From Pseudomonadota bacterium (GTDB lineage: Bacteria > Pseudomonadota > Gammaproteobacteria > Burkholderiales > Rhodocyclaceae): a stretch of DNA of 64,000 bases. The translations under genes and the position numbers were made by a program. Under the pieces are notes generated by a model. The model did no database searches and had not been told where the DNA came from. It worked only from the letters and a program-made list of their open reading frames with translations. Shown one piece after another: positions 1-64,000 of this stretch (position 1 is the stretch's first letter; each line of letters opens with the position of its first letter). The DNA is taken from NCBI GenBank assembly GCA_018241665.1, contig JAFEDK010000005.1:62001-126000 (forward strand), written 5' to 3'.

Positions 1-114
1 GCCGACCTGCTTGCTGACCTGGGCCCGCGTGCAGTCGAGGCGACGTGCGGCGGCGGCCATGCTGCCTTCCTCGACGACGCGGACGAAACTCTCCCAACTG
101 GCCAGCCAGCGCAT
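1..114 (-). CDS. LysR-family transcriptional regulator, N-terminal fragment (runs off the left edge)
   Basis: Reading leftward from an ATG at 114, the first 38 residues begin MRWLASWESFVRVVEEGSM and continue through AAAARRLDCTRAQVSKQVG. This is the winged helix-turn-helix start of a LysR regulator (xFxxVxExGSxxxAAxxLxxxxxxVSxQV). The effector domain lies outside the window, so no ligand can be inferred. It diverges from the MFS transporter gene at 216, the usual layout for a LysR regulator and its target, and a GTCAA/TTGAC inverted repeat lies just upstream of its start. Confidence 0.75.
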   Translation of the reverse strand, partial: MRWLASWESFVRVVEEGSMAAAARRLDCTRAQVSKQVG

Positions 115-116
115 TT

Positions 117-133
117 GTCAATGATTCGTTGAC
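117..133. promoter_or_regulatory. Possible LysR operator between divergent genes
   Basis: GTCAA at 117-121 and TTGAC at 129-133 form a 5-bp inverted repeat with a 7-base centre, immediately upstream of the LysR start in the 101-base gap to the MFS gene. The position fits autoregulation by the LysR protein. The arms are short, so this is a weak inference. Confidence 0.3.
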
Positions 134-215
134 GTAATGCAGCGGATTATCGTCTTTTTAAGAGCGTATGCAAAACCTATAGTCGATCCATCTCCCGCTC
201 ATCCGGATCGCCATC

Positions 216-1436
216 ATGTTCCATACCCTGCGCAAGCCCGATGTCCTGCTCACCACACTGGCGGCCGCCGGCATCCTGCTGGTGACGATGGGCGCCCGCC
301 AGTCCATCGGCCTGTTCGTCAGCCCGCTCAACACATCCACCGGCCTCGGCATCACCACCATCAGCCTGGCGCTGGCCATCGGCCAGTTCAGCTGGGGCGC
401 CATCCAGCCGATCGCCGGCGCCATCGCCGACCGCCACGGGCCACGCCCCGTACTGATCGGCGGGGTGCTGCTGCTGGCCCTCGGCAGTGCCCTGACGCCC
501 TTCGTGGATTCCGCCTTCGGCCTGGTACTGACCCTCGGCCTGCTGTCGGCGATGGGTTCCGGCGCCGGCAGCTTCTCGGTGCTGATCGGCGCCGCCGCCC
601 AGCGCATGCCGGCGGAAGCCCGCGGCGCGGCATCCGGCGTCATCAATGCCGGCGGCTCCTTCGGCCAGTTTGTCTTTGCACCGGTGCTGCAGGGGTTGAT
701 CCAGGCCCTCGGCTGGATGGGCGCGATGTGGTCGCTGGCGCTCATGACCCTCGGCGCCCTGCCGCTGGTGAACAAGCTCACCGACCGGCCGGTCACCCAG
801 GTTCATCACACAGACGCAGCCAGCGACGGCGGCCTGCGCCAAGCTATCGGCACCGCGCTGCGCAACCGGGACTACCTGCTGCTGCACGCCGGCTTCTTCA
901 CCTGCGGCTTCCACATCGCCTTCCTGGTCACCCACCTGCCCGGCGAGGTGAACCTGTGCGGCCTGCCCGCGTCGGTGGCGAGCTGGTCGCTGGCGATCAT
1001 CGGCCTGGCCAACGTGCTCGGCAGCCTGTACGCCGGCGCCTGCATCTCGCGCTATCGCAGCAAGCACGTGCTGGCGGTGATGTATGCCTCGCGTGCTCTA
1101 CTCATCGGCTGGTACCTGCTGGCGCCGCATACCGCGACGACCTTCTACCTGTTCGCCGCCGGCCTCGGTGCCACCTGGCTGGCCACCGTGCCCCCCACCG
1201 CCGGCATCGTCGGCAAGCTGTTCGGCATCCGCTACCTGGCCACGCTGTTCGGGCTGACCCTGCTGTCCCATCAGGTCGGCGGCTTCCTCGGTGCCTGGCT
1301 GGGCGGCCTGGCCGTGGCCCGCTTTGGCGACTACAGCTGGATGTGGTACGCCGACATGGCGCTGGCGCTGTTCGCCGCGCTGGTCAACCTGCCGATCCGC
1401 GAAGCGCCGGTAGCCCGCAAGCTGGCCACGGCCTAA
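216..1436 (+). CDS. MFS transporter
   Basis: A 406-residue hydrophobic protein of about 12 membrane segments with the major facilitator superfamily pattern. The first half carries the loop-2/3 type sequence ADRHGPRPVLIGG (about residues 70-82), a good match to the G-x-x-x-D-R-x-G-R-R signature. MFS proteins of this kind (YbfB/oxalate-formate-like) are inner-membrane secondary transporters or drug/metabolite exporters. The substrate cannot be told from sequence. It faces away from the partial LysR gene, which may control it. Its 3' end nearly meets the converging chemoreceptor gene (13-base gap). The start has only a weak ribosome-binding site. Confidence 0.85.
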   Translation: MFHTLRKPDVLLTTLAAAGILLVTMGARQSIGLFVSPLNTSTGLGITTISLALAIGQFSWGAIQPIAGAIADRHGPRPVLIGGVLLLALGSALTPFVDSAFGLVLTLGLLSAMGSGAGSFSVLIGAAAQRMPAEARGAASGVINAGGSFGQFVFAPVLQGLIQALGWMGAMWSLALMTLGALPLVNKLTDRPVTQVHHTDAASDGGLRQAIGTALRNRDYLLLHAGFFTCGFHIAFLVTHLPGEVNLCGLPASVASWSLAIIGLANVLGSLYAGACISRYRSKHVLAVMYASRALLIGWYLLAPHTATTFYLFAAGLGATWLATVPPTAGIVGKLFGIRYLATLFGLTLLSHQVGGFLGAWLGGLAVARFGDYSWMWYADMALALFAALVNLPIREAPVARKLATA

Positions 1437-1449
1437 GCGGCAAACCCGC

Positions 1450-3477
1450 TCAGGGCAGGCGGAAGCGGGCGATGTCCTGCTCCAGGTGGCCGGCCAGCGC
1501 CTTCAGCTGATGGGCGGTCTGGGCCGTCTCACCGGAATTGACGCTGTTGCGCTCGGCCATCTGGGCAATACCCTCCACCCGGCGGGCAATCTCGGTACTG
1601 GCGGCGCTCTGCTCCCGCAGGGCGTCGCTGATCTCGTTGATGGCCTGCACCGTGCGCTCCGAGCCGTCGCGGATCTCGGCGATCGCGCTGCCCGCCTGGC
1701 CGGCCCGTCCAACCCCTTCACCGACCCGGCCGACACCCTCCTCCATGGCACGCACCGCATCCTGCGTGCTGTCCTGGATCGCCTTGACCATCGCGGCGAT
1801 CTCCTGCGTCGATTGGCCGGTGCGCTCGGCCAGCTTGCGCACCTCGTCGGCGACGACGGCAAAACCGCGCCCCTGCTCGCCGGCGCGGGCCGCCTCGATG
1901 GCCGCATTGAGGGCCAGCAGATTGGTCTGGTCGGCGATTTCCTTGATCGTGCCGACGATCGCCGAGATCTGCGTCGAGCGCTCGCCGAGGCTGCCGACGA
2001 TGCCGGCAGTGCGCTGCACCACCTCCGAGATCCGGTTGATGTCGTCGATGGTCCGGCTCACCACCTCGCCGCCCTCCTGGGCCAGCTGCCCGGCCTGGCT
2101 GGCCTCGCCCTGGGCATCCTGGGCATTGGAGGAAATATGGTTGATGCCGACGGTCATCTGCTCGACCGCTGCCGCCATCGCCGAGGCCGCATCACTCTGG
2201 CCGGACGAGCTGGCCGCCACCTCGCCGGAGGCCGCCACCAGGCTATCGGCCGCCAGAGACAGATCGTCGGCCGTCTGGCGCGCGCCGCGCAGCAGCAGCG
2301 CGATCGACTCGCTCATGCGATTGAAGGCGCCGGCGACACGCTGCAGTTCGTCCCGGCAGGGGAGCGCCACCTTCACCGTCAGATCGCCATCGGCAACCCG
2401 CTCGGCGCTCGCCGCCAGGCTCTCCACCGCCCCGCCGATCGCCGATGACACCGCGGCCAACAGGTAGATGATCAGCAGTGACACGCCGACCGCGACCGTC
2501 ACGGTGATCGCGAAAGTCCGCAGCAGGCGCGCATGGCGCACCGCCAGCAGATCCTCCAGGGTCGGGATCAGTGCCTTGAAGGTGTGCTCGTAGAGCCCGT
2601 CGATCGTTGCCGTGGTGCGCGAGAACCAGTCCGCCGGCAGGGTCTCGTAACGGCCCCCCAGGATGTCCTGGCGCACCACCACGGTCAGCGCCTTCAGCTG
2701 CGGGCCGGCCTCGCTTTCCAGGCGCTCCACCGCCGCTGCCAGCCCGGGCCGCTCCACGCCGGCCTTCTTCAGCTCCTTGACGACGCTCTGGTAGCGCGCC
2801 TCGCTGACCGCCAGCAGCGCAGCCAGGTCTTCCCGGTCGCGGTCAGTGGCGGCCTTCTGGGTCAGCAGCTGATTGCCCATCGCCCGCATCTTGCCGATGC
2901 GCTCGATCACGTCCGGCAGGCGGGCCAGCGTGGCATCCACCAGATAGAAGCCGTCGGCCTCCGAATCCAGCAGCAGGCCCGACACGGTGATCACATCGTC
3001 CCCGTAGTCCAGCAGGTGCTCGATCAACGCCCTGTGCGCCAGCCGGTTTGCGGTGGCATCCATGCTGCCGCCAGTGGCGACCAGACGCGCCCACTCGTCG
3101 CGGACGTCCTGCCACTTGCGTGCTGTCGGCGCCAGGAGCGGCGCAGCTTTCAGCACCGCGTCCACCTCATCCATCCAGCGGGTGGCCTGGGCCGCCGCCT
3201 CGCCCGCGCGTCCCCGCGCCGCCTCCTGACCGGACAGCACGCTGGTCATCAGGCCCCGGTGCCGCTGCACTTCCTGCAGCGCATGCAACGCGGGGGTCAG
3301 GGCGCGGACACCAACCTGCTCATTGCGGGTCGCCTCGACGGCCCCCCACAGGTTGAAGCCCAGGAAGCCGCCCAGGCCGGCCAGCGCACACACCACACAG
3401 ACACTGATCAGCGCGAACTTGCCGCGGAACCCCAGGCGGTTGAGCAAGGCCACGGCCGGCGCGAGAAATAGCTTCAT
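1450..3477 (-). CDS. Methyl-accepting chemotaxis protein with a large periplasmic NIT-like sensor region
   Basis: 675 residues. A first membrane helix lies at about residues 22-46, a periplasmic region of about 270 residues follows, a second helix lies near 318-345, then a HAMP region and a long cytoplasmic signalling domain with the hairpin-tip sequence [43 protein letters not shown] (positions about 525-570; tip motif E-x-A-x-x-T-N-L-L-A-L-N). The periplasmic part has a [17 protein letters not shown] stretch typical of NIT (nitrate/nitrite-type) four-helix sensors, so a small anion ligand is possible but unproven. The protein ends without a CheR-tethering pentapeptide. It signals to CheA/CheW; no che genes are in the window. 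Confidence 0.92.
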
Positions 3478-3632
3478 GGGAACACCTGCGACACGTTGAA
3501 TTCAGACCCATCATCAGCAGTGACGAAGGGGCATTCATTGATTGCCGACAAGAAGCGCCAACGATAGCCGCCCCACGCCCCGGCCGCATATCCACCATGT
3601 GCGACGAAATGCGGCGAAAAACACGAAAATGC

Positions 3633-3661
3633 TTGCCAACCTCAAAACCGGTTGGTACTAT
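3633..3661 (+). promoter_or_regulatory. Sigma-70 promoter for the tRNA-Gly/tRNA-Thr unit
   Basis: TTGCCA at 3633-3638 and TACTAT at 3656-3661 are separated by exactly 17 bases. The -10 box is followed by GCGCCCGC, a GC-rich discriminator of the kind found at stringently controlled stable-RNA promoters. It lies 95 bases upstream of tRNA-Gly, with no gene in between. Confidence 0.65.
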
Positions 3662-3711
3662 GCGCCCGCTTTTTGCAGTTGCCGAAACATTCGCAACCCA
3701 CCCGATTTCGC

Positions 3712-3741
3712 AAAGAGTCCAATCTTCCGGTTGGACTCTTT
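3712..3741 (+). other. Strong hairpin in the tRNA leader
   Basis: AAAGAGTCCAA (3712-3722) and TTGGACTCTTT (3731-3741) form a perfect 11-bp stem with an 8-base loop, between the tRNA promoter and the tRNA-Gly 5' end at 3757. It looks like a terminator or processing stem but lies inside the expected leader. It could be an attenuator, an RNase recognition stem, or a leftover 3' trailer of a lost upstream tRNA. Confidence 0.55.
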
Positions 3742-3756
3742 GTTTTCAGGTAGTAC

Positions 3757-3832
3757 GCGGCAGTAGCTCAGTTGGTAGAGCGCAACCTTGCCAAGGTTGA
3801 GGTCGAGAGTTCGAGACTCTTCTGCCGCTCCA
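3757..3832 (+). tRNA. tRNA-Gly (anticodon GCC)
   Basis: 76 bases with CCA encoded. The acceptor stem GCGGCAG pairs with CTGCCGC; the anticodon arm AACCT/AGGTT closes the loop TTGCCAA with anticodon GCC; the T arm contains GTTCGAG. It is followed 73 bases later by tRNA-Thr and shares its promoter and terminator. Confidence 0.97.
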
Positions 3833-3905
3833 GTCAAAAGCGCAGCGCCCATCATAAGGCGTTTCGTTGTCACCGGGCCTTCTGGCCTGCGACATGCCGG
3901 TTCCG

Positions 3906-3980
3906 GCTCATGTAGCTCAGTGGCAGAGCACTCCCTTGGTAAGGGAGAGGTCGGCAGTTCAATCCTGCCCATGAGCACCA
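3906..3980 (+). tRNA. tRNA-Thr (anticodon GGT)
   Basis: 75 bases with CCA encoded. The acceptor stem GCTCATG pairs with CATGAGC; the anticodon stem CTCCC/GGGAG closes the loop TTGGTAA with anticodon GGT; the T arm contains GTTCAATCC. Gly-Thr tRNA pairs often sit upstream of tuf in proteobacteria, but here the next gene is the acetate-kinase fusion. Confidence 0.97.
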
Positions 3981-3988
3981 GCACTTGC

Positions 3989-4020
3989 CACAAAGGCCGA
4001 CCTCCGGGTCGGCCTTTGTG
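3989..4020 (+). terminator. Terminator of the tRNA-Gly/tRNA-Thr transcript
   Basis: CACAAAGGCCGAC (3989-4001) and GTCGGCCTTTGTG (4008-4020) form a perfect 13-bp stem with a 6-base loop starting nine bases after the tRNA-Thr CCA end. The 3' arm contains TTT. The GC-rich stem makes it an effective factor-independent terminator. Confidence 0.8.
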
Positions 4021-4229
4021 CTTTCCGGCCTCCCCCCGCACTGTCTTCCGCCGGCGCCCCCTCCGCAGGGAATCCATCGCCCCTTCATCCGGCTGACGTC
4101 CGCACGAACTATCCTGTGAGCTGAACAGCGACACGCCACGGCACCATTTGGCCTTTGATGCATTGCAACAGGAACGCTATCCTGTCGCCATCCTTTCATT
4201 CAGCTCCACTCTTTCAAGCGAGACACAGC

Positions 4230-6539
4230 GTGAGCGACATCGATCTGAAACGCTTCTTCCTGGAACAGGTGCGCCTGTTCGAGCATTTCCCGGCCGACAA
4301 GGTCGAGGAGATCGTGGCCAGTGGGCGCCTGGCCACCTACGAAGGCAACGAGGCCATCCTGGAAACCGGTGACGAGGGCCAGTACCTCGGCGTGCTGATC
4401 ACCGGCCACGCGGAGATCTCGGTCACCGACAACACCGGCACCCGCACGGTGCTGACGCAGCTCGGCCCGGGCGACGTGTTCGGCGTGATGTCCACCCTCA
4501 CCGGCGACCGCGTGACCGCCGACGTGATCGCCGGCAACCGCTGCTACGTGCTGCTGATCCCGCTGGAGACCTTCAACAGCCACATCCTCACCAACCCGAA
4601 GGCCATCGGCTACCTGTCGCGAATGCTCCTCGAGCGCATGCGCAGCATGTCGCTGGACATCGTGTCGGCCAAATCGTCCGCCGCCTCGGTGCTGTCCCTG
4701 CACTCCGCCCACCCGGGCAAGGTGATCGCCCTCAACGTGGGCCTCAGCCAGATCCACTTCGGCATCTACGACACCCGCGACCTCGGCTCCGACGTCCACG
4801 GCATCATCGACAACGCCGACGAGTACGTGTCGCGCATCAGCGTGATGGTCGGCCCACAGGTCAAGACCATCACCCGCGACCCCTTCCCGCTGTCCGAGCT
4901 GTTCCAGGTCATGCAGGACTCCACGCGCCAGCTTGGCGACGCCTTCGCCTTCGAGCTCGATGAAATCTGCGCAGTCGGCCACCGGGTCGTCCATGGCGGC
5001 AACCGCTTCGCCGCCGCGGCGGTCATCACGCCGGCCGTCATCGCCGACATCGAGGCCCTGTCCGTCTTCGCCCCGCTGCACAACCCGGTCAATGTGGCCG
5101 GCATCCGCGAAGCCCTCAAGCAGCTGCCCGACGTGCCCCACGTGGCGGTCTTCGATACCGCCTTCCACCAGACCCTGCCGCCCTACGCCTACCTGTACGG
5201 CCTGCCCTACGACCTCTACAAGCAGGACGGCATCCGCCGCTACGGCTTCCACGGCACCTCCCACCGCTACGTGTCGCTGAAGTCGGCCGAGGTACTGAAG
5301 CGCCCCCTCGGCGAGCTCGAAATCGTCTCCTGCCACCTGGGTATCGGCGCCTCGGTGTGCGCCATCGACCACGGCCGCTCGGTGGACACCTCGATGGGCA
5401 TGACGCCCACCGACGGGCTGATCATGCCCAGCCGCTCCGGCAGCATCGACCCGGCGGTGATGGTGCACCTGATGGAACACCAGCAGATGTCGCCGGAGGC
5501 TCTGTCCACTCTGATCAACACCGAGAGCGGCCTGAAGGGCATCTCCGGCATCTCCAGCAACATCCACGACATCGAGACCGCCGCCGGCAACGGCCACCAC
5601 CGCGCGCTGCTGGCCCACAAGGCCTTCTGCTACCAGGTGCGCAAGAACATCGGCGCCTACGTGGCGGCCATGGGCGGCATCGACGTGCTGGCCTTCACCG
5701 GCGACATCGGCGAGACCAGTGCCGCGGTGCGCAGCCTGGCCTGCCAGGGCCTCGCCTACATGGGCATCAAGCTCGATGAAGAGAAGAACCGCAACCTCGG
5801 CAAGGTGGATGATTTCGCGATCATCTCCACCGACGACTCGCCGGTGACCATCCTCGTCATCTGCAACGACGACGAGCGCCTGGTGGCCTGGGAAACCCTG
5901 CGCGCCATCGAAAGGGACGAGCTGATCCGCGAGGCCAAGGCCGAGGAAAAGGCGCCGATGCCGATCCCCATCGAGATCTCGGCCCACCACGTGCATCTCT
6001 CCCAGGCCGATGTGGAAAAACTGTTCGGCCCCGGCCATCAGCTCACCCCGGAACACGAGCTGTCCCAGCCCGGCCAGTTCGCCTGTGCCGAGAAGGTCCA
6101 TCTGGTCGGCCCCAAGGGGCGCATCGCCAACGTGCGCGTGCTCGGCCCGACCCGCAAGGAAACCCAGGTCGAGATCGCCATGACCGAGCAATTCAAGGTC
6201 GGCCTGCAGCCGCCGATCCGCGAGTCCGGCGACCTCGCCAACACGCCGGGCATCACCCTCGAAGGGCCGGCCGGCAGCACCACCATCGAACGCGGCGTGA
6301 TCTGCGCCCAGCGCCACATCCACATGACGCCGGAAGACGCGCGCCGCCTGCGGGTGCGCGACAAGTACGTGGTGCGCGTGCGGGTCGAGGGCGAGCGCGA
6401 GCTGATCTTCGGCGACGTGATCGTGCGGGTCAGCCCGAGCTACCGGCTGGCGATGCACATCGACACCGACGAGGGCAACGCCGCCAACATCCGCACCGGC
6501 ATGCTCGGCTACATCGAGGAAATCCAGAGCCGCCACTGA
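4230..6539 (+). CDS. Fusion protein: cyclic-nucleotide-binding domain + acetate kinase domain + PduL phosphotransacylase domain
   Basis: 769 residues from a GTG at 4230 (reads VSDIDLKRFFLEQVRLF); an in-frame ATG at 4155 would add 25 residues that do not look like part of the domain. Residues about 8-140 are a cNMP/CRP-type effector domain (GDEGQYLGVLITGHAEI, LGPGDVFG). About 163-560 is an acetate/propionate kinase fold with RVVHGG, APLHNP, FDTAFHQT, RYGFHGTSHRYVS, CHLGIGAS and SRSGSIDP. About 575-765 is a PduL-type phosphotransacylase with HHVHLS and QRHIHMTP metal-binding histidines. Together the two enzymes would interconvert acyl-CoA and acid plus ATP, with regulation by a cyclic nucleotide. 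The kinase phosphate loop is altered (NVGLSQIH where N-x-G-S-S-S-x-K is usual), so kinase activity is uncertain. It stands alone in transcription. Confidence 0.88.
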   Translation: MSDIDLKRFFLEQVRLFEHFPADKVEEIVASGRLATYEGNEAILETGDEGQYLGVLITGHAEISVTDNTGTRTVLTQLGPGDVFGVMSTLTGDRVTADVIAGNRCYVLLIPLETFNSHILTNPKAIGYLSRMLLERMRSMSLDIVSAKSSAASVLSLHSAHPGKVIALNVGLSQIHFGIYDTRDLGSDVHGIIDNADEYVSRISVMVGPQVKTITRDPFPLSELFQVMQDSTRQLGDAFAFELDEICAVGHRVVHGGNRFAAAAVITPAVIADIEALSVFAPLHNPVNVAGIREALKQLPDVPHVAVFDTAFHQTLPPYAYLYGLPYDLYKQDGIRRYGFHGTSHRYVSLKSAEVLKRPLGELEIVSCHLGIGASVCAIDHGRSVDTSMGMTPTDGLIMPSRSGSIDPAVMVHLMEHQQMSPEALSTLINTESGLKGISGISSNIHDIETAAGNGHHRALLAHKAFCYQVRKNIGAYVAAMGGIDVLAFTGDIGETSAAVRSLACQGLAYMGIKLDEEKNRNLGKVDDFAIISTDDSPVTILVICNDDERLVAWETLRAIERDELIREAKAEEKAPMPIPIEISAHHVHLSQADVEKLFGPGHQLTPEHELSQPGQFACAEKVHLVGPKGRIANVRVLGPTRKETQVEIAMTEQFKVGLQPPIRESGDLANTPGITLEGPAGSTTIERGVICAQRHIHMTPEDARRLRVRDKYVVRVRVEGERELIFGDVIVRVSPSYRLAMHIDTDEGNAANIRTGMLGYIEEIQSRH

Positions 6540-6549
6540 GCCCCGCAGG

Positions 6550-6584
6550 GCAAGGAAACTCGGGACGCCCCGGTGTTTCCTTGC
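6550..6584 (+). terminator. Hairpin after the acetate-kinase fusion gene
   Basis: GCAAGGAAAC (6550-6559) and GTTTCCTTGC (6575-6584) form a 10-bp stem with a 15-base loop, ten bases after the stop codon, between converging genes. There is no clear T-tract, so a terminator role is likely but not certain. Confidence 0.55.
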
Positions 6585-6617
6585 ACGTGGCGGCGGCGCC
6601 TCGAGCGCGATGACGCG

Positions 6618-6797
6618 CTAGTCGTTGCGCTCGAGGAAGCGCCGGGTCGCCAGGCGCAGGAAATCCATCTGCTGGCGGAAAGCCCGGCAGCCCCCGCAGA
6701 ACAACAGGTGCAGGCCCAGACGCATCCTTTCGGCGCGGCCCAGTGGGCGGTCCAGCGCCTCCGACATCAAATGGGTCGCGTCCTTGCATTTCATCAT
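6618..6797 (-). CDS. Small zinc-finger (zf-HC2) anti-sigma factor
   Basis: 59 residues beginning MMKCKDATHLMSEALDRPLG, with Cys4, His9 and a CGGC pair near residue 34: the C-x..-H-x..-C-x-x-C pattern of the zinc-binding anti-sigma domain. There is no membrane segment, so this is a soluble ZAS protein. Its ATG overlaps the TGA of the sigma gene (ATGA, 6797-6794), which points to translational coupling and to direct control of the adjacent sigma factor. The cysteines could sense metal or thiol stress, as in related pairs. Confidence 0.82.
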   Translation of the reverse strand: MMKCKDATHLMSEALDRPLGRAERMRLGLHLLFCGGCRAFRQQMDFLRLATRRFLERND

Positions 6798-7381
6798 GAT
6801 GCCCGGCCCTCCGCGCCGAACCAGCCGTGGGTAAGACACTGCCGCAGCGCCGCACGGGCCCGGTGCAGGATCACGTTGCAGTTGGTTGTGGTGAGCACCA
6901 GCGTCGCACAGATCTCGTCGGTCTCGAAACCAAGAAACTCGCGCATCATGAAGACCCGCGCGGTGCGTGCCGGCAGCACTTCCAGGCAGGTTTCGAAGAC
7001 CTGCCAGAACTGGCGCTGCGCCAGCGCCTCTTCCGGATCGCCCCACGCCTGCGGCCGCCCCTGCGGGCTCCAGTGCTCGTTGTCCTTGAAGAGCCGGTCG
7101 AAGGCCTCGTCGAGCGCCTCCTCGTCGCGCTCGAAGCTGGATATCTGCACCGTACGGCCACGCTCCCGCAGTGTGTCGATGATCTTGTGGCGCAGGATCG
7201 TGAAGATCCAGGTCTTCAGCGCCGAGCGCCCGGCAAAGCGGTCGATGCCCAGCAGCGCCGACTCGATGGCTTCCTGCACGGCGTCATCCGCCGCCGCCTC
7301 GTCCTGCAGCTGCAGGCGGGCAAACTTCAGCATCTGCGGGCGAAAGCCCGAAATGAGCTCGGCACTTCCGGAGTCGATCAT
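6794..7381 (-). CDS. ECF-type RNA polymerase sigma factor
   Basis: 195 residues with only regions 2 and 4. Region 2 is at about residues 15-85 (LKFARLQLQDEAAADDAVQEA, then FAGRSALKTWIFTILRHKIID). Region 4 is at about 125-190 (LPARTARVFMMREFLGFETDEICATL, then NVILHRARAALRQCL). It is followed by its anti-sigma factor and lies downstream of the RiPP genes, so it probably drives that operon and itself. ECF factors of this kind linked to DUF692/DUF2063 genes respond to heavy-metal or redox stress in other proteobacteria. Confidence 0.9.
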   Translation of the reverse strand: MIDSGSAELISGFRPQMLKFARLQLQDEAAADDAVQEAIESALLGIDRFAGRSALKTWIFTILRHKIIDTLRERGRTVQISSFERDEEALDEAFDRLFKDNEHWSPQGRPQAWGDPEEALAQRQFWQVFETCLEVLPARTARVFMMREFLGFETDEICATLVLTTTNCNVILHRARAALRQCLTHGWFGAEGRAS

Positions 7382-7574
7382 GTCTGGCGCACGGACTGCA
7401 GGGCGGCACGCCCATACGGCTTGGCAAGCTGCCGCCGATGGATCCGGATCTCCCTGCCCGGCCGCCCCGGCCCAGACAGGATCAGTGGCATCAGCATAGC
7501 AAGGAAGCGCCGCGCAGGCTGAAACTTGCCGTCGCCACGCGCCCCCTCAGACCCGGCGTGCCACACCGTGGCGC

Positions 7575-8321
7575 TCAGTTCCGCACTCCCAGCACGACAC
7601 CATGCCGGCAAAGCTCGGCGAGGCTATGCCGGCCGAAATCGAGGAAGGCGGCATCGGCGGGCCGCCCCAGCTCGGCGGCCAGGGCCTCGAGGGCCTGCCG
7701 CCCGCTCCGCTGCCCATCCAGCAGGGCCAGCAGGCGCGCCGTGGCCGGGCTCAAGTCCATGAAGCGCACCGCATCCTGCGCATCCCGGTACACCGCCAGA
7801 TGGACCGGCCCGGGCTGGCGCGGCCGGAAGGCCGGCCCGATGCGTTGCACCGGCCATGTGAAGCCCAGCGACAGCAAGGCCGGATTGGCCAGCGGCACGC
7901 CGTCGAGCAGGTCACCTCCGGGCCGGTGCGGCGGCACGACCACGTCCATCACGTCCACCGCCAGCTCCGCCCATTCGTAGCGCGCCAGCTCGCCGAACCA
8001 GCGTGGCAACGACTGGCGGCAGGCGCCGCTGTCCAGGTAGGCCAGAAACTCCTGCGGGATCTCGCGGAACCACGGCGTCGCACAGCGCCAGTCGCGCAGG
8101 AAGGCGCGGCACAGGCGGGTCCACCGGGCCTCGCCCAGCGTCGCCCGGGCCACCGGAAAGCAGCGGTCGAGGAAACCCCGCAGGCGCTGGAACACCAGTC
8201 CTTCGTACACCACCATGCGGGCGGCCGGCGCCCCCGCCGGACAGGCAACCCGGCGGCCGTGACGCAGGCGCTCGCCGAAGGCGGCCTGCCAGGCCTGCAG
8301 CCCGGCGGCGGGCCCGCTCAC
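7575..8321 (-). CDS. bufC: DUF2063-family partner protein of the MNIO enzyme
   Basis: 248 residues from a GTG at 8321 that overlaps the stop of the upstream gene (GTGA); no ATG fits the frame with a ribosome site. The N-terminal half (LQAWQAAFGERLRHG, then MVVYEGLVFQRLRGFLDRCFPVARATLG) is the helical DUF2063 domain, and the C-terminal half ends RHSLAELCRHGVVLGV. Proteins of this family bind the precursor peptide and work with the DUF692 oxygenase in RiPP maturation (bufferin/HvfC type). The symbol is given by family and gene order only. A 193-base gap without a convincing gene separates it from the sigma gene. Confidence 0.82.
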   Translation of the reverse strand: MSGPAAGLQAWQAAFGERLRHGRRVACPAGAPAARMVVYEGLVFQRLRGFLDRCFPVARATLGEARWTRLCRAFLRDWRCATPWFREIPQEFLAYLDSGACRQSLPRWFGELARYEWAELAVDVMDVVVPPHRPGGDLLDGVPLANPALLSLGFTWPVQRIGPAFRPRQPGPVHLAVYRDAQDAVRFMDLSPATARLLALLDGQRSGRQALEALAAELGRPADAAFLDFGRHSLAELCRHGVVLGVRN

Positions 8322-9163
8322 GCCAGCACCTCGGCGGCACGCCGCACACGGGCCTGGCGGGCAGCGATCTGCGCCACCTCGGAGCCCAGCGCAGCCAAAG
8401 TCGGAAAGTTGAAGTCCCGCTCCAGGCAGGTCGGCAGCGGACCAGTGCGCGCATAGGCAGCGTCGAGCAGCGCCCACACCGGGTCGATCACGTCGGCGCC
8501 ATGGGTGTCGATACGCAGCCCGTCCGGCTCCACATCGTGTCCCGCCACGTGGATGTAGCAGCAGCGCTCCAGCGGCAGCGCGTGCAGGAATGCGTAGGGG
8601 TCGAAGCCGAAGTTGGCGGCATTGACGAGGATGTTATTCACATCCAGGTGCAGCCGGCAGCCGGCCTCCTCCACCACTGCGCGGATGAAGTCCGCCTCGC
8701 CCATCTCGGCCCCGGGTGGCGCCACGTAGAACGAGGCGTTCTCGATGCCGATGGCCATGCCCAGCGCCTCCTGGACCTGGCGGATACGCCCGGCGACCCA
8801 GCGCACCGCCTCGCCGGTACACGGCAACGGCAGCAGTTCGTAGAGCTGGCCGGCGTCGCCGCACCAGGACAGGTGTTCGGTGTACAGGCCGATGCCATGC
8901 TCGGCCATGAAGCCGCGGATGCGCGCCAGCAGTTCCCTGTCGAGGGGCTGCGGGCCGCCGAGATTCAGGGACAGCCCGTGGCAGACGAAGGGGAAACGCT
9001 CGGTGAAGGCGCGCAGCTGGCGTGCCGAACGGCCGCCCATGCCGGCCCAGTTCTCCGGTGCCAGCTCAAAAAAGTCCACCGCATCGGGCACACCGGCTTC
9101 CATCTCGGCCAGCAGTTCGCGGCGAAAGCCGAGCCCGGCCCCATCGGGCATGCGTCCTGGCAT
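8318..9163 (-). CDS. bufB: MNIO-family (DUF692) RiPP-modifying iron oxygenase
   Basis: 281 residues with a TIM-barrel DUF692 signature. Candidate metal ligands are seen at CHGLSLNLG, EHLSW, IENASFY, HLDVNN, IHVAGH, DTHG and ERDFNFP. Multinuclear non-haem iron enzymes of this family convert cysteine residues of precursor peptides into oxazolone/thioamide or thiooxazole groups that bind copper (MbnB, HvfB and BufB are characterised relatives). It follows the precursor gene by 60 bases and overlaps the DUF2063 gene by 4 bases, matching the usual order. The start has GAGGATT-type spacing to a purine-rich site. Confidence 0.9.
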   Translation of the reverse strand: MPGRMPDGAGLGFRRELLAEMEAGVPDAVDFFELAPENWAGMGGRSARQLRAFTERFPFVCHGLSLNLGGPQPLDRELLARIRGFMAEHGIGLYTEHLSWCGDAGQLYELLPLPCTGEAVRWVAGRIRQVQEALGMAIGIENASFYVAPPGAEMGEADFIRAVVEEAGCRLHLDVNNILVNAANFGFDPYAFLHALPLERCCYIHVAGHDVEPDGLRIDTHGADVIDPVWALLDAAYARTGPLPTCLERDFNFPTLAALGSEVAQIAARQARVRRAAEVLA

Positions 9164-9223
9164 GTCGAATCCTCCCGCCTGTGCCGGAGCCGGGCCTTTG
9201 CCCGCCCCGGCCGTTCCGCTCGA

Positions 9224-9523
9224 TTACTTCTTCTTGTCGGCGCCGCAGCTACCGTCGCCCTTCTTGTCCGCGCCACAGGAACCATCGGCCTTCTTGTCCA
9301 TGGCCATCTTTTCATCCATCTTCTTGTCGGCCTTGTGGGCGGGCTTCTTGGCGGCAGCCTTCTTATCCCCGCCACACTTGCCATCCTGCATCTTGGTATC
9401 GGCCTGGGCCAGCTGGTAGCCCCCTTCCAGCGGCTTGGCTGCGAAGGGGTTGTCGGCGGCATGGGCAACACCAAAGGCGACGGACGCGGCCAGCGCAGCG
9501 GTTACGGCGGAAGTCTTCTTCAT
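9224..9523 (-). CDS. Secreted, lysine-rich, cysteine-motif RiPP precursor (bufferin/HvfA-like)
   Basis: 99 residues from the ATG at 9523, seven bases after AAGGAG (a GTG at 9526 is too close). A Sec signal peptide covers about residues 1-22 (MKKTSAVTAALAASVAFG, cleaved near AHA-AD). The mature part is almost only K, A, D, G and M with three cysteines, one in DGKCGGDKK and two in the repeated DGSCGADKK. DGKCG resembles the EGKCG motif modified by MNIO enzymes in HvfA-like copper-binding peptides. It is the first gene of the operon with the MNIO enzyme, DUF2063 protein, ECF sigma and anti-sigma. A periplasmic copper (or other soft metal) buffering role is inferred. Confidence 0.85.
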   Translation of the reverse strand: MKKTSAVTAALAASVAFGVAHAADNPFAAKPLEGGYQLAQADTKMQDGKCGGDKKAAAKKPAHKADKKMDEKMAMDKKADGSCGADKKGDGSCGADKKK

Positions 9524-9600
9524 CACGGATCTCCTTGAGGGGTTGAACAGCCCTGCCGGACGCCGGCATGGCAGTCCGGATTATCAGGTGCTGGCGATTG

Positions 9601-9627
9601 GACGGGAATGCCCCCGGTGTTCTTACA
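9601..9627 (-). promoter_or_regulatory. Possible ECF-sigma promoter of the RiPP operon
   Basis: On the minus strand TGTAAG (9627-9622) and CGTC (9604-9601) are separated by 17 bases, about 78 bases upstream of the precursor start. Many ECF promoters have an AAC/TAA-type -35 and a CGTC/CGAA -10 box with 16-17 bases between. This would give autoregulation by the operon's own sigma factor. It is only one site, so support is limited. Confidence 0.35.
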
Positions 9628-9699
9628 TGCCCGATGAAAAAATTTCACCGTGCTGCACGGCCAGCCTGCTGTAGGGGCGAATCTGTGAGGGGAGAATCT

Positions 9700-9766
9700 G
9701 TGGGGGCGAATTCATTCGCCCGCGGTGGTCGATCAAGGGATAGAGGGCGAATGAATTCGCCCCCAC
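9700..9766. repeat. REPIN-like element, copy 1
   Basis: Two 22-base arms, 9700-9721 (core GGCGAATTCATTCGCC) and its reverse complement at 9745-9766, flank a 23-base spacer beginning GCGGTGGTCGATCAA. Just to the left, 9671-9699, are two shortened and decayed arm starts (GGGGCGAATCTGTG). It occupies the gap between the RiPP operon and the AhpD-like gene. Confidence 0.9.
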
Positions 9767-9803
9767 GGGGAGACGTCCTGTCCTGCAAACTCCGGCCACC
9801 CCA

Positions 9804-9829
9804 CAAAAAAACGCCGGCAAAAGCCGGCG
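9804..9829 (-). terminator. Terminator of the AhpD-like gene
   Basis: CGCCGGC (9812-9818) and GCCGGCG (9823-9829) form a 7-bp GC stem with an AAAA loop, and on the minus strand a run of seven T follows (9811-9805). It lies 55 bases after the stop of the leftward AhpD-like gene, a classical factor-independent terminator. Confidence 0.85.
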
Positions 9830-9884
9830 ACGAAAGGGCCGGACTAGCGGCCGAGAGGGATAGGGGAAAAGAGGCGCCGGGCGC

Positions 9885-10466
9885 TCAGCTCTTCGGCAGG
9901 CGGCCCATCAGGTAGAACTCGTCGTTGGGGCGCAGGGAAATCAGGTTGGCGAGCCGGTTGCTCATCGCGAAGAAGGCGGTGATCGCGCCGATGTCCCAGA
10001 TCGCCTCGTCGTCGAAGCCGTGGGCCTTGACGGCCGCGATGTCCGCATCGCCGACGGTGGCCGCATCGAGGGACAGCTTCAGCGCGAAGTCGAGCATGGC
10101 CTGCTGGCGCGGGCTGATCTCGGCCTTGCGGTAGTTGGTGGCCAGCTGGTCGGCAACGCGCGGGTTCTTGGCGCGGATGCGCAGGATCGCCCCGTGGGCA
10201 ACCACACAGTACAGGCACTGGTTGGCACCGGAAGTGGCGACGACGATCATCTCCCGCTCGGCCTTGCTGAGGCCGACGTCCTTCTCCATCAGCGCGTCGT
10301 GGTAGGCGAAGAAGGCACGGAATTCCTCCGGACGGTGGGCCAGCGCGAGGAACACGTTGGGCACGAAACCGGCTTTTTCCTGCACGGCGAGGATGCGGTC
10401 ACGCACGTCCTCGGGCAGGTCGGCGAGTTCGGGAACGGGGTAGCGGCTGATCGGCAGATCGGACAT
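9885..10466 (-). CDS. Peroxidase-related (AhpD/CMD-like) protein
   Basis: 193 residues of the carboxymuconolactone-decarboxylase/AhpD fold. The catalytic stretch GANQCLYCVVAHGAILR (about residues 79-95) has the C-x-x-C-x-x-x-H motif of alkylhydroperoxidase D-like proteins, and the whole length fits the 'uncharacterised peroxidase-related enzyme' family. It probably reduces peroxides with the CxxC pair. It is a single gene with its own terminator, divergent from the cyclophilin-like gene. The physiological substrate is unknown. Confidence 0.88.
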   Translation of the reverse strand: MSDLPISRYPVPELADLPEDVRDRILAVQEKAGFVPNVFLALAHRPEEFRAFFAYHDALMEKDVGLSKAEREMIVVATSGANQCLYCVVAHGAILRIRAKNPRVADQLATNYRKAEISPRQQAMLDFALKLSLDAATVGDADIAAVKAHGFDDEAIWDIGAITAFFAMSNRLANLISLRPNDEFYLMGRLPKS

Positions 10467-10715
10467 GGCTTGTCTCCTGGAATCTTGTTATGTCATGGCG
10501 TTGAATGCACGCAGCCAGTGTAGCCGGCCCGCCACGCCCCGTAGCGCGGGCCTGAGCAGATCGTCGGAAAGTACAAACGAGTTGGCCGAAAGCGCATGAC
10601 GGGCGCTGCCGGGCCGATACCGGCGGTATGCACAGAAGTGCCGCCCACGGCGCTTATCGCCACTGCCCGCCTCCCCTAAGATCAGCCCGACAGCATCGAC
10701 ACAAGGAGCATGGCC

Positions 10716-11066
10716 ATGCGCATCCGGATTGCCTGGGACCACGGGGAAGTCTTCGCCCGCCTCGACGACACGCCGGGCGCCCGCGCGATGCTGGCGGCGC
10801 TGCCACTGCAATCCACCGCGGCAAGCCGCGGCGACGAACTCGTCCTCAGCGTTCCGCTGCGCGTCCACGCTGGCGGCAAGACCCGTGACGACCTGGAGCC
10901 GGGCACCGTGTGCTACTGGCCGGCCGGCGCATCCATCGCCCTGCCCTTCGGCTCGTCGGCGGTCCACCACGACAGCGGCTGCCAGGTGCTCGGCCGCCTG
11001 GAGGACGACCCGCGCCTGCTGCGCCAGGTGCGTAGCGGCCACCTGCTGACGGTGACGCTGGCCTGA
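10716..11066 (+). CDS. Cyclophilin-like fold protein (TM1367/DUF3830-type)
   Basis: 116 residues beginning MRIRIAWDHGEVFARLDDTPGARAMLAALP, with GTVCYWPAGASIALPFGSS in the middle. This is the small cyclophilin-like beta-barrel found in TM1367 and related proteins, which lack proline-isomerase residues. The second of two nearby ATGs is chosen because AAGGAG ends seven bases upstream; the ATG at 10710 lies only one base after it. No operon partner is present (the next gene converges). Function unknown; a second protein of this general fold is encoded at 17229-17666. Confidence 0.72.
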   Translation: MRIRIAWDHGEVFARLDDTPGARAMLAALPLQSTAASRGDELVLSVPLRVHAGGKTRDDLEPGTVCYWPAGASIALPFGSSAVHHDSGCQVLGRLEDDPRLLRQVRSGHLLTVTLA

Positions 11067-11091
11067 TGAGCGCGCTGCCACGGAGCGGCCC

Positions 11092-11997
11092 TCAGCGTTC
11101 CCAGTAACCCGGCTCGGCATAGATGCGCTTCAGGTAGTCCATGAAGACGCGCACCTTGGCCGGCAGGTAGCGCTGCTGCGGATAGACGGCCTGGATCGCG
11201 TAAGCCGGCGCGGCGAAGTCGTCGAGCACGGTAACCAGTTCGCCGCGCTTCAGCTCGCCCTCGATCTCCCAGGTGGACCGCCAGCCGATGCCGAGGCCCT
11301 GCTTGACCCAGCTGTAGAGCAACTCGCCGTCGTTGCAGTCGAGGTTGCCGCTGACCTTCACCGCCACCATCTTCCCGTCCTGCAGGAAGGACCAGCCGCG
11401 CTGCTGGCCGCCCTGCAGGTTGAAGGCCAGGCAGTTGTGGTGCGCCAGGTCGTCCAGCGTCTGCGGCACCCCGTGGCGCTCGAAATAGGCCGGCGTACCG
11501 CACACCACGCGCCGGTTGCCGGCCAGCTTCACCGCCACGTAGTTCGGGTCGGTCACCTCGCCGATGCGGATCGACATGTCGTAGCCCTCGCGCACCAGGT
11601 CCACCACGCTGTCGGTCAGGTTGAAGGACAGCTTGAGGTCCGGGTACAAGGCCTGGAAGGCCGGCCCGTGGGGCGCCACGTGGCGCCGCCCGAAGGCCGC
11701 CGGCGCCGACACCACCAGGTGGCCGCGCACCGTGTTGCGGCCAGCGGTGATCGCCGACTCCACGTCGTCGAAGTCCTTGAGCAGCTGGCGCGCCTGTTCG
11801 AGAAAGCGCTCGCCCAGCTCGGTGAGGTGCAGGCCGCGCGTCGAGCGGTGCATCAGCTTGACGCCGAGGCGCCCCTCCAGCGCGTCGAGGCGCCGCCCCA
11901 TGACCACCGGCGTGACCTGCTCGACCAGCGCTGCCGCCGCGAAGCTGCCCTTTTCCGCCACCAGCACGAAGCTGCGCAGCTCGGTATAACGATCCAT
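11092..11997 (-). CDS. LysR-family transcriptional regulator
   Basis: 301 residues from MDRYTELRSFVLVAEKGSFAAAA; AAGGAG lies eight bases upstream of this ATG, favouring it over one seven codons earlier. The N-terminal winged helix has the LysR form with RLDALEGRLGVKLMHRSTRGLHLTELGERF. The C-terminal part is a periplasmic-binding-type effector domain (LVREGYDMSIRIGEVTDPN, typical of the aminocyclopropane/toluene-type CrgA subgroup). It lies 27 bases downstream of a chemoreceptor gene on the same strand and could be co-transcribed. Target unknown. Confidence 0.88.
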   Translation of the reverse strand: MDRYTELRSFVLVAEKGSFAAAALVEQVTPVVMGRRLDALEGRLGVKLMHRSTRGLHLTELGERFLEQARQLLKDFDDVESAITAGRNTVRGHLVVSAPAAFGRRHVAPHGPAFQALYPDLKLSFNLTDSVVDLVREGYDMSIRIGEVTDPNYVAVKLAGNRRVVCGTPAYFERHGVPQTLDDLAHHNCLAFNLQGGQQRGWSFLQDGKMVAVKVSGNLDCNDGELLYSWVKQGLGIGWRSTWEIEGELKRGELVTVLDDFAAPAYAIQAVYPQQRYLPAKVRVFMDYLKRIYAEPGYWER

Positions 11998-12024
11998 CCT
12001 GAATTCTCCTTGTCGCACTGCCGC

Positions 12025-13809
12025 TCAGTCGCCCACCACCGGCCAGCCGCGCGGGTCGAAGCCGTAGCGCAGCGCGCCCCAGTGGCGGCCGCCCACGCGC
12101 AGCGGCAGCGCCACCTCGGTGAGGATGTCGCCGTTGTCACGGGTGTAGGTGCGCACCACGAAGGGCTTGTCGGTCTGGCGGGCCACGGCCAGCGCGTCCG
12201 GGGTGTCGAACAGGCGCTTGTGACGGCTGCGTTCACCATCCACCGCCAGGTCGCCGCAGGCCGGATGGGAATGGCAGCGGTTGTGGGTCGGCGCATAACC
12301 GTTGCGATCCACCAGCACGCAGAAGCGCCCCCACTCGAAACGCGCCAGCACCCGGTCGAGCACCGCCTGCAGCGGCGCCTCCAGGGCCAGGTCGTAGCCG
12401 GTGTGGTACTGGCGCGGATCGGTTCCGGCAATCGGCCGGTACACCTGGTCGAACACGTCGATGCCGCGCGCGGCGGCTCCTTCGAGGATCGCCGCCAGCT
12501 CGCCCGCGGCCGGCTGCAGGGTGTTGATGACCTCGTGGAACTCGCCCTCGCCGACGACGAAGCGCAGGATGATCTCCTGGATCTTGCCCGAGGCCTGGTC
12601 GAGCTCGCCGGCCACCACCTCGCTGTGTTGCAGGCGCTCGCTGACCTGCTGGCTGAGGGCGTCGATCTCGCCGATGTTGCGATGGACCGTGCGGTTGCTG
12701 TCGGCGAAGCGCTCCAGCGTCGCGGCAACACTGCCGAGGGTCCGCGCGGTGCTGTCGAAATCCCCCATCAGCACCGCGAAATTGGCGGCAGCCTTGTCCA
12801 TCACGTCGCGGGTCAGGCCGATGTCGTCGGTGATCCGGGCCGTCTCGCTCCGGGTGCTGTCCACCAGGCCCAGCATGCCGTCGATGTTGCGCGAGATCTC
12901 CTCGGACGCCTGCCGGGAGCGCTCCGCCAGCCCACGCACCTCGTCCGCCACCACCGAGAAGCCGCGCCCCGCCTCGCCGGCCCGCGCCGCCTCGATGGAG
13001 GCATTGAGGGCCAGCAGGTTGGTCTGCTCGGCGATCCCGCGGATCAGCGCGACGATGGCCTGGATGCTCTCCGAGCGGGCGCTCAGGTCGGCCACCGTGT
13101 GGTTGAAGCACCCGACCCGCAGGCTGACTTCATTGACGCGGCGGGCCGCCTCTTCCAGCTCGTCGTTGGAGCTGCGCGCCAGCTCCAGGTTGGCCAGGGT
13201 CACGCCGGCGATGCGCTGGGTCTCGGCGCTGACCTCGCTGATGCCCAGCGTGGTCGCACTGCTGGCCTCGCGCACCTGCTCGGCGAGGCGGTCCTGCCGC
13301 TGCGCGCTGGCCGCCGACTGGCCCAGGTTGCGGCGGGTCAGCGCGGTATCCATGCCGATGCGGAAGGTCATCAGGCGGACGTTGTTGAGCAGGTGGCGCA
13401 TCTTGCGCAGGAAGCGGTTGTAGGCCTCGGCCAGCTCGCGCAGTTCGTCGTGGGTGCTGGCCGGCAGATCCCGCGATAGGTTGCCGACGCCGGCGCCGAT
13501 CTGCTCGAAGATGTCGATCACCGCGCGCACCGGCCGCACGATGAGGAAGCGGAAGTACCACACCGAGAAGGCCACGTAGGCCACCGAGGCGAGGAGGAGC
13601 GCCACGTTCCACCCCAGCAGCCCGTCGAGGGCCGCGCTGGCCTGCCCGTCCCCGCCTGGCAGGCCGCGCAGCTGCTCGCGGGTCCGCCAGGTCAGCGCCA
13701 GCAGCACGAGCTGGAAGCCGCACACCAGGAACAGGCTGCAGAACTTGCGGGTGAGGGAATTCCACACCACCCGCTCGCTCAGTTCATAGAGCCGGAAGAA
13801 GGCCTTCAT
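12025..13809 (-). CDS. Methyl-accepting chemotaxis protein with a C-terminal cytoplasmic sensory domain
   Basis: 594 residues. Two membrane helices lie at about residues 24-42 and 68-90 with only a 25-residue periplasmic loop, so the ligand is not sensed there. A HAMP-like region follows, then the signalling domain with the hairpin tip [23 protein letters not shown] near 265. After the signalling domain comes about 140 residues ([51 protein letters not shown]), a module that resembles a single Cache/PAS-like sensor. Placing the sensor after the signalling domain is unusual but known in betaproteobacterial receptors of this type. Confidence 0.9.
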
Positions 13810-13816
13810 GCCCCGC

Positions 13817-15241
13817 TCAGGCCCCCGGCACGCGGGCCACGTGCAGCAGGTTGGTGCTGCCCTGCTGGCCGAAGGGCAGGCCGGCGATGACCACCACCGT
13901 GTCGCCCGGCTGGGCCACCGCCTCGCGCAGGGCCGCGGCGGTGGCGTGCTCGATCATCTCGACCACGTCATGCACCTCGTCGAAGGGCACCGGATGCACG
14001 CCCCAGGCAATGGCCAGGCGGCGCGCCGTGGCCTGCCGCGGGGTCAGCGCCAGGATCGGCGTCACCGGGCGCTCCCGGCTGGCGCGCAGGGCACTGAAGC
14101 CGGAGCTGGTGAAGGCCACCGTGGCGGCCGGTTCGAGCAGGCCGGCGACGCGGCGCAGCGCGCAGCAGATGGCGTCCGGCGTGGTCGCCGCAGCCGGCGT
14201 GTGGCTGGCCTCCAGCTCGCCGCGCCAGGCCGGGTCCTGCTCCACCTCGCCGATGATGCGGTCCATGATAGCCACCGCCTCTACCGGGTACTGGCCGGAG
14301 GCCGACTCGGCAGACAGCATCACCGCGTCGGCGCCTTCATACACCGCGGTGGCCACGTCGGAGGCTTCGGCGCGGGTCGGCACCGGGGCGGTGATCATCG
14401 ATTCGAGCATCTGCGTCGCCACCACCACCGGCCGGCCGGCGGCCCGCGCGGCGCGCACGATGCGCCGCTGCAGCACCGGCACCTGCTGGGGCGGCAGCTC
14501 GACGCCCAGGTCGCCACGGGCCACCATCACGCCGTCGGCCAGCGCGACGATGTCGTCCAGATGCTCGATGGCGGCCGGCTTCTCCAGCTTGGCCATGATC
14601 CACGCCTTGTCGCCGATCAGCTCGCGGGCCTCGCGGATGTCCTCGGGGCGTTGCACGAAGGACAGCGCAACCCAATCGACGCCCATTTCCAGGCCGAAGG
14701 CCAGGTCGGCCCGGTCCTTGGCGGTGAGCGGCGAGATCGGCAGCACGACGCCGGGCACATTGACGCCCTTGCGGTCGGACAGCGGGCCGCCGACCAGCAC
14801 GGTGGTCTCGGCGTGGTCCGGCCCGAAGCTGTCCACCCGCAGGCGCAGCTTGCCGTCGTCGAGCAGCAGCTCGGTGCCGGCCTCCAGCGCGGCGAAGATC
14901 TCCGGGTGCGGCAGGCCGGCGCGGGTCGCGTCGCCATCGGCCGGGTCCAGGTCGAGGCGGAACGGCTGGCCGGCTTCGAGCAGCACCTTGCCGCCGGCGA
15001 TGCGGCCGACGCGCAGCTTGGGGCCCTGCAGGTCCATCAGCACGCCGATCGGGCGGCCGCGCTCGGCCTCCACCTGGCGGATCAGCTTGAGGCGTTCGGC
15101 GTGATCGGCATGGCTGCCGTGGCTGAAGTTGAGACGGAAGACATCGGCACCGGCATCGAAAAGTTCGCGGATGCGCGCCAGCGTCGAGCTGGACGGGCCG
15201 AGGGTGGCGAGGATGCGGGAACGGCGGGCGCGCTTCATCAT
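13817..15241 (-). CDS. pyk: Pyruvate kinase
   Basis: 474 residues starting [20 protein letters not shown]; the ATG overlaps the stop of the upstream GlcG-like gene (ATGA), which sets the start. Typical sites are [30 protein letters not shown] (catalytic Lys), [14 protein letters not shown] and ATQMLESMI. It converts phosphoenolpyruvate and ADP to pyruvate and ATP. Its location at the end of the gcl-hyi-glxR-glycerate-kinase run shows it serves the glyoxylate branch, completing glycerate to pyruvate with the enolase at 21938. It is probably an extra copy beside a housekeeping pyruvate kinase. Confidence 0.93.
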
Positions 15242-15645
15242 GCCACCTCCGCCAACGCGGCAACCCCGGCGCGGGCCACCTGGGCGTCCTCGCCGGCCTT
15301 CACGCCGGACACGCCGACGGCGCCGACGATCACCCCATCCACGACGATCGGTTCGCCGCCTTCCAGTGGCACCACCGGCATCGCCAGGGCGGCGATGCGG
15401 CCGTTGTTCACCATGTCCTCGAAGGCCTTGCTGGGCTTGCCGGTGAGCACGCAGGTGCGGGCCTTTTCCGGCGCCACGGCGGCGCTCATCAGCGGCGCGC
15501 CGTCCATGCGCTGCAGCCACAGGGCGTGGCCGCCGCCATCGCAGACGGCGATGCTGACCGCCCAGCCCTGGGCCTGCGCCTCGGCCTCGGCGGCCGCGGC
15601 AATACGCTTCACGTCGTCGAGCGTGAGTGCCTTGATGTTCTTCAT
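15238..15645 (-). CDS. GlcG/HbpS-family (DUF336) protein
   Basis: 135 residues from MKNIKALTLDDVKRIAAAAEAEA; a strong AAAGAGGAG site lies upstream. The family signature is seen in VAVCDGGGHALWLQRMDGAP-like sequence, KARTCVLTGKPSKAFEDM and GVIVGAVGVSGVKAGEDAQVARAG. GlcG-like proteins accompany glycolate/glyoxylate genes; related HbpS binds haem. It sits between glycerate kinase and pyruvate kinase and is translationally coupled to the latter. The biochemical role is unknown; an accessory role in glyoxylate metabolism is inferred from neighbours. Confidence 0.88.
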   Translation of the reverse strand: MKNIKALTLDDVKRIAAAAEAEAQAQGWAVSIAVCDGGGHALWLQRMDGAPLMSAAVAPEKARTCVLTGKPSKAFEDMVNNGRIAALAMPVVPLEGGEPIVVDGVIVGAVGVSGVKAGEDAQVARAGVAALAEVA

Positions 15646-15716
15646 GTGTGTCTCCTCTTTATCGTTTGGTGTGCTGCTGTGGGGGCCATGGCTCCCCACT
15701 GTGCTTCATCCGTATC

Positions 15717-15783
15717 GTGGGGGCGAATTCATTCGCCCGCGGACTTCATTCAACCGACTGAGGGCGAATGAATTCGCCCCCAC
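15717..15783. repeat. REPIN-like element, copy 2
   Basis: Arms at 15717-15738 and 15762-15783 are identical to copy 1 and enclose a 23-base spacer beginning GCGGACTTCATTCAACC. It lies between the glycerate kinase and GlcG-like genes inside a co-directional gene run, so it would be transcribed as a hairpin between them. Confidence 0.9.
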
Positions 15784-15804
15784 AGGGGTCCAGTTATCCC
15801 CGGC

Positions 15805-17070
15805 TCAGCCGACCAGAATTGCCCGGAAGTCATTCACGTTGGTGAGGGTCGGGCCGGTGATCAGCGAATCGCCGAGAGCCTCGAAAAAGCCGTGGCCGTC
15901 GTTGTTGTCGAGGCTGTCGCGGGGGCGGATGCCCGCTGCCCAGGCCCGTTCGAGCGTGTCGGGGAAGGCCAACGCGCCGGCGATCTCCTCCAGCCCGTCC
16001 ACGCCGTCCGTGTCGCCGGCCACCGCGTGGATGCCGGACGCCCCGTCAAGGGCCACCGCCAGGGACAGCAGGAACTCCACGTTGCGCCCGCCGCGCCCGT
16101 TGCCACGCACTGTGACGGTGGTTTCGCCGCCGGACAGCAGCACGCAGGGCGCCGCGATGGGCTGGCCGTGGCGCTTCACCTGCAACGCGATGGCGGCCAT
16201 CACCTTGCCCACGTCGCGGGCCTCGCCCTCGATGCTGTCGCCGAGCAGCAGCGGCGTCACGCCGGCGGCGCGGGCCACGTCGGCGGCGGCTTCCAGGGCC
16301 ATCTGCGGGGTTGCGATGAGGTGCGTGGACACGCCCGCCAGGCGCGGATCACCCGGCTTCACGGTCTCGCCGGCACCGCTCTCCAGCAGCGCGCGGGCGC
16401 CGGCCGGCAGCTCGATGCCGTAGCGGCGGACGATCTCCAGCGCGCCGGCGCAACTCGTCGGGTCGGCCACCGTGGGCCCGGAGGCGATGTCCATCGGGTT
16501 GTCGCCGGGCACGTCGGAGATCAGCAGGTTCACCACCCGTGCCGGATGGCAGGCCGCCGCCAGCCGACCGCCCTTGATCGCCGAGAGATGGCGGCGCACG
16601 CAGTTCATCTCGGAGATGGTGGCGCCGGACTTGAGCAGCGCCCGGTTGATGGCCTGCTTGTCCTCCAGCGTGACGCCATCGCCGGGCAGCGGCAGCAGCG
16701 CCGAACCGCCCCCCGAGATCAGGCAGATCACCAGGTCGTCGGCGCTCAGGCCGCGCACCAGTTCGAGCATCCGCGCGGCCGCCTCGCGCCCCGCCGCGTC
16801 GGGCACCGGGTGGGCCGCCTCGACGATCTCGATGCGCTCACAGGGCACCGCGTAGCCGTAGCGGGTGACCACCAGGCCGGACAGCGGGCCCGGCCAGTGG
16901 CGCTCCAGCGCCTGGGCCATCGCCGCCGACGCCTTGCCGGCACCGATGACGAGGGTCCGCCCCTTGGGCGGCTCGGGCAGGAAGCGGGGAATGCAATGCT
17001 CCGGCTGGGCAGCGTTCACCGCAGCGGTGAACATTGCCGTCAGGAGGTCGCGGGGGCTGGAAATGCTCAT
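15805..17070 (-). CDS. Glycerate 2-kinase (MOFRL/TtuD family)
   Basis: 421 residues. The N-terminal kinase region holds LVIGAGKASAAMAQALE, VPDAAGREAAARML, LICLISGGGSALLPLP-like sequence, MNCVRRHLSAIKGGRLA and LLISDVPGDNPMDIASGPTVADPT. The C-terminal MOFRL domain holds LLSGGETTVTVRGNGRGGRNVEFLLS and DTDGVDG. Members of this family (GckA/TtuD, once called hydroxypyruvate reductase) phosphorylate D-glycerate at C2, giving 2-phosphoglycerate. That product is the substrate of enolase, which explains why an enolase and a pyruvate kinase are encoded nearby. Confidence 0.92.
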   Translation of the reverse strand: MSISSPRDLLTAMFTAAVNAAQPEHCIPRFLPEPPKGRTLVIGAGKASAAMAQALERHWPGPLSGLVVTRYGYAVPCERIEIVEAAHPVPDAAGREAAARMLELVRGLSADDLVICLISGGGSALLPLPGDGVTLEDKQAINRALLKSGATISEMNCVRRHLSAIKGGRLAAACHPARVVNLLISDVPGDNPMDIASGPTVADPTSCAGALEIVRRYGIELPAGARALLESGAGETVKPGDPRLAGVSTHLIATPQMALEAAADVARAAGVTPLLLGDSIEGEARDVGKVMAAIALQVKRHGQPIAAPCVLLSGGETTVTVRGNGRGGRNVEFLLSLAVALDGASGIHAVAGDTDGVDGLEEIAGALAFPDTLERAWAAGIRPRDSLDNNDGHGFFEALGDSLITGPTLTNVNDFRAILVG

Positions 17071-17148
17071 CGGTTCAATCCTTGTAATGCGTTGGCGAGA
17101 ATGGTCATGACCCGTGCTTTAGGCTGAGGCAAGCCTGTGGGGTTGGCC

Positions 17149-17178
17149 CTGTGGGGGCGAATGAATTCGCCCCCACAG
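17149..17178. repeat. REP-like single palindrome
   Basis: A 30-base near-perfect palindrome, CTGTGGGGGCGAA joined to its inverse around a short centre, equals one REP arm folded back on itself without the 23-base spacer. It lies in the gap between the glycerate kinase start and the DUF3830 gene stop. Confidence 0.85.
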
Positions 17179-17212
17179 AAGACTCCCCACAGAAGACTCC
17201 CCACAGAAAACT
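17171..17212. repeat. 14-base tandem repeat next to the REP palindrome
   Basis: Three head-to-tail copies of CCCCACAGAAGACT (17171-17184, 17185-17198, and 17199-17212 with one change) start inside the right flank of the REP palindrome. The unit contains the REP edge CCCCACAG, so it appears to have grown from the repeat end. Confidence 0.85.
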
Positions 17213-17228
17213 CACCCACGGAAACCCT

Positions 17229-17666
17229 TCAGCGACTGCCCAGGTCGAGGAAGCGCACCCACTGGGAGCCCTTCCACAACACCGTGCGGCCCATGTCCAT
17301 CAACTGCTCGGCGCCTTCCACGACGGTCAGGAAGTGGTTGCCGGCGAGCTGCCCCATTTTGCTGCCAAAGCGGCAGCTGCCATAGGCAAACAGGATCTCG
17401 GTCTCCGAGAAGCCGCCCGGGTAGAGCAGCACGTCGCCCCGCGACGGGTGGCTGGTGTGGTTCTCGAAGTCCAGGCCAGTATCGAAGTCGGCCAGCGGTA
17501 CCCACACCGCCTCGCCGCTCCAGCGGGAATGGATGACCTGGTTGGAGAAAGGCAGCATCTTCAGGAAGGCCGCGCAGGTCTTCGGCGCGGCCTCCTCTTC
17601 GAGCCGGGCGACAAAACGGTAGGAACCGACTTCGATGGCGAGATGGCGCACCGGCTCGCTCCTCAC
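17229..17666 (-). CDS. DUF3830-family cyclophilin-like protein
   Basis: 145 residues with YRFVARLEEEAAPKTCAAFLKMLPF, HSRWSGEAVWVPL and PSRGDVLLYPGGFSETEILFAYGSCRFGSKMG, the hallmarks of DUF3830, a cyclophilin-like fold without isomerase residues. Its ATG overlaps the glxR stop (ATGA), so it is made with the glyoxylate enzymes. DUF3830 proteins are often found beside hydantoin, amidase and purine-ring genes, which fits this locus, but no reaction is known. Confidence 0.82.
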   Translation of the reverse strand: MRSEPVRHLAIEVGSYRFVARLEEEAAPKTCAAFLKMLPFSNQVIHSRWSGEAVWVPLADFDTGLDFENHTSHPSRGDVLLYPGGFSETEILFAYGSCRFGSKMGQLAGNHFLTVVEGAEQLMDMGRTVLWKGSQWVRFLDLGSR

Positions 17667-18559
17667 TCGGCGGCCTGCTGGCCGATCTCAAAATTGGCCA
17701 TCTTCTCGAGGGCACGCACCAGGGCCGAGTGGTCCCAGCCGGCGCCGCCGTGGGCCGCACAGGTGTTGAACAGCTCCTGGGCGATGGCGGTGCTGGGCAG
17801 CGCGACACCGAGCTGGCGGCCGGTGGTGAGGGCCAGGTTGAGGTCCTTCTGGTGCAGCGCGATGCGGAAGCCCGGCTCGAAAGTGCGCTTGACCATGCGC
17901 TCGCCGTGCACTTCGAGGATGCGCGAGTTGGCGAAGCCGCCCATCAGCGCCTGACGCACCTTGGCCGGGTCGGCTCCGGCCTTGGCGGCCAGCAGCAGGG
18001 CCTCGCCCACCGCCTCGATGGTCAGCGCGACGATGATCTGGTTGGCGACCTTGGTGATCTGGCCGTCGCCGTTGCCGCCGACCAGGGTGATGTTCTTGCC
18101 CATCAGCTCGAACAGCGGCTTGACCTTGTCGAAGGCGGCCTCGCTGCCGCCGACCATGATGGTCAGGCTGGCCGCCTTGGCGCCCACTTCGCCGCCGGAC
18201 ACCGGCGCGTCCAGGTATTCGCAACCCAGCGCGTTGATGCGCTTGGCGAAATCCTTGGTGGCCACCGGGGAGATGGAGCTCATGTCCACCACCGTCTTGC
18301 CGGCGGACAGGCCCGCGGCGACGCCCTCGGGGTTGAACAGCGCGTCCTCCACGTGGGGCGTGTCGGGCACCATGGTGATGACGATGTCGGCGTTGCGGGC
18401 GACTTCGGCGCCGCTGGCGCAGGTCCGCGCGCCGGCCTCGACGAGTTCCGCCGGCGTGGCGCCGTGGGTGAAGGTGAAGACGGTGTGACCGCCCTTGATG
18501 AGGTGGCCGGCCATGGGGGCGCCCATGATGCCGAGACCGATGAAACCGATGTTTGCCAT
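17663..18559 (-). CDS. glxR: 2-hydroxy-3-oxopropionate (tartronate semialdehyde) reductase
   Basis: 298 residues from MANIGFIGLGIMGAPMAGHL with AGGAGA upstream. The Rossmann motif GFIGLGIMGAPMA, the DAPVSGGEVGA substrate loop, the catalytic Lys in GQITKVANQIIVALTIEA, and FRIALHQKDLNLAL are those of the beta-hydroxyacid dehydrogenase family, GlxR/GarR branch. It reduces tartronate semialdehyde, made by Gcl, to D-glycerate with NAD(P)H. It is third in the order gcl-hyi-glxR and is coupled to the DUF3830 gene. Confidence 0.95.
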   Translation of the reverse strand: MANIGFIGLGIMGAPMAGHLIKGGHTVFTFTHGATPAELVEAGARTCASGAEVARNADIVITMVPDTPHVEDALFNPEGVAAGLSAGKTVVDMSSISPVATKDFAKRINALGCEYLDAPVSGGEVGAKAASLTIMVGGSEAAFDKVKPLFELMGKNITLVGGNGDGQITKVANQIIVALTIEAVGEALLLAAKAGADPAKVRQALMGGFANSRILEVHGERMVKRTFEPGFRIALHQKDLNLALTTGRQLGVALPSTAIAQELFNTCAAHGGAGWDHSALVRALEKMANFEIGQQAAE

Positions 18560-18600
18560 GATGTCTTGTCTCCTGGTGGTGGTCGTCGTGGGGCCGGCGC

Positions 18601-19374
18601 TCAGGCGTTCTTCAGCCAGCCGAGGCCTTCCGTGGTGGTGGTGGCGGGCTTGTACTCGCAGCCGATCCAGCCGGCGTAGCCGAGCCCGTCGATGTGGCGG
18701 AACAGCCACGGGTAGTTGATCTCGCCGCTGCCCGGCTCGTGGCGGCCGGGGTTGTCGGCCAGCTGGATGTGGGCGATGCGCGGCAGGTTCTTGGCGATGG
18801 TCGCCGCCAGTTCGCCTTCCATTCGCTGGGCGTGGTAGATGTCGTACTGCACGAACAGGTTGTCGGAGCCGACCTCGTCGAGGATCTCCAGCGCCTGCGC
18901 CGTGCGGTTCAGGTAGAAGCCGGGGATGTCGTAGGTGTTGATCGGCTCGACCAGCAGGCGGATGCCGGCTTCCTTCAGCTGCGCCGCGGCAAAGCGCAGG
19001 TTGGCGACGAAGGTCTCGCGCAGCGCGGCCTCGGACACGCCGGCCGGGGCGATGCCGGCCAGGCAGTTGATCTGCGTGCAGCCGAGGGCTCGGGCGTAGT
19101 CGATGGCGGTGGCGACGCCGTCACGGAACTCGGCGACCCGCTCCGGGTGGCAGGCGATGCCGCGCTCGCCGGCTTCCCAGTTGCCGGCCGGCAGGTTGTG
19201 CAGCACCTGGACGAGGCCGTGACGGGCCAGCTCGGCGGCCAGGTCTTCCTTGGCGAAGGCGTAGGGGAAGAGGTACTCGACCCCCTTGAAGCCGGCTGCC
19301 GCGGCGGCGCCGAAGCGCTCCAGGAAAGGCAGCTCGGTAAACAGCATGGAAAGGTTGGCGGCGAAACGCGGCAT
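18601..19374 (-). CDS. hyi: Hydroxypyruvate isomerase
   Basis: 257 residues from MPRFAANLSMLFTELPFLER, with AAAGGA upstream. The TIM-barrel AP-endonuclease-2-like fold of Hyi/OtnI is clear: LLVEPINTYDIPGFYL, VQYDIYHAQRMEGEL, HIQLADNPGRHEPGSGEINYPWLF, WIGCEYKP. It interconverts hydroxypyruvate and tartronate semialdehyde. It lies between gcl and glxR in one leftward run. The open frame continues upstream of this ATG but that part is not Hyi-like. Confidence 0.94.
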   Translation of the reverse strand: MPRFAANLSMLFTELPFLERFGAAAAAGFKGVEYLFPYAFAKEDLAAELARHGLVQVLHNLPAGNWEAGERGIACHPERVAEFRDGVATAIDYARALGCTQINCLAGIAPAGVSEAALRETFVANLRFAAAQLKEAGIRLLVEPINTYDIPGFYLNRTAQALEILDEVGSDNLFVQYDIYHAQRMEGELAATIAKNLPRIAHIQLADNPGRHEPGSGEINYPWLFRHIDGLGYAGWIGCEYKPATTTTEGLGWLKNA

Positions 19375-19453
19375 GGTGGTGTCCTTTCTGTAGCCCCGGA
19401 GGGCGTGAAGCCGTGGGGCGCGTGGCGTCGCCCGCACGGAGTCAGTGTTGCGG

Positions 19454-21229
<1,776 letters not shown>

Positions 21230-21270
21230 TTTTTCCTCCTTAGGGGTCTGTCCGATGAATCAATGGGGAC

Positions 21271-21299
21271 AGCTTAGGGATAAAGGCAGAGGGCTTGAA
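21271..21299 (-). promoter_or_regulatory. gcl promoter
   Basis: On the minus strand TTCAAG (21299-21294) and TAAGCT (21276-21271) are 17 bases apart and lie 42 bases upstream of the gcl ATG. The same two boxes with the same spacing and nearly the same spacer occur upstream of eno (23317-23289), which is strong comparative support despite modest agreement with the sigma-70 consensus. Confidence 0.65.
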
Positions 21300-21318
21300 T
21301 TGCCGCCGGGATCGGTTC

Positions 21319-21341
21319 TTTCGATACTTTTTGTATCGAAA
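21319..21341. promoter_or_regulatory. Palindromic operator upstream of gcl
   Basis: TTTCGATAC and GTATCGAAA (21319-21327, 21333-21341) form a perfect 9-bp inverted repeat around TTTTT. It ends 19 bases upstream of the gcl -35 box. A matching site at the same distance precedes the eno promoter, so an activator binding about 65 bases before the transcript start is likely. Confidence 0.7.
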
Positions 21342-21411
21342 AAGAATGCGAGAAGGCCGCTCTCGATACGCCGCGCAAATTGCCGCAGCGCAACGAGGGC
21401 GGCCGCCAGAA

Positions 21412-21927
21412 TCAACTCAGATTGCCGCTTAACAGCAGATAGCCGGGCACCCAGCCGGTCAGTACGCCCTGGCCGATAGCCACGCAGGCGGTCAGCCGGG
21501 TCAGCGGCTTGTTGAGCGCGAGCAGCAGGAAGAACAACAGCCAGAGTATTGACCAGGCCACCCACGACAGGCCCAGCCACCACTCCCCCGGCGAGCTCGC
21601 CAGGCGCAGGCAGTCCGCCGCCACCGGCACCGCGGTGAGGGCCACGAACAGGCTGAACCAGCCCAGCCCACGGCCGTCCGCCCCGCTGTAGCGGTTGATC
21701 GCCACCCACAGGTAGGTGAAGGAGAACAGCAACGACAGCGCCGCAGCCTTCACCGACGCCAAGTCGGCACCGTCGCCGAAGGCCAGCTTGAGGGCTACCA
21801 GCAGAGACAGCCCGCCGGCAAACAGGTTGATCACCGGGATCTCCCGGTCGCCGATGCGGCCGAGCATCCACAGGCCGTTGAGGATCAGCACGGCGCCCAC
21901 GTAGAGCAGCGCCAGTCCGAGCAACAT
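21412..21927 (-). CDS. AmiS/UreI-family urea/amide channel
   Basis: 171 residues from MLLGLALLYVGAVLILNGLWMLG, with about six membrane helices and the family sequences LFSFTYLWVAINRY, LGLSWVAWSILWLLFFLLLALNK and GWVPGYLLLSG. UreI and AmiS form inner-membrane channels for urea or short amides. It starts 10 bases after the enolase stop and is probably co-transcribed. Allantoicase and ureidoglycolate lyase release urea in this pathway and no urease is in the window, so urea export or uptake is the likely role. Confidence 0.85.
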   Translation of the reverse strand: MLLGLALLYVGAVLILNGLWMLGRIGDREIPVINLFAGGLSLLVALKLAFGDGADLASVKAAALSLLFSFTYLWVAINRYSGADGRGLGWFSLFVALTAVPVAADCLRLASSPGEWWLGLSWVAWSILWLLFFLLLALNKPLTRLTACVAIGQGVLTGWVPGYLLLSGNLS

Positions 21928-21937
21928 AGCTGCGCCC

Positions 21938-23218
21938 TCAGCGCCGGGCCAGCACAGCGCTGCTGGCAAAGCGGGCTGCCGGGCCCAGCTCGCGCTCGAT
22001 GGCGAGCAGCCGGTTGTACTTCTCGACGCGATCCGAACGGCTCGCCGAGCCGGTCTTGATCTGCCCGCAGGCGGTCCCCACCGCCAGGTCGGCGATGGTC
22101 GTGTCGCCGGTCTCGCCGGAACGGTGGGAGACGATCGCCGCGTAACCGTGCTGGCGCGCCAGATCGATGGCGGCGAGGGTCTCGGTGAGGGTGCCGATCT
22201 GGTTGGGCTTGATCAGGATCGCGTTGGCGACGCCCTTGTTGATGCCGTCGGCCAGCAGGCGGGTGTCCGTCACGAAGAGGTCGTCGCCAACCAGCTGGGT
22301 GCGCCGGCCGAGACGGTCGGTGAGCTGGCCCCAGCCGGCCCAGTCGTCCTCGGCCATGCCGTCCTCGATGCTGACGATCGGGTAGTCGGCGACCAGCTTG
22401 GCCAGGTAGTCGCAGAACTCGGCCCGCGACAGATCGAGGGACTCCCCGGCCAGCACGTAGCGCTCGCCCTTGGCGAACTCCGACGACGCGCAGTCGAGGG
22501 CCAGCGCCACCTGGCTGCCCGGCTCGTAGCCGGCCAGGCGGATCGCCTCGAGGATCAGGTCGAGGGCCTGGCGGGTCCCCTCCACGTTGGGCGCGAAGCC
22601 GCCCTCGTCGCCCACCGACGTCGGAAAACCGTAGCGGTCGAGCAGGCCGCGCAGCGCATGGAAGACGCCGACACCGGCACGCAACGCATCGCCGAAGCGC
22701 TCGAAGCCATGGGGCACGATCATGCATTCCTGGATGTCGAGGCTGTTGTTGGCGTGGGCGCCGCCGTTGAGCACGTTCATCAGCGGCACCGGCAGTACCG
22801 CCTCGCGCCCGTCCGACAGGTGGCGGTACAGCGGCTGGCCGGCCGCCTCCGCGGCGGCGCGGGCGCTGGCCAGCGACACGGCGAGGAGCGCATTGGCGCC
22901 GAGGCGGGACTTGTCGGCCGTGCCGTCCAGCTCGCACAGGATGCCGTCGATATCCGCCTGGCGGGCCGCATCGTGGCCCTTCAACGCAGCGGCGATGGGG
23001 CCTTCGACGTGGGCCAGGGCCTGCTGCACGCCCTTGCCGCCGAAGCGCGCCGGGTCGCCGTCACGCAGTTCGAGGGCTTCACGCTTGCCGGTGGATGCCC
23101 CGGAAGGTACCGCAGCCGTCCCGCGATGGCCGGACTGCAGCGTGACGGTAGCCTGCAGCGTCGGGTTGCCGCGGGAGTCGAGGATCTCAAGTCCCTCGAT
23201 ATGGGTTATTTCGTACAT
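21938..23218 (-). CDS. eno: Enolase (dedicated copy in the glyoxylate region)
   Basis: 426 residues from [20 protein letters not shown]. Catalytic and metal sites are intact: [72 protein letters not shown] and [16 protein letters not shown]. It converts 2-phosphoglycerate to phosphoenolpyruvate, linking glycerate 2-kinase to pyruvate kinase in this locus. Most betaproteobacteria keep housekeeping eno beside pyrG/kdsA, so this is probably a paralogue. It shares its promoter region with gcl. Confidence 0.95.
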
Positions 23219-23288
23219 GTAATGCTGTCTCCAGGAAAGTACACGGGGCCAATTCGTGGGCCGGCGGACGCCAGGCCGCAGCGCCAAC

Positions 23289-23317
23289 AGCTTAGGGACA
23301 AAGCCAGGTCGCTTGAA
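23289..23317 (-). promoter_or_regulatory. eno promoter
   Basis: TTCAAG (23317-23312) and TAAGCT (23294-23289) on the minus strand with a 17-base spacer match the gcl promoter boxes exactly, and most of the spacer is also shared. It lies about 70 bases upstream of the eno ATG. Confidence 0.65.
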
Positions 23318-23336
23318 TTGGCGCCGGAATAGGCAC

Positions 23337-23357
23337 TTTCAATACACACCGTATCGA
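23337..23357. promoter_or_regulatory. Palindromic operator upstream of eno
   Basis: TTTCAATAC (23337-23345), a 5-base centre and GTATCGA (23351-23357) repeat the gcl operator with one arm mismatch. It ends 19 bases upstream of the eno -35 box, the same distance as at gcl. Confidence 0.62.
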
Positions 23358-23407
23358 TCTGCCGACCGGCAGAACGGAAGCCTTGGTGCGGATAAGCTCC
23401 ATTCTCC

Positions 23408-23908
23408 TTACAGAGCCTGGATCACCGCGCCGGGATCGAGGCTCACCTCGTCGCAGTTGGGGGCGTTGCCGCTGCGATCCACGACGAGGAAGTCGCACAC
23501 CGTCTCCAGCGCCAGCAGCGGGTGGTGCCACACGCCGGTGGCGTAGTTGACACCCTGCTCGCCGCTGGCCAGGAAGACCCGCAGGTCTTCAGCCTTCGGC
23601 GCCGCGCCGGCCGACGCCACCACCACCAGGTAGGGCTTGCCGGACATCGGGATGAAGGCCTGGCTGGCCAGCGGGTGGCGCTCCATCATCTCGACGCTGA
23701 AGGGCAGCGTGCGCGGCTGGCCGCGGAAGATGGAGACGATCACTTTGCCGTCCGGGCCCGCTTCGATCTGGGCGAGGTCGTGGTAGCGCTCGGTGTTGCC
23801 GGCGTTGATGGTGAAATGGCGCACCGCGTCGCTCGCTTCGATGACTTCGCCGAAGGGGGCGAAGGCTTCGCGGGTGAGCGGCTGCGGGCTCAGGCGGAGG
23901 CTGTTCAT
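23408..23908 (-). CDS. allA: Ureidoglycolate lyase, copy 1
   Basis: 166 residues, full length. AllA features include [34 protein letters not shown] and [27 protein letters not shown]. It splits ureidoglycolate into glyoxylate and urea, the last step before Gcl. It follows alc copy 1 after 9 bases. The protein differs from the copy at 38076 by only five residues. Confidence 0.95.
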
Positions 23909-23917
23909 GGCCGCTCC

Positions 23918-24961
23918 TTACTTCACCACCTTGCCCCACAGGCGCAGGCGCGACACGCCGCCGTCGGGGAAGATGTTGAAGCGCACGTGGGTGATCGGCC
24001 CGAGCTTGGCAATTTGTTCGGTGAAGGTATGCACCGCATCCATCGACAGCTTCTGCTCGGGCAGCAGGGTTTGCCAGAACAGGCTCTGGGTGGTGATGGA
24101 GCGGTCGGTGCCGCCGCTCACGAAGGCTGCCTGGATCGAGCAGCGGTCCGGGTAGTTGCCCTTGAAGAAGGCGGTGTCCACTTCGATCTTGTCGACCGTG
24201 CCGGCGGCGCCCAGTTCGAGCACACACCAGTCGTTGCCGGGTTCGCGGCGGCGGCGGGTTTCCCAGCCGTCGCCCATGTTCTGGCCGCGGCCGGGCAGCA
24301 GCAAGGCGGCGACGGTGGAGCCAAAGCTGGCGTCGTTCCACGACACTGCGCGGCCGCCGTTCTCCATCGCGACGAGGTCGATGGTCTCGTCGCCGGTCAG
24401 GCTTTCGAGCGCGCCGACCGGGCGGCCATAGACGCGCAGGCGGGCAATGCCGCCGTCCGGGTAGATGTTGACGCGCAGGTGGGTCCACGCCGCGTCGCTG
24501 GCGCATTCGAGAATGTGGTGGCTGTTGGGGCCGAGGGGCGTGGCCGGCAGGATCTCGGTCCAGCTGGCGGCTTTCAGGCTCTCCACGTCGTCAGTGGCGG
24601 AAACGGTGGCCTCGATGGACACCGCCGGCGGGTAGTTGCCGGTGAAGTGGCTGGTGTCCACGTCGAAGCCGCGGATCACGCCCTTCACGCCGAGCTTGAG
24701 CAGCGCCCAGTCGTGGCCGGCGACGCGCTTGCGGCGGGATTCCCAGCCGTCCATCCACTTGCCGTTGGTGTCGAACTTGCCCGGCACGAACTGGGCCGGT
24801 TCGGGGTTGAGCATGCGCGACACTTCGGCGAAGAAGTCGTCGGAGGCGTACAGCGCCTGCGCGCCCAGGCGCGGGTTGGCGAGATCCACCGAACGCAGTG
24901 CCCAGTCGGGCAGTTCAGCGGGGGCGGCGAAAACGGGGGCGCCGGGGGTGTGGCTGGCCAT
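23918..24961 (-). CDS. alc: Allantoicase, copy 1
   Basis: 347 residues, usual length. The protein contains the internal duplication typical of allantoicase: [22 protein letters not shown] in the first half and [22 protein letters not shown] in the second, each followed by [12 protein letters not shown] / [12 protein letters not shown]. It hydrolyses allantoate to ureidoglycolate and urea. An AAGGAGA site lies upstream. It differs from the copy at 38586 by about seven residues and the near-identity continues some 35 bases upstream of the start. Confidence 0.96.
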
Positions 24962-25089
24962 GAGTCAGGTCTCCTTCGAATTTTGGTTTGCGATGCGTGG
25001 AAGCGATCTGCCCCGCAAGGGCAGCCACGCATGCCGTTTCATGGTGATCAAGGGAAGCCCCGAACTAGTCGAGGCTCCACACTGAAAAG

Positions 25090-25120
25090 GATCTCGGGCA
25101 AGCTTTCAGCACCCGAGATC
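25090..25120 (-). terminator. Hairpin after the first NCS1 permease gene
   Basis: GATCTCGGG (25090-25098) and CCCGAGATC (25112-25120) form a perfect 9-bp stem with a 13-base loop, eight bases after the stop of the leftward permease gene. On the minus strand it is followed by CTTTT, supporting a terminator. Confidence 0.72.
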
Positions 25121-25127
25121 CAAAGCA

Positions 25128-26594
25128 TCAGGACGTGGCTTCAGGAACCATGGGGGCAAGCGCTTCATGGGATCCCTGCGAGACCGTCTGGCCTTTCATC
25201 GCAAGGTGGTAGCACAAGGCACCAAGCGCGCAACCGATGAACCAATTGAAATCGGCCAGCGCCTTGACGCCCAGGAGCGTGATCGCCACGCCCGCGATCA
25301 CAGCCGGGACAAGCGCCCAGATCGCACGCTTATTGACCCCGTTTTCGTACCAGTAGGCACCACCCGGTTTGTCGCTGTAGAGGTCATCGACGACGATCTT
25401 GCGCTTGCGCACGAAATAGAAATCCACCAGCAAGATGCCAAACAGCGGGCCGATGAAGGCGGCGAGCATGTCGAGGGTGTAGTGGATCACGTCCGGCGAA
25501 TTGAACAGGTTCCACGGCGTGATGAAGATCGACCCGACCGCAGCGATGAAACCGCCCGTGCGGAAGCTGATGTGGCGGGGCGCCACGTTGGAGAAATCGA
25601 AGGCCGGCGACACAAAATTGGCGACGATATTGATGCCGATCGTGGCCGTGACGAAAGTGAAGGCGCCCAGCACCGCGGCCATCGTATTGTCGATCTTGCT
25701 GACGGTCTCGATCGGATCGGTGACCATATGGCCGAACACGGGAATGGTGCCGGAAGTGATGACGACGGTGACGATCGAGAAGGCGATGAAGTTAACCGGA
25801 AGCCCCCAGAAGTTGCCGCGCTTCACCTCGTCGAAATGCCGGCCATAGCGTGAAAAGTCGCCAAAGTTCAGCATCGGTCCGGAAAAGTAGGACACCACCA
25901 GCGCAATCGCCGTGATCATCGGCCCCACCACACCAAAACCCTGGTACTTCACTTCGCCCAGATTAAGGCTGATGTTGTCGAGGCCGGCCTTCCAGACGAT
26001 CCAGCCGGCAAGCAGGAACATCACGACATACACAGCGGGCCCCGCCCAGTCGATGAAGCGCTTGATCGCTTCCATGCCATGCCAGAACACCACGGCCTGC
26101 AACACCCACATCGTCATGAAGCCCAACCAGCCGAGATATGACAGTCCGGCGAAGCTCTGATGCGTCAGGCTCTCGAGCCCGGGAAAGAAGCGCAACAGCA
26201 CAATCGTCAAGGCCGACGATGCAAGAAAGGTCTGGATTCCGTACCAGGCGACGGCAATCAGGCCACGGATGATCGCGGGGACATTGGCCCCCCAGACACC
26301 GAAAGCCAGACGGCAAGCGACAGGATACGGGACACCCGCCTGCTGGCTGGGCAAGGCAACCCAGTTGCACAGCACGTTGACCAGACAGATACCGATGATC
26401 AGCGACACCAGTACCTGCCAGCTACTCAAACCAAGCGCAAACAAACTGCCGGCAAAAACGTATCCACCGACACTATGAACATCGGACATCCAGAAGGCGA
26501 AAATGTTGTACCAGTTCCAGTTCTTGTCCTTCAGAGGAGCGAGGTCCTCGTTGTACAGACGGTCGCTATAACCCGCCGGCAGGTGCTCTGACAT
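25128..26594 (-). CDS. NCS1-family permease (allantoin/purine-related), first copy
   Basis: 488 residues from MSEHLPAGYSDRLYNEDLAP with GAGGAGA upstream. About 12 membrane helices and the NCS1 patterns NWYNIFAFWMSDVHSVGGYVFAG, GVWGANVPAIIRGLIAVAWYGIQT, GPMLNFGDFSRYGRHFDEVKRGNFWGLPVN and ATIGINIVANFVSPAFDFSN are clear. NCS1 proteins carry allantoin, hydantoins, uracil or cytosine with Na+ or H+. Its neighbours (allantoicase, racemase, allantoinase) point to allantoin. It diverges from the GntR gene over an AT-rich gap with repeated GntR-type sites. Confidence 0.9.
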   Translation of the reverse strand: MSEHLPAGYSDRLYNEDLAPLKDKNWNWYNIFAFWMSDVHSVGGYVFAGSLFALGLSSWQVLVSLIIGICLVNVLCNWVALPSQQAGVPYPVACRLAFGVWGANVPAIIRGLIAVAWYGIQTFLASSALTIVLLRFFPGLESLTHQSFAGLSYLGWLGFMTMWVLQAVVFWHGMEAIKRFIDWAGPAVYVVMFLLAGWIVWKAGLDNISLNLGEVKYQGFGVVGPMITAIALVVSYFSGPMLNFGDFSRYGRHFDEVKRGNFWGLPVNFIAFSIVTVVITSGTIPVFGHMVTDPIETVSKIDNTMAAVLGAFTFVTATIGINIVANFVSPAFDFSNVAPRHISFRTGGFIAAVGSIFITPWNLFNSPDVIHYTLDMLAAFIGPLFGILLVDFYFVRKRKIVVDDLYSDKPGGAYWYENGVNKRAIWALVPAVIAGVAITLLGVKALADFNWFIGCALGALCYHLAMKGQTVSQGSHEALAPMVPEATS

Positions 26595-26703
26595 GCTTGT
26601 CTCCTCATTTCCGCGGTCTTGCCGCGGAAGCATCTCTAGGTGTGTTGAGCGGTCCTACGGTCTAAGAGCACGGGGCGTATAATTTTTTTATGCACCCATA
26701 GAC

Positions 26704-26732
26704 TGTATCCGTTATTACATAAAAATGTATCC
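26704..26732. promoter_or_regulatory. Direct pair of TGTATCC sites (GntR operator)
   Basis: TGTATCC occurs at 26704-26710 and 26726-26732, 22 bases apart (two helical turns), in the AT-rich gap between the NCS1 and GntR genes. The same heptamer occurs again as an inverted pair further right, so these are likely binding sites of the adjacent GntR protein. Confidence 0.55.
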
Positions 26733-26844
26733 AATTAACGAAGTCAAGAGGATTTTTGTACGCATACAGTCGACAGCTCCCACAAAGCGGGAAGCGCAAG
26801 CCAGAAACACAGAAGCCAATACCAAAACTAATTACAGAAACTAC

Positions 26845-26872
26845 GGATACAAAAATAAGTTTAATTGTATCC
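26845..26872. promoter_or_regulatory. Inverted pair GGATACAA / TTGTATCC (GntR operator)
   Basis: GGATACAA (26845-26852) and TTGTATCC (26865-26872) are a perfect 8-bp inverted repeat with a 12-base centre, 68 bases upstream of the GntR start. Together with the two direct copies this makes four copies of one heptamer in 170 bases. Confidence 0.6.
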
Positions 26873-26939
26873 AAAACACCTCTAAACTGAATTCAACGAT
26901 GGGTCGACCATGGTCACGCCCACATGGAGATTTTTAAGA

Positions 26940-27692
26940 ATGGGAAAACGTACATCCCCCGAACTCGAATCAGGCCGCAACGACAACGGCCTCGGCGGCA
27001 ATGGGCGTGATGAGACGATCTACCGCAATCTGTTCACCGCGATCGTCGAGAACCACCTCGCACCCGGCACGAAACTGCCAGAGGACACGCTGGCCGAAAC
27101 CTATGGGGTCAGTCGGACGAGCATCCGCAAAGTACTGCAGCGGCTCACCCACGAGCGCCTGGTGGATGTGCGCCTGAATCGCGGCGCATCGGTCGCTCAA
27201 CCCTCAGTCGGCGAGGCACGGGACATTTTTTCTGCCCGCCGGGTCATCGAATGCGGCGCGATCCCTCTCGTGGTCTCAAAAGCAACGCCTGCCGCGCTGG
27301 ATGGACTGCGCGATCTCGTCCGGCGCGAGACAGCCGCCCAGGAACGCGGCGACTGGCGAGAGTCGATCTACTTGTCGGGAGCCTTCCACGTCGCATTGAT
27401 CGGCATAGCGGGCAATGAAACGCTCACCGACTTTCTGACCCAACTCGTATCGCGCTCCTCGCTCGCCATCGCCACCTATGGCTCGCCACAGACAGCGAGT
27501 TGCCGGCATTCCGAGCACGACGACGTAATCACGATCATCGCTGGCGGCGATGTCGAAGGTGCCATGCAGTGGATGGACCGTCACCTGCGCGACGTCGAAC
27601 GCACCGTCGTGTTCGCCGAAGAAGAACCCGCAGCCGCGGACCTGAAAAAAATCCTCGAGGAGGTCGCCCAACGCCGCACCAAGCTGCGTTAG
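26940..27692 (+). CDS. GntR-family (FCD-type) regulator of the allantoin module
   Basis: 250 residues from MGKRTSPELESGRNDNGLG with GGAGA nine bases upstream. The N-terminal winged helix reads LFTAIVENHLAPGTKLPEDTLAETYGVSRTSIRKVLQRLTHERLV. The C-terminal helical FCD domain has the metal/ligand-type residues in ESIYLSGAFHVALIGIAGNE and SEHDDVITIIAGGDVEGAMQWMDRHL. It leads the rightward genes racemase-porin-NCS1-allantoinase and diverges from the first NCS1 gene, so it likely controls both sides through the TGTATCC sites. Confidence 0.92.
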   Translation: MGKRTSPELESGRNDNGLGGNGRDETIYRNLFTAIVENHLAPGTKLPEDTLAETYGVSRTSIRKVLQRLTHERLVDVRLNRGASVAQPSVGEARDIFSARRVIECGAIPLVVSKATPAALDGLRDLVRRETAAQERGDWRESIYLSGAFHVALIGIAGNETLTDFLTQLVSRSSLAIATYGSPQTASCRHSEHDDVITIIAGGDVEGAMQWMDRHLRDVERTVVFAEEEPAAADLKKILEEVAQRRTKLR

Positions 27693-27729
27693 GGGCGCTC
27701 ATCCGCCTATAAAACCCAAGGAGACAGCA

Positions 27730-28461
27730 ATGCAGATACGTGTCATCAATCCCAACACCACGCTCAGCATGACCGAGAAGATCGGTGCGTCCGCGCAGCG
27801 CGTGGCCGCACCGGGCACGTACATCGTGGCAACTAATCCGAAGAGCGGCCCCGTTTCGATCGAGAGCCATTTCGACGAAATGATCAGCGCAGTTGGTGTC
27901 GCTGAAGAGGTCCGCAAGGGCGAGCGCGAGGGAGCTGACGCATATGTCATCGCCTGTTTCGGTGACCCTGGGCTGCTCGCGGCACGCGAGCTGACGCGTG
28001 CGCCGGTAATCGGTATCGCCGAAGCCGCCTTTCACCTGGCGACCATGATCAGCACCCGCTTCTCGGTCGTAACGACCCTCGGGCGCACCTGCATCATCGC
28101 CGAACACCTCCTGCAGTCCTACGGCTTTGCCCACCACTGCCGCCGGGTGCGGGCGGCCGAAATCCCGGTGCTCGATCTGGAGGATGACGGTGCCTGTGCC
28201 CTCGACCGTATCGTCGAGGAATGTCGCCGTGCCAAGGCGGAGGACGGCATTGGCGCAATCGTGCTCGGCTGCGGCGGCATGGCCGATCTCGCCGATGAGA
28301 TCCAGGCGGCGGTGGGGCTGCCCATCGTTGAAGGCGTCACCGCCGCAGTCAAACTCGCCGAGACTCTGGTCAGCCTGAAGTTGGGCACCAGCAAACACGG
28401 CGATCTCGCCTTTCCGCGAAACAAGCGCTTCACCGGGCAGTTCGAACAGCTGAGCGGCTAG
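27730..28461 (+). CDS. Asp/Glu/hydantoin racemase family protein, probable allantoin racemase
   Basis: 243 residues beginning MQIRVINPNTTLSMTEKIG. The two catalytic cysteines of this family are present in VIACFGDPGLLAARE and AIVLGCGGMADLAD. The INPNTT start is typical of the hydantoin/allantoin racemase (HyuE/HpxA) branch. It would interconvert R- and S-allantoin so that the enantiomer-specific allantoinase can use both. AAGGAGA lies upstream and the gene is 37 bases after GntR, so they form one operon. Confidence 0.85.
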   Translation: MQIRVINPNTTLSMTEKIGASAQRVAAPGTYIVATNPKSGPVSIESHFDEMISAVGVAEEVRKGEREGADAYVIACFGDPGLLAARELTRAPVIGIAEAAFHLATMISTRFSVVTTLGRTCIIAEHLLQSYGFAHHCRRVRAAEIPVLDLEDDGACALDRIVEECRRAKAEDGIGAIVLGCGGMADLADEIQAAVGLPIVEGVTAAVKLAETLVSLKLGTSKHGDLAFPRNKRFTGQFEQLSG

Positions 28462-28482
28462 CCCGGCTCCCCCCATTCCGCC

Positions 28483-28505
28483 GGGACTCCTGATGAAGGA
28501 GTCCC
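28483..28505 (+). terminator. Hairpin after the racemase gene
   Basis: GGGACTCC (28483-28490) and GGAGTCCC (28498-28505) form an 8-bp stem with a 7-base loop 21 bases after the racemase stop. There is no T-tract; it may attenuate rather than end transcription into the porin gene. Confidence 0.5.
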
Positions 28506-28521
28506 ACAGACTGAATTATCC

Positions 28522-28545
28522 GTGCCGGTCGCATGCGACCGGCAC
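28522..28545. other. Perfect 24-base palindrome upstream of the porin gene
   Basis: GTGCCGGTCGCA is followed directly by its exact reverse complement. It lies about 100 bases before the porin start. It could fold as an RNA hairpin (9-bp stem, GCATGC loop) or be a protein site. Confidence 0.6.
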
Positions 28546-28668
28546 CGGGTACCGCTGCGCCGTCGTTTTCATTATTGCTCCACGAAAGCGCCGGTGACGG
28601 CGCGCAGCAGAAGCACCCACAAGACCAATCGACATAAAGGAGACAGCATGAACACCAAAGGAGGCAGC

Positions 28669-29751
28669 ATGAAACGGAGAAGGAGTGTGAGCACGGCGAT
28701 ACTCGGCATCGCGGGCGTCGCACTGAGCGGGGCAGCATGGGGACAGAGCAATATCACGATCACCGGCCGCGCGGCCGCGCAGGTCGATGTGGTTTCCGCG
28801 AAAGGCGCGACTGCGGGCCCCGCGGCCGACATTGACCAGCGCACCCGGGTGACCGACATCGCTAGCCGCATCCGCTTCCTCGGCAAGGAAGATCTCGGTG
28901 GCGGTCTGCGTGCCTTTGCCTGGATCGAAGGCAATACGCCCCTCGACGGATCGCGTGCCGGAGCATTCGGCACCGAGGGCTCGGAAAGCTATGTGGGCCT
29001 GGGGGGTAACTGGGGAGAAGTCATGCTCGGGAAACGCCACCGTCCGTTCTATATCTCGAGTCTGAGCGCCGACCCCTGGGACATCCTCACCCTGGGCAGT
29101 ATCGATGCCGTGGTCTATGTTGCGCCGCTCAAGCTCGGCGCACCACCCAGCGGATTCCAGGCGACGAACAGCGTGAACTACTGGTCGCCCGACTGGAACG
29201 GCATGCGTCTGCGGGTCCAGCACAGTTCCGGCGAAAACAAGACCGCCACGACACACGCCACCGACGAGTATTCGGTCGCCGGAACCTACGACCTCGGCGG
29301 CCTGCATACCGCACTGGGCTACCGCCATCAGAAGGGTGCGGTACAAGGCAGCAGCGAATCGTGGAGCCTCGCCGCCACCTACGTGATCGGTGGCGGACCG
29401 AAGCTCGGCGTGATCTACGAAGACCACAAGGCGGACTTCACCGGCAGCCCTCTCAAGATCAGCGACTGGGCGCTCACCGCATCCTGGCCCTTCGGCCCTC
29501 ACGAACTGCGGGCCAACTATGCGCGCGACTCCGGCGTGCGGAACGCGGCCATCGCGAGCGAAGACACACGCAGCAGCCACTGGGCCCTGGGCTACGCCTA
29601 TCACGTGTCGAAACGCACGGAGTGGTACGCCCAGTATGCGAGGCTGACGAACGGTGCGGCGGCAAACAACGACTTCGATGCCGGTGTCGGCGGTGTCGCA
29701 CCAGGCGCGGACCCCAGGGGATTTGCTTTGGGCATGATTCATTACTACTAA
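28669..29751 (+). CDS. General porin (Gram-negative porin family)
   Basis: 360 residues from MKRRRSVSTAILGIAGVALSG, a Sec signal peptide ending near AAWGQ. The mature part starts QSNITITGRAAAQVDVV and is a beta-barrel with DIASRIRFLGKEDLGGGLRAFAWIEG and GSESYVGLGGNWGEVMLGKRHRPFY, typical of betaproteobacterial Porin_4 trimers. A second in-frame ATG at 28648 also has a perfect AAAGGAGA site: a 21-base stretch holding ribosome site and start codon is duplicated in tandem. The C-terminus ends in tyrosine, slightly off the usual terminal phenylalanine. Probably passes allantoin or related compounds through the outer membrane. Confidence 0.9.
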   Translation: MKRRRSVSTAILGIAGVALSGAAWGQSNITITGRAAAQVDVVSAKGATAGPAADIDQRTRVTDIASRIRFLGKEDLGGGLRAFAWIEGNTPLDGSRAGAFGTEGSESYVGLGGNWGEVMLGKRHRPFYISSLSADPWDILTLGSIDAVVYVAPLKLGAPPSGFQATNSVNYWSPDWNGMRLRVQHSSGENKTATTHATDEYSVAGTYDLGGLHTALGYRHQKGAVQGSSESWSLAATYVIGGGPKLGVIYEDHKADFTGSPLKISDWALTASWPFGPHELRANYARDSGVRNAAIASEDTRSSHWALGYAYHVSKRTEWYAQYARLTNGAAANNDFDAGVGGVAPGADPRGFALGMIHYY

Positions 29752-29765
29752 GCCTAAAGAGGGGG

Positions 29766-29808
29766 CGGACCTGCCGCCGGCTGGTTCAGCACGGTTGCTG
29801 CAGGTCCG
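29766..29808 (+). other. Intergenic hairpin between porin and NCS1 genes
   Basis: CGGACCTGC (29766-29774) and GCAGGTCCG (29800-29808) form a 9-bp stem with a 25-base loop in the 87-base gap. It may stabilise or partly terminate the porin transcript. Confidence 0.45.
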
Positions 29809-29838
29809 ACGCCGCCAGCACACACGAAGGAAGACAGC

Positions 29839-31308
29839 ATGAGCACGAAAAATACCGTCGGCGCGAACGAGACAATCGCTACCGGCATGCCAGGCGCAGA
29901 TCCGCGCCTGTACAACCACGACCTCGCCCCGGTCCCTGCAGGCAAACGCACCTGGAATGGCTACAGCATCTTTGCGATGTGGATGTCGGACGTGCATAGC
30001 GTCGGCGGCTACACCTTCGCGGCGAGCCTGTTTCTGCTGGGCCTGTCCGGCTGGCAGGTTCTCGCCGCACTCACCATTGGCATTCTGATCGTCAATCAGC
30101 TCATGAACTGGGTCGGCAAACCCAGTCTCGTACACGGCATTCCGTTCCCCGTGATGGCGCGTGTGAGCATGGGTGTCATGGGAGCCAATCTTGCGGCCAT
30201 CATCCGTGGGGTCGTCGGCATCGTCTGGTACGGTGTGCAGACCTATTTCGCCTCGAAAGCCGTAGCGACGCTGGTTCTGCTGTTCTTCCCCGCGGCAGTG
30301 GCGCTGCGGGAAACGACTTTCCTGCAGTTGGATCTCCTCGGCTGGGCCTCTTTCCTCTTCATGTGGTTCTTCCAGCTGGTGATCTTCCAGCGCGGCATGG
30401 AAGCGATCCGCAAGTTCATCGACTTCTGCGGGCCGGCCGTTTATGTCGTGATGTTCATCTTGATGGGCTGGATCCTGTCCCGTGCCGGCCTCGGCGCGCT
30501 CGACCTGACCCTCGGCGACAAGGTGCTGACTGGCGCCGAATCCTTCACCGCGATGGGCAGCGCCATCCTGCTGGTAGTCAGCTATTTCGCCGCGCTGCTG
30601 CTCAACTTTGGTGATTTCTCGCGCTTTGGAAAAAACGAGCGCCAGATGAAGGTTGGCAACTTCCTCGGCCTCCCTGTGAATTTCATCGCCTTCTCGATCA
30701 TTACCGTCATCGTCACGGCCGGCAGTACCACCGTATTCGGCACGATGATCATGGACCCGGTCGAGATTGTCGCCCGCATCGACAACAAGTTCGCCGTCGT
30801 CCTCGGCAGCCTGACTTTCATCATTGCGACCATGGGTATCAACATCGTCGCCAACTTTGTCTCGCCGGCCTACGACATTGCCAACCTGTTCCCCAAGCAT
30901 GTGGACTTCAAGCGTGGCGGTCTCATAGCCTCGATCCTTGCGGTCATGGTCTGCCCCTGGATCTTCGTGGACAGCCCGAAGGCCATCACAGTCTTCGTGA
31001 GCATTTTTGGCGCAGTGCTCGCTCCGCTCTACGGCGTAATGATGGCCGACTTCTACCTCGTCAAGAAACAGGTCGTGAAACCTGTGGAGCTTTACACCAT
31101 GGCGCCCGATGGGCGCTACCACTACGACGGCGGCTGGAACAAGGTAGGCCTCACGGCCCTTGCCATCTCCGGCGTCCTGGCGATCGGTTGGGAACTCGCG
31201 ACCCAACTTCTCCACCTCCTCCCCGAAAACAACTTCGGCTGGGTAATCGGCGCTTTGTCGGGTGCAGTGGTCTACGTGGCAATGATGCGGGCCGCGCGGC
31301 GCACCTGA
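29839..31308 (+). CDS. NCS1-family permease (allantoin/purine-related), second copy
   Basis: 489 residues, about 12 membrane helices, with NGYSIFAMWMSDVHSVGGYTFAAS, GVMGANLAAIIRGVVGIVWYGVQT, LLNFGDFSRFGKNERQMKVGNFLGLPVN and IATMGINIVANFVSPAYDIANLF. It is a diverged paralogue of the permease at 25128 (similar motifs but many differences), so the two probably differ in substrate or affinity, for example allantoin and a hydantoin or uracil. It is the last transporter gene of the GntR-led rightward group. Confidence 0.9.
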   Translation: MSTKNTVGANETIATGMPGADPRLYNHDLAPVPAGKRTWNGYSIFAMWMSDVHSVGGYTFAASLFLLGLSGWQVLAALTIGILIVNQLMNWVGKPSLVHGIPFPVMARVSMGVMGANLAAIIRGVVGIVWYGVQTYFASKAVATLVLLFFPAAVALRETTFLQLDLLGWASFLFMWFFQLVIFQRGMEAIRKFIDFCGPAVYVVMFILMGWILSRAGLGALDLTLGDKVLTGAESFTAMGSAILLVVSYFAALLLNFGDFSRFGKNERQMKVGNFLGLPVNFIAFSIITVIVTAGSTTVFGTMIMDPVEIVARIDNKFAVVLGSLTFIIATMGINIVANFVSPAYDIANLFPKHVDFKRGGLIASILAVMVCPWIFVDSPKAITVFVSIFGAVLAPLYGVMMADFYLVKKQVVKPVELYTMAPDGRYHYDGGWNKVGLTALAISGVLAIGWELATQLLHLLPENNFGWVIGALSGAVVYVAMMRAARRT

Positions 31309-31325
31309 AACAAGCACAACAACAC

Positions 31326-31361
31326 CCCCTGATGCCAAGCCAACCGACTTGGAGTCAGGGG
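31326..31361 (+). terminator. Hairpin between the NCS1 and puuE genes
   Basis: CCCCTGA (31326-31332) pairs with TCAGGGG (31355-31361) and an inner CCAAG/CTTGG continues the stem. It starts 17 bases after the permease stop and just before the puuE ribosome site, so it could reduce read-through into puuE copy 1. Confidence 0.5.
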
Positions 31362-31383
31362 TCAATACATGCAAGAGAAGTAC

Positions 31384-32319
31384 ATGACAAACATGAAGAA
31401 CTATCCCCGCGACCTGATCGGCTACGGCCGCAAGCCGCCCTTCGCCGACTGGCCGGGCCGGGCCCGGGTGGCCGTCCAGTTCGTCCTCAACTACGAGGAG
31501 GGCGGCGAGAACTGCGTGCTGCACGGCGATGCCGGCAGCGAGCAATTCCTGTCCGAACTGTTCAACCCGCCGGCCTTTCCGGACCGCCACCTGTCGATGG
31601 AGGGCGTCTATGAATACGGCTCGCGCGTCGGCGTGTGGCGCTTCCTGCGCGAGTTCGAACGGCGCGGCCTGCCGATGACCATATTCGGCGTGTCGATGGC
31701 GCTGCAGCGCCACCCCGAACTCACCGCCGCCTTCAAGGAACTCGGCCACGAGATCGCCTGCCACGGCTGGCGCTGGATCCACTACCAGAACGTGGACGAG
31801 GCCACCGAGCGCGAGCACATGCGGATCGGCATGCAGATCATCGAGCAGCTCACCGGCGAGCGGCCGCTGGGCTGGTACACCGGGCGGGATTCCCCCAACA
31901 CGCGGCGCCTGGTCGCCGACCACGGCGGCTTCCTGTACGACTCGGACTACTACGGCGATGACCTGCCGTTCTGGTCCGAAGTGCAGAAGAGCGACGGCAG
32001 CACCGCGCCGCACCTGATCGTGCCCTACACCCTCGACACCAACGACATGCGCTTCTCGCTGCCGCAGGGCTTCTCCCACGGGGATGAGTTCTTCGAATAC
32101 CTGCGCGACGCCTTCGACGTGATGTACGAAGAAGGGGACGAGCGCCCGGCGATGCTCAGCGTCGGCATGCACTGCCGCCTGCTCGGCCGCCCCGGACGTT
32201 TCCGCGCGCTGCAGCGTTTCCTCGACCATATTGAAAAACATGATCGGGTGTGGGTGTGCCGGCGGGTGGATATCGCCCGACACTGGATCGAGAAACACCC
32301 GTTCCGCCAACACCCCTGA
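31384..32319 (+). CDS. puuE: Allantoinase (polysaccharide-deacetylase type), copy 1
   Basis: 311 residues from MTNMKNYPRDLIGYGRKPP; an upstream ATG at 31369 is possible but this start matches the other copy better. The PuuE pattern is complete: VAVQFVLNYEEGGENCVLHGD, SMEGVYEYGSRVGVWRFLREF, EIACHGWRWIHYQN, GWYTGRDSPNTRRLVADHG and YDSDYYGDDLPFW. It hydrolyses allantoin to allantoate without the metal chemistry of the AllB type. About 300 residues match the copy at 42103 with only two differences; only the two ends differ. Confidence 0.95.
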   Translation: MTNMKNYPRDLIGYGRKPPFADWPGRARVAVQFVLNYEEGGENCVLHGDAGSEQFLSELFNPPAFPDRHLSMEGVYEYGSRVGVWRFLREFERRGLPMTIFGVSMALQRHPELTAAFKELGHEIACHGWRWIHYQNVDEATEREHMRIGMQIIEQLTGERPLGWYTGRDSPNTRRLVADHGGFLYDSDYYGDDLPFWSEVQKSDGSTAPHLIVPYTLDTNDMRFSLPQGFSHGDEFFEYLRDAFDVMYEEGDERPAMLSVGMHCRLLGRPGRFRALQRFLDHIEKHDRVWVCRRVDIARHWIEKHPFRQHP

Positions 32320-32489
32320 CACTCCCGTACGGCGAGGTCGGAGTCCTCTCGCCCCCTCCGATGTCCCTTCGCGCACACCACCAAACCGCCATGCCTCGCC
32401 CAGCCCTCGGCATTCCTGAGCCGGCAACCGGACGTCGCCCCATGCACCTGCATGCGTTGACTGACCAAGGCAAGCGATATGACGCATGG

Positions 32490-33362
32490 TCAGAAGTGCC
32501 ACTCCAGTTGCAGCGTCGGGGCGCGGGTGTTGATGCCGGGCTTGGTGACGCCGGCGGCGTTGGCGTGGTTGCCGAACTTGTTGAGCCACAGCTCGTAGCC
32601 GACCCCGGCCCAGATGGTGTTCTTGCGGCTGCCGGCGAGCTGGCCCAGGTCGGCCATCAGGGAGGTGCGCATCAGGGTTTCCGCCTCGGTCTTCACGCCG
32701 GCGTAGTCCTTGCCCTTCTCGCCGATGTAGTTGATGAAGCCCTGGAACTTGAGGGGCAGCGGACCGGCCTGGAACGGAATGCCCCACGCTGCGCTGAGCA
32801 TCCACTGGGTGTCGAAGGCGATCTCGGCCTGCGGACAGGCCGGCGCGCCGAGGCCGCAGTGGTTCCACTCGCGGGCGGCCAGCAGGCTCACGTCCAGAAA
32901 GCCGGGCACGTCGAACTTGAGGGTCGGGCCGACCACCAGCAGGCGCTTGCGCGGCGCGAAGCGGGTGTCCTTGGTGTTGAGGTCGAAACCGCCGGTCAGC
33001 GCCACCTCCTTAACCGGGCCGAAGGACAGATCCTTGTCGAGGGCCTTGCCCAAATGCAGCTGGTGGCGGTAGGTCAGGTAGAACTCGGTGGCGCCGGAGC
33101 CGCCGCCATTCACCGGATCGTTCTTGTCGGACTGCAGAACGTCCAGGTTCAGGAAGTTCTGACCAACAGCGTAGCCGCTACTGTGGGTGAATTGCAGCAC
33201 GTTCTTGCGCACATCCTGTGTGTTGTTCGGCTCACGGAACTGGGTGCCGTAGCGGTAGCCGAGGAAAGTGTCGGACCAGGTGGCGGCGGAAGCGAGGGGC
33301 GCGGCAAGCGACAGGCAAAGGGAGGCCGCACCGGCCAGCGGCCGGCAAAAAATCTTCTTCAT
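32490..33362 (-). CDS. Tsx-like nucleoside-specific outer-membrane channel
   Basis: 290 residues. A Sec signal peptide runs from MKKIFCRPLAGAASLCLSLA to ASA-ATW. The mature part begins TWSDTFLGYRYGTQFREPNN and ends LQLEWHF, with alternating beta strands and a terminal phenylalanine typical of outer-membrane barrels. The Tsx/OmpK family carries nucleosides and bases. It lies 37 bases downstream of the xanthine/urate permease gene on the same strand, giving a matched outer- and inner-membrane uptake pair. Confidence 0.85.
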   Translation of the reverse strand: MKKIFCRPLAGAASLCLSLAAPLASAATWSDTFLGYRYGTQFREPNNTQDVRKNVLQFTHSSGYAVGQNFLNLDVLQSDKNDPVNGGGSGATEFYLTYRHQLHLGKALDKDLSFGPVKEVALTGGFDLNTKDTRFAPRKRLLVVGPTLKFDVPGFLDVSLLAAREWNHCGLGAPACPQAEIAFDTQWMLSAAWGIPFQAGPLPLKFQGFINYIGEKGKDYAGVKTEAETLMRTSLMADLGQLAGSRKNTIWAGVGYELWLNKFGNHANAAGVTKPGINTRAPTLQLEWHF

Positions 33363-33398
33363 GTTGTGTCTTTCGGTGAGGAGTGGTCCGGGCGCGGA

Positions 33399-34808
33399 TC
33401 AGTGGGCTTCGTGGGCGATGGGTTCGCAGGCTTCGCCGCTGGCGTTGCGGCGGCCAGTGCCGTTGAGGAACACGTTGAGTACGACCGCCGACAGGGCGGC
33501 GAGCAGGATGCCGCTGTGCAGCAGCGGGCCAAGAGCCTTCGGCATGCTGTGGAAGAAGGTCGGGGCGACCAGCGGGATCATGCCCAGGCCGACGCTGACC
33601 GCCACCACGTAGAGGTTGTTGCGGTTGCTGCGCAGATCGGCCCCGACGAGGATCTTGATGCCCGTCGCGGCGACCATGCCAAACATCACGACGCCGGCGC
33701 CGCCGAGCACGAACTGGGGCACGGAGGCGATCACCACCGCCATCTTCGGGAACAGGCCGAAGGCCATCAGGATCACCCCGCCGACGATGCACACCCAGCG
33801 GCTCTTCACGCCGGTGACACCCACCAGGCCGACGTTCTGCGAGAAGGAGGTGTGCGGGAAGGTGTTGAGGAAACCGCCGATCAGCGTGCCGAGGCCGTCG
33901 GTGCGCAGCCCGCGGGTCAGGTCGTCACGGCTCAGGCGGCGCCCGGTGAGATCGCCGAGGGCCAGGAACATGCCGAGGGACTCGACCATCACCACCACCA
34001 TCACCAGGCACATGGTCGCCACCGACACCAGGTCGAAGGTCGGCATGCCGAACTGCAGCGGGGTGACGAGGGCGATCACCGGCGCTTCGTCGATGCCGGC
34101 GAAGCTGACCTTGCCGAGGGCCATCGAGATCAGGAAGCCGACCACCATGCCCAGCAGCACCGACACGTTGGACAGGAAACCGCGGCCGTACTTGGTGATC
34201 AGCAGCACGGAAACCAGCACGATGGTGGCGATGGCGATGTGCTCCGGCGCGCCGTAGGCCGGGTTGTCGATCATCTTGCCGGTCGCCGCGTCCTTGATCA
34301 TGGGATTGCCGCCGGCCGCCCAGTTGACCGCCACGCGCATCAGCGAGATGCCGATCACCGAGATGATGGTGCCGGTGACGACGGGCGGAAACAGCGGCAG
34401 GCAGCGGGATACCAATGGCGCGAAGAAGATGCCGAAGATACCCGCCGCGATGCCGGCGCCGAGGATGGCGTTGATGCCCAGCTCGGGGTTGCCGGCCATA
34501 GCCACCATCGGGCCGACGGCCGCGAAGGTGACGCCCATCATCACCGGCAGGCGGATGCCGAACTTGCCGAAGCCGAAGGCCTGGATGATGGTGACGAGGC
34601 CACAGCACAGCAGATCGGAATTGATCAGCAGCGCGATCTGGTCCTTCGGAAAACGGAGGGCGCCGCCGACGATCAGCGGCACCGCGATGGCGCCAGCGTA
34701 CATCACCAGCACGTGCTGCAAGCCCAGGGCCAGGAGGCGGGCGGCGGGCAGGCGCTCGTCGACCGCATCGACCGGTTGGGCACTTCTTTCCTGCGAATAC
34801 TCCGACAT
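33399..34808 (-). CDS. NCS2-family urate/xanthine permease
   Basis: 469 residues from MSEYSQERSAQPVDAVDER with AAGGAGA upstream. About 14 membrane segments and the NCS2 signatures LGLQHVLVMYAGAIAVPLIVG, LPVMMGVTFAAVGPM, VVMVESLGMFLALGDLTGR, GGFLNTFPHTSFSQNVGLVGVTGVKSR and QFVLGGAGVVMFGMVAATGI. The last motif resembles UacT/YgfU/PbuX-type urate and xanthine transporters. With puuD and uraH nearby, urate is the best-supported substrate. Confidence 0.92.
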   Translation of the reverse strand: MSEYSQERSAQPVDAVDERLPAARLLALGLQHVLVMYAGAIAVPLIVGGALRFPKDQIALLINSDLLCCGLVTIIQAFGFGKFGIRLPVMMGVTFAAVGPMVAMAGNPELGINAILGAGIAAGIFGIFFAPLVSRCLPLFPPVVTGTIISVIGISLMRVAVNWAAGGNPMIKDAATGKMIDNPAYGAPEHIAIATIVLVSVLLITKYGRGFLSNVSVLLGMVVGFLISMALGKVSFAGIDEAPVIALVTPLQFGMPTFDLVSVATMCLVMVVVMVESLGMFLALGDLTGRRLSRDDLTRGLRTDGLGTLIGGFLNTFPHTSFSQNVGLVGVTGVKSRWVCIVGGVILMAFGLFPKMAVVIASVPQFVLGGAGVVMFGMVAATGIKILVGADLRSNRNNLYVVAVSVGLGMIPLVAPTFFHSMPKALGPLLHSGILLAALSAVVLNVFLNGTGRRNASGEACEPIAHEAH

Positions 34809-35135
34809 GGAGGTCTCCTTCGTTATCAGCATGAGCGCCTCTGCGGGCGCTGGTGGCGAATGCGCCGGCCGAGGAATCGACCGGACTCAGGCCCAGTTTA
34901 GGTGGCGGCCCACCGTGCGGCAGAGCCCAGTCTTGATAAGCGGAATAAGCACTTCGATATTGTCGCGGCGCAGCATTTTTCATCCCCACCAAACACAGGC
35001 CCACTCTCCCTTCCACCTTGCAGTGCAGCACGATTTGCCGGGCCGTGCGGCATGGCTGACGGCTTCATCTGCGGCACCTTGTGGGTATTCTGCGGACCAA
35101 GCGATGCCCCCCACTATTCGAAATCCGATAAGCCG
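34809..35135. other. Intergenic region between the urate permease and the EamA gene
   Basis: This 327-base gap separates divergent genes. It contains a direct pair of ATAAGC (34936-34941 and 34945-34950), similar to the half-site AGCTTATAAGCT next to the purine LysR gene at 45492, so it may hold a LysR site for the permease. No gene or RNA is recognised in it. Confidence 0.4.
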
Positions 35136-36041
35136 ATGAAGCCGTCCTCCTCCTTCCCCCGCCCCGCCGCTGCCGCGCTGCTGTTGATGTCACTGATCTG
35201 GGGCTACAACTGGGTGGTGATGAAGCAGGTGATCCGCTACGCCGATCCCTTCGACTTCTCGGCGATCCGCACGCTGCTCGGTGCCCTGTCCCTGTTCGCG
35301 CTGCTGCTCCTGCGCCGCCGCCCGCTGAAACTGGTCGCCGCCCGGCAGACCATCCTGCTCGGCCTCTTGCAGACCGCCGCCTTCACCGCACTGATCCAGT
35401 GGGCGCTGGTGGCCGGCGGCGCCGGCAAGACCGCGGTGCTGGTCTACACCATGCCCTTCTGGCTGGTGCCGCTGGCGGCTTGGCGCCTCGGCGAGCACAT
35501 CAGCCCGCTCCAGCAGGCCGGCACCCTGGTGGCCGCCGGCGGCCTGCTGCTGATCCTCGAACCCTGGGGTGCCGCCCACGGCAGCCTGACCAGCAACCTG
35601 CTCGCGCTGGCCGGCAGCCTCGCCTGGGCACTGGCGACCGTCGTCGCCAAGCGTCTGCGCCAGCAGCACGAAGTGGATGTGCTGACGCTGACCGCCTGGC
35701 AGATGCTGTTCGGCGCGCTGGCCCTGTGCGTCGTCGCCGCGCTGCATCCGTCGCGCCCCATCGACCCGACGCCCTACTTCTTCGGCGCCCTCGCCTTCAA
35801 CGCGCTGCTCGCCACCGGCCTGGCCTGGCTGCTGTGGCTCTACGTGCTGGAGCACCTGCCCGCCGCCATCGCTGGCCTGTCGGCCCTCGGCATCCCGGCC
35901 ATCGGCGTGCTCGCCGGCTGGCTGGAGCTGGGCGAACGCCCCAGCAACGCCGAGCTCGGCGGCATGCTGCTGATCGGCGCCGCGCTGCTGCTCGTCAATC
36001 TCGTCCCGGTCCTCCGCCGCGGCGGCCCACCCCGTTCCTGA
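35136..36041 (+). CDS. EamA-family (DMT) transporter
   Basis: 301 residues from MKPSSSFPRPAAAALLLMSL with ten predicted membrane helices in two EamA halves (SLIWGYNWVVMKQVIRYADPF in the first; GSLAWALATVVAKRLRQQHEVD and LGIPAIGVLAGWLELGERPS in the second). Members export amino acids or metabolites across the inner membrane. No clear ribosome site precedes the ATG. The response-regulator gene starts 11 bases later and may be co-transcribed. Substrate unknown. Confidence 0.88.
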   Translation: MKPSSSFPRPAAAALLLMSLIWGYNWVVMKQVIRYADPFDFSAIRTLLGALSLFALLLLRRRPLKLVAARQTILLGLLQTAAFTALIQWALVAGGAGKTAVLVYTMPFWLVPLAAWRLGEHISPLQQAGTLVAAGGLLLILEPWGAAHGSLTSNLLALAGSLAWALATVVAKRLRQQHEVDVLTLTAWQMLFGALALCVVAALHPSRPIDPTPYFFGALAFNALLATGLAWLLWLYVLEHLPAAIAGLSALGIPAIGVLAGWLELGERPSNAELGGMLLIGAALLLVNLVPVLRRGGPPRS

Positions 36042-36052
36042 ACAGGTTTGCC

Positions 36053-36754
36053 ATGACCACGCCCCGCCCCTGCATCCACTGCATCGACGACACCCCGGCC
36101 ACCCGCCGTGCCCTCGCCGCCAGCGCCACCAGCCTGGATCTTCCGCTGCACACCTGGGACAGCCCGGACGAATTGCGCAGCGCCCTCGACGGCGACGCCT
36201 GTGGCGTGATCCTGGTGGACATCCGCCACACCGACGGCGACTGCGCCGACTTCATCGCCGGACTCAGCGCCGACGGCATCGACCTGCCGGTGATCGTGCT
36301 GGCCGCCGATGCGGACACCGCCCAATGCCGGCAGGCCTTCCACGCCGGCGCCGCGGACTTCCTGGAAAAGCCGCTGCAGCGCGACGAACTGCGCCAGGCC
36401 CTGCGCTACAGCATCGGCCAGCACGTGCTGCAGCACGCCCGCCTCGACGCGGAACGCCAGGCACGCCAGCGCTACGCGCAGCTGTCGGAACGGGAACGGG
36501 AAGTCCTGGCGATGATCGTCGCCGGCCTCACCAACAAGGAAGTCGCCCGCGCACTGGAAGTGTCGCCGCGCACCGTCGAAGTCCATCGCTCCCGCCTGGG
36601 GCGCAAGCTCGGGACGGATTCGTTTGCGCAGATGGTGAGGTGTTATGCGGGGCTGGTGGAGGGCGACGGCGTGTCCGACACGGTGGGGTCCGTACGGGTC
36701 AGCGAGCGGGGACACATGCCTGTGGGGTCGAATTCATTCGACCTGCGGGTGTGA
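36053..36754 (+). CDS. FixJ/NarL-type response regulator (orphan) with a repeat-derived C-terminus
   Basis: 233 residues. The receiver domain (about 1-120) has the acidic pair in CIDDTPA, the phosphorylatable Asp in GVILVDIRHTDG and Lys in FLEKPLQRDEL. The LuxR-type helix-turn-helix (about 145-205) reads LSEREREVLAMIVAGLTNKEVARALEVSPRTVEVHRSRLGRKLG. No histidine kinase is adjacent. The domain ends near residue 205; the last 30 residues are not part of the fold, and the final ones (MPVGSNSFDLRV) are encoded by a REP-like repeat arm. Confidence 0.9.
   Translation: MTTPRPCIHCIDDTPATRRALAASATSLDLPLHTWDSPDELRSALDGDACGVILVDIRHTDGDCADFIAGLSADGIDLPVIVLAADADTAQCRQAFHAGAADFLEKPLQRDELRQALRYSIGQHVLQHARLDAERQARQRYAQLSEREREVLAMIVAGLTNKEVARALEVSPRTVEVHRSRLGRKLGTDSFAQMVRCYAGLVEGDGVSDTVGSVRVSERGHMPVGSNSFDLRV
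36722..36743. repeat. REP-like arm, GTCGAC-type variant, inside the response-regulator 3' end
   Basis: A 22-base arm with core GGTCGAATTCATTCGACC, differing from the main family by a compensating C-to-T / G-to-A pair that keeps the palindrome. It overlaps the last codons of the response regulator. Its inverse partner is at 36881-36902. Confidence 0.82.
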
Positions 36755-36880
36755 TGACCTGACAGCTTGGCTGCCTGCTTGCCCTTGCGGGGCGAGTTCC
36801 GGCCGATTCAAGGTCCAGGCAGGGCAAGGGGCCGGCAAGGGCATGATGCGCCAAGCGCCCGCAGGAGCTGACCCCATCGA

Positions 36881-36902
36881 GGTCGAATGAATTCGACCCC
36901 AC
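36881..36902. repeat. REP-like arm, GTCGAC-type variant, inverse partner
   Basis: GGTCGAATGAATTCGACC with CCCAC edge is the exact inverse of the arm at 36722-36743. The two arms are separated by 137 bases rather than the usual 23. It lies next to the stop codon of the tautomerase gene. Confidence 0.82.
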
Positions 36903-36906
36903 GGGG

Positions 36907-37098
36907 TCAGGCGGGCCTCTCCGACCACAGCACCCCGCCGGTCGCCCAGTTCTCCCGCTTCACATCCACAAACAGGATATCCACCGCCGACGGCTCGCAG
37001 CCGAGCACGCGGCAGGTTTCACGGGTCAGCGCCTCGACGAGCTCGCGCTTTTCGGCCGGCGTGCGGCCTTCAAAGAGTTCGATGTGCAGGGTCGGCAT
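36907..37098 (-). CDS. 4-oxalocrotonate tautomerase family protein
   Basis: 63 residues beginning MPTLHIELFEGRTPAEKRELVEALT; removal of Met exposes the catalytic Pro1 typical of the family. The length (62 after processing) matches classical 4-OT monomers. The usual reaction is keto-enol tautomerisation of dicarboxylates. It follows the class II aldolase gene (184-base gap with a REPIN) in a leftward group after allA copy 2. The substrate is unknown and may be an unsaturated or keto acid in purine-ring catabolism. Confidence 0.88.
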   Translation of the reverse strand: MPTLHIELFEGRTPAEKRELVEALTRETCRVLGCEPSAVDILFVDVKRENWATGGVLWSERPA

Positions 37099-37167
37099 GG
37101 AAGTGCCCTTTCAGGTTTGGATTGCGGGGTTTTGCTTATGGGGGCATCCCTGTGGGGGCGAATTTTT

Positions 37168-37234
37168 GTGGGGGCGAATTCATTCGCCCTCAGTCGGCTC
37201 GACGAAGTCCGCGGGCGAATGAATTCGCCCCCAC
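37168..37234. repeat. REPIN-like element, copy 3 (inverted orientation)
   Basis: Arms at 37168-37189 and 37213-37234 with a 23-base spacer that reads as the reverse complement of the spacers in copies 2, 4 and 5 (TCAGTCGGCTCGACGAAG). This shows the element has a polarity and sits here reversed. A shortened arm (TGTGGGGGCGAATTTT) precedes it at 37151. Confidence 0.9.
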
Positions 37235-37282
37235 TGGATGCCGCTCCCCACCGGGTGCTGCCCCCCACTGAGCGTTACAGCA

Positions 37283-38065
37283 TCAAGCCGCAAACGACGG
37301 ATCGTCCCGCATCAACCGACGCAGCAACATCGGCCATTCGAGCGCGCCTTCCGGCGCCGGGTCGGCGGTGAGCTGGCGGTGGCTGCGGGCCAACACGTCG
37401 TCCGGCGGCATCGCCCGGCGGGTGGCATCGGGGGCGGCGGCCATTGCGGCGAGCTGGATTTCGCAGGCCTGCTCCAGGGTGTGCATCAGCACGTAGGCCT
37501 CGGCCACCGTGCGGCCGCAGGTCAGGGTGCCGTGGTTACGCAGCAGCAGCGCCGGGTGCTGCCCGAGGGCGGCAACCAGCTTGGCCAGTTCGGGGGCGTC
37601 GAAGACGAGGCCGCCGTAGTCGTGGATGCCGATGTCGCGCCAGAAACGCAGCGCCGGCTGGGACAGCGGCAGCAGGCCGTCGGCCAGCGTGGACACGGCA
37701 ATGCCGGCACGCGTGTGGAGATGCAGCACGCAATGGGCGTCCGGCCGGGCACGGTGCACCGCCGAGTGGATCGCGAAGCCCGCCGGGCTGGCGATGCCCT
37801 TCCCGGCCAGCACCTGGCCGGCAAAATCCACCACCAGCAGGTTGGAGGCGGTGACTTCCTCGAAGCCCAGCCCGAAGCGGTTGATCAGGAAGGCGTCGTC
37901 ACGCCCGGGCAGGCGCCGCGAGATGTGCGTGTAGACCAGATCGTCCCAGCCCTTGCGGGCCACCAGGCGGTAGCAGGCGGCCACGTCCACCCGCGCCCGC
38001 CACTCCACCTCGCCGAAGGCCCGGGGCCGCCGGGCGTAGGCTTCGCCGACATCGTCGCTGGACAT
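37283..38065 (-). CDS. Class II aldolase/adducin-family protein
   Basis: 260 residues. The zinc-binding histidines are seen in HCVLHLHTRAGIAVS and LLLRNHGTLTCG, with the ribulose-phosphate-epimerase/fuculose-aldolase type start WRARVDVAACYRLVARKGWDDLVYTHISRRLPG. These enzymes cleave or decarboxylate hydroxy-keto acids or sugar phosphates; the non-phosphate branch is frequent near purine genes. AAGGAGAC upstream of its ATG overlaps the end of allA copy 2, so the two are co-transcribed. Reaction unknown. Confidence 0.87.
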   Translation of the reverse strand: MSSDDVGEAYARRPRAFGEVEWRARVDVAACYRLVARKGWDDLVYTHISRRLPGRDDAFLINRFGLGFEEVTASNLLVVDFAGQVLAGKGIASPAGFAIHSAVHRARPDAHCVLHLHTRAGIAVSTLADGLLPLSQPALRFWRDIGIHDYGGLVFDAPELAKLVAALGQHPALLLRNHGTLTCGRTVAEAYVLMHTLEQACEIQLAAMAAAPDATRRAMPPDDVLARSHRQLTADPAPEGALEWPMLLRRLMRDDPSFAA

Positions 38066-38075
38066 GGCCGTCTCC

Positions 38076-38576
38076 TTACAGGGCCGGGATCACCGCGCCG
38101 GGATCGAGACTCACCTCGTCGCAGTTAGGGGCGTTGCCGCTGCGATCCACGACGAGGAAGTCGCACACCGTCTCCAGCGCCAGCAGCGGGTGGTGCCACA
38201 CGCCGGTGGCGTAGTTGACGCCCTGGTCGCCGCGGGCCAGGAAGACCCGCAGGTCTTCCGCCTTCGGCGCCGCGCCGGCCGGCGCCACCACCACCAGGTA
38301 GGGCTTGCCGGACATCGGGATAAAGGCCTGGCTGGCCAGCGGGTGGCGCTCCATCATCTCGACGCTGAAGGGCAGCGTGCGCGGCTGGCCGCGGAAGATG
38401 GAGACGATCACCTTGCCGTCCGGGCCCGCTTCGATCTGGGCGAGGTCGTGGTAGCGCTCGGTGTTGCCGGCGTTGATGGTGAAATGGCGCACCGCGTCGC
38501 TCGCCTCGATGACTTCGCCGAAGGGGGCGAAGGCTTCGCGGGTGAGCGGCTGCGGGCTCAGGCTGAGGCTGTTCAT
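38076..38576 (-). CDS. allA: Ureidoglycolate lyase, copy 2
   Basis: 166 residues, same length as the copy at 23408 and differing at five positions (for example VVAPAGAA against VVASAGAA and ARGDQGV against ASGEQGV). The active region [16 protein letters not shown] is unchanged, so both copies should work. It follows alc copy 2 and precedes the class II aldolase gene by 10 bases. Confidence 0.95.
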
Positions 38577-38585
38577 GGCCGCTCC

Positions 38586-39629
38586 TTACTTGGCCACCTT
38601 GCCCCACAGGCGCAGGCGCGACACGCCGCCGTCGGGGAAGATGTTGAAGCGCACATGGGTGATCGGCCCGAGCCTGGCGATCTGTTCGGTGAAGGTATGC
38701 ACGGCGTCCATCGTCAGCTTCTGCTCGGGCAGCAGGGTCTGCCAGAACATGCTCTGGGTGGTGATGGAACGATCGGTGCCACCGCTCACAAAGGCCGCCT
38801 GGATCGAGCACCGGTCCGGGAAGTTGCCCTTGAAGAAGGCGGTGTCCACTTCGATCTTGTCGACCGTGCCGGCGGCGCCCAGTTCGAGCACGCACCAGTC
38901 GTTGCCCGGTTCGCGGCGGCGGCGGGTCTCCCAGCCGTCGCCCATGTTCTGGCCGCGGCCGGGCAGCAGCAGCGCGGCGACGGTGGAGCCGAAGCTGGCG
39001 TCGTTCCACGACACCGCGCGGCCGCCGTTCTCCATCGCCACGAGGTCGATGGTCTCGTCGCCGGTCAGGCTTTCCAGCGCGCCGACCGGGCGGCCATAAA
39101 CGCGCAGGCGGGCGATACCGCCGTCCGGGAAGATGTTGACGCGCAGGTGGGTCCACGCTGCATCGCTGGCACATTCGAGGATGTGGTGGCTGTTGGGGCC
39201 GAGGGGCGTGGCGGGCAGGATCTCGGTCCAGCTGGCGGCCTTCAGGCTCTCCACGTCGTCAGTGCCCGATACGGTGGCCTCGATGGACACTGCCGGCGGG
39301 TAGTTGCCGGTGAAGTGGCTGGTGTCCACGTCGAAGCCGCGGATCACGCCCTTCACGCCGAGCTTGAGCAGCGCCCAGTCGTGGCCGGCGACGCGTTTGC
39401 GGCGGGATTCCCAGCCGTCCATCCACTTGCCGTTGGTGTCGAACTTGCCCGGCACGAACTGGGCCGGTTCCGGGTTGAGCATGCGCGACACTTCGGCGAA
39501 GAAGTCGTCGGAGGCGTACAGCGCCTGCGCGCCGAGGCGCGGGTTGGCGAGATCCACCGAACGCAGTGCCCAGTCGGGCAGTTCGGCGGGGGCGGCGAAA
39601 ACGGGGGCGCCGGGGGTGTGGCTGGCCAT
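38586..39629 (-). CDS. alc: Allantoicase, copy 2
   Basis: 347 residues, about 98 percent identical to the copy at 23918; most changes are conservative (Y/F, L/M, S/T, K/R). The duplicated half-domain motif (MDGWESRR and GDGWETRR) is intact. The AAGGAGA ribosome site and about 35 bases upstream are shared with copy 1, after which similarity fades. Here the upstream neighbour is a C4-dicarboxylate transporter gene rather than an NCS1 permease. Confidence 0.96.
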
Positions 39630-39698
39630 GAGTCAGGTCTCCTTTGAATTTTGGATTGCGATGCAGGGGAGCCATCCACCCACAAAGGGCAACGTGCT

Positions 39699-39717
39699 CC
39701 CGGTTAAAAAAACCGGG
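39699..39717 (-). terminator. Terminator after the DctA-like gene
   Basis: CCCGGTT (39699-39705) and AACCGGG (39711-39717) enclose AAAAA; a second overlapping GC stem (CCGGGG..GGCCCCGG) lies to the right. It follows the stop of the leftward transporter gene by about 35 bases and separates it from alc copy 2. Confidence 0.65.
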
Positions 39718-39750
39718 GGGCCGAGCTGGCGGCCCCGGTCGGATGTCATG

Positions 39751-41112
39751 TCAGCGGGACACCAGCTCCTGCTGTGCGGCCAGCGGGCCGGTGCTGGCAA
39801 GGGCTTCGCGCTCTTCGGTGAGGCCGTCCGGGGACGTCGCGTTGAGGTCCACCGGGATCACGCCGTCCAGTACGCCTCGCGCCCGCTCCCGGTCGATGTC
39901 CTTCTCCCACACGCCGATCACGACGGTGGCGACGCAGTTGCCGATCATGTTGGTGAGCGCCCGCGCCATGCCCATGAACCAGTCCACCGACAGCACCAGC
40001 ACCAGGCCGATGGCCGGGATCGCCGGCACGGCGGACAGCGTGGCGGCCAGGATCACGATGGCCGAGCCCGGCACGCCGTGCGCGCCCTTCGAGGTCACCA
40101 GGGAAATGGCCAGGATGGTCAGCAGGTCCGTCATTGACAGCGGCGTGTTGGTGGCCTGGGCGATGAAGACCGCCGCCAGGGTCAGGTAGATGGAAAAACC
40201 GTCCAGGTTGAAGGAATAGCCGGTGGGGATCACCAGGCCAACCGTCGAATTCTTGATGCCCATGAGTTCAAGCTTGCGCATGACCTGGGGCAGCACCGCA
40301 TCGGACGACGCGGTGCCCAGCACCACCAGCAGTTCCTCCCGCAGGTAGCGCAGCAGCTTGAAGATGTCGAAGCCTGCCAAACGCAGGATGGCGCCGAGCA
40401 CGACGACCACGAAGACCGCACAGTTCACGTAGAACAGGGCCACCAGCATGCCCAGCTGCTTGAGCGAACCCACACCGTACTTGCCCACCGTGAAGGCGAT
40501 CGCGCCGAGCACGCCCAGCGGCGCCAGCTTGACGATGTAGCCGATCACCTTGAAGAACACGTGGGCCAGGCTGTCGATCGCCAGCGTGACCGGCCGCCCC
40601 CGCTCGCCGAGGGCCGCCACCGCACAGCCGAACAGGATGGCCAGCAGCAGGACCTGCAGGATGTCGCCCTTGGCGAAGGCATCCATGAAGGTGTTCGGAA
40701 TGATCCTGAGCAGGAAATCCACCGTGCTGGTGGCCTGGGCGGCCTTCTCCGCGTAACCGGCCATCGCCGACGCGTCGAGGTTGTGGGGATCGACATTCAT
40801 GCCGGCGCCGGGTTGCAGCACGTAGGCCAGCAGCACGCCGAGGGCCAGCGCAAAGGTGGTGACGACTTCGAAGTACAGCAGCGCCTTGACCCCGACGCGC
40901 CCGACCTTCTTGAGATCGCCGGTGCTGCAGATGCCATGGACGACCACGCAGAACACCAGCGGCGCGATGATCGCCTTGATCAGCTTGATGAAGCCGTCGC
41001 CCAGGGGCTTCAGCTTGGTGGCGAAATCGGGCCACAGGGCGCCGACGACGATCCCCAGGACGAGGGCAATGACAACCTGCCCGAACAGTGTCTTGTAAAA
41101 GCGCTTGTGCAT
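39751..41112 (-). CDS. DctA-family dicarboxylate/cation symporter with altered substrate motif
   Basis: 453 residues, full length, of the DAACS family: FYKTLFGQVVIALVLGIVVG at the start, GTASSDAVLPQVMRKLE (serine-rich hairpin region) and TGYSFNLDGFSIYLTLAAVFIAQATN. In DctA the last motif is normally NLDGT (NMDGT in glutamate carriers); here the threonine that helps bind ion and substrate is Phe. This suggests a changed substrate, possibly a purine-derived acid such as ureidoglycolate or allantoate, since it sits upstream of alc-allA and faces a GntR gene. That assignment is inference. Confidence 0.88.
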   Translation of the reverse strand: MHKRFYKTLFGQVVIALVLGIVVGALWPDFATKLKPLGDGFIKLIKAIIAPLVFCVVVHGICSTGDLKKVGRVGVKALLYFEVVTTFALALGVLLAYVLQPGAGMNVDPHNLDASAMAGYAEKAAQATSTVDFLLRIIPNTFMDAFAKGDILQVLLLAILFGCAVAALGERGRPVTLAIDSLAHVFFKVIGYIVKLAPLGVLGAIAFTVGKYGVGSLKQLGMLVALFYVNCAVFVVVVLGAILRLAGFDIFKLLRYLREELLVVLGTASSDAVLPQVMRKLELMGIKNSTVGLVIPTGYSFNLDGFSIYLTLAAVFIAQATNTPLSMTDLLTILAISLVTSKGAHGVPGSAIVILAATLSAVPAIPAIGLVLVLSVDWFMGMARALTNMIGNCVATVVIGVWEKDIDRERARGVLDGVIPVDLNATSPDGLTEEREALASTGPLAAQQELVSR

Positions 41113-41258
41113 GGTTTACCTCTTGAGCCGGATGAAAGAAGGCCCCCCAGGGGCGGCCGTTCGGGTGCCGCAGTGACGACGGAAGCGATTGCCACCCGTC
41201 CATCCTTGGCCATCGATGCCAAAGCCGCCTGGTATTGCAGCCCGCACAGATGCCTACA

Positions 41259-41278
41259 AACATATTTTGTAAAATGTT
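41259..41278. promoter_or_regulatory. AT-rich inverted repeat between divergent DctA-like and GntR genes
   Basis: AACAT (41259-41263) and ATGTT (41274-41278) flank ATTTTGTAAA in an AT-rich stretch of about 100 bases that stands out from its GC-rich surroundings. The site lies between divergent genes and is a candidate operator for the GntR protein. Confidence 0.4.
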
Positions 41279-41399
41279 AGTTACAAGCTCAGAGTTATAC
41301 CAATAAAAATTTCTTCTAAAAAAACACTCCAATACCAGCCGACATTTGCCCACCGCGGCGCATGGTGTGAAAATCGGCGCCCACACCAAGGGAACGCTC

Positions 41400-42062
41400 A
41401 TGAACCTGCCGGACGCCGAAGGCCTGCTGATGGCCGACAAGGCTTTTCTTGCACTGCGGGCGCTGCTCACCGACGGTGGCCTGCGTGCCGGACAATTCGT
41501 CTCGATGCCCGACCTGATGCGCATCCTCGACATGCCCATGGCACCGGTGCGCGAGGCCGTCAAACGGGCCGAAGCCGTGGCCCTGGTCCGCGTACTGCCC
41601 AAGCGCGGCGTGGCGGTCATGGAAGCCACCCCGGCCCTCATCCGCGACTGCTTCCATCTGCGCACCATCCTCGACCAGGAAGGCGCCCGGGAACTGGTCC
41701 GCAGCGGTGCCGGCAACCGTCTCGACGGACTGCGGGACAGCCACCAGCGGGTCCTCGACGCGGCCCGCGAAGGCATCACCCCCGCGCTGCAACAGGAGGC
41801 CATGCAGGTGGACTGGGACCTCCACACGGCCCTGTCCGAAGCCCTCGGCAACGACAGCGCCCGGGAAATCTACGCCCGCAACCGGGACCGGATCTCCGTC
41901 ATGCAGCATTCCCGCCCCCTCCTTCCCGACCGCATCATCCCCGCCATGGGTGAGCACCTGGCCATCCTCGACGCGGTGGCCGGCGGCGACGAGAACGCCG
42001 CGGCAGCAGCGGTGCGCGACCATTTCCGCCAGACCCTGCGCTGGTGGGGCATCATCGCCTGA
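41400..42062 (+). CDS. GntR-family (FCD-type) regulator
   Basis: 220 residues from MNLPDAEGLLMADKAFLALR. Winged-helix N-terminus (LRAGQFVSMPDLMRILDMPMAPVREAVKRAEAVALVRVLPKRGVAV) and FCD effector domain (FHLRTILDQEGARELV, DWDLHTALSEALGND, GEHLAILDAVAGGDENAAAAAVRDHF). It is divergent from the DctA-like gene and converges with puuE copy 2, so it probably controls the transporter and perhaps alc-allA copy 2. It is not close in sequence to the GntR protein at 26940. Confidence 0.9.
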   Translation: MNLPDAEGLLMADKAFLALRALLTDGGLRAGQFVSMPDLMRILDMPMAPVREAVKRAEAVALVRVLPKRGVAVMEATPALIRDCFHLRTILDQEGARELVRSGAGNRLDGLRDSHQRVLDAAREGITPALQQEAMQVDWDLHTALSEALGNDSAREIYARNRDRISVMQHSRPLLPDRIIPAMGEHLAILDAVAGGDENAAAAAVRDHFRQTLRWWGIIA

Positions 42063-42070
42063 CCCCCGGC

Positions 42071-42089
42071 CGGGGCGCTCAAGGCCCCG
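42071..42089. terminator. Bidirectional hairpin between converging GntR and puuE genes
   Basis: CGGGGC (42071-42076) and GCCCCG (42084-42089) form a 6-bp GC stem with a 7-base loop in the 40-base gap between the two stops. No T-tract is present. Confidence 0.45.
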
Positions 42090-42102
42090 CCCGCCACAGC
42101 TC

Positions 42103-43035
42103 TCAGCCCTGGAACGGGTGCTTCTCGATCCAGTGGCGGGCGATATCCACCCGCCGGCACACCCACACCCGATCATGTTTTTCAATATGGTCGAGGAAGC
42201 GCTGCAGCGCACGGAAACGTCCAGGACGGCCAAGCAGGCGGCAGTGCATGCCGACGCTGAGCATCGCCGGGCGCTCGTCGCCTTCTTCGTACATCACGTC
42301 GAAGGCATCGCGCAGGTATTCGAAGAACTCATCCCCGTGGGAGAAGCCCTGCGGCAGCGAGAAGCGCATGTCGTTGGTGTCGAGGGTGTAGGGCACGATC
42401 AGGTGCGGCGCGGTGCTGCCGTCGCTCTTCCGCACTTCGGACCAGAACGGCAGGTCGTCGCCGTAGTAGTCCGAGTCGTACAGGAAGCCACCGTGGTCGG
42501 CGACCAGGCGCCGCGTGTTGGGGGAATCCCGCCCGGTGTACCAGCCCAGCGGCCGCTCGCCGGTGAGCTGCTCGATGATCTGCATGCCGATCCGCATGTG
42601 CTCGCGCTCGGTGGCCTCGTCCACGTTCTGGTAGTGGATCCAGCGCCAGCCGTGGCAGGCGATCTCGTGGCCGAGTTCCTTGAAGGCGGCGGTGAGTTCG
42701 GGGTGGCGCTGCAACGCCATCGACACGCCGAAGATGGTCATCGGCAGCCCGCGCCGTTCGAACTCGCGCAGGAAGCGCCACACGCCGACGCGGGAGCCGT
42801 ATTCATAGACGCCCTCCATCGACAGGTGGCGGTCCGGAAAGGCCGGCGGGTTGAACAGCTCGGACAGGAATTGCTCGCTGCCGGCATCGCCGTGCAGCAC
42901 GCAGTTCTCGCCGCCCTCCTCGTAGTTGAGGACGAACTGGACAGCCACCCGGGCCTGGCCCGGCCAATCGGCAAAGGGCGGCTTGCGGCCGTAGCCGATC
43001 AGGTCGCGGGGATAGGCGGGATCGATCTTGCTCAT
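42103..43035 (-). CDS. puuE: Allantoinase (polysaccharide-deacetylase type), copy 2
   Basis: 310 residues from MSKIDPAYPRDLIGYGRKPP with AAGGAG upstream. It matches copy 1 (31384) nearly residue for residue from YPRDLIGYG to EKHPF, with two changes (R/Q and Q/R); the tails differ (FQG here, FRQHP there). It is next to uraD, puuD and uraH, so this is likely the ancestral location. Orientation is opposite to copy 1. Confidence 0.95.
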   Translation of the reverse strand: MSKIDPAYPRDLIGYGRKPPFADWPGQARVAVQFVLNYEEGGENCVLHGDAGSEQFLSELFNPPAFPDRHLSMEGVYEYGSRVGVWRFLREFERRGLPMTIFGVSMALQRHPELTAAFKELGHEIACHGWRWIHYQNVDEATEREHMRIGMQIIEQLTGERPLGWYTGRDSPNTRRLVADHGGFLYDSDYYGDDLPFWSEVRKSDGSTAPHLIVPYTLDTNDMRFSLPQGFSHGDEFFEYLRDAFDVMYEEGDERPAMLSVGMHCRLLGRPGRFRALQRFLDHIEKHDRVWVCRRVDIARHWIEKHPFQG

Positions 43036-43052
43036 GGCGGTTCTCCTTGCGC

Positions 43053-43568
43053 TCAGCCGAGCAGCGCGTCGAGGCGGAAGCGGGCGATGCGGCCGATCTG
43101 CGCCAGGCAGGTGCGGAACTCGGTGGCCGCGTCGTTGGCCAGGCGGGCTTCCACTGCATCCATGATCTGGTAGCGGGACAGGCCCTTCACCGCGATGACG
43201 AAGGGGAAGCCGAAACGTTCCCGGTAGGCGGCATTCAGCTTGCGCAGGCGGGCCAGCTCGTCGGCGCTGCACTGGTCGAGGCCGGCGCCGCGCTGCTCGC
43301 CGGTGGAGGCCACCGTCAGCGTACCGGCGGCGGCTTCCTTGCCCGCCAGCTCCGGGTGGGCGCGGATCAGGCCGAGCTTCTCGTCGTCCGTGGCGGCGTC
43401 GAGCACCGCCAGCATCGCGGTGTGCAGCGCCTCGACGTCGGCGAAGGGGCGGGCCGCCCAGGCCCGCTCGGGGATCCATGGGGAGTGTTCGAAGATGTCG
43501 GCCAGGCGGGCGACGAACGCATCCTGCGGCAGCGCCGACAGGGCGGCAATGGGAGTGGTCGCATTCAT
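43053..43568 (-). CDS. uraD: OHCU decarboxylase
   Basis: 171 residues from MNATTPIAALSALPQDAFVAR. Family motifs include FEHSPWIPERAWAARPF (with the active-site region), LGLIRAHPELAGK and FGFPFVIAVKGLSRYQIM. It decarboxylates 2-oxo-4-hydroxy-4-carboxy-5-ureidoimidazoline to S-allantoin, the third step from urate. It sits 17 bases upstream of puuE copy 2 in the same direction, with puuD and uraH further upstream. Confidence 0.95.
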   Translation of the reverse strand: MNATTPIAALSALPQDAFVARLADIFEHSPWIPERAWAARPFADVEALHTAMLAVLDAATDDEKLGLIRAHPELAGKEAAAGTLTVASTGEQRGAGLDQCSADELARLRKLNAAYRERFGFPFVIAVKGLSRYQIMDAVEARLANDAATEFRTCLAQIGRIARFRLDALLG

Positions 43569-43713
43569 GGGTTCGGGGTCCTTGATGTCATGCGAAGCGG
43601 TTGGGGTCGGGATGCACGGCATGGGGTGCTTGTTGGGTGAGGCTGCGTTCGGGGAAAACTGTGGGGCGAATTCATCTGAGGATGAGGGCTCACCTGTGGG
43701 GGCGAGCTCATCT

Positions 43714-43780
43714 GTGGGGGCGAATTCATTCGCCCGCGGAGTTCGATCAACCCACAGAGGGCGAATGAATTCGCCCCTAC
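43714..43780. repeat. REPIN-like element, copy 4, with decayed arms
   Basis: Arms at 43714-43735 and 43759-43780 enclose a 23-base spacer starting GCGGAGTTCGATCAACC. To the left, 43660-43681 and 43693-43713 are two incomplete arms (GGGGCGAATTCATCTG and GGGGGCGAGCTCATCTG), as if arm ends had been copied in tandem and then decayed. It separates uraD from puuD. Confidence 0.9.
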
Positions 43781-43829
43781 AGGCTCAGCTCCCACAGATT
43801 CCATTCCCATCGCCTCACGCTCTACGGGT

Positions 43830-45023
43830 TCAATCCGCCACTTTGGCGCCCTGGGCGTACCAGCGGGCGATCAGCTGACGCTCGGCGTCGGTGATGCCGG
43901 TCAGGTTGCCAAGGGGCATGTAGCCGCTGGCCACCGTCTCGGCCATCTTGGCGGCGTGCTGGGCGATGCCTTCGGCGCCCTGCAGCACCACGCCCTTGGG
44001 CGGCTGGGCGAAGCCGGCCTGGGTCGGATGCTCGGCGTGACAGGCGGTGCAACGGGTATCGACCACATGCTTGACGGCGGCGAAGCTCACTTTCTCGCCG
44101 TCCGCCTTCACCGGGGCAGGCGCCATCAACACCATCAACAGGGCCAGCAGCGCGACACCGGCGGCGGGCAGCCACCACTTCACCTGGCCCCGGTGGCGCA
44201 GCACGAAGAACTGACGGATCAGCACGCCGGCCAGCATCATGACCACCAGCACCAGCCAGCCATTGGGGTGGGAATAGGTCATCGGGTAATGGTTGCTGAT
44301 CATCACGAACAGCACCGGCAGCGTGAAGTAGGTGTTGTGCACCGAACGCTGCTTACCGATCTGGCCGGGGCGCGAATCCACCGGCTGGCCGGCGCGGATC
44401 TGCTCGACCATGCGCTTCTGGCCGGGAATGATGTGGATGAACACGTTGGCCACCATCATCGTGCCGAGCATCGCCCCCACATGCATGTAGGCGCCGCGGG
44501 CCGAGAACAGCTGGTGCAGCAGCCAGTCGGCCAGCACCACGAAGCCGAACAGCAGCACCGCCAGCAGGCCGTCACGGCCCATCAGCTTGCGGCACAGCAG
44601 GTCATACACCACCCAGCCGGCAGCCAGGAAGGCGATGGAGATGCCGACCGCGGCAGGCGGCGTCAGCGCCATCACCTTGGCGTCGATCAGGTAGCTGGAG
44701 GCGCCGATCCAGTACACCACCGCCAGCAGGCTCATGCCCGACAACCAGGTGGTGTAGGCCTCCCACTTGGACCAGTGGAGATCGTGGGTCAGCGGCTCGC
44801 CCTGCGGGCCGGTGAGGAATTTCTGGCTGCAGTAGAAGCCGCCGCCATGCACCGCCCAGAGCTCGCCGAACACGCCGCGCTTGGCGTCCTCGGGCTTCTT
44901 CGGCGGACGCAGGGAGTTGTCGAGCATCACGAAGTAGAACGACGCGCCGATCCAGGCGATGCCGGTGATCAGGTGGAGCCAGCGCAGCAGCAGGTTGGCC
45001 CAGTCGAGGAGATAGGTTTCCAT
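43830..45023 (-). CDS. puuD: Membrane-bound urate oxidase with C-terminal cytochrome c domain
   Basis: 397 residues. The N-terminal 300 residues form about eight membrane helices with the urate hydroxylase pattern (LRWLHLITGIAWIGASFYFVMLDNSL, MHVGAMLGTMMVANVFIHIIPGQKR, RSVHNTYFTLPVLFVMISNHYPM). The C-terminus is a cytochrome c domain with CTACH haem site and MPLGNLTGIT as the distal Met region. PuuD oxidises urate to 5-hydroxyisourate and passes electrons to the respiratory chain instead of making peroxide. Followed by uraH upstream and uraD downstream. Confidence 0.95.
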   Translation of the reverse strand: METYLLDWANLLLRWLHLITGIAWIGASFYFVMLDNSLRPPKKPEDAKRGVFGELWAVHGGGFYCSQKFLTGPQGEPLTHDLHWSKWEAYTTWLSGMSLLAVVYWIGASSYLIDAKVMALTPPAAVGISIAFLAAGWVVYDLLCRKLMGRDGLLAVLLFGFVVLADWLLHQLFSARGAYMHVGAMLGTMMVANVFIHIIPGQKRMVEQIRAGQPVDSRPGQIGKQRSVHNTYFTLPVLFVMISNHYPMTYSHPNGWLVLVVMMLAGVLIRQFFVLRHRGQVKWWLPAAGVALLALLMVLMAPAPVKADGEKVSFAAVKHVVDTRCTACHAEHPTQAGFAQPPKGVVLQGAEGIAQHAAKMAETVASGYMPLGNLTGITDAERQLIARWYAQGAKVAD

Positions 45024-45065
45024 GTTTCTTCAGTCTCTCGTGCGAAACGGTGCGCGGAACGTGGA

Positions 45066-45416
45066 TCAGCTGCCGCGGTAGGTGGAGTAGCTCCACGGGG
45101 AGACCAGCAGCGGCACGTGATAGTGCTGGGCCGGGTCGGCGATGCCGAAACGCAGGACCACTTCGTCCACGAACAGGGGTTCCGGCAGGGCCTGGCCCTG
45201 GGCGCGGAAGTAGTCGCCGGCGGCGAAGACGAGCTCGTAGCTGCCGCACTCGAAGGCCTCGCCGTCGAGCAGCGGGCTGTCGCAGCGGCCGTCATGGTTG
45301 GTGACGGTGCGGCGGATCTCGCGGCGGCCACCATCCAGGCGGTAAAGGGTCACGGCAATGCCGGTACCCGGCTTGCCGCTGGCGGTGTCCAGCACGTGGG
45401 TGGTGAGGCGTCCCAT
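45066..45416 (-). CDS. uraH: 5-hydroxyisourate hydrolase
   Basis: 116 residues, transthyretin-like. The N-terminal LTTHVLDTASGKPGTGIAV and C-terminal YHVPLLVSPWSYSTYRGS are the two diagnostic signatures of HIU hydrolase, including the terminal YRGS. It hydrolyses 5-hydroxyisourate to OHCU, the step between PuuD and UraD. First gene of the leftward purine group, divergent from a LysR gene. Confidence 0.96.
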   Translation of the reverse strand: MGRLTTHVLDTASGKPGTGIAVTLYRLDGGRREIRRTVTNHDGRCDSPLLDGEAFECGSYELVFAAGDYFRAQGQALPEPLFVDEVVLRFGIADPAQHYHVPLLVSPWSYSTYRGS

Positions 45417-45488
45417 GCTTGTGTCTCCAGTTGTTGGTGTGGGGATGTGCTGTGCAGTTTAGAGCCGCCGGGGATTAAGGAAATGGAT

Positions 45489-45506
45489 ATGAGCTTATAA
45501 GCTATA
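45489..45506. promoter_or_regulatory. LysR-type operator between uraH and LysR
   Basis: The perfect 12-base palindrome AGCTTATAAGCT (45492-45503) is embedded in an AT-rich stretch 37 bases before the LysR start and about 75 bases before uraH. TATGAGCTTATAAGCTATA has the T-N11-A layout of LysR sites. It probably binds the adjacent regulator. Confidence 0.55.
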
Positions 45507-45539
45507 TATACTTTTCAATATCTTCCTGCCCCCGCCCCC

Positions 45540-46475
45540 ATGAGCACCCGACGAAGCGACGACCAGCTCGACACCTACCTGCTGCGGATCTTCTGCCTGC
45601 TGATCACCGAGCGCAGCGTGTCGCGCACGGCGCTGCGCCTGAACCAGTCCCAGCCGGCGGTGAGCCTGGCGCTGAAGCGCCTCCGCACGATCCTCGGCGA
45701 CCCGCTGCTGGTGCGGGAAAAGAGCGGCATGGTGCCCACCGAGCGGGCGCTGGCGCTGCTGTCCCATGCCAAGGGCGCGCTGGCGGAGATCGACCGGATG
45801 ACCTTCGCGCCCGAGTCCTTCGAGCCGCAGACCAGCCGCTACGAGTTCCGCGTCGGCGCGCCGGACTACCTGGCACCGATGTTCATTTCAAGCGTGGTGG
45901 AGCGGATCCGCAAGGAAGCCCCGAACCTGCGCCTGAGCCTGCAGTCACTGGGGCCCAACTTCGATTTCGAGCGCTCCCTCGCCGAGGGGGATCTGGATGT
46001 GGTGATCGGCAACTGGCCGGAGCCGCCCCACCGCATGCACTTGTCGATGCTGCTGGAGGACGAGATCGTGTGCCTGGTGGGGGCGAACCATCCGCTGGCC
46101 CGCAAGGGATTCACCGCCGACGACTACCAGCGGGCGGTGCATGTGGTACCGATGCCGTACTCGATGAGCCAGCGCGGGGTGATCGACACGGTGCTGGCGA
46201 CGCACCGCCTGAACCGGGACGAGCGGGTGGTGGTGCAGTCCTTCACGATGGCGCCGTATCTGCTGCAGCACAGCGACCTGGTGTTCACCACCACGCGGCA
46301 CTTTGCGCAGTTCTACGCCGACCTGCTGCCGCTGGTGATCCTGCCCTCGCCGATTCCCTTCCCGGCGATGCGCTTCTACCAGCTGTGGCACGAGCGCAAC
46401 CACCTGTCGCCGGCCCACCGCTGGATCCGCCGCCTGCTCACCGACTGCGGCAAGCAGATCAAGCCGGGCAGTTGA
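45540..46475 (+). CDS. LysR-family regulator of purine catabolism
   Basis: 311 residues. The winged helix reads LLRIFCLLITERSVSRTALRLNQSQPAVSLALKRLRTILGDPLLVREKSGMVPTERAL (positions about 14-72), the NodD/PcaQ-like LysR branch. The effector domain is complete. It diverges from uraH over a 123-base gap holding a clear palindrome. Its location suggests control of uraH-puuD-uraD-puuE in response to urate or a later intermediate. Confidence 0.9.
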   Translation: MSTRRSDDQLDTYLLRIFCLLITERSVSRTALRLNQSQPAVSLALKRLRTILGDPLLVREKSGMVPTERALALLSHAKGALAEIDRMTFAPESFEPQTSRYEFRVGAPDYLAPMFISSVVERIRKEAPNLRLSLQSLGPNFDFERSLAEGDLDVVIGNWPEPPHRMHLSMLLEDEIVCLVGANHPLARKGFTADDYQRAVHVVPMPYSMSQRGVIDTVLATHRLNRDERVVVQSFTMAPYLLQHSDLVFTTTRHFAQFYADLLPLVILPSPIPFPAMRFYQLWHERNHLSPAHRWIRRLLTDCGKQIKPGS

Positions 46476-46500
46476 GGCGCCGCCCGGCAGGCCCGGTCAG

Positions 46501-48702
46501 TCAGGCCATGCGGGAGACGGGCATGCCGAGGTGGAAGCCCTGGGCGTAATCCACGCCCATGCTGCGCAGCTCGTCGAGGATTTCCTCCGACTCGACGAAC
46601 TCGGCGATGGTGAGGATGCCGAGCTCCTGGCAAAGGCGGGTAAGGTTGCGGACCAGGGTGCGGTCCACCTTCGACTTGACGATGTTCTTCACGAAGGCGC
46701 CGTCGATCTTCACGTAGTCGAAGGTCAGCTCGCGCAGGTAGTGGAAGGAGTTGTAGCCGCTGCCGAAGTCGTCCAGCGCGAACAGGAAGCCCTTCTTGCG
46801 CAGGTCGCTGAGGAATTTGCGCATGTGGGTCATGTCGCCGATGGCGTCGCGCTCGAGGATCTCGAAGACGATCACGTTGGGCGGTATGTCCAGCTGCGCG
46901 CACAGCATCTCGGCGTAGCCGAGGATGCCGCGGCCCTGGATCTCCTGGGCCGACAGGTTGATGAACAACCGGAATGGCGGCGCCCCCGGCGTGTCCAGGC
47001 GTTCCCGCGCGGCGGCGAAGCCCTGCTCGATGATGGCCCGGTCGAGGTCGCGGCCGAGGCCGTATTTCTCGATGGTCTCGATGAAGGCACCGGCCGACAG
47101 CGTGGTGCCGTCCGGCTCGATGATGCGCGCCAGCGTCTCGTAGGCGAAGGGCTGGCCGGTACGGCAGTCGAAAATGGTCTGGAAGTACGGCACCACCCGC
47201 TTCTCGCGCAGGGACGCGCGCAGCTTCTCGGCGTAGTCGCGGGTCGCGCGGCTGGCATGGACCCGGTCCTTCACCGATTCGAAGGTGCCGATGGTGTCCT
47301 TGCCGAGTTCCTTGGCCCGGTACAGGCCGATGTCCACGCCGGCCATCAGATCGGTGAGGCTGTTCGCGTCCTGCGGATAGGAGACGATGCCGATCGAGGT
47401 GGTGATGTGGAAGATCTTGCCGTCGTCACCCTCGAAGCGCATCTGGCGCAGCTCGGTACGCAGTTTCTCGGCCACCACCATCGCCCCTTCCAGGCCGGTC
47501 TCGACGAGGATGATGGCGAACTCGTCGCCGCCGATGCGGGTGGCCAGGTCACCACGCCGCATCACCGTGCGCATCTTCTCGGCGACCTGCTGCAGCACCA
47601 TGTCACCGCGTGGGTGGCCGTAGGTGTCGTTGACGTCCTTGAAGTCGTCCAGGTCGAGCATCAGGATCGAGAACTCATGCACGTGGCGCTCCGAGCGGCC
47701 CAGCTCGTAGCCGAGCATCTCGTTGAAGTAGCGCCGGTTGTGCAGGCCGGTCAGCGGATCGTGGGTCGAATAGTATTCGAGCTCCGACAGGGTGCGGCTG
47801 AGGGCCTTGCTGGAGCCGACCACCATCACCATCACGGCGAGGATGGAGTGGATCACGCTGCTTTCCTGCGGCGTCAGCTTGTCGAGGGACGCGTAGGCGA
47901 TGCCGAGCAGGCCGGACAGGTTGGACGAGTCGATGTCCGGCACCGGCACGGTGATCATGCGGATGTTGCTGGCATCCACCCCCTGGCGCTTGCGGTTGCG
48001 GATGACCTGGAATTCCTCGATGTCCAGCGGCACGTCGGGCGGCAGGTCGAGGTGCTCGATCATGTCGCGGGCCAGCCGGTGACGGGCCGAGGTCTTCACC
48101 TCCTCCGGGTATTCGCCCATGTAATAGACGTACAGGGACAGGGCGTTGTCTTCGGAGAAGGCAATGAAGAAGACGTCGAAGGGGAAGAAGGCGTGGAAGC
48201 CGAGCAGCACCTCCTGCACGAAGGCCTTCCACTGGGTGACCTTCTCGTGGGACAGCACGATGGTCTCGAGGACCCGGCTCTGGCGTTCGAGCAGGTCCTT
48301 CTCGATCAGCGTGCCGGCCAGGTCCTTGGAGACCCGGTTGAACTCCAGCATGACCTGCTGCAGGTCGCGGGAGTTGTTGCCGAGCTGTCGGCGCCGCTCG
48401 CCGACCAGCAGATCAAGGGTCTTGTCGAGGCGCTCGCAGCGCGCCACCGCCCGGTCCAGGCCGCGGGTCAGTTCGATGCGCTGGGCCTCGCTCATCGGCA
48501 GGCCTTCGATCTGCCCGAGGGAAGCCTGCAGCCCCTGCAGGATCTCGGCCCGCACGCTCTGGGTCAGCTCGGTGATGCTGGCGGCAAACAGGCTGCTGCG
48601 CGTCTGGCTCTCGAACAGGGCCGCGAAGCTCTCCAGCACCCGCTGGCGCATGCCCTCCTGGCGCTGCGGGATGACCAGCAATGGATTGGGTCTCAGGTTC
48701 AC
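46501..48702 (-). CDS. GGDEF-EAL cyclic-di-GMP enzyme with N-terminal sensor region
   Basis: 733 residues from a GTG at 48702 that overlaps the stop of the ODP-like gene (GTGA). The first 150 residues are helical (possible coiled coil), about 160-310 looks like a GAF domain, about 325-480 is GGDEF with intact RIGGDEF, and about 495-733 is EAL with YETLARI in place of the EAL triplet but with INLSAQEI, FEILERDA, ALDDFGSGYNSF, YVKIDGAFV and EFVESEE retained. Both cyclase and phosphodiesterase activity are possible. The GTGA coupling to the di-iron-type protein suggests oxygen or redox control of c-di-GMP. Confidence 0.9.
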   Translation of the reverse strand: MNLRPNPLLVIPQRQEGMRQRVLESFAALFESQTRSSLFAASITELTQSVRAEILQGLQASLGQIEGLPMSEAQRIELTRGLDRAVARCERLDKTLDLLVGERRRQLGNNSRDLQQVMLEFNRVSKDLAGTLIEKDLLERQSRVLETIVLSHEKVTQWKAFVQEVLLGFHAFFPFDVFFIAFSEDNALSLYVYYMGEYPEEVKTSARHRLARDMIEHLDLPPDVPLDIEEFQVIRNRKRQGVDASNIRMITVPVPDIDSSNLSGLLGIAYASLDKLTPQESSVIHSILAVMVMVVGSSKALSRTLSELEYYSTHDPLTGLHNRRYFNEMLGYELGRSERHVHEFSILMLDLDDFKDVNDTYGHPRGDMVLQQVAEKMRTVMRRGDLATRIGGDEFAIILVETGLEGAMVVAEKLRTELRQMRFEGDDGKIFHITTSIGIVSYPQDANSLTDLMAGVDIGLYRAKELGKDTIGTFESVKDRVHASRATRDYAEKLRASLREKRVVPYFQTIFDCRTGQPFAYETLARIIEPDGTTLSAGAFIETIEKYGLGRDLDRAIIEQGFAAARERLDTPGAPPFRLFINLSAQEIQGRGILGYAEMLCAQLDIPPNVIVFEILERDAIGDMTHMRKFLSDLRKKGFLFALDDFGSGYNSFHYLRELTFDYVKIDGAFVKNIVKSKVDRTLVRNLTRLCQELGILTIAEFVESEEILDELRSMGVDYAQGFHLGMPVSRMA

Positions 48703-49469
48703 GTGACTCTCCGGAAATGCCCGGCCTCGACCATCAGGTCCACGCCGCACTCCAGATTGCGGAACCAGTCGAGGAAGGCAGGCACCGCAGCGCCCCGGTA
48801 GATGGGCCCGTGCTGGGGGGCGATGAAGTCGATGTCGAGCCTGGACACCGCATCGACCCACAGGCGCGCCGCCTTGTTGGACCCCATGTAGCGGCGGTGG
48901 AAGCCTTCGATGTAGGGCACGTGGCTGGCGAAGTCGTCCACATAGGGCTCGTCTTCGCCGTCGGGCATCATCGCCGCGCCGATGTCGCCGGTGAACAGCA
49001 CCTTGGAGATCGGGTCGTAGACGTTGATCTGCCCTTCCGAGTGGAGGAAGTGGGCCGGCACCAGGTCCAGCCGGAAGCCTTCCGCCAGCTCGACCTGCAT
49101 GCCCTCGTCGGGCACGCCGATGAAGCGGCGCATCGACGAGATGCCGTAGTGGGGCAGGAAGCGCATCCAGATGCTCGACACGTACACCGGCGCCTCGGAG
49201 ATCTCCAGCCAGGTGGCCAGGCCGCCGACGATGTCCGGGTCCTGGTGGGACAGCATGATCGCCTTCAGCCGGTCGGGGCTCACGTAGCGCAGCAGCTCGG
49301 AGAGCACCCGCGGCATCACGCCGAAGCCGCCCGGGTCGAGCAGGACGCCGTCGTCGCCGTGGACGACCAGGTACTGGTTGGAACGGATGCCGTCTTCTTC
49401 GCCCGGCTCGCTCTCATTCAGGAGGATGAACTTGTGATCTTCAGTATTGAACAGGGGGATGTTGCGCAT
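48699..49469 (-). CDS. ODP-type metallo-beta-lactamase-fold protein (di-iron oxygen/redox sensor)
   Basis: 256 residues from MRNIPLFNTEDHKFILLNES. The fold is that of flavodiiron proteins without flavodoxin: AIMLSHQDPDIVGGLATWLE (H-x-D-x-D metal ligands), VPAHFLHSEGQINVYDP (His), VLFTGDIGAAM (Asp) and APQHGPIYRG (His). In ODP proteins this di-iron centre binds oxygen and acts as a sensor rather than a reductase. It lies between a PAS chemoreceptor and the GGDEF-EAL gene in one direction, the latter translationally coupled. Confidence 0.83.
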   Translation of the reverse strand: MRNIPLFNTEDHKFILLNESEPGEEDGIRSNQYLVVHGDDGVLLDPGGFGVMPRVLSELLRYVSPDRLKAIMLSHQDPDIVGGLATWLEISEAPVYVSSIWMRFLPHYGISSMRRFIGVPDEGMQVELAEGFRLDLVPAHFLHSEGQINVYDPISKVLFTGDIGAAMMPDGEDEPYVDDFASHVPYIEGFHRRYMGSNKAARLWVDAVSRLDIDFIAPQHGPIYRGAAVPAFLDWFRNLECGVDLMVEAGHFRRVT

Positions 49470-49531
49470 GCTGCTTCCTAGGATCCTTCTATGCTTGTCG
49501 CAGGCCATGGCCGGCGACGGATTCGCCGTAC

Positions 49532-51154
49532 TCATGCCTTGTGAATTCTGAACTCGCCGATCATGGCCTTGAGCCTGCCCGAGGTGGAGAGGAGATCCCC
49601 CGCCGCCTGCCTGGCTTCCCGGGAGGCCTGCAGGTTGTCGTCGATGAGCTGGGTGATGTGTTCCATGTTGCGCGCGACGTCCTCGCTGGCCTGGGTCTGC
49701 TCGACCGTGGCGGCGGAGATGCTGCGCGACATGCCGCTCACTTCGTCGGCGGCCTGGGTCACGCCCCCCAGGCTGGTCGCGCCATCCTGCAGGGACGCGA
49801 TGGTAGCCTCGACCTCGCTGCGCGCGACGGCCATCGCCTCCACCGCTTCGGCGGTGACCGACTGGATCGCCGCCACGGTGGCGGCGATGTCGCGGGAGCT
49901 GGAGGCGGTCCGCTCGGCCAGCGTGCGCACCTCGTCGGCCACCACCGCGAAACCGCGGCCCTGCTCGCCGGCGCGGGCCGCCTCGATGGCCGCATTGAGG
50001 GCCAGCAGATTGGTCTGCCCGGCCACCTCGCCGATGACCTGGGTGATGCTGCCGATCTTGTGGATGGCCTCGGACAGGGTGTGGATGGTGTCGCCGGAAC
50101 GGGACACCGCGTCCACGACACGGCGGGTCATGTGCACGGTCTCGCCGATCCGCGCGTTGCCGGCGGCGATCAGCTGCTGGGCGCGCTGGGCGGCATCGGA
50201 GGTATCGCCGGCGCTGCTGGCCACCTCCCGCACCGACACGCTGAGCTCCTCGGTGGCCGCCGCCACGCTCTTGGCGCTGTCGTATTGCAGCGTCGACTTC
50301 TCGCCGACCTGGCCCATCTGGCGGTCGAGCTGGCCGCAACGGGCCTCGATGGCCTCGGCCGCCATCGCGATGTCGTCGAGCATCGCCAGCAGGTGGGCCT
50401 GCATGCCGCCCAGTTGGCAGAACAGCAGGCCGGTCTCGTCGCGGCTGCTGACATCCACGTCGTTGGTCAGGTTGCCTTCGGCGATCTGGTCGAAGAACTG
50501 GGTCACCCGGGCCAGCGGACGATCGACACGCAGCGAGAAATAGATGCCGACGGAGACCGAAACGAGCGTCGACAGCAGCGCCGCAGCACCCACATAGGCG
50601 CTGCGTGCCGGCGTCAGTTCTCCGGCGAAACTCGCGAGCATTATCCCTGCTGACAGCATGGCCATGGCGCCCATTATGACCCACAAGCGGGTGCTGAAGG
50701 AAAAGCGCCCCAGCAGGCCAGGGTTGATCTTCGGGAAACGGGCGTGCCCCTCGCGGACCCGCGCGTAGAGGTTTTCGGCGGCCCTCACCTCATCGCGGGA
50801 CGGTTCGGTGCGCACCGACATGAAACCCACCGTCTGCCCGTTCTTGCGAACCGGCACGACGAAGGCGCGCACCCAGTAGTAGTCGCCGTTCTTGCAGCGG
50901 TTCTTGACCAGGCCATGCCAGGGCAGGCCGCTCTTCACCGTCTGCCACAGGTCGGCAAAGGCCTCCGGTGGCATGTCCGGATGACGGACCAGGTTATGGG
51001 AACGCCCCAGCAGTTCGTCGCGCTGAAAGCCGCTGATGCGGACGAATGCGTCGTTGGCGTGGGTGATGATGCCTTTAAGATCGGTTTTGGAGACCAGATA
51101 GCGGCCCTGGGGAAAAGGGACTTCGGTCTGCGTAACGGGCAGGTTGACCTTCAC
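49532..51154 (-). CDS. Aer-type PAS chemoreceptor
   Basis: 540 residues. The N-terminal PAS domain (about 15-125) is close to the FAD-binding Aer type: [42 protein letters not shown] and [19 protein letters not shown]. Two membrane helices follow near 155-175 and 185-205, then HAMP and signalling domain with [23 protein letters not shown] at about 390. Aer receptors sense redox state or oxygen through FAD. It heads the leftward group with the ODP protein and the GGDEF-EAL protein, all consistent with oxygen behaviour control. Confidence 0.92.
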
Positions 51155-51353
51155 GGATTGTCTTTGGTGGGTATCCCCCGGCCGATCCGGCGGCTAGGTA
51201 ACCGGGAGACGCGTACTGTTATCCGGAATGCCCGACTGTAGTTTTTTATAGGGTGTCAGGCATTTGCATCAGCCACGGATTTCATGGCTTCGCGCCTGAC
51301 GATAGCAAGCTTTGATGGAGGTGTATGTCAGGTTTTCCTGAAATGAGCACCCA

Positions 51354-51376
51354 AAACCCTGATCCGGACAGGGTTT
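51354..51376 (-). terminator. Hairpin after the NarL-type regulator gene (upstream side)
   Basis: AAACCCTG (51354-51361) and CAGGGTTT (51369-51376) form an 8-bp stem with a 7-base loop followed on the minus strand by TTTT. It lies just after the end of the leftward two-component pair. Confidence 0.6.
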
Positions 51377-51411
51377 CCATCAAACCCCAGGCAGCGCGGC
51401 CGCCACCGGCC

Positions 51412-52044
51412 TCAATCGACGGTCAGGCCGTGGCGGATGGCGTAGCGGATCAAGTCCGCGTTGTTGTCCACCTGCAGCTTTTCCATCAGGCGCATCTTGT
51501 GGGTGCTGACGGTCTTCGGGCTGAGGTGCAGCTGGTCGGCGATCTCGCCGAGGGGCAGGCCGGCGACGATGCCTTCGAGCACCTGGCGCTCCCGCTCGGA
51601 CAGGACCTCGTGGGCCAGCGGGCGGGCGGGCCCGTGATCGAAGACCAGCACATCCCCCAGTGCCGGGTCGATGAAACGGCCGCCGTGGGTCACCTTGCGG
51701 ATCGCCGCCAGCAGCACTTCCGGCTCGCTGTCCTTGGTCACGTAGCCACCGGCGCCGGCGCGCAACGCGCGGGCCACGATCTGCCCCTCGTTGTGCATCG
51801 ACAGCACCAGGATGGGCAGCCGCGCATGCGCCACCTGCAGGCGGCCGATGAGCTCCAGGCCGGCCAGCCCGGGCATCGACATGTCGAGCAGCAGCAGATC
51901 GACCGCCTCCTTCTGCAACTGCTCGAAGATCTCTTCGCCGCGGGTGGCCTCGGCCACCACCGCGATGTCGATGGTCGTCGCGATGATCTGCTTGAGGCCG
52001 CTGCGCACGATGGCGTGGTCGTCGGCGATCATCAGCCGGATCAC
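51412..52044 (-). CDS. NarL-type response regulator
   Basis: 210 residues from a GTG at 52044 that overlaps the kinase stop (GTGA). Receiver domain: MIADDHAIVRSGL, phosphorylated Asp in LLLLDMSMPGL, Lys in GYVTKDSEPE. C-terminal LuxR-type helix-turn-helix: LSERERQVLEGIVAGLPLGEIADQLHLSPKTVSTHKMRLMEKL. It is the output of the adjacent PAS histidine kinase. Targets are unknown. Confidence 0.93.
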   Translation of the reverse strand: MIRLMIADDHAIVRSGLKQIIATTIDIAVVAEATRGEEIFEQLQKEAVDLLLLDMSMPGLAGLELIGRLQVAHARLPILVLSMHNEGQIVARALRAGAGGYVTKDSEPEVLLAAIRKVTHGGRFIDPALGDVLVFDHGPARPLAHEVLSERERQVLEGIVAGLPLGEIADQLHLSPKTVSTHKMRLMEKLQVDNNADLIRYAIRHGLTVD

Positions 52045-53210
52045 GCCGGCACCTCCGCCGCCAGCGGGAGCTCGATGGACACCGTGGTGCCCCGCCCGGG
52101 ACTGCTGTCGAAGACCAGGTTGCCGTCGAGGGCCAGCACGCGCTCGCGCATGCCGAGCAGACCGAAGCCGCTCAGCTGGTCGGCAGGCTGCGGATCGAAG
52201 CCGCAGCCGTCGTCGGCGACGCGCAGGTGCAGGCGGTCGCCGTCCCGGGCCAGCGACACTTCCACCTGGCGGGCGCCGGCGTGGCGGGCGATATTGGTCA
52301 GGGACTCCTGCACGAGGCGGAACACCACCGTCGCGCGGGCCTCGTCCATCGCCAGCTCCTCGTCGCAGGCATACAGGCGGCAGCGGATCTCGGAGCGGCG
52401 CTGCAAGTCGTCGAGCAGCCATTCGATGGCCGGCACCAGGCCCAGGTCGAGGGCCGCCGGGCGCAGGTTGCTGGCGATCTGGCGGACAACGTCGATGGTG
52501 CCTTCAGCCAGCTCGCGCATCCGCTCCGCCATGCGGAACAACTCGGGGTTGTGGCCGAAGCCGATGCGCAGCAGGGAGATGTCCATCTTCAAGGCGGTCA
52601 GGCGCTGGCCCAGTTCGTCGTGGATCTCGCGGGCGATGTGCTTGCGCTCCTGCTCCAGCAGGGTCTTCTGGTGGTGGGACAGCTCACGCAGCTGGCGGCG
52701 GGATTCGAGCAGGGCCTGCTCGGCCCGCTTCTGGGTGTCGATGTCGAGCATCTGGCCGACCGAGGCGATCATCCGGCCGTTCTTGTCGAGGATCTCGGAG
52801 ACCACCATCAGCGCCCACACCACGCGGCCGTCCTTGCGCACGTAGCGCTTCTCCATCTGGAACTTGGGCAGCTTGCCGTCGAGCATCTGGGCCCGCGCGC
52901 TGACGTTGTCGGCCAGATCATCCGGATGGGTGATGTCGTGGTAGGACATGCCCAGCAGCTCGGCCTCGGAATAGCCGACGAACTCGCACATGGCCTGGTT
53001 GACCTTGATGTAGCGCCCATCGAAGTCGGCCACCGCCATGCCGACCGCGGCGGAATCGAAGGTGCTCTGGAAGAACTCCTTGCTGAGGCGCATCTCCTCC
53101 TTGGCACGACGGAACCTGGCAACGGCGGCACAGGCGCCCGCCACCGTCGTGAGGCTCAGCAGGGTCATCGCCGCGGCGAAGGAGAGGTTGATGTTCGCTA
53201 ATACGTCCAT
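52041..53210 (-). CDS. PAS-domain histidine kinase of the NarX/HisKA_3 type
   Basis: 389 residues. One N-terminal membrane helix (about 8-30), then a PAS domain (about 45-165: STFDSAAVGMAVADFDGRYIKVN, ELLGMSYHDITHPDD, WALMVVSEILDKNGR), HisKA_3 with phosphorylated His in ERKHIAREIHDELGQRLTALKMDI, and the ATPase domain with VADDGCGFDP and GFGLLGMRERV. It should phosphorylate the overlapping response regulator. The signal is probably cytoplasmic since there is no periplasmic domain. Confidence 0.93.
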   Translation of the reverse strand: MDVLANINLSFAAAMTLLSLTTVAGACAAVARFRRAKEEMRLSKEFFQSTFDSAAVGMAVADFDGRYIKVNQAMCEFVGYSEAELLGMSYHDITHPDDLADNVSARAQMLDGKLPKFQMEKRYVRKDGRVVWALMVVSEILDKNGRMIASVGQMLDIDTQKRAEQALLESRRQLRELSHHQKTLLEQERKHIAREIHDELGQRLTALKMDISLLRIGFGHNPELFRMAERMRELAEGTIDVVRQIASNLRPAALDLGLVPAIEWLLDDLQRRSEIRCRLYACDEELAMDEARATVVFRLVQESLTNIARHAGARQVEVSLARDGDRLHLRVADDGCGFDPQPADQLSGFGLLGMRERVLALDGNLVFDSSPGRGTTVSIELPLAAEVPA

Positions 53211-53316
53211 GCGCGTAGAGAAAGACTACCTGCCGTGGCTGCACGATCAGGCCGTTCCGGCCAGCGCGTACGCGCCTCGCCGAAGGACCGTGAACCCTTG
53301 TCGAAACGCAGGTTAA

Positions 53317-55581
<2,265 letters not shown>

Positions 55582-55594
55582 GCCCCCTGCGCCG

Positions 55595-55613
55595 CCGCTC
55601 CCCGATGGAGCGG
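55595..55613 (+). terminator. Hairpin after frmA
   Basis: CCGCTCC (55595-55601) and GGAGCGG (55607-55613) form a 7-bp stem with a 5-base loop 13 bases after the frmA stop. No T-tract. Confidence 0.45.
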
Positions 55614-55673
55614 TACCGCAGGAAGCCTTCCCGCCGAGTCGGCCCCTGTGGGGCTAGCTCCTGTGGGGCTGTC

Positions 55674-55705
55674 CTGTGGGGGCGAATTCATTCGCCCCCA
55701 CAGGT
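55674..55705. repeat. REP-like single palindrome between frmA and fghA
   Basis: A 32-base near-perfect palindrome, CCTGTGGGGGCGAATT with its inverse, lacking the 23-base spacer. It is preceded by short tandem edges (CCTGTGGGGCT at 55645-55673) and followed by decayed CCCCACAG/CCACGGG edges up to 55745. Confidence 0.88.
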
Positions 55706-55751
55706 CTCTCCACGGGTCTCCCCACAGATTTCACCCACGCACCCCACATCT

Positions 55752-55774
55752 TGTAGGGTCGAATTCATTCGACC
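55752..55774. repeat. REP-like arm, GTCGAC-type variant
   Basis: A single arm TGTAGGGTCGAATTCATTCGACC (core GTCGAATTCATTCGAC) lies 40 bases before fghA. It has the same compensating base pair as the arms at 36722 and 36881. Confidence 0.78.
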
Positions 55775-55813
55775 GCCCCTCCCCCCGGCCCAGCCTTCTT
55801 CCCGGAACCCGCC

Positions 55814-56662
55814 ATGACCACGCCCCTGACCCTGATCTCCGAGAACCGCAGCTTCGGCGGCTGGCATCGCCGCTACCGGCATGCCGCCACCAGCACCGGC
55901 TGCGACATGACTTTCGCGGTGTTCCTGCCGCCGCAGGCCGAGCACGGCCCGGTGCCGGTGCTGTACTGGCTGTCCGGCCTCACCTGCACCGACGAGAACT
56001 TCATGCAGAAGGCTGGCGCCCACCGCATCGCCGCCGAGCTGGGCATCGCCATCGTCGCCCCGGACACCAGCCCGCGCGGCGCCGACGTGCCCGGCGACCC
56101 GGACGGCGCGTGGGACTTCGGCCATGGCGCAGGTTTCTACGTGAACGCCACCCAGGCCCCGTGGAAGGCCCACTACCGCATGCACGACTACGTGGTGCAT
56201 GAGCTGCCGGCCCTCGTCGAGGCGAACCTGCCGGTCAGCCTGCGCCGCGCGATCTCCGGCCATTCGATGGGCGGCCACGGCGCGCTGGTGTGCGCGCTGC
56301 GCAACCCCGGCCACTACCTGTCGGTATCGGCCTTCGCGCCGATCAGCAACCCGATGGACTGCCCGTGGGGCCACAAAGCCTTGTCCCGCTACCTCGGCGA
56401 AGACCGGGAAGCCTGGCGCGCGTGGGACGCCTGCGAGCTGATCGCCGGCGCCAGCGAACGCCTGCCGCTGCTGGTGGACCAGGGCGAGGCCGACAGCTTC
56501 CTCGCCGAACAGCTCAAGCCGGACGCCCTCGCCCGCACCTGCGCCGCCGCCGGCCACCCGCTGACCCTGCGCCGCCAGCCGGGCTACGACCATAGCTACT
56601 ACTTCATCGCCAGCTTCATCGAGGACCACCTGCGCCACCACGCAGCAGCCTTGCGCGGCTGA
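55814..56662 (+). CDS. fghA: S-formylglutathione hydrolase
   Basis: 282 residues, full length, of the esterase D family. The catalytic Ser is in [15 protein letters not shown], the Asp region in [12 protein letters not shown], the His in [17 protein letters not shown]-terminal HWRY-type sequence [26 protein letters not shown] is typical. It releases formate and glutathione from S-formylglutathione, completing formaldehyde oxidation after FrmA. Confidence 0.97.
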
Positions 56663-56671
56663 GGCCGGGAC

Positions 56672-56693
56672 GGGCGAATGAATTCGCCCCTAC
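56672..56693. repeat. REP-like single arm after fghA
   Basis: One arm (GGCGAATGAATTCGCC with CCCTAC edge) starts nine bases after the fghA stop codon, where it can form a transcript-end hairpin. Confidence 0.82.
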
Positions 56694-56825
56694 GCCGAAT
56701 CCAGTCCCGACATCGCCGGCGTCCACCGGCCGCAGGACATAGCGTTGAGTAAGTCATGCCGCAAGGGGCCATCCCCCGCCGACGAAAGCCTCATCCAGAG
56801 GCTGGCTGCTGTGGGGCTGGCTGCT

Positions 56826-56892
56826 GTGGGGGCGAATTCATTCGCCCGCGGACTTCGATCAGGCGACAGCGGGCGAATGAATTCGCCCCCAC
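56826..56892. repeat. REPIN-like element, copy 5
   Basis: Arms at 56826-56847 and 56871-56892 with a 23-base spacer beginning GCGGACTTCGATCAGG. It is preceded by a GCTGCTGTGGGGCTG tandem edge (56807-56825). Together with the arms at 56672 and 56928 it fills the 334-base gap between fghA and the converging aminotransferase-like gene, which holds nothing else recognisable. Confidence 0.9.
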
Positions 56893-56927
56893 GGATTGAA
56901 GGACTGCACTTCCGCTCCACCGATCAA

Positions 56928-56951
56928 GGGCGAGTGAATTCGCCCCCACAG
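56928..56951. repeat. REP-like arm with one change
   Basis: GGGCGAGTGAATTCGCCC with CCCACAG edge, one base changed from the family arm. It lies 45 bases before the stop of the converging aminotransferase-like gene, and its left flank GATCAA resembles the REPIN spacer. Confidence 0.78.
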
Positions 56952-56996
56952 TTTGTTTGAAGAACCACGCCCCGGGCCGGTTACTCGCAGGCGCAA

Positions 56997-58328
56997 TCAG
57001 CCGCGGGCGATCTCGCGTACCGCGGTCACCAGCCGGTCGAGGTCGGCCGGGCGGGTGAAGATGGCCGGCGTGACGCGCACCACCGCGCCCGACGCCAGGC
57101 CGCCGCGGGCCACCGTGAAGATGCCGTACTGCTCGCGCAGGCGGCGCGCCAGGGCCTGGCTATCGGCCAGGCTGCTGCGGCCGCCAATGCGCAGCGCGCT
57201 GATCGCACCATGCAGGCGCGGCGCGTCCGGCGTCAGGATCTGCACGCCCTTCACGTCGCGCACCCGCTCCACCCAGTAGTCGCGCAGGTAGCGCAGGCGG
57301 GCCTCCTTGTTGGGCACGCCGATGGCGGCCTGGAAGTCCAGCGCGGTCGGCACCGTCATCACGTTGGCGGTGGCGGTGGTGCCGGAATGGACCCGCGAAC
57401 GGATGTCGCCGGTGCCCTCCCCGGCTGCGCTGAGGTGCGGCGCGATGTCGTCGAGGCGACTCTTGCGGATGTACAGGAAGCCCACGCCCAGCGGCGCACC
57501 GACCCACTTGTGCAAATTGAAGGCCGCGAAATCGACGCTGCCCAGCTCCGGCAGACGGAAGTCGATGTGGCCCCACGAGTGGGCCGCATCGAGGATCACG
57601 TCCACCCCGCGGGCCTTGGCCAGCCGGGTGATCTCGGCCACCGGCAGGATCAGCCCGGTCTTGTGGTTGATGTGGGTCAGCAGCAGCAGGCGCGTACCCG
57701 GGTTGGCGGCCAGCCCCTTGGCGTAGGCGTCGAGGATGCCGGCCTCGGTGGCGGGCTCCGGCAGCACGATGCGCGCCACCTTCACGCCGCGCCGCTCCGG
57801 CAGGTAGTCGAAGACGCTCTGCGCGCTGTCGTAGTCCAGGTCGGCGTACATCACCGTGTCGCCGGGCTTGAGGCCGCGGTAGTTGGTGATCAGGTTCTGC
57901 AGCGCCTCGGTGGCGCCGCGGGTCAGCGCGATCTCGTCGGCCTGCACGCCCAGCAGCGCGGCGATGCGGCCGCGCACGGCGTCCGTCTCGCGGCTGAACT
58001 CCTGGCGCAGGAAGTAGGAGTTGCGCTCGTTGAGGCGCTCGATGTTGCGTTGCAGTTCGACCAGCACCGGGCGCGGCATGATGCCGTAGAAGCCGTGCTC
58101 CAGATTGACGAAATCCGGCGACTGCCGATACAGCGCGGCGATCTGCGCCCAGTAGGCCTCGTTGCGTGCCACCGTCAGCGCATCGCCGCCCGGCAATGCG
58201 GGCAGTGCGATGGCCGGGGCGGCCGCCGTTTGTGCCAGGGCCGGCGCGCCGCGCAGGGTGGAGGCGGCGGCCACGGCCAGGCCGAGGGAGCCCTTCAGCA
58301 GGGCCCGGCGGGAGAGTTGGGGATTCAT
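56997..58328 (-). CDS. Tat-exported class V aminotransferase-like PLP enzyme
   Basis: 443 residues beginning MNPQLSRRALLKGSLGLAVA, a twin-arginine signal ending near ALA. The rest is a fold-type I PLP enzyme of the isopenicillin-N epimerase/cysteine-desulfurase group: LTRGATEALQNLI, VILDAAHSWGHIDF (PLP Asp/His), NLHKWVGAPLGVGFLYI (PLP Lys) and the C-terminal GAVVRVTPAIFTRPADLDRLV. Exported PLP enzymes of this type include PvdN, which modifies the pyoverdine siderophore in the periplasm. It is next to a TonB receptor gene, so action on a ligand taken up or secreted there is possible. Confidence 0.9.
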   Translation of the reverse strand: MNPQLSRRALLKGSLGLAVAAASTLRGAPALAQTAAAPAIALPALPGGDALTVARNEAYWAQIAALYRQSPDFVNLEHGFYGIMPRPVLVELQRNIERLNERNSYFLRQEFSRETDAVRGRIAALLGVQADEIALTRGATEALQNLITNYRGLKPGDTVMYADLDYDSAQSVFDYLPERRGVKVARIVLPEPATEAGILDAYAKGLAANPGTRLLLLTHINHKTGLILPVAEITRLAKARGVDVILDAAHSWGHIDFRLPELGSVDFAAFNLHKWVGAPLGVGFLYIRKSRLDDIAPHLSAAGEGTGDIRSRVHSGTTATANVMTVPTALDFQAAIGVPNKEARLRYLRDYWVERVRDVKGVQILTPDAPRLHGAISALRIGGRSSLADSQALARRLREQYGIFTVARGGLASGAVVRVTPAIFTRPADLDRLVTAVREIARG

Positions 58329-58355
58329 CTGGGATTCTCCGTAATCGGCACCCGC

Positions 58356-60800
<2,445 letters not shown>

Positions 60801-60941
60801 TGATTCCTCTTGGAGTGCTGACGGGATATCCGCTTGCGATGAACGGAACGAGCCGGAATTATCCCTGGCAGGATTCCTGCATGGCATTGGAGGAAAGGAC
60901 AATTAACCTCAACATTGCGCCAAGGCCTTGCTCATATCCAT

Positions 60942-61937
60942 ATGAAAATAAAAGATAAAAACAAGCTCGTCGTATCCGTCGCCTACGATCGGCTGGGCGC
61001 CTTCGAATTCGGCTGCGTGACCGAGATATTCGATCTGCAACGCCCCGAGCTGGATGTGGACTGGTACCGCTTCGCGGTCTGCTCGGCCGAGGGTGGAACC
61101 CTGCGCGCCAGTGGCGGCATCCGCTTCGAAGCGCCCAACGGGCTGGAGATCCTCGACCAGGCCCATACCATCATCATCCCCGGCTGGCGCGACCCGGACG
61201 AGCCGCCGCCCGATGCGCTGCAGGACCAGCTGCGCGCCGCCTACGCGCGCGGCACGCGCATCTGCTCGATCTGCTCGGGGGCCTTCGTGCTGGCCTGGTC
61301 GGGCCTGCTGGACGGCAAGCGCGCCACCACCCACTGGCGCTTCACCGACAAGATGAAGCGGCGCTTCCCGACCATCCAGGTCGAGGCCGACTCCCTCTAC
61401 GTGGATGCCGGGCAGATCCTCACCTCGGCGGGCTCGGCGGCCGGGCTGGACATGATGTTGTACCTGGTGGCGCGGGATTACGGCAGCCGGGTGGCCAACC
61501 GGGTCGCCCAGCGCCTGATCGTGCCGCCGCACCGGGAAGGCGGCCAGGCCCAGTTCGTGTCGCGGCCGATGCCGGCCGACGATTCCGGCCGCCTGTCGCG
61601 CCTGATCGACTGGATCCGCCAGCACCTGGATCGCCCGCACACGGTGGCCTCGCTGGCCGACCGGGCGGCCATGAGCCCGCGCACGCTGCAGCGCCAGTTC
61701 CGCGAATCCACCGGCCTGTCGCCCTACGAATGGCTGCTGCAGGAAAGGGTGGCGCTGGCCAAGCAGCTGCTGGAAACGCCCCACGTGCCGATCGCGGCGA
61801 TCTGCGAGCAGGCCGGTTTTGGTTCGGAGGAGTCCTTCCGCCATCACTTCCGGCGCGTCGCGCGGGTCAGCCCGTCGAGCTATCGACGCGCCTTCCTGCA
61901 GACCCAGGACGACGTGGCGGCGGGCGCCGCCGCCTGA
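60942..61937 (+). CDS. GlxA-family AraC-type regulator with DJ-1/PfpI domain
   Basis: 331 residues from MKIKDKNKLVVSVAYDRLGA. The N-terminal half is a DJ-1/PfpI-like domain with RICSICSGAFVLAWSGLLDGKRATTHW (nucleophile-elbow region) and GSAAGLDMMLYLVARDYG. The C-terminal half is an AraC helix-turn-helix pair (VASLADRAAMSPRTLQRQFRESTGLSPYEWLLQERVALAKQLLE, IAAICEQAGFGSEESFRHHFRR). Such regulators control amine, betaine or aromatic catabolism. It is divergent from the TonB receptor gene over 141 bases, so it probably controls it. Confidence 0.93.
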   Translation: MKIKDKNKLVVSVAYDRLGAFEFGCVTEIFDLQRPELDVDWYRFAVCSAEGGTLRASGGIRFEAPNGLEILDQAHTIIIPGWRDPDEPPPDALQDQLRAAYARGTRICSICSGAFVLAWSGLLDGKRATTHWRFTDKMKRRFPTIQVEADSLYVDAGQILTSAGSAAGLDMMLYLVARDYGSRVANRVAQRLIVPPHREGGQAQFVSRPMPADDSGRLSRLIDWIRQHLDRPHTVASLADRAAMSPRTLQRQFRESTGLSPYEWLLQERVALAKQLLETPHVPIAAICEQAGFGSEESFRHHFRRVARVSPSSYRRAFLQTQDDVAAGAAA

Positions 61938-61962
61938 AACATCACCGCGGCCGGCCTGCTGC

Positions 61963-62006
61963 TGCGGGCCGCGCAGCGCCGCCACAGCGCTGCTGCGCGG
62001 CCCGCA
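61963..62006. terminator. Bidirectional terminator hairpin
   Basis: TGCGGGCCGCGCAGC (61963-61977) and GCTGCGCGGCCCGCA (61992-62006) form a perfect 15-bp stem with a 14-base loop, centred between the stop codons of converging glxA-type and cytochrome c genes. Confidence 0.72.
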
Positions 62007-62040
62007 CGGAAGATGGGATTCCGGGGGCCGCCAAACCGCC

Positions 62041-62640
62041 TCAGGAACCCGGCGTGCAGTCCTTCAGGCAGCGCGTGCCGACCACGTCCGGGCGGTCGTC
62101 CACCTTGAAGCCGTCCCGGTTGGGCATCACGACACGCGGCAAGCTGGCCGCGTCGAGGCGCCCGTCGGCCGGCAGCAGGCCGTTGAGATGCAACAGGTAG
62201 GCGCTCACCGCATAGACCTCGTCCGGCGTCAGGGACTGCGGGCTGTCGAAGGGCATCGCCCGCCGCACGTAGTCGAACAGCGTGGTGGCGTAGGGCCAGA
62301 AGCTGCCGACGGTGCGCACCGGGGCCTTGGTGGCGAGACTGCCCTGCCCCCCAGCCAGGCGGTCGGCGATGCCGTTCTGGCCGCCGGCCCCGTGGCAGGC
62401 GATGCAGCGGGTCTCGTAGATGCGCTGGCCGGCGGCCACCGTGCCGCTACCGGGCGGCAGGCCTCGGCCGTCCGCGTCGATGTCGATGTCCCAGGCCGCC
62501 AGCTGGGCGGCATCCACCGGCGTGCCAAGGCCAAGGGGCTGGCCATTGCGGACGGGCTGGCTGTGGCAGGCGGACAGCGCGGCCGACAAGGCCAGCGCAC
62601 CAAGCAGGGCCGCCAGCGGCTTGCGTTCAAACATGGACAT
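62041..62640 (-). CDS. Single-haem cytochrome c lipoprotein, electron acceptor of the sulfite dehydrogenase
   Basis: 199 residues. The ATG at 62640 is chosen because GGGGAGG lies just upstream; it overlaps the end of the SoxC-like gene by 14 bases. The start MSMFERKPLAALLGALALSA and LSAC make a lipoprotein signal. Residues from about 95 on are a cytochrome c domain with CIACHGAGGQNG (CxxCH) and VMPNRDGF near the end as Met ligand region. It is the partner of the molybdenum subunit but is half the length of classical two-domain SoxD, so it resembles the SorB or short SoxD type. Confidence 0.87.
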   Translation of the reverse strand: MSMFERKPLAALLGALALSAALSACHSQPVRNGQPLGLGTPVDAAQLAAWDIDIDADGRGLPPGSGTVAAGQRIYETRCIACHGAGGQNGIADRLAGGQGSLATKAPVRTVGSFWPYATTLFDYVRRAMPFDSPQSLTPDEVYAVSAYLLHLNGLLPADGRLDAASLPRVVMPNRDGFKVDDRPDVVGTRCLKDCTPGS

Positions 62641-63937
62641 TGTGCACCTCCCCGCTCGGCAGCACCTGCCAGCTCTGAATGCCGTTGTAATGGTAGGCGG
62701 ACTCGGTGCCGCGGGCAGCGATGAGCTGGCTGCGGGTCGGCTGCACGTTGCCGTGGCTATCCACCGCGCGGCTCTGCAGCACCGCCGGGCCACCGTCCCA
62801 CAGCCAGGGCAGGCTGAAGCGGGTCAACGCGCGGTCGAGCACCGGCGTCTGCAGCACCGCCTCTTCCCAGTTGCGGCCGCCGTCGATGGACACGTCCACG
62901 CGGCGGATGCGCCCGTGGCCGGACCAGGCCAGGCCGGTGATCTGCTGGCGGCCGCGGCTCTTCAGGGTCTGCCCGCCGGATGGCCCGGTGATCACCGACT
63001 TCACGTCGAGCACGAAGGAGAACTGGCGTGACGTGCCGTCCGGCAGCAGGTCGGTGTATTTGGACGTTTCCTGGCGGCTCTGCCACGGCGCGGTGCCGAG
63101 CTTGAGGCGGCGCAGCCACTTGACGCTGATGTTGCCCTCCCAACCCGGCAGCAGCAGGCGCAGCGGGTAGCCCTGCTCCGGGCGCAGCATCTCACCATTC
63201 TGGGCGTAGACGATCAGTGCATCGTCGAGGGCCTTGTCCAGCGGCACGCTGCGCGTCATCGCCGCCGCGTCGGCCCCTTCGGCGAGCAGCCATTTGGCCT
63301 CCGGCGCCACGCCGACCTCCTGCAGCAACGTGCCGAGGGACACGCCGGTCCATTCGCAGCAGCTCAGCAAACCATGCAGGGACTGCACGGTGAGCTTGCG
63401 CGCCGGCCGCCATTCGCTGCCGCTGTTGCCGGCGCATTCGAGGAAATGCACGCGGGACACCGCCGGAAAGCGCAACAGGTCGTTGAGGCTGAAGGACAGC
63501 GGCCGTTCGACCAATCCGTGGATCACCAGCCGGTGCTGCTCCGGGTCGATGTCAGGAATGCCGGCGTGGTGGCGCTCGAAGACCAGCCCGTTGGGGGTGA
63601 TGGTGCCGAAGATGTCGGCCAGCGGCGTCAGGCTCGACGCGGCGGTGGGAAACGGCGGCTGGGCGCCTTCGCGGACGCGGCGGATCACCCGCCCCTCGAA
63701 GCCCGACGGCTGGCCGTAGGGATTGGCCACCGGCCGCCCCTGGCTGCGTGTCCACGCCGGCACCGGCAGCACCTCGCCGGCGGCGCGGGCCGATCCGGCC
63801 AGCGTGGCAGCGGCAGCGCCACCGGCCAACGCCGCGCCACCTTGCAGGAAACGGCGCCTGCCAGGCGGCTTGGCACTTTTGTCGGCAACCAGATCGGCAC
63901 CGGCATCGAGGCCGGGCGGGGGCAGATAAGGGGGCAT
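62627..63937 (-). CDS. soxC: Molybdopterin sulfite dehydrogenase, SoxC-like
   Basis: 436 residues with a twin-arginine leader GRRRFLQGGAALAGGAAAATLAG at about 27-49. The molybdenum-ligand cysteine lies in SRVHFLECAGNSGSEW; further motifs are LVIHGLVERPLSFSLNDLLRFP, GYPLRLLLPGWEGNISVKWLRRLKLG and the C-terminal dimerisation domain IRRVDVSIDGGRNWEEAVL. SoxC works with SoxD as a sulfane dehydrogenase in thiosulfate oxidation. GAGGACCC lies upstream. The rest of any sox cluster is beyond the right edge. Confidence 0.92.
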   Translation of the reverse strand: MPPYLPPPGLDAGADLVADKSAKPPGRRRFLQGGAALAGGAAAATLAGSARAAGEVLPVPAWTRSQGRPVANPYGQPSGFEGRVIRRVREGAQPPFPTAASSLTPLADIFGTITPNGLVFERHHAGIPDIDPEQHRLVIHGLVERPLSFSLNDLLRFPAVSRVHFLECAGNSGSEWRPARKLTVQSLHGLLSCCEWTGVSLGTLLQEVGVAPEAKWLLAEGADAAAMTRSVPLDKALDDALIVYAQNGEMLRPEQGYPLRLLLPGWEGNISVKWLRRLKLGTAPWQSRQETSKYTDLLPDGTSRQFSFVLDVKSVITGPSGGQTLKSRGRQQITGLAWSGHGRIRRVDVSIDGGRNWEEAVLQTPVLDRALTRFSLPWLWDGGPAVLQSRAVDSHGNVQPTRSQLIAARGTESAYHYNGIQSWQVLPSGEVHNVHV

Positions 63938-63969
63938 GGGTCCTCGCGGGAAGTGATGGAAGGAAAGGC

Positions 63970-64000
63970 TTACACGCAGTCGTCGGTGGCCAGCGGCACC
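63970..64000 (-). CDS. C-terminal end of a gene continuing past the right edge (tentative)
   Basis: Reading leftward from the edge, one frame gives VPLATDDCV and a TAA at 63972-63970, 33 bases before the soxC start. Nine residues are not enough to identify a family. A sox gene is likely from position only. Confidence 0.3.
   Translation of the reverse strand, partial: VPLATDDCV

Follow-up and report, generated by a model that had tools for sequence, protein, structure and literature searches.

Introduction

The sigmaE operon of Neisseria (NGO1943-1948/NMB2140-2145; gonophorin, MseR) carries, in this order, genes for a periplasmic protein, a DUF692 protein, a DUF2063 protein, a sigma factor and its anti-sigma factor, and is described as autoregulated (PMC2954202, PMC2893595). 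The sigmaE consensus given there is GTMAGBWTT/CGTCTAAH with a spacer of 12-13, and msrAB is named as a second target (PMC2893595). The oxazolin system of Haemophilus influenzae is HvfABC, in which HvfA is reported with three AEGKCGEGKCG motifs (PMC13419390); in the same species rpoE2 adjoins msrAB (PMC7907618). The fontiphorin/captophorin class has EGKCG-like sites, and seven 5-thiooxazoles are described for fontiphorin (PMC13097082). According to the same source, FonBC fully modified a DGKCG substrate and also accepted Ala, Arg or Thr at the Lys position; the position-3 variants named there do not include Ser. The bufferin Buf1 (DUF2282) goes with sigmaF and NrsF, the latter described as a six-segment membrane protein (PMC3511200). 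Possible roles of DoxX in hvf-type operons have been mentioned (PMC13097082, PMC12452194).

The window, i.e. the whole stretch of 64,000 nucleotides analysed here, comes from a Zoogloea lineage (genus) and contains a predicted captophorin (Hvf-type) operon that is probably a further member of this established kind of gene cluster. What is new is that one EGKCG repeat (four to three Cys) and most of doxX have apparently gone from the lineage of the window.

Results and discussion

Organization of the locus

Five genes were located by open reading frames and profile matches on the minus strand between positions 6618 and 9523, in the order precursor, hvfB, hvfC, ECF sigma factor and anti-sigma factor (Table 1). 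According to the coordinates, hvfB and hvfC, and the sigma and anti-sigma genes, overlap by 4 bases. The first-pass annotation had proposed an MNIO/DUF2063 RiPP operon with a sigma factor and a zinc-finger anti-sigma factor; all five genes were found as placed, and the MNIO, partner, sigma and anti-sigma proteins passed the Pfam cut-offs. The annotation was made without the doxX relic and without the promoter (9597-9626), which its right end at 9627 just takes in.

Table 1. Features of the hvf-type locus, with positions in the window
Feature	Coordinates	Strand	Evidence
-35 element GTAAGAACA, sigmaE-type ECF promoter	9618..9626	-	6/9 letters of neisserial consensus GTMAGBWTT
-10 element CGTCCAAT	9597..9604	-	7/8 letters of neisserial CGTCTAAH
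hvfA-like precursor, 99 aa	9224..9523	-	ORF (ATG at 9523, stop codon ending at 9224), three Cys sites; below NCBIfam HvfA cut-off
hvfB, MNIO (DUF692) RiPP maturase, 281 aa	8318..9163	-	NF003818, PF05114, PDB 3bww
hvfC, DUF2063/NGO1945_C partner, GTG start	7575..8321	-	NF050145, PF09836, PF22106, PDB 3dee
doxX relic, C-terminal end only, 5' part missing	7378..7537	-	DNA match, tblastn, alignment
ECF sigma factor, 195 aa	6794..7381	-	PRK12532, TIGR02943
ZAS-type anti-sigma factor, 59 aa	6618..6797	-	NF052368

The gene order is that of the neisserial operon, with which the locus also shares the anti-sigma residues Cys4, His30, Cys34 and Cys37; its promoter-like site, with a 13-nt spacer, is close to the neisserial type but fits the consensus incompletely (Table 1). 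The two differ in doxX, which stands at the promoter end in Neisseria, between hvfC and the sigma gene in the loci most closely related to the window, and as a relic in the window itself. The sigma gene lies within the hvf operon, whereas rpoE2 of H. influenzae adjoins msrAB in the account cited above. With the Buf1 system the locus has an MNIO, a DUF2063 protein and ECF sigma control in common, but it encodes a small, apparently soluble anti-sigma factor in place of NrsF and no DUF2282 protein.

We consider it very likely that the locus is an operon that responds to metal or oxidant, amplifies its own expression and makes a thiooxazole (captophorin) peptide. In the cytoplasm, HvfB and HvfC would probably turn the Cys of the D-G-K/S-C-G sites into 5-thiooxazoles; the modified peptide would then be exported by Sec and bind Cu(I), perhaps also other soft metals, in the periplasm. 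From a single promoter before hvfA, the sigma factor would direct transcription of all genes of the operon, among them its own and that of the anti-sigma factor, so that the loop would amplify itself and the brake would be co-induced. The anti-sigma factor would hold the sigma factor as long as its Cys4/Cys34/Cys37 site is not disturbed by a thiol-reactive signal, either a metal or an oxidant.

Maturation proteins

HvfB scored 380.8 bits against the NF003818 equivalog (cut-off 360), 319.8 bits against PF05114 (above the Pfam cut-off) and 244 bits against the bufferin maturase model NF050167 (cut-off 310), and matched PDB 3bww with an E value of 4e-71. HvfC scored 248 bits against NF050145 (HvfC/PME1; cut-off 142), and 89.5 and 82.7 bits against PF22106 and PF09836 (DUF2063), both above the Pfam cut-offs; its E value against PDB 3dee was 1e-14. 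Scores above the HvfB and HvfC equivalog cut-offs are what the locus shares with the oxazolin system of H. influenzae. The gene set had been likened to 'bufferin/HvfA-type' systems: the Hvf (oxazolin/captophorin) type is supported, and the DUF2282 bufferin type is not.

The MNIO motifs of HvfB are intact (FRR at 13-15, HGLSL, TEHLSW, DVNN, DTHG and ERDFNF). Among 88 distinct relatives, compared by local alignments that may cut the ends, DTHG was found in 88, FRR in 82 and ERDFN in 75. FRR and ERDF, shared by motif with the Lys-Cys MNIO group, look like Arg15/Arg16 and Asp249/Phe250 of FonB (PMC13097082), a placement made by motif only. The association of the two proteins exceeds chance: an HvfC match accompanies HvfB of the Hvf type at 98 of 100 places (window counted), and at the remaining two (L072 and L098) the sequence stops at HvfB. 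The enzyme family is widespread, HvfB being over the cut-off in 117 of the 369 genomes sampled in the class.

Precursor peptide

The N-terminus of the precursor resembles a Sec signal by eye and is followed by a NPFAAKPLEGGYQLAQAD segment; similar stretches recur in other precursors of related loci. The sites DGKCGGDKK, DGSCGADKK and DGSCGADKK, the latter two in tandem, were read in the open reading frame as first annotated. The 'nearly pure K/A/D/G/M background' ascribed to it applies to the C-terminal half and not to the remainder with its NPFAAKPLEGGYQLAQAD segment. The repeated 5-mer is DGSCG, with DGKCG present once, next to MNIO and PME1 genes; captophorins are defined by an exported precursor in which a Lys-Cys 5-mer is repeated, encoded beside such genes. 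Up to an E value of 1 the precursor had no Pfam match, DUF2282 included. Its score against NCBIfam HvfA (NF050188), 13.5 bits (E 0.085; equivalog cut-off 95), counts against a captophorin operon. The three sites are EGKCG-like, as in the captophorin class; being isolated, and two of them with Ser, they differ from the motifs of H. influenzae HvfA, and at most three thiooxazoles could form, as against the seven of fontiphorin.

For comparison, precursors were sought at related loci. None was found in L053, L068, L099 and L103; from the 100 others, 7 without a usable reading (L041, L044, L046, L074, L100, L101 and L102) and 13 repeats of the same core were removed, leaving 80 non-redundant precursors, two of them non-beta-proteobacterial by title (L069 and L079). 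Lys and Ser both occur before Cys in 48 of the 80, so the mixture of two motif variants, first described as an unusual design, is ordinary. At paired sites (Cys five apart) the residue is Lys in 231 of 232 cases and Ser in none, and at isolated sites it is Ser in 104 of 204. Precursors do exist in L041, L046, L068 and L074; they have only Lys at their sites, which is consistent with this rule, and stand outside the counts. The rule offers a direct test of enzyme selectivity.

The same counts bear on the idea that the DGKCG site alone is modified and that the two DGSCG sites are plain thiols serving as extra soft-metal ligands. The lack of Ser at paired sites, by which Ser and Lys sites cannot simply replace each other, and its lack among the FonBC variants named (PMC13097082) speak for it, but the Ala, Arg and Thr tolerated at that position by FonBC (PMC13097082) speak against it, and in L021, whose precursor combines seven DGSCG sites with a single Lys pair, it would leave most Cys unmodified. 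We regard it as improbable and keep to modification of both Lys and Ser sites as the preferred reading.

The three Cys of the window precursor compare with four in close relatives, which have an EGKCG pair, and are the second-lowest count among the 80. An even Cys number, as copper pairing might suggest, was found in 76 of the 80; this is not a general rule because in a class set (the best 30 loci, 5 of which gave no precursor with the filter used) the number was odd in 10 of 25 precursors (seven Cys in 6, nine in 3 and eleven in 1). A hairpin between hvfA and hvfB was set aside as weak: its z score was -2.6 with dinucleotide shuffles but -1.4 when single bases were shuffled, there in a slightly different stretch, and values under -2 were obtained for 30 of 75 intergenic stretches.

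Promoter and regulators

The spacer between the -35 and -10 elements is 13 nt, and the -10 element sits 73 nt before the hvfA ATG. The strict pattern GTAANNAN{13,16}CGWCYAA had this site as its only match in the window's own genome; the search thus gave no second target there comparable to msrAB of Neisseria (PMC2893595). The reversed pattern, used as a control, gave 3 + 3 matches in that genome, where the forward pattern gave this one, and 91 in the genus as a whole, where the forward pattern gave 23; the strict pattern is therefore not enriched by number, and the evidence for the promoter is its position.

In the 31 loci that, like the window, have the sigma gene downstream, the loose pattern preceded hvfA 28 times (0.13 expected from shuffles) and the sigma gene never. 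In anti-sigma-first loci it stood upstream of the anti-sigma gene in 13/13 and before hvfA in 0/12. Expected matches for these counts, from single-base shuffles, were below 0.2 each. Loci with the sigma and anti-sigma genes directly before hvfA lacked the motif both at hvfA (0/10) and at the sigma gene (0/9); strict matches in this class were rejected as promoters, their coordinates placing them inside the sigma gene. Six of 29 loci without a nearby sigma gene had the motif. The counts are not independent because the loci are related. The promoter-like site shifts position with operon architecture.

The sigma factor scored 53.6 bits for Sigma70_r2 and 40.3 bits for r4_2 (above the Pfam cut-offs), 279.2 bits for PRK12532 (cut-off 276) and 259 bits for TIGR02943 (cut-off 162); its next-best match in its own genome is 31% identical. 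The anti-sigma factor, encoded directly after it and of the MseR type by its four residues, scored 32 bits for zf-HC2 (above the Pfam cut-off) and 77.6 bits for NF052368 (cut-off 50), and no transmembrane segment was evident by eye. An early Cys with HxxxCxxC was found in 56/56 distinct homologues long enough to test. The suggestion that the operon switches itself on agrees with the sigmaE-type promoter preceding the precursor gene and with the neisserial precedent (PMC2893595).

The main job of the operon might instead be envelope oxidant defence (HOCl, methionine oxidation), with the peptide a sacrificial or redox-active thiol and copper secondary; this overlaps with a metal/oxidant-response operon and differs in signal and benefit. 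Methionine sulfoxide reductase is reported to be under the control of similar sigma factors in Neisseria (PMC2893595, PMC3240639) and Haemophilus; in the latter, rpoE2 expression rises with HOCl and H2O2 (PMC7907618). A thioredoxin-CcdA pair of Zoogloea has the same promoter type (see below). On the other side, the characterised products of the same enzyme group bind Cu (PMC13097082), and sigmaF of Caulobacter, which controls DUF2282-type operons and goes with another anti-sigma type, is described as answering Cr and Cd and not agents that generate reactive oxygen (PMC3511200). We consider this explanation possible but rather unlikely. The preferred metal/oxidant response has its own difficulty in the meningococcal sigmaE system, which was not induced by the oxidants tried in the work cited (H2O2, diamide and singlet oxygen), nor by SDS-EDTA (PMC2893595).

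DoxX relic and thioredoxin-CcdA pair

At the DNA level the relic matches the 3' end of doxX in L002, L003 and L065 (80-82%), the match extending into the sigma gene, and the tblastn E value against DoxX of L002 was 4e-12. With DoxX of L024 (PF07681, 81.6 bits) as query, no match to the window's whole genome was found at E 0.001. The relic as the only DoxX match, the lack of a Zoogloea-type thioredoxin-CcdA pair in this genome and a Cys count near the lowest of 80 would fit an operon decaying in this lineage: with doxX reduced and one EGKCG repeat lost, the peptide may work poorly. However, the four other proteins are full length and 82-98% identical to those of L002, L003 and L065 (HvfB 88-93%, HvfC 82-89%, sigma factor 93-98%, anti-sigma factor 88-95%), the promoter is kept, and 11 other Zoogloea genomes also carry hvfB of the Hvf type without doxX. 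We take decay to be quite improbable and prefer the captophorin reading given above.

Among 18 Zoogloea genomes with hvfB of the Hvf type, DoxX was found in 6 and the thioredoxin-CcdA pair in 10, all without doxX; the two never occurred together. A weak DoxX match in G010 (E 1e-4, 32%) was left out of the count. The promoter type lies upstream of all 10 pairs, nine with the loose pattern (0.015 expected) and the tenth with the strict one. This distribution is weak evidence because it needs only two changes on the HvfB tree; it suggests, without proving, a thiol-redox role of DoxX. DoxX may be a periplasmic thiol-redox helper (e.g. keeping peptide thiolates or Cu(I) reduced), replaceable by a periplasmic-type thioredoxin and CcdA/DsbD_TM pair under the same sigma factor, with isolated DGSCG sites as a second, distinct site class; we hold this to be doubtful. 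Zoogloea offers natural contrasts for DoxX, which is present, absent beside the co-regulated pair, or freshly deleted, the window's lineage having lost doxX and lacking the pair.

DoxX and the pair as strict alternatives hold in Zoogloea only. CcdA was sought in 50 genomes and DoxX in 39, and both were found in G030, G033, G039 and G040. In L047 the thioredoxin gene is part of the locus while DoxX is encoded at another place in the genome (G036), and no CcdA was found. In L023, L024, L029 and L043 doxX belongs to the locus and the genome also encodes CcdA. DoxX, thioredoxin and CcdA are all nearby in 10 of 88 loci.

Host and operon layout

The source of the window is most likely a Zoogloea species, since the genus search grouped it with 22 other genomes and the closest genus-named relative is Zoogloea sp. 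LCSB751 (locus L002; HvfB identity 92%, with 93% at locus L003). The RiPP operon described in the first-pass annotation is real, was correctly read and is of a known kind; all five genes are present where it had placed them. Four-base overlaps were found between hvfB and hvfC and between the sigma and anti-sigma genes. Three hypotheses are added here: a doxX deletion, a link to a thioredoxin-CcdA pair, and a Lys/Ser rule for the precursors.

Features of the hvf region and its surroundings in the window
Feature	Position	Strand	Details
Promoter-like site	9597-9626	minus	ahead of precursor gene; -35 GTAAGAACA, spacer 13 nt, -10 CGTCCAAT
Gene series behind promoter-like site		minus	precursor (99 aa), hvfB, hvfC, ECF sigma, anti-sigma (59 aa)
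Fused acetate kinase gene	4155-6539	plus	794-aa frame; cyclic-nucleotide-binding domain, acetate kinase, phosphate propanoyltransferase (PF00027, PF00871, PF06130); convergent with anti-sigma gene (end 6618)
Peroxidase-related gene	9885-10466	minus	carboxymuconolactone decarboxylase family (TIGR01926, 230.2 bits); upstream of hvf promoter
REP-like repeat	9704-9762, 15721-15779, 37172-37230, 43718-43776, 56830-56888		two near-palindromes, GGGCGAATTCATTCGCCC and GGGCGAATGAATTCGCCC, 41 bases from start to start

Further single copies of the REP-like repeat occur elsewhere; its pattern was matched 30 times in the window (both strands counted; 0.02 expected), and one copy lies about 80 bases ahead of the hvf promoter.

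Family assignment

HvfB (380.8 bits; HvfB equivalog cut-off 360), HvfC (248 bits; cut-off 142), the sigma and the anti-sigma each scored above their family cut-offs. HvfB fell under the cut-off of the bufferin maturase model (244 bits; cut-off 310) and the precursor under that of the HvfA model (13.5 bits; cut-off 95). HvfB and HvfC were matched by alignment to PDB 3bww and 3dee, the two solved structures assigned to the Hvf-type system in excerpts of PMC13097082. In that study, 5-thiooxazoles are installed by FonBC, HvfBC and the gonococcal enzymes, a DGKCG substrate is fully modified, and the products bind Cu (PMC13097082); by analogy with these enzymes, thiooxazole chemistry may be proposed for the window's operon. 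Sigma and NrsF genes are described for Buf1 clusters in PMC12452194, where the core gene list of EGKCG clusters is given without a sigma. The association of sigma with Hvf is already known, because a sigma accompanies this type in excerpts of the neisserial papers. The HvfB family is common: of 369 genomes sampled from the class, 117 have a member scoring above the cut-off. A single MNIO gene was found by search of the window's genome.

Sigma, anti-sigma and promoter

The anti-sigma resembles neisserial MseR in that Cys4, His30, Cys34 and Cys37 occupy the positions given for the meningococcal protein, whose function depends on the three Cys but not on His30 (PMC2893595). The next best match to the sigma in its own genome was 31% identical. 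Against the neisserial consensus GTMAGBWTT/CGTCTAAH (spacer 12-13), the promoter-like site agrees in 6 letters out of 9 at the -35 element and in 7 out of 8 at the -10 element. The strict form of the search pattern matched the 5.43-Mb genome once, at the hvf site (reversed control, 3 + 3). Over the genus it matched in 17 of 23 genomes, with 23 sites versus 91 for the reversed control, so that the number of sites is no evidence; the evidence for the promoter is their place. Thirteen lay ahead of hvfA, six ahead of a thioredoxin-CcdA pair, one ahead of a second MNIO gene and three elsewhere. The second MNIO gene, from one Zoogloea genome, is 39% identical to HvfB (L123; pattern at G011:C138:1462-1489).

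The loose pattern (shuffle expectation, by single bases, <0.2 per class) followed gene order. At loci with the sigma downstream it stood ahead of hvfA in 28/31 and ahead of the sigma in 0/31; in anti-sigma-headed operons, ahead of the anti-sigma in 13/13 and of hvfA in 0/12; and with the sigma downstream on the opposite strand, ahead of both in 3/4. Counting against the promoter reading, where sigma and anti-sigma immediately precede hvfA it stood ahead of hvfA in 0/10 and ahead of the sigma in 0/9, and loci with no sigma nearby gave 6/29.

The 13 operons headed by the anti-sigma behind a sigmaE-type promoter are those of L032, L033, L035, L038, L044, L045, L047, L048, L057, L059, L060, L061 and L064. 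The sigma is divergent beside the anti-sigma in 12 of them, the sigma match of L033 being far away; such an arrangement would give a pure negative feedback loop.

Thioredoxin-CcdA pair

A thioredoxin gene followed by a CcdA/DsbD_TM gene was found in 10 of 23 Zoogloea genomes, all carrying the window's type of hvfB. Upstream of the pair the strict pattern was present in 6/10 and the loose pattern in 9/10 (0.015 expected), with at least one pattern in all 10. Among the 18 Zoogloea genomes with window-type hvfB, six have DoxX, 10 the pair and none both; the remaining two, the window's genome and G022 (77% completeness), lack DoxX and pair alike. The five Zoogloea genomes without this hvfB are without DoxX and pair, a weak DoxX-like match in G010 aside. 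Outside Zoogloea the two can co-occur: DoxX and the pair lie close to hvf at 10 loci, which their titles assign to Comamonadaceae, Comamonas, Limnohabitans and, in one case, Burkholderiales. The word thioredoxin does not occur in the MNIO papers searched, and no report of the pair with hvf was found in the literature searched.

Apparent loss of doxX

The hvfC-sigma gap, measured between matches, is 551-560 bp in the closest loci (L002, L003, L065), where it is filled by doxX, and 197 bp in the window; the related gene at L024, among other loci, belongs to PF07681. Genomes G006, G013 and G014 match the L024 DoxX at 67-69%, and their HvfB identities (92, 93 and 88%) equal those of the L002, L003 and L065 loci. 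The L024 DoxX had no match in the window's genome; the window keeps DNA matching the doxX 3' end at 80-82% (search; alignment A1). An assembly fault may lie behind the absence, which concerns one genome only. Loss of doxX looks recent, because the window sits inside the DoxX-bearing group on the HvfB tree (99/93).

Precursor and Lys/Ser sites

The relatives' precursors share the plan of the window's, in which a signal-like N-terminus is followed by an NPF..L..GYQ segment and then by the Cys sites. The mix of Lys and Ser before Cys, taken in the first-pass annotation for an unusual design, proved ordinary: 48 of 80 non-redundant related precursors have both, 27 Lys only and one is without Lys. 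In this set, doublet sites (Cys five apart) carry Lys in 231/232, with Arg once, and the 204 isolated sites carry Ser (104), Lys (79) or others (21); for Lys versus other residues, doublet versus isolated, Fisher P was 6e-53, kinship ignored. Among 25 precursors drawn from the rest of the class, Lys was found at 48/53 isolated sites and 143/149 doublet sites. Ser sites look like a trait of the wider group containing the window, because Ser was at none of those 53 isolated sites. The string DGSCG did not occur in the main texts of the MNIO literature searched, supplementary tables aside.

The window's precursor has three Cys versus four in L002, L003 and L065, which carry DGKCGEGKCGADKK at the position of its DGKCGGDKK. 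By eye, in-frame loss of one EGKCG unit would fit the proteins best; the automatic alignment (A2) differs, with substitutions and a gap further on.
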